From Bacillota bacterium (GTDB taxonomy: Bacteria; Bacillota_A; Clostridia; Tissierellales; Peptoniphilaceae), in the NCBI GenBank assembly GCA_023418535.1, contig JAEZZN010000082.1, forward strand, positions 1-10,330: a stretch of 10,330 bases of DNA, written 5' to 3'. The position numbers and the translations under genes were made by a program. Each line of letters opens with the position of its first letter. Position 1 is the stretch's first letter. This document shows, in pieces, positions 1-10,330 of the stretch. A model generated the notes under the pieces. It was not told the DNA's origin. It saw nothing but the letters and a program-made list of their open reading frames with translations, and did not search any database.

Positions 1-1265
1 AAATGAAATATATTGGATATTACTATGTAGATATAGCTTGGATGCACAGATATTGCGGAGTTTTTGAGTTAGAACATGATGGCGTTATATTTTATTTTTT
101 AGATAATGAAGCTTATTTTAATAGAGAACAATTGTATGGTGAATTTGACGACGCTGAAAGATATATATTCTTTTCAAAAGCAGTTGTTGTTTTACCTAAA
201 TATCTAGACTTTAAGGTTGATGTAATAAATGCTAATGATTGGCATACAGGTCTTGTTCCTGTATATGTAAATGATTTTAGAAATGGTGATGATTTCTATA
301 AAGATACAAAAACACTATATACAATTCATAATATTAAATATCAAGGCATATTTGATCCTGCTGTATTTGCTATGACAGGCCTTGATGTGGGATATATGAA
401 TTATAATGATTTAGAATTTCATAAAGCTATCTCATTTATGAAAGGTGGAATCGTACATTCTACTAAATTTAACACAGTATCAAAGACTTATGCTGAAAAT
501 ATTAAAACATCGTTTTATGGTGAAGGTCTTGAAGATGTTATTAACTATCATTCATATAAACTTTCAGGAATTGTAAATGGAATAGATTTTGATGTATGGA
601 ATCCAAAGACAGACAATTCAATCACTACAAATTATACTATTAGATCTATTAATAGAAAATCTAAAAATAAAACAGAATTACAAAAAAAATATGGTCTTCC
701 TATCGATCCAAATATTCCAATGATTGGTATGGTTACAAGATTGACTTCGATGAAAGGACTAGACTTGTTGCGATTTATTTTAGATGAATTACTTCAAGAA
801 AATATACAATTTGTAGTACTTGGTACTGGTGATTATGAATATGAAGAAATGTTGAAATATTTTGAATATAAATATCCAGATAAAGTTGCTGCTAGAATGT
901 ATTTTAGTAGTGAAGAAGCAAATATGATATATGCTTCAAGCGATTTATATATGATGCCATCAATATCTGAACCTTGTGGTATATCTCAGCTTATTGCAAT
1001 GAGATATGGTTCTATACCAATAGTCAGAGAGACTGGTGGACTTAAAGATACTGTTGAGCCTTACAATATATACACAGATGAAGGCACAGGATTTACTTTT
1101 GCAAATATAAACGCTCATGAACTTTTATTTAAGACAAAAGAAGCTGTATCACTATATATCAATGAACGTGAAAAATTCAATAAAATTATTAAAAATGCTA
1201 TGAGTAAAAAGTTTAATTGGGATCAATCATCCAAAGATTATATTAAATTATATAAAAGCTTGTAG
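1..1265 (+). CDS. glgA: Glycogen synthase GlgA (GT5), 5'-truncated by window edge
   Basis: Transfers glucose from ADP-glucose to the non-reducing end of alpha-1,4-glucan in the cytoplasm. The frame is open to the left edge. The ATG at position 3 is probably internal, because the first visible residues already match family sequence lying some 60-70 residues in, so the N-terminal KTGGL nucleotide-sugar loop is outside the window. Counting from that ATG (420 residues visible), the GlgA signatures are DWHTG at 79-83, TIHN..YQG at 107-115, VNGID followed by VWNP near 192-201, the Arg and Lys of VTRLTSMKG (R246, K251), and EPCG at 323-326. E323 and C325 correspond to the catalytic-site Glu and Cys of E. 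coli GlgA; RETGGL..TV follows. The segment before EPCG reads PSIS where most relatives have PSRF or PSSF. All key residues in view are present, so it is probably active. It is the first visible gene of the operon, 14 nt before the phosphorylase homologue. Confidence 0.95.
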   Translation, partial: MKYIGYYYVDIAWMHRYCGVFELEHDGVIFYFLDNEAYFNREQLYGEFDDAERYIFFSKAVVVLPKYLDFKVDVINANDWHTGLVPVYVNDFRNGDDFYKDTKTLYTIHNIKYQGIFDPAVFAMTGLDVGYMNYNDLEFHKAISFMKGGIVHSTKFNTVSKTYAENIKTSFYGEGLEDVINYHSYKLSGIVNGIDFDVWNPKTDNSITTNYTIRSINRKSKNKTELQKKYGLPIDPNIPMIGMVTRLTSMKGLDLLRFILDELLQENIQFVVLGTGDYEYEEMLKYFEYKYPDKVAARMYFSSEEANMIYASSDLYMMPSISEPCGISQLIAMRYGSIPIVRETGGLKDTVEPYNIYTDEGTGFTFANINAHELLFKTKEAVSLYINEREKFNKIIKNAMSKKFNWDQSSKDYIKLYKSL

Positions 1266-1268
1266 CAT

Positions 1269-1274
1269 GGGGAG
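1269..1274 (+). promoter_or_regulatory. Ribosome binding site for the phosphorylase homologue
   Basis: GGGGAG lies 5 nt before the GTG at 1280 and decides that start. The nearby ATG at 1266 is in another frame and reaches a stop after six codons. The site sits in the 14-nt gap after the glycogen synthase stop codon. Confidence 0.75.
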
Positions 1275-1279
1275 TAGTT

Positions 1280-3550
1280 GTGACTAAATATGATTTAGAA
1301 AAAACAATTGAAAATAATCTTTTTAAATTATTTGCTAAAGATTTTAAGCATGCCAGAGATGCAGAAGTTTTCATTGCATTAGCTAATAGTCTTAGACAAA
1401 TAATTGGTGAAAAATGGTTTCATTCTTTATACGATAATATATCAAGTAAAAGAATATATGTGCTTTCATTTGAATATTCTTTTGGTGAGAATTTATATAA
1501 AAATTTAATAAAACTTGATTTATTAAATGATGTTAAAGAAATATTAAAAAAACATGAAATTAATTTTGAAAACATAGAACAACAAGATTTAGAATTTGCT
1601 TTAGGATTTGGTGATTTGGGTGAAATCTCAAGTTATCTGCTTAGTGCGCTTACAAATCACCATAATAATGTATATGCATATGGCCTTAGATATAGAAAAG
1701 GAATGTTAAAACAAGAAATCATAGATGGTAGACAAATTGAAAAGCCAGATGATTGGAAAGTTAATAAAAATCCTTGGGAACATGAAAAAGGTTTTAGTCA
1801 TAATATAATCTTTTCAGACTATGAGGTTGAAGCAATACCTTACGATATACCTATAGTTTCTAATGACTCTAACAGAGTTAATACTTTAAGGCTATGGAAG
1901 TCTTATTCTAAGACAGATATTAATTTTGATGAGTTTTCTAAAGGTGAAATAAATAATGCTTATAATGATATAATTAGAGCTAATTCTATTGTTGAATTTC
2001 TATATCCAAGTGAAGGAAATCTTCCAGGTAAAAAACTTAGATTAACTCAGGAAATTTTCTTTGCTAGTGCATGTATTCAAGATATATTAAAAAAATATAA
2101 AAAATATATGAGTGATGATATTGAGAAAATTCACGAATATATTAAAATTCAAATTAATGATATTCATCCCGCATTTGCTCAAATATTATACATTTATTAC
2201 TTAACAAATAAGTATGGATTAGAGTTTTCGAAAGCTGTTTCAATCGCAAAAAAAACTTTTGTATATATGCAATTATCAATATTACCAGAATCGTTTGAAA
2301 CTTGGGATATTTCATTATTAAGTGAAGTTTGTCCATATTTAATTGACACTATTTATGAATTAGATAAATATGTGAAAGAAGATTTAGAAGAAAAGAAAAT
2401 ATTAAAGACAAAGCCTTTGTTAATTATTCATGAAGGTAAAGTTGACATGAATAATATTTTATATTTTATTTCTAAAAATATTTTTACATTAGTTGAGGAT
2501 CATATATTTTTAATGCAAAATTATCAATTAAAAGAATTATATTTCGCTTATAATTCTAAAATTGAATTTATACAAATTAATTATGATTCAAAACAATATT
2601 TGAAAGAAAGTATTCAAAGAGAAAGTAATCATAATTTTAATCCTTTAGATTCTTCAGCTAAAGACTTTTACAATATAAAGAAGGAAAATAAAATTAAACT
2701 ATTAGATAGACTTGGAATAGATAAAAATCTAATTAATGTAGATTCTCCATTTGTAATGCATATGGATATTTTCCATGAAAATAAAAGACAGATATTATCT
2801 GCTTTGGGAATTGCATTGATGTATTTTAGATTAAAGAAAAATCCTAATTTGGATATTCCTCAAAGAACTTATTTCTTTGGTGGAAAATCTTATCCGAATT
2901 ATTATATAGCTAAAGAAACTATTTCATTTATAAATGCATTATCAAATTTAATTAATAATGATCTTTATATTAAAGATAAGATGAAAATAATATTCATTAA
3001 AAATTACAATATGACTGAAGCAACATATGCTATACCAGCATGTGATATAAATCAGAAATTAGAATTATTAAAGATGAATACAAGTGATATCACTCTTTAT
3101 AAGTCAATATTGAGTGGTGCAAATATCTTAGAATCAGTAAGTTCTTTTTATAATAGTGATTTTTATAAATTTGCTATTAATGTTTATAATTTTGGAGAAA
3201 CTAGAGATAATATCATATTCAATAATAAATATAATATGTATGAATATTTAGATAATAATCCTGAAATAAAGGAAATGTTTGATTTTTATAGATATCAATC
3301 AAAGAATGTGTTTCCTTTTGATATAGATATTATATACAACTCAATATATTATTTTAATGATGCGAATTTTATATTAAAAGATTTATTTGGATATGTTGAT
3401 GAGCTTGAAAAAGCCTTAAATGACTATAGAAATTATGACAATTGGTTTAGTAAAATTTATGATAATAAGAAAAAAATAATAAATCAAAATGATAAAGAAT
3501 CTATAGAAGAATTTGTATACAAAATTGGAGAATTAGATGCAGAAGATTAA
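1280..3550 (+). CDS. Glycogen phosphorylase homologue (GT35) with degenerate active site; probable pseudoenzyme
   Basis: The 756-residue frame starts at a GTG with a good ribosome binding site; active GlgP/MalP proteins are usually about 750-850 residues. Family framework is clear: LSFEYSFGENL (62-72), YGLRYRKGMLKQ (134-145), PDDW..NKNPWE (156-167), NTLRLW (201-206), KLRLTQEIFFASACIQDIL (252-270), QINDIHP (291-297), FFGGKSYPNYYIAK (532-545) and IKNYN (573-577). Catalytic elements are not. Compared with rabbit muscle phosphorylase as I recall it, the GNGGLGR loop is GFGDLGE (109-115), TNHT is MQLS (330-333; His377 becomes L332), Lys568/Arg569 become D496/I497, Tyr573 becomes N501, and GTEASGTGNMK is KMNTSDITLYK (598-608; Glu672 becomes N600). 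The PLP-lysine equivalent K608 and the Lys574 equivalent K502 remain. The segment holding SHSVNG and NGITPRRW is unrecognisable and about 27 residues short. Likely no phosphorolysis; a structural or regulatory role is inferred. I withhold glgP because activity is doubtful. Confidence 0.85.
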   Translation: MTKYDLEKTIENNLFKLFAKDFKHARDAEVFIALANSLRQIIGEKWFHSLYDNISSKRIYVLSFEYSFGENLYKNLIKLDLLNDVKEILKKHEINFENIEQQDLEFALGFGDLGEISSYLLSALTNHHNNVYAYGLRYRKGMLKQEIIDGRQIEKPDDWKVNKNPWEHEKGFSHNIIFSDYEVEAIPYDIPIVSNDSNRVNTLRLWKSYSKTDINFDEFSKGEINNAYNDIIRANSIVEFLYPSEGNLPGKKLRLTQEIFFASACIQDILKKYKKYMSDDIEKIHEYIKIQINDIHPAFAQILYIYYLTNKYGLEFSKAVSIAKKTFVYMQLSILPESFETWDISLLSEVCPYLIDTIYELDKYVKEDLEEKKILKTKPLLIIHEGKVDMNNILYFISKNIFTLVEDHIFLMQNYQLKELYFAYNSKIEFIQINYDSKQYLKESIQRESNHNFNPLDSSAKDFYNIKKENKIKLLDRLGIDKNLINVDSPFVMHMDIFHENKRQILSALGIALMYFRLKKNPNLDIPQRTYFFGGKSYPNYYIAKETISFINALSNLINNDLYIKDKMKIIFIKNYNMTEATYAIPACDINQKLELLKMNTSDITLYKSILSGANILESVSSFYNSDFYKFAINVYNFGETRDNIIFNNKYNMYEYLDNNPEIKEMFDFYRYQSKNVFPFDIDIIYNSIYYFNDANFILKDLFGYVDELEKALNDYRNYDNWFSKIYDNKKKIINQNDKESIEEFVYKIGELDAED
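3527..3530 (+). promoter_or_regulatory. Ribosome binding site for pullulanase, inside the preceding gene
   Basis: GGAG, preceded by TT, lies 6 nt before the ATG at 3537, within the last codons of the phosphorylase homologue. It supports a start that overlaps the upstream gene by 14 nt, so the two genes are probably translationally coupled. Confidence 0.65.
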
Positions 3551-5375
3551 CGAAATATATACTGATAAGGAGTTAGGTTTAATATACTCTAAAGAAAAAT
3601 CTATATTTAGAGTATGGGCTCCAACTCAGCAACAAGTGAAGCTTGCCTTATATGAAAATTATTCAACTTTGCAAAGACAAGTTTTTGAAATGAAAAAAGA
3701 TAAAGATGGAGTATTTGAGTATGAAATTGAAGGTGATTTAGAATCTATGTTCTATACATATCTTGTTAATGATAGTGAAGTTTGTGATCCATACTCATTT
3801 TCTACTTCAGCTAATAGTGTAAGAAGTGCTATAGTAGACCTAAAAAAATCAAATCCAGAAGGCTTTGAAGATCATTACATTCCATTTAATGATAAAGATA
3901 AAGCTATTATAGTTGAAACTCATGTTGCAGATATATCTATAAATGAAAATTCTGGAGCTATTAATAGGGGACTATTTTTAGGGGCTGCTGAAGTTGGAAC
4001 AAAGTATAATGATGTCGCAACAAACATTGATCACTTTGAAGAATTAGGCGTAACACATGTTCATTTACTGCCCGTTACAGATTATATTACAGTGAATGAA
4101 TTGAAGCCTTTATCGAAATATCCTGAAAACTATAACTGGGGATATGATCAAGAGCTTTATATGAATATAGAAGGGTCTTTTTCAACAAATCCAAATGACC
4201 CATATTCAAGAATTAAGGAATTTAAAACTTTGGTTAAAAACTATCATGAAAAAGGAATGTCTATAGTTTTAGACGTAGTTTATAATCATACTTTTAAAAC
4301 TTTTGATTCAGTTTTTAACACATTAGTTCCAAATTATTATTATAGAATGGAAGGTTCTGTCTTTGCTAATGGTTCAGGTTGTGGAAATGAAATAGCTTCC
4401 GAAAAACCAATGGTTAGAAAATTCATTATTGATTCGCTATTGTATCTTGCTAAAGAATATAAAATAGATGGTTTTAGATTTGATTTAATGGCATTAACTG
4501 ATATAGATACCATTATGGAAATAATTAGAGTGCTTAGGGAATACAATCCTAATATTTTAATATATGGAGAACCATGGATGGCAAATCCAAGTCCTTTAGA
4601 TTATAATAAACAAGTAAATATTGGATCTCAAAAAGGAAAAGATTTTGCAATATTTAATCCTTTCTTTAGAGATGCATTTAAAGGAGATAATGACGGCACT
4701 GTAAGAGGTTATTTACAGGGTGAATATTATAATAAAAATCAAATGCAAATAGGAATTGCTGGGTCTGTTCCAATGGATGAGATGGATACAAATTTTGAAA
4801 ATCCTTTGGAAGTTATTAATTACTTTAACGCACATGATAATTTAATTTTCTATGATAAACTAGTAAAGACTAGCGTTCCAGAAGAAAATATTAATGATTT
4901 AACCTATATGGCATTTTCAATACTTATGACAAGTCAAGGATTACCATTTTTCCATTCAGGAAATTCATTCTTAAGAACTAAAAAATTAAACCATAATTCA
5001 TATAATGCATCTGCAGATATAAATGGTATTGACTGGTCACTAAAGGAAAAAAATTATAATTTATTCTTAAAGATTAGGGATATAATTAAATTAAGAAAAG
5101 ATTTGGGTATTTTTAATATGAAAACAGGTGATGAAGTACGAGATAAGATTTCCTTTATAGATAATCTTAAAGATTATGTAATTGGCTATATTATTAATGA
5201 CCGTAAAAATTCTTTTTTAATATTACACAATGTATCTAAAAATATAGAAGATATTAATATGAAAAATTTAACCGATAAGGACAAAATTAAATTAATATTT
5301 TCAAATGGATTTGTTGATGAATATGTTAATAATATAAAATTGGGATCATATACAACAAATGTATATATAATTTAG
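3537..5375 (+). CDS. pulA: Type I pullulanase-like debranching enzyme (CBM48 + GH13)
   Basis: Hydrolyses alpha-1,6 branch points of glycogen- or pullulan-type glucans. The 612-residue protein shows no signal peptide, so it should act on intracellular glycogen or maltodextrin. An N-terminal CBM48-like beta-sandwich (about 10-100, with FRVWAPT at 24-30) precedes a GH13 barrel. The pullulanase signature YNWGYD is at 199-204. GH13 conserved regions are DVVYNHT (246-252), GFRFDLM with nucleophile D316 (312-318), YGEPW with acid/base E345 (343-347) and NAHDN with transition-state stabiliser D434 (431-435). LRTK...HNSYNA and IDW (479-500) follow, as in type I pullulanases, then a short C-terminal beta domain. 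All three catalytic carboxylates are present, so it is predicted active. It starts inside the end of the phosphorylase homologue, and its stop overlaps the next gene's ribosome binding site, indicating tight co-expression. Glycogen-debranching function is inferred from context. Confidence 0.93.
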   Translation: MQKINEIYTDKELGLIYSKEKSIFRVWAPTQQQVKLALYENYSTLQRQVFEMKKDKDGVFEYEIEGDLESMFYTYLVNDSEVCDPYSFSTSANSVRSAIVDLKKSNPEGFEDHYIPFNDKDKAIIVETHVADISINENSGAINRGLFLGAAEVGTKYNDVATNIDHFEELGVTHVHLLPVTDYITVNELKPLSKYPENYNWGYDQELYMNIEGSFSTNPNDPYSRIKEFKTLVKNYHEKGMSIVLDVVYNHTFKTFDSVFNTLVPNYYYRMEGSVFANGSGCGNEIASEKPMVRKFIIDSLLYLAKEYKIDGFRFDLMALTDIDTIMEIIRVLREYNPNILIYGEPWMANPSPLDYNKQVNIGSQKGKDFAIFNPFFRDAFKGDNDGTVRGYLQGEYYNKNQMQIGIAGSVPMDEMDTNFENPLEVINYFNAHDNLIFYDKLVKTSVPEENINDLTYMAFSILMTSQGLPFFHSGNSFLRTKKLNHNSYNASADINGIDWSLKEKNYNLFLKIRDIIKLRKDLGIFNMKTGDEVRDKISFIDNLKDYVIGYIINDRKNSFLILHNVSKNIEDINMKNLTDKDKIKLIFSNGFVDEYVNNIKLGSYTTNVYII

Positions 5376-5379
5376 GAGG
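5374..5379 (+). promoter_or_regulatory. Strong ribosome binding site for phosphoglucomutase
   Basis: AGGAGG overlaps the pullulanase TAG stop (5373-5375) and lies 4 nt before the ATG at 5384. It fixes the mutase start and shows the operon continues without a gap. Confidence 0.8.
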
Positions 5380-5383
5380 ATTT

Positions 5384-7078
5384 ATGGAATATAGAAAAAT
5401 TTATGAAGAATGGCTAAATAATGAATATTTTGATGATAAAACTAGAGAAGAACTACTATCTATTAAAGAAGATGAAAATGAGATAGAAGATAGATTTTAT
5501 CAAAAGTTAAAATTTGGTACAGCAGGATTAAGAGGGAAAATAGGAGCAGGGACTAATAGAATGAACAAGTATACTGTTTCTTTAGCAACTCAAGGCCTAG
5601 CAGATACAATCCTTTCATATGGTGATGAAGCAGCACAAAGAGGTGTTGCTATTTCTCATGACGTAAGACATAAATCTAGAGAATTTGCTGAAATTACTGC
5701 TTCTGTTTTGGCTGCAAATGGAATAAAAGTATATATACACAAAGATATTACACCTACACCAGTACTTTCATATACTATAAGAAAATTAAATACAATTTCT
5801 GGAGTTATGATAACTGCATCACATAATCCTAAAGAATACAATGGTTATAAAGCATATTGGGAAGAAGGATCTCAAATTTTAGATAATATAGCAAATCAGA
5901 TATTAGATAATATTGAAAAAATTGGTGATTATAGTAATGTAAAAATAATCGATTTTGATGAAGGTGTAAATAGTGGTTTAATTGAAATATTAGACGAAAA
6001 AATTATTGATGAATATATCTCTGATGTGCTTAATTTGACAATTGAAGATGAAAATATTGATAAATCTGTAAAAGTTGTATATTCACCACTTAATGGTACT
6101 GGAAATAAATTAGTAAGAAGAATATTACAAGAAAGAGGATTTGAAAATATATACATTGTTAAAGAACAAGAAAATCCTGATCCTGATTTTACAACAGTTG
6201 GGTATCCAAATCCAGAAGATCCAAAAGCTTTCAAATATGCTGAAGCTCTAGGTAAAGAAAAGGGAGCTGAATTATTAATTGCAACAGATCCAGATGCAGA
6301 TAGAACTGCTCTTGAAGTTTTAAATAAAGATGGAGAGTATCAATTTTTAACAGGTAATGAAATCGGTTCATTATTAACATATTATATTTTATCTAGACTA
6401 CATGAAAGAGGAGAAATGCCTGAAAACCCAGCAATAGTTAAATCTATTGTTACATCAGATTTACCTGATAAAATAGCTAAAAAATACAATGTCGACTCAT
6501 TGAATGTATTGACAGGATTTAAGAATATATATGCTCCTGCTAATGAATGGGATGAAAACAATGAGAAAACATTTGTATTTGGATTTGAAGAGAGTATAGG
6601 CTATTCATATGGATCAAAAGTTAGAGATAAAGATGCAATTTCATCTGCTATGATGATAGTTGAAATGGCCGCTTACTTTAAAGCTCAAGGTAAATCATTG
6701 CTTGATGTGCAAGAAGGATTATTTAATGAATTTGGATATCATGGAGCAAAACTAATTTCTATAGTATTAGAAGGATTAGATGGACAAAAGCTTATTTCTA
6801 GAATAATGAAAGAATTTAGAGAAAATCCTATTAAAGAAATTGGTGGTCATGAATTAGTAGAAGTGATTGACTATCAAAATGATAAAACTGGATTACCAAA
6901 ATCTGACGTAATGAAATATATTTTAAGTGATGGTTCATGGTATGTTTTAAGACCATCTGGAACAGAACCAAAAATTAAACTATACATTTATTCAAACGCT
7001 GATACAAAAGAAGCTGGAGATGATATGGTAAATGAAATATTTGATACAGCTAACAATAAAATTAAATCAGTAGAATAA
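5384..7078 (+). CDS. pgm: Phosphoglucomutase, alpha-D-phosphohexomutase family
   Basis: Interconverts glucose-1-phosphate and glucose-6-phosphate through a phosphoserine enzyme. This links glycogen turnover to glycolysis and to UDP- or ADP-glucose supply in the cytoplasm. The 564-residue length fits the PgcA/PGM2-type subgroup. All four family sites are intact: KFGTAGLRG near the N-terminus (43-51), the active-site serine S146 in TASHNP (144-149), the Mg-binding loop DPDADR (302-307), the sugar-binding GFEES (400-404) and the phosphate-binding RPSGTEPK (523-530). TGFKNI (377-382) also fits this subgroup. It is the last gene of the glycogen block, 8 nt after the pullulanase stop, and is followed 42 nt later by a terminator hairpin. 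A phosphopentomutase or phosphomannomutase activity is possible in this family, but the glycogen context favours glucose. Confidence 0.95.
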   Translation: MEYRKIYEEWLNNEYFDDKTREELLSIKEDENEIEDRFYQKLKFGTAGLRGKIGAGTNRMNKYTVSLATQGLADTILSYGDEAAQRGVAISHDVRHKSREFAEITASVLAANGIKVYIHKDITPTPVLSYTIRKLNTISGVMITASHNPKEYNGYKAYWEEGSQILDNIANQILDNIEKIGDYSNVKIIDFDEGVNSGLIEILDEKIIDEYISDVLNLTIEDENIDKSVKVVYSPLNGTGNKLVRRILQERGFENIYIVKEQENPDPDFTTVGYPNPEDPKAFKYAEALGKEKGAELLIATDPDADRTALEVLNKDGEYQFLTGNEIGSLLTYYILSRLHERGEMPENPAIVKSIVTSDLPDKIAKKYNVDSLNVLTGFKNIYAPANEWDENNEKTFVFGFEESIGYSYGSKVRDKDAISSAMMIVEMAAYFKAQGKSLLDVQEGLFNEFGYHGAKLISIVLEGLDGQKLISRIMKEFRENPIKEIGGHELVEVIDYQNDKTGLPKSDVMKYILSDGSWYVLRPSGTEPKIKLYIYSNADTKEAGDDMVNEIFDTANNKIKSVE

Positions 7079-7120
7079 GATAGATTCAAATATTACTATA
7101 AATTTTAATATAACTAAATT

Positions 7121-7154
7121 GTAAGGAAGAAATAATATTTCTTCCTTATTTTTT
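7121..7154 (+). terminator. Intrinsic terminator closing the glycogen operon
   Basis: An 11-bp perfect stem pairs 7123-7133 with 7137-7147 around a 3-nt loop. It is extended by a T-A pair (7122/7148) and a possible G-U pair (7121/7149), and followed by six T residues (7149-7154). There is no matching T-run on the opposite strand, so it should act on the + strand only. It separates the glycogen block from the cell-wall block. Confidence 0.9.
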
Positions 7155-7162
7155 GGTATAAT
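7154..7162 (+). promoter_or_regulatory. Extended -10 promoter for the FHA-SEDS-PBP operon
   Basis: TGG followed by a perfect TATAAT (7157-7162) fits an extended -10 (TGn-TATAAT) element of the housekeeping sigma factor. At 16-18 bp spacing the -35 position falls in the terminator hairpin and no good TTGACA match is seen (AATATT at 17 bp). Transcription would start near 7168-7170, leaving a leader of only about 11-13 nt before the ATG at 7181. Confidence 0.75.
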
Positions 7163-7169
7163 ATACGAT

Positions 7170-7175
7170 AAGGAG
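7170..7175 (+). promoter_or_regulatory. Ribosome binding site for the FHA protein
   Basis: AAGGAG lies 5 nt before the ATG at 7181. A GTG at 7175 is in frame but overlaps this site, so the ATG is the better start. The site would sit at the extreme 5' end of the predicted transcript. Confidence 0.75.
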
Positions 7176-7180
7176 TGAAT

Positions 7181-7726
7181 ATGAGAGAAATATTAAATGC
7201 AATAAGAAACTTTTTCTTTTATGACATAATTGCAGACATTAATTTATATACAATAATTTCTACATTTTTTAAATTTATATTTGTATTTATCATTTTATAC
7301 TATATTTACATTATCGTTAAACTTATAGTACTTGATATCGGAAATATAGACCATAATGAAAAGATTAAAAGAAATATTTTAATTGTAAGTCATAGTAATC
7401 AAGATGATAAAAGATTTTTATTAGAAAATGTAACTAGAATAGGTAGATCTTTTTCCAATGATGTAGTGTTAGAAAGTCCAATGGTATCTGCTCAACATGC
7501 AGAAATTATAAAATCTGGAAATGCTTACTATATCATTGATTTAGATTCTTCAAATGGAACAATATTAAATGGAGAGCCTGTACATGAAAATTTAGAGTTA
7601 CTTGATGGTGATATTATAGATATAGCTGACTTTAGATTAAAATTTATTGAAGAAGAAAGCGATGTAAATGATAAAAATATGAATTACAATAACTCATTTA
7701 CAAATAATACTCAGGGCGGAAACTAA
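7181..7726 (+). CDS. Membrane-anchored FHA-domain protein of a SEDS/PBP operon
   Basis: Forkhead-associated domains bind phosphothreonine peptides. This 181-residue protein has one hydrophobic segment (about 24-52), a linker, then an FHA domain (about 66-157). The phosphopeptide-binding residues are recognisable: GRSFSND with R89 (88-94), SAQH with S103 and H106 (103-106), and SSNGT with N125 (123-127), followed by NG (130-131). The C-terminal tail, rich in Asn and Asp, looks disordered. An ATG start at 7181 is chosen over the in-frame GTG at 7175. The gene opens an operon with FtsW/RodA and a class B PBP, separated by 1 nt from the next. The architecture recalls mycobacterial FhaB/FipA next to rodA and pbpA, so it may link a PASTA-type Ser/Thr kinase to the wall synthase. 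No kinase is in view. The role is inferred; the domain call is firm. Confidence 0.9.
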   Translation: MREILNAIRNFFFYDIIADINLYTIISTFFKFIFVFIILYYIYIIVKLIVLDIGNIDHNEKIKRNILIVSHSNQDDKRFLLENVTRIGRSFSNDVVLESPMVSAQHAEIIKSGNAYYIIDLDSSNGTILNGEPVHENLELLDGDIIDIADFRLKFIEEESDVNDKNMNYNNSFTNNTQGGN

Positions 7727-7727
7727 T

Positions 7728-8999
7728 ATGGAAATGTCTAGAAATGTATTTACTTTCAATTATAAAAAATCATACAATAGATCAATAATAACAAGTTTAT
7801 TTATGTTTCAAATATTTGGAATATTATTAGCTATTCTAGCAAATGAAGAAGTAAATATCATATCAATTTACCTTTCAATTGCCTTTATATTTGCAACATT
7901 GTTTAGTAATATTTATATTCCAAAAATTACAAAATCAGATTCTACATTTATATTGGTTGTAAATATGCTATATTCAATAAGTGTGATTATGATAATGAGA
8001 TTATCAAGCAATCTTGTGATAAAACATATTATTTGGTATTTATCAGGACTTGTAATTTTGTTAATAGTATATTATTTTATGAAATTTGTTGACAAAATAT
8101 TAAAAGGTAAATTTTTATTTTTCTTTATTATAACTACACTTACTTTTGCAGTAACTCTAGCATTAGGTTTTACATCTGGAGGTGCTAAAAACTGGATAGA
8201 TGTTGGTGGGCTATTTACTTTACAACTATCTGAATTTGGGAAAATTTCATTTATATTTATGATTGAATCTTATTATTATAAATATGATGATTTTACAAAA
8301 AACAAACTAGGAAAATATTATTTAATATTATCAACATATGTATTTGCATTGTTATTCTTTGTTCAGGGAGAATTAGGTACAGCTATTATATTTTTTGGGC
8401 TATTGATTGCAAATATGTTTATTTTTGAAAAACGCTATATTTTTATAGTCCTTAATATTATTTTAGCTTTGGTTGGTGTTTATTTAGCTTCCCTTGTATT
8501 ACCACATATCAAAGTAAGAATTAATATATGGCTTGATCCATGGAAAGACTTCAATGAAAGAGGGTATCAAATAATACAGTCTCTTTTTGCAATTGCAGGT
8601 GGGGGATTTTTTGGAACAGGTATAGGATTAGGTATGCCACATTTGGTTCCTGTTGTTGAATCTGACTTTATACTTACGGCTATAATTGAAGAAATGGGTA
8701 TGTTTATGGGATTTTCAATTATATTGATGTATATTTTATTATTCTATAAAACATTAAAGCTTTCTCTAGAATTTTCTTCAAAATATTATAGCTCTTTATC
8801 TTTATCGATAGGATTAATATATGCAATGCAGGCACTTATTATGTTTGGTGGAATATTAAAATTAATACCTTTAACTGGTATTACAACACCATTTTTAAGT
8901 TATGGAGGAAGCTCAACAGTTTCTAATTTCATATTACTTTCTATATTGCAATATTTATCACAGAAAGCAGGTGAGGGAAATGAACAATTCAAAAAATAG
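7728..8999 (+). CDS. SEDS-family peptidoglycan glycosyltransferase (FtsW/RodA/SpoVE type)
   Basis: Polymerises lipid II into glycan strands in the cytoplasmic membrane, normally paired with a class B PBP. The 423-residue protein has about ten hydrophobic segments. SEDS motifs are GAKNWIDVGG..TLQLSEFGK (152-171), QGELGTA (213-219), RGYQIIQSLFAIAGGGFFGTGIG (278-300), ESDFI..AIIEEMG (311-324) and PLTGITTPFLSYGGSS (381-396). D313 corresponds to the putative catalytic Asp seen in E. coli FtsW D297. The usual Asp of the PDLGT motif is Glu here (E215). The ATG at 7728 is supported by GGGCGGA upstream; a second ATG at 7734 is possible. Sequence alone does not decide between RodA-like elongation and FtsW-like division, but the FHA and PBP neighbours fit the RodA-PbpA arrangement. 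It overlaps the PBP gene by 20 nt. Confidence 0.93.
   Translation: MEMSRNVFTFNYKKSYNRSIITSLFMFQIFGILLAILANEEVNIISIYLSIAFIFATLFSNIYIPKITKSDSTFILVVNMLYSISVIMIMRLSSNLVIKHIIWYLSGLVILLIVYYFMKFVDKILKGKFLFFFIITTLTFAVTLALGFTSGGAKNWIDVGGLFTLQLSEFGKISFIFMIESYYYKYDDFTKNKLGKYYLILSTYVFALLFFVQGELGTAIIFFGLLIANMFIFEKRYIFIVLNIILALVGVYLASLVLPHIKVRINIWLDPWKDFNERGYQIIQSLFAIAGGGFFGTGIGLGMPHLVPVVESDFILTAIIEEMGMFMGFSIILMYILLFYKTLKLSLEFSSKYYSSLSLSIGLIYAMQALIMFGGILKLIPLTGITTPFLSYGGSSTVSNFILLSILQYLSQKAGEGNEQFKK
8969..8974 (+). promoter_or_regulatory. Ribosome binding site for the class B PBP
   Basis: AGGTGA, part of the AGGAGGTGA Shine-Dalgarno complement, lies 5 nt before the ATG at 8980, inside the end of the SEDS gene. 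It makes that ATG more likely than the in-frame GTG at 8971, which lies within the site. Confidence 0.65.
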
Positions 9000-10330
9000 A
9001 AAAATAGTTTTTTTACTTTATACTATTATAGGACTATTTTTAGCTATTTCTCTTTATCTCGTTTACTTTCAACTATTTAAGTCAAATGATTTGAACAACG
9101 ATTCTAGAAATGCAAGGAATTTTATAGATGAATCAACTATAAAAAGGGGAACTATATATGATAAAAATGGTTTAGAACTTGCATATTCTGAAAAAGTAGA
9201 TGATAGTTATCAAAGAATAAATAGATATAACTATATGTATTCTAGTGTTATTGGATATAATTCAAGCAAATACGGAAAAAGTGGTATTGAAGGATCTTAC
9301 AATACAGACTTATTAAATATAAACAATAATAAAGATTTTTTTACTAAGATAGATAGTCTTATAAAACCAGTTGATGGTAATGATGTGTATCTAACGATAG
9401 ATGATGATTTACAATCATATGCATATGATTTGTTAGGTGATTTATCAGGATCTGTAATAGTATCAGATCCAAATACTGGAAAAATTTTAGCAATGGTGTC
9501 TAAGCCTACATTAAATGTAAATAATATAGATGAAGATTGGGAACAAATTATAAACTCTGAAAATGGAGAATTATTAAATAGGCCTACTCAGGGTCATTAT
9601 GAACCAGGCTCAATTTTCAAAACGCTAAGCTCTTTAGTATTTTTAAGAAGCGGTATAGATTTAGACTATTATGATACAGGAGAAGCTACTATAGAAGGAC
9701 ATAGTGTATATAATTTTGATAATGGTGTATATGGAGAAATGAATTTAGAAAAAGCTCTTAATGTTTCAGCTAATACCTATTATTATGAAAAATCGCAACT
9801 TGTTTCTAATGCTGATTTTAGAAAAGCTATACTAGATTTTGGAATAGGAAAAAAATTTGATTTTCCATTAAATATTGTCCAATCTGAATTTCCTTTCAAG
9901 GATTCATTATCCGCAATAGATAAAGGTAATGCTGCATTTGGACAAGGATTGACTTATGTAAATCCTTTAGATATGAGCTTAATTGTCAATGGTATTGCTA
10001 ATAATGGAATAGTACAAAAACCAATTTTAGTTGATAAGGTTGTAAGAAGCGGTATCGAAATACCAACAAAACAAGAAGTTCTATCAAGTGAAGTAGAATC
10101 TCAATATGCAAACATTATTAAATCTTATATGAAAAGCACTGCAGAATATAATAATTATACGAACTATATTCAATCAAGCCTTGCTGCTAAAACAGGTACA
10201 GCGGAAAATGGACAAGGTTCATATAATACATGGTTTATGGGAATATCTCCTGTAGATAATCCAAAATACACAATTGTAATAACAATTGAACATCAAGATG
10301 AAGCATCAGGAAATAATGCAGCACCTATAG
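8980..10330 (+). CDS. Class B penicillin-binding protein (transpeptidase), 3'-truncated
   Basis: Cross-links peptidoglycan stem peptides outside the membrane, as the partner of the SEDS polymerase encoded just upstream. The first 450 residues are visible and the frame is open to the window end. A short cytoplasmic N-terminus and one membrane anchor (about 9-30) are followed by RGTIYDKNG (56-64), the class B PBP N-terminal motif. The transpeptidase domain has all three active-site motifs: SIFK with nucleophile S211 (211-214), SAN (263-265) and KTGTA (404-408). The first motif is more often STFK. The region between anchor and catalytic domain is short, as in PbpA-like rather than long FtsI or PBP2 proteins. 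No N-terminal PASTA repeats are seen; the C-terminus is out of view. The 20-nt overlap with the SEDS gene implies coupled expression of the pair. Confidence 0.93.
   Translation, partial: MNNSKNRKIVFLLYTIIGLFLAISLYLVYFQLFKSNDLNNDSRNARNFIDESTIKRGTIYDKNGLELAYSEKVDDSYQRINRYNYMYSSVIGYNSSKYGKSGIEGSYNTDLLNINNNKDFFTKIDSLIKPVDGNDVYLTIDDDLQSYAYDLLGDLSGSVIVSDPNTGKILAMVSKPTLNVNNIDEDWEQIINSENGELLNRPTQGHYEPGSIFKTLSSLVFLRSGIDLDYYDTGEATIEGHSVYNFDNGVYGEMNLEKALNVSANTYYYEKSQLVSNADFRKAILDFGIGKKFDFPLNIVQSEFPFKDSLSAIDKGNAAFGQGLTYVNPLDMSLIVNGIANNGIVQKPILVDKVVRSGIEIPTKQEVLSSEVESQYANIIKSYMKSTAEYNNYTNYIQSSLAAKTGTAENGQGSYNTWFMGISPVDNPKYTIVITIEHQDEASGNNAAPI

Follow-up and report, generated by a model that had tools for sequence, protein, structure and literature searches.

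A glycogen phosphorylase homologue with degenerate catalytic residues in the glgP slot of Helcococcus and Anaerococcus glycogen operons

The window, a 10,330-nucleotide stretch of Peptoniphilaceae DNA, carries between glgA and pulA a glycogen phosphorylase homologue (pseudo-GlgP) that is very probably a dead enzyme. The view that it is a maintained pseudoenzyme is well supported by purifying selection, an intact frame and a loss of catalytic residues common to its positional orthologues. Shape, not chemistry, seems to be the reason for its retention, and it may act as a partner or regulator. Our reading of the whole, which we put a little short of an even chance, is that the dead GlgP of the operon slot works as a non-catalytic partner or regulator, most likely of canonical GlgP.

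The window reads glgA, the GT35 gene, pulA and pgm, followed by genes for an FHA-domain protein, an FtsW/RodA-family protein and a penicillin-binding-protein-2-like protein; all lie on the forward strand. The 756-codon frame without stops described in an earlier note on this DNA was confirmed. The features discussed below are:

3..1265, + strand: glgA, glycogen synthase (PF08323, 192.7 bits; TIGR02095, 464.6 bits, above cut-off); its 5' part lies outside the window
1280..3550, + strand: pseudo-GlgP, degenerate GT35 protein of 756 aa, GTG start, no internal stop
1319..1354, + strand: residues 14-25, the CAP (part of the dimer interface), mapped by alignment to mammalian residues 35-46
1604..1615, + strand: residues 109-112, GFGD replacing GNGG
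1766..1798, + strand: residues 163-173, position of a strand that we take to face the partner's CAP; WEHxKxF is nearly invariant here in the degenerate family
1946..1993, + strand: residues 223-238, the tower helix (also part of the dimer interface); its alignment to the mammalian tower has no gap
2267..2278, + strand: residues 330-333, MQLS replacing TNHT (His377 to Leu)
2765..2785, + strand: residues 496-502, DIFHENK replacing KRxHEYK (Lys568 to Asp, Arg569 to Ile, Tyr573 to Asn)
3077..3106, + strand: residues 600-609, NTSDITLYKS replacing EASGTGNMKF (Glu672 to Asn, Gly-Thr-Gly to Asp-Ile-Thr)
3537..5375, + strand: pulA, type I pullulanase (TIGR02104, 603.9 bits, above cut-off); its 5' end shares 14 bases with the 3' end of the pseudo-GlgP gene
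5384..7078, + strand: pgm, phosphoglucomutase/phosphomannomutase family (PF02878, PF02879, PF02880, PF00408)

Among named genomes, Helcococcus sueciensis DSM 17243 is closest to the window, at 96 percent amino-acid identity. Its operon is glgB-glgC-glgD-glgA-(pseudo-glgP)-pulA-pgm (locus L001, which holds the full glgA), and its GlgB, GlgC, GlgD and GlgA all score above the NCBIfam cut-offs.

Fold and catalytic residues

A Pfam profile search matched residues 89-749 of pseudo-GlgP to PF00343 with 372.4 bits, and a predicted model, confident over the full length, keeps the whole GT35 fold; with PF00343 over most of the protein and the predicted fold, pseudo-GlgP falls within the GT35 fold family. 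The 50 structural matches to the predicted model share 23-28 percent identity and full-length homology with it. Against TIGR02093, the NCBIfam phosphorylase model, the window protein scores 415.1 bits, below the cut-off of 552.9, while the second, canonical GlgP of H. sueciensis (792 aa versus 756) scores 1063.

Sixteen key residues were scored with this canonical GlgP as the reference. We take their muscle-enzyme numbers and roles as assumed background, with GNGG, His377, Lys568, Arg569, Glu672, Gly675-Gly677 and Lys680 in the catalytic and PLP-phosphate list; the NDTHP motif (338-342 in the alignment) lies outside the set. The window protein keeps 4 of the 16 and has lost 12, and with them the residues that would bind phosphate, glucose and the PLP phosphate. 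Every residue call of the earlier note proved right in the alignment with canonical GlgP (GFGD, His377 to Leu, Lys568 and Arg569 to Asp and Ile, Glu672 to Asn, and GTG to DIT). The PLP-phosphate loop is gone and the Lys680 equivalent is retained: both Lys574 and the equivalent of Lys680 (PLP Schiff base) remain lysines, a retention that the earlier note had not reported, as it had not reported the glgP-slot position, the canonical GlgP elsewhere or how far the degenerate family extends. The window protein has neither the catalytic and PLP-phosphate residues of an active phosphorylase nor a TIGR02093 score above the cut-off, and judging from its sequence, glycogen phosphorolysis is probably beyond its ability.

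Distribution of the degenerate copy

GT35 matches were found in 72 of 130 family genomes; by hand count, 52 of these have the degenerate copy and 20 have canonical GlgP only. All 52 slot-type copies were residue-scored and keep 1-9 of the 16 key residues, three of them (G039, G069, G096) being present as pieces only. Canonical GlgP is also encoded in 50 of the 52 carriers, in pieces in G015 (C247) and G077 (C375, C165), as two frames or contig-end fragments; no canonical GlgP match was found in carriers G027 and G059, genomes that may be incomplete. In all 32 loci whose flanks were read (of the 52 carriers), the degenerate gene sits between glgA and pulA, and in the 30 undivided loci the three genes are packed tightly. 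A GlgA match was found in 52/52 carriers and 19/20 canonical-only genomes, so GlgA does not separate the two groups. Of 13 canonical-only genomes read, 11 have an empty slot, with a pulA-like gene directly 3' of glgA; of the other two loci, one has a 349-aa frame between glgA and pulA and one has no adjoining pulA. Among 20 sister-family loci chosen from the order-wide list, GlgP keeps 15-16 of 16 key residues in every case; it lies directly after glgA in three and elsewhere in a glg cluster in one, and in the other 16 the stretch read contains no glg gene. The most economical account has the operon copy losing its catalysis within this family and another, canonical copy being retained. Nine further family genomes (G046-G054) have a GlgA match and no GT35 match; in the two loci read there (L106 in G052, L107 in G047), glgA has no recognised glgC, glgD or pulA nearby.

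The window protein was aligned with 139 other GT35 sequences, comprising distinct open frames of the fetched loci and database proteins, with exact duplicates removed and near relatives included. Key-residue scores were 14-16 in 56 of the 140 rows, 1-9 in 82 and 10-13 in none, with two fragment rows set aside; some canonical rows score 15 because key residue 649 is Asn there. Since the same kind of loss occurs in 82 of 140 rows and the gene is under purifying selection, the loss in the window is not due to chance. Members of the degenerate family occur in Helcococcus, Anaerococcus and relatives, and named species with degenerate residues include H. sueciensis, H. ovis, H. kunzii, Anaerococcus vaginalis, A. 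rubeinfantis, A. jeddahensis and A. ihuae. In an Anaerococcus-side search, all 120 matches listed (of 1319) keep 1-4 of the 16 key residues. Lys680 is kept in 46 of the 82 degenerate rows and in none of these 120 further proteins among the matches listed; because it is kept in only 46 of 82 rows, PLP is not needed by the degenerate family as a whole. The His377 column of the 82 rows holds Phe (33), Leu (18), Thr (9), Val (5), His (4), Ala (4) and others.

In canonical rows, 159 columns reach a conservation of 95 percent or more; their mean retention in the 69 core degenerate rows was 0.49. Retention drops below 10 percent of core rows at, among others, the glycine and His377 loops, segment 484-491, the 672-680 loop and Lys568-Arg569; columns retained in over 90 percent are scattered across the remaining fold. 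E105, E546 and N693 are among the residues conserved only in the degenerate family. Three slot copies (L010, L011 and L012, from G086, G073 and G087) show partial decay, with 7-9 of 16 key residues; they retain parts of the TNHT and KR motifs and have no PLP-phosphate loop, and are possible early stages of catalytic loss.

In a first tree of 94 rows, the canonical rows formed one starred clade, and the very long rows L079, L080, L091 and P0042 fell amid others. In a second tree of 54 rows, which excludes these four and near-duplicates, its 24 degenerate rows all lie to the same side of a single branch with an SH-aLRT of 100; this was a quick, unrooted search in which long branches may group falsely. 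In an order-wide search of 249 genomes with a degenerate profile, scores above 700 bits occurred, among the matches listed, only in the 130 family genomes; few candidates were scored per genome, and strongly diverged copies outside the family may escape such a search.

Selection and the shift in conservation

Between the window and H. sueciensis, omega (Nei-Gojobori) was 0.096 for pseudo-GlgP and 0.060-0.135 for five neighbour genes; with the loss common to slot relatives, this bears out the maintained pseudoenzyme that the earlier note had proposed. A further 23 degenerate pairs share 72 percent identity or more; the 18 of them with measurable dS gave omega values of 0.055-0.153, inside the range of canonical pairs (0.024-0.175 in the 22 of 30 with measurable dS). 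The frame is undivided in 49 of 52 carrier genomes and broken in three, as two frames or a stop-interrupted copy (L113 in G069, L093 in G096, L142 in G039); these losses are apparently recent. Relaxed selection with disrupted frames, which would mark a pseudogene, was not the pattern found, though 3 of 52 copies are disrupted. Pseudo-GlgP is dispensable over long times, as seen from these three copies and from the empty slot in 11 of 13 canonical-only genomes read. Intact catalytic motifs in close relatives would, according to the earlier note, have made the gene a decaying allele; none was seen among the family slot relatives, the best keeping 9 of 16 key residues and 11 further slot copies 1-5. 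A decaying allele is disfavoured by the low omega and by orthologues with the same loss.

The protein diverges fast. Identity between H. sueciensis and G058 is 57 percent for pseudo-GlgP, 67-79 percent for glgB, glgC, glgD, glgA, pulA and pgm, and 83 percent for canonical GlgP. Pseudo-GlgP was less conserved than canonical GlgP in 8/8 genome pairs, and GlgD less conserved than GlgC in 8/8 (L001, L035-L037, L042, L043, L045, L048).

Conservation in the degenerate family has moved off the catalytic segments, which lost constraint in each sub-lineage tested. In mammalian phosphorylase the CAP comprises residues 35-46 and the tower 261-276, according to the text available of PMC10116597. The conservation rank of the CAP is 0.69 in core degenerate rows versus 0.21 in canonical rows. 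Interface statistics are by circular shift; Mann-Whitney p values ignore correlation between neighbours, and replacing them weakened the single interface elements (CAP p 0.02-0.04, tower p 0.26-0.55, for segments chosen by us). The tower gain relative to same-family canonical GlgP is only +0.09. Ten outer degenerate rows have the catalytic loss and no significant interface gain (p 0.06-0.12), and degenerate-specific residues were not significantly enriched in the CAP, alpha2, 250' loop and tower (4/19, p 0.096). K271, K275 and Y276 show some of the largest rank gains; they lie in the segment equivalent to mammalian Arg309-310, described as the AMP/G6P site in the same partial text (PMC10116597). 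By circular shift over all core rows, the rank gain of residues 265-278 was not significant (p 0.16-0.31).

Possible roles and known systems

Pseudo-GlgP resembles glycogen/maltodextrin phosphorylase (GT35, PF00343, TIGR02093) in full-length homology, fold, CAP and tower, and operon slot, and differs in having no catalytic, phosphate or PLP-phosphate residues and in scoring below the NCBIfam cut-off. In the portion of PMC4282360 available, the slot gene of Lactobacillus acidophilus glgBCDAP-amy-pgm is a putative glycogen phosphorylase whose deletion impairs growth. The gene order is the same, with pulA here where L. acidophilus has amy; unlike that gene, the slot gene here is, by its residues, probably catalytically dead, and canonical glgP lies elsewhere in the genome. 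GlgD is described in the available part of PMC9093745 as an inactive ADP-glucose pyrophosphorylase subunit that modulates GlgC in Firmicutes. Like GlgD, pseudo-GlgP is an inactive paralogue in the same pathway and operon, less conserved than its active paralogue (8/8 pairs each); the GlgC/GlgD partnership is shown in the literature, whereas that of pseudo-GlgP and GlgP is only proposed, with canonical glgP outside the operon.

We propose that the operon-slot glgP of a glgBCDA-P-pulA-pgm operon turned pseudoenzyme and would be kept for shape and dimer contacts, as a non-catalytic dimerising protein. Using the CAP/tower interface, it would most likely pair with canonical GlgP or else form a dimer with itself, and such pairing would tune or position glycogen breakdown, as inactive GlgD modulates GlgC. 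GlgP is our first choice because canonical GlgP is present in nearly all carriers and GlgD provides a precedent in the same operon. A more specific version, which we hold more tentatively, makes pseudo-GlgP the non-catalytic regulatory subunit of GlgP in an operon with two inactive partners, GlgD in synthesis and pseudo-GlgP in breakdown, each tuning its active paralogue; the active paralogue that a GlgD-like subunit would have in the same genome is found in 50/52 carriers. The new role suggested by the earlier note is one that we also infer.

We would rank a glycogen scaffold second, behind a partner or regulator, and consider it rather unlikely. Homodimers would hold GlgA, PulA or other enzymes of the operon close to the glycogen particle, making no contact with canonical GlgP, as might suit the glgA-pulA position in 32/32 loci read, the tight packing in the 30 undivided loci, the retained predicted fold and the presence of GlgA in 52/52 carriers. 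However, glucan binding is only putative, and canonical GlgP accompanies the gene in 50/52 carriers, a point of little weight alone, as 19/20 canonical-only genomes also make GlgA. It is less probable still that pseudo-GlgP is a sensor whose regulatory effector binds the dimer interface in its CAP/nucleotide-site region, with the signal passed on to GlgP. The large rank gain of K271, K275 and Y276 at the AMP/G6P-site equivalent and a bacterial GlgP structure with AMP (9ukr) point that way, but the gain over residues 265-278 was not significant and ligand binding is putative.

The remaining explanations turn on chemistry or decay. A new activity in the old cleft could account for E105, E546 and N693 and for the low omega. 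Yet constraint on the former catalytic segments was lost in every sub-lineage tested, replacements vary among relatives, as in the His377 column, and no new conserved cleft set was seen at the sequence level in the degenerate-family alignments; we consider a re-purposed enzyme improbable. A slowly decaying pseudogene would fit the three disrupted copies, the empty slots and the fast protein divergence, but has very little probability given undivided frames in 49/52 genomes, omega values within the canonical range and a confident full fold in the predicted model. Hardly credible is a phosphorylase still active with unusual residues: the window protein still has Lys574 and the Lys680 equivalent, but 12 of 16 key residues are gone, Lys680 persists in only 46/82 degenerate rows, and the H. 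sueciensis genome has a canonical copy.

Pseudoenzymes that have lost catalytic motifs while the protein is retained are already a known kind (PMC10211241, as far as its accessible text goes). A GT35 pseudoenzyme family in the operon glgP slot was not found in literature on dead phosphorylases and on the glycogen genes of these genera, in which few subscription papers are covered; the words 'pseudoenzyme' and 'catalytically inactive' do not occur in the 300,000 characters searched of the review PMC11046441. In the glycogen operons of many anaerobes a look-alike of the glycogen-breaking enzyme persists, in most cases with a working copy at another place in the genome. A natural line of dead GT35 proteins of this kind would be a ready-made test of the role of the phosphorylase dimer without catalysis. 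Named database entries among the relatives are labelled 'glycogen/starch/alpha-glucan phosphorylase', and a model of Anaerococcus or Helcococcus built on such annotation would therefore take the dead protein for the operon's enzyme.

The FHA-domain, FtsW/RodA-family and penicillin-binding-protein-2-like genes lie 3' of the glycogen operon, at 7175-10329. The same trio follows pgm in most related loci read, linking glycogen with cell-wall genes.
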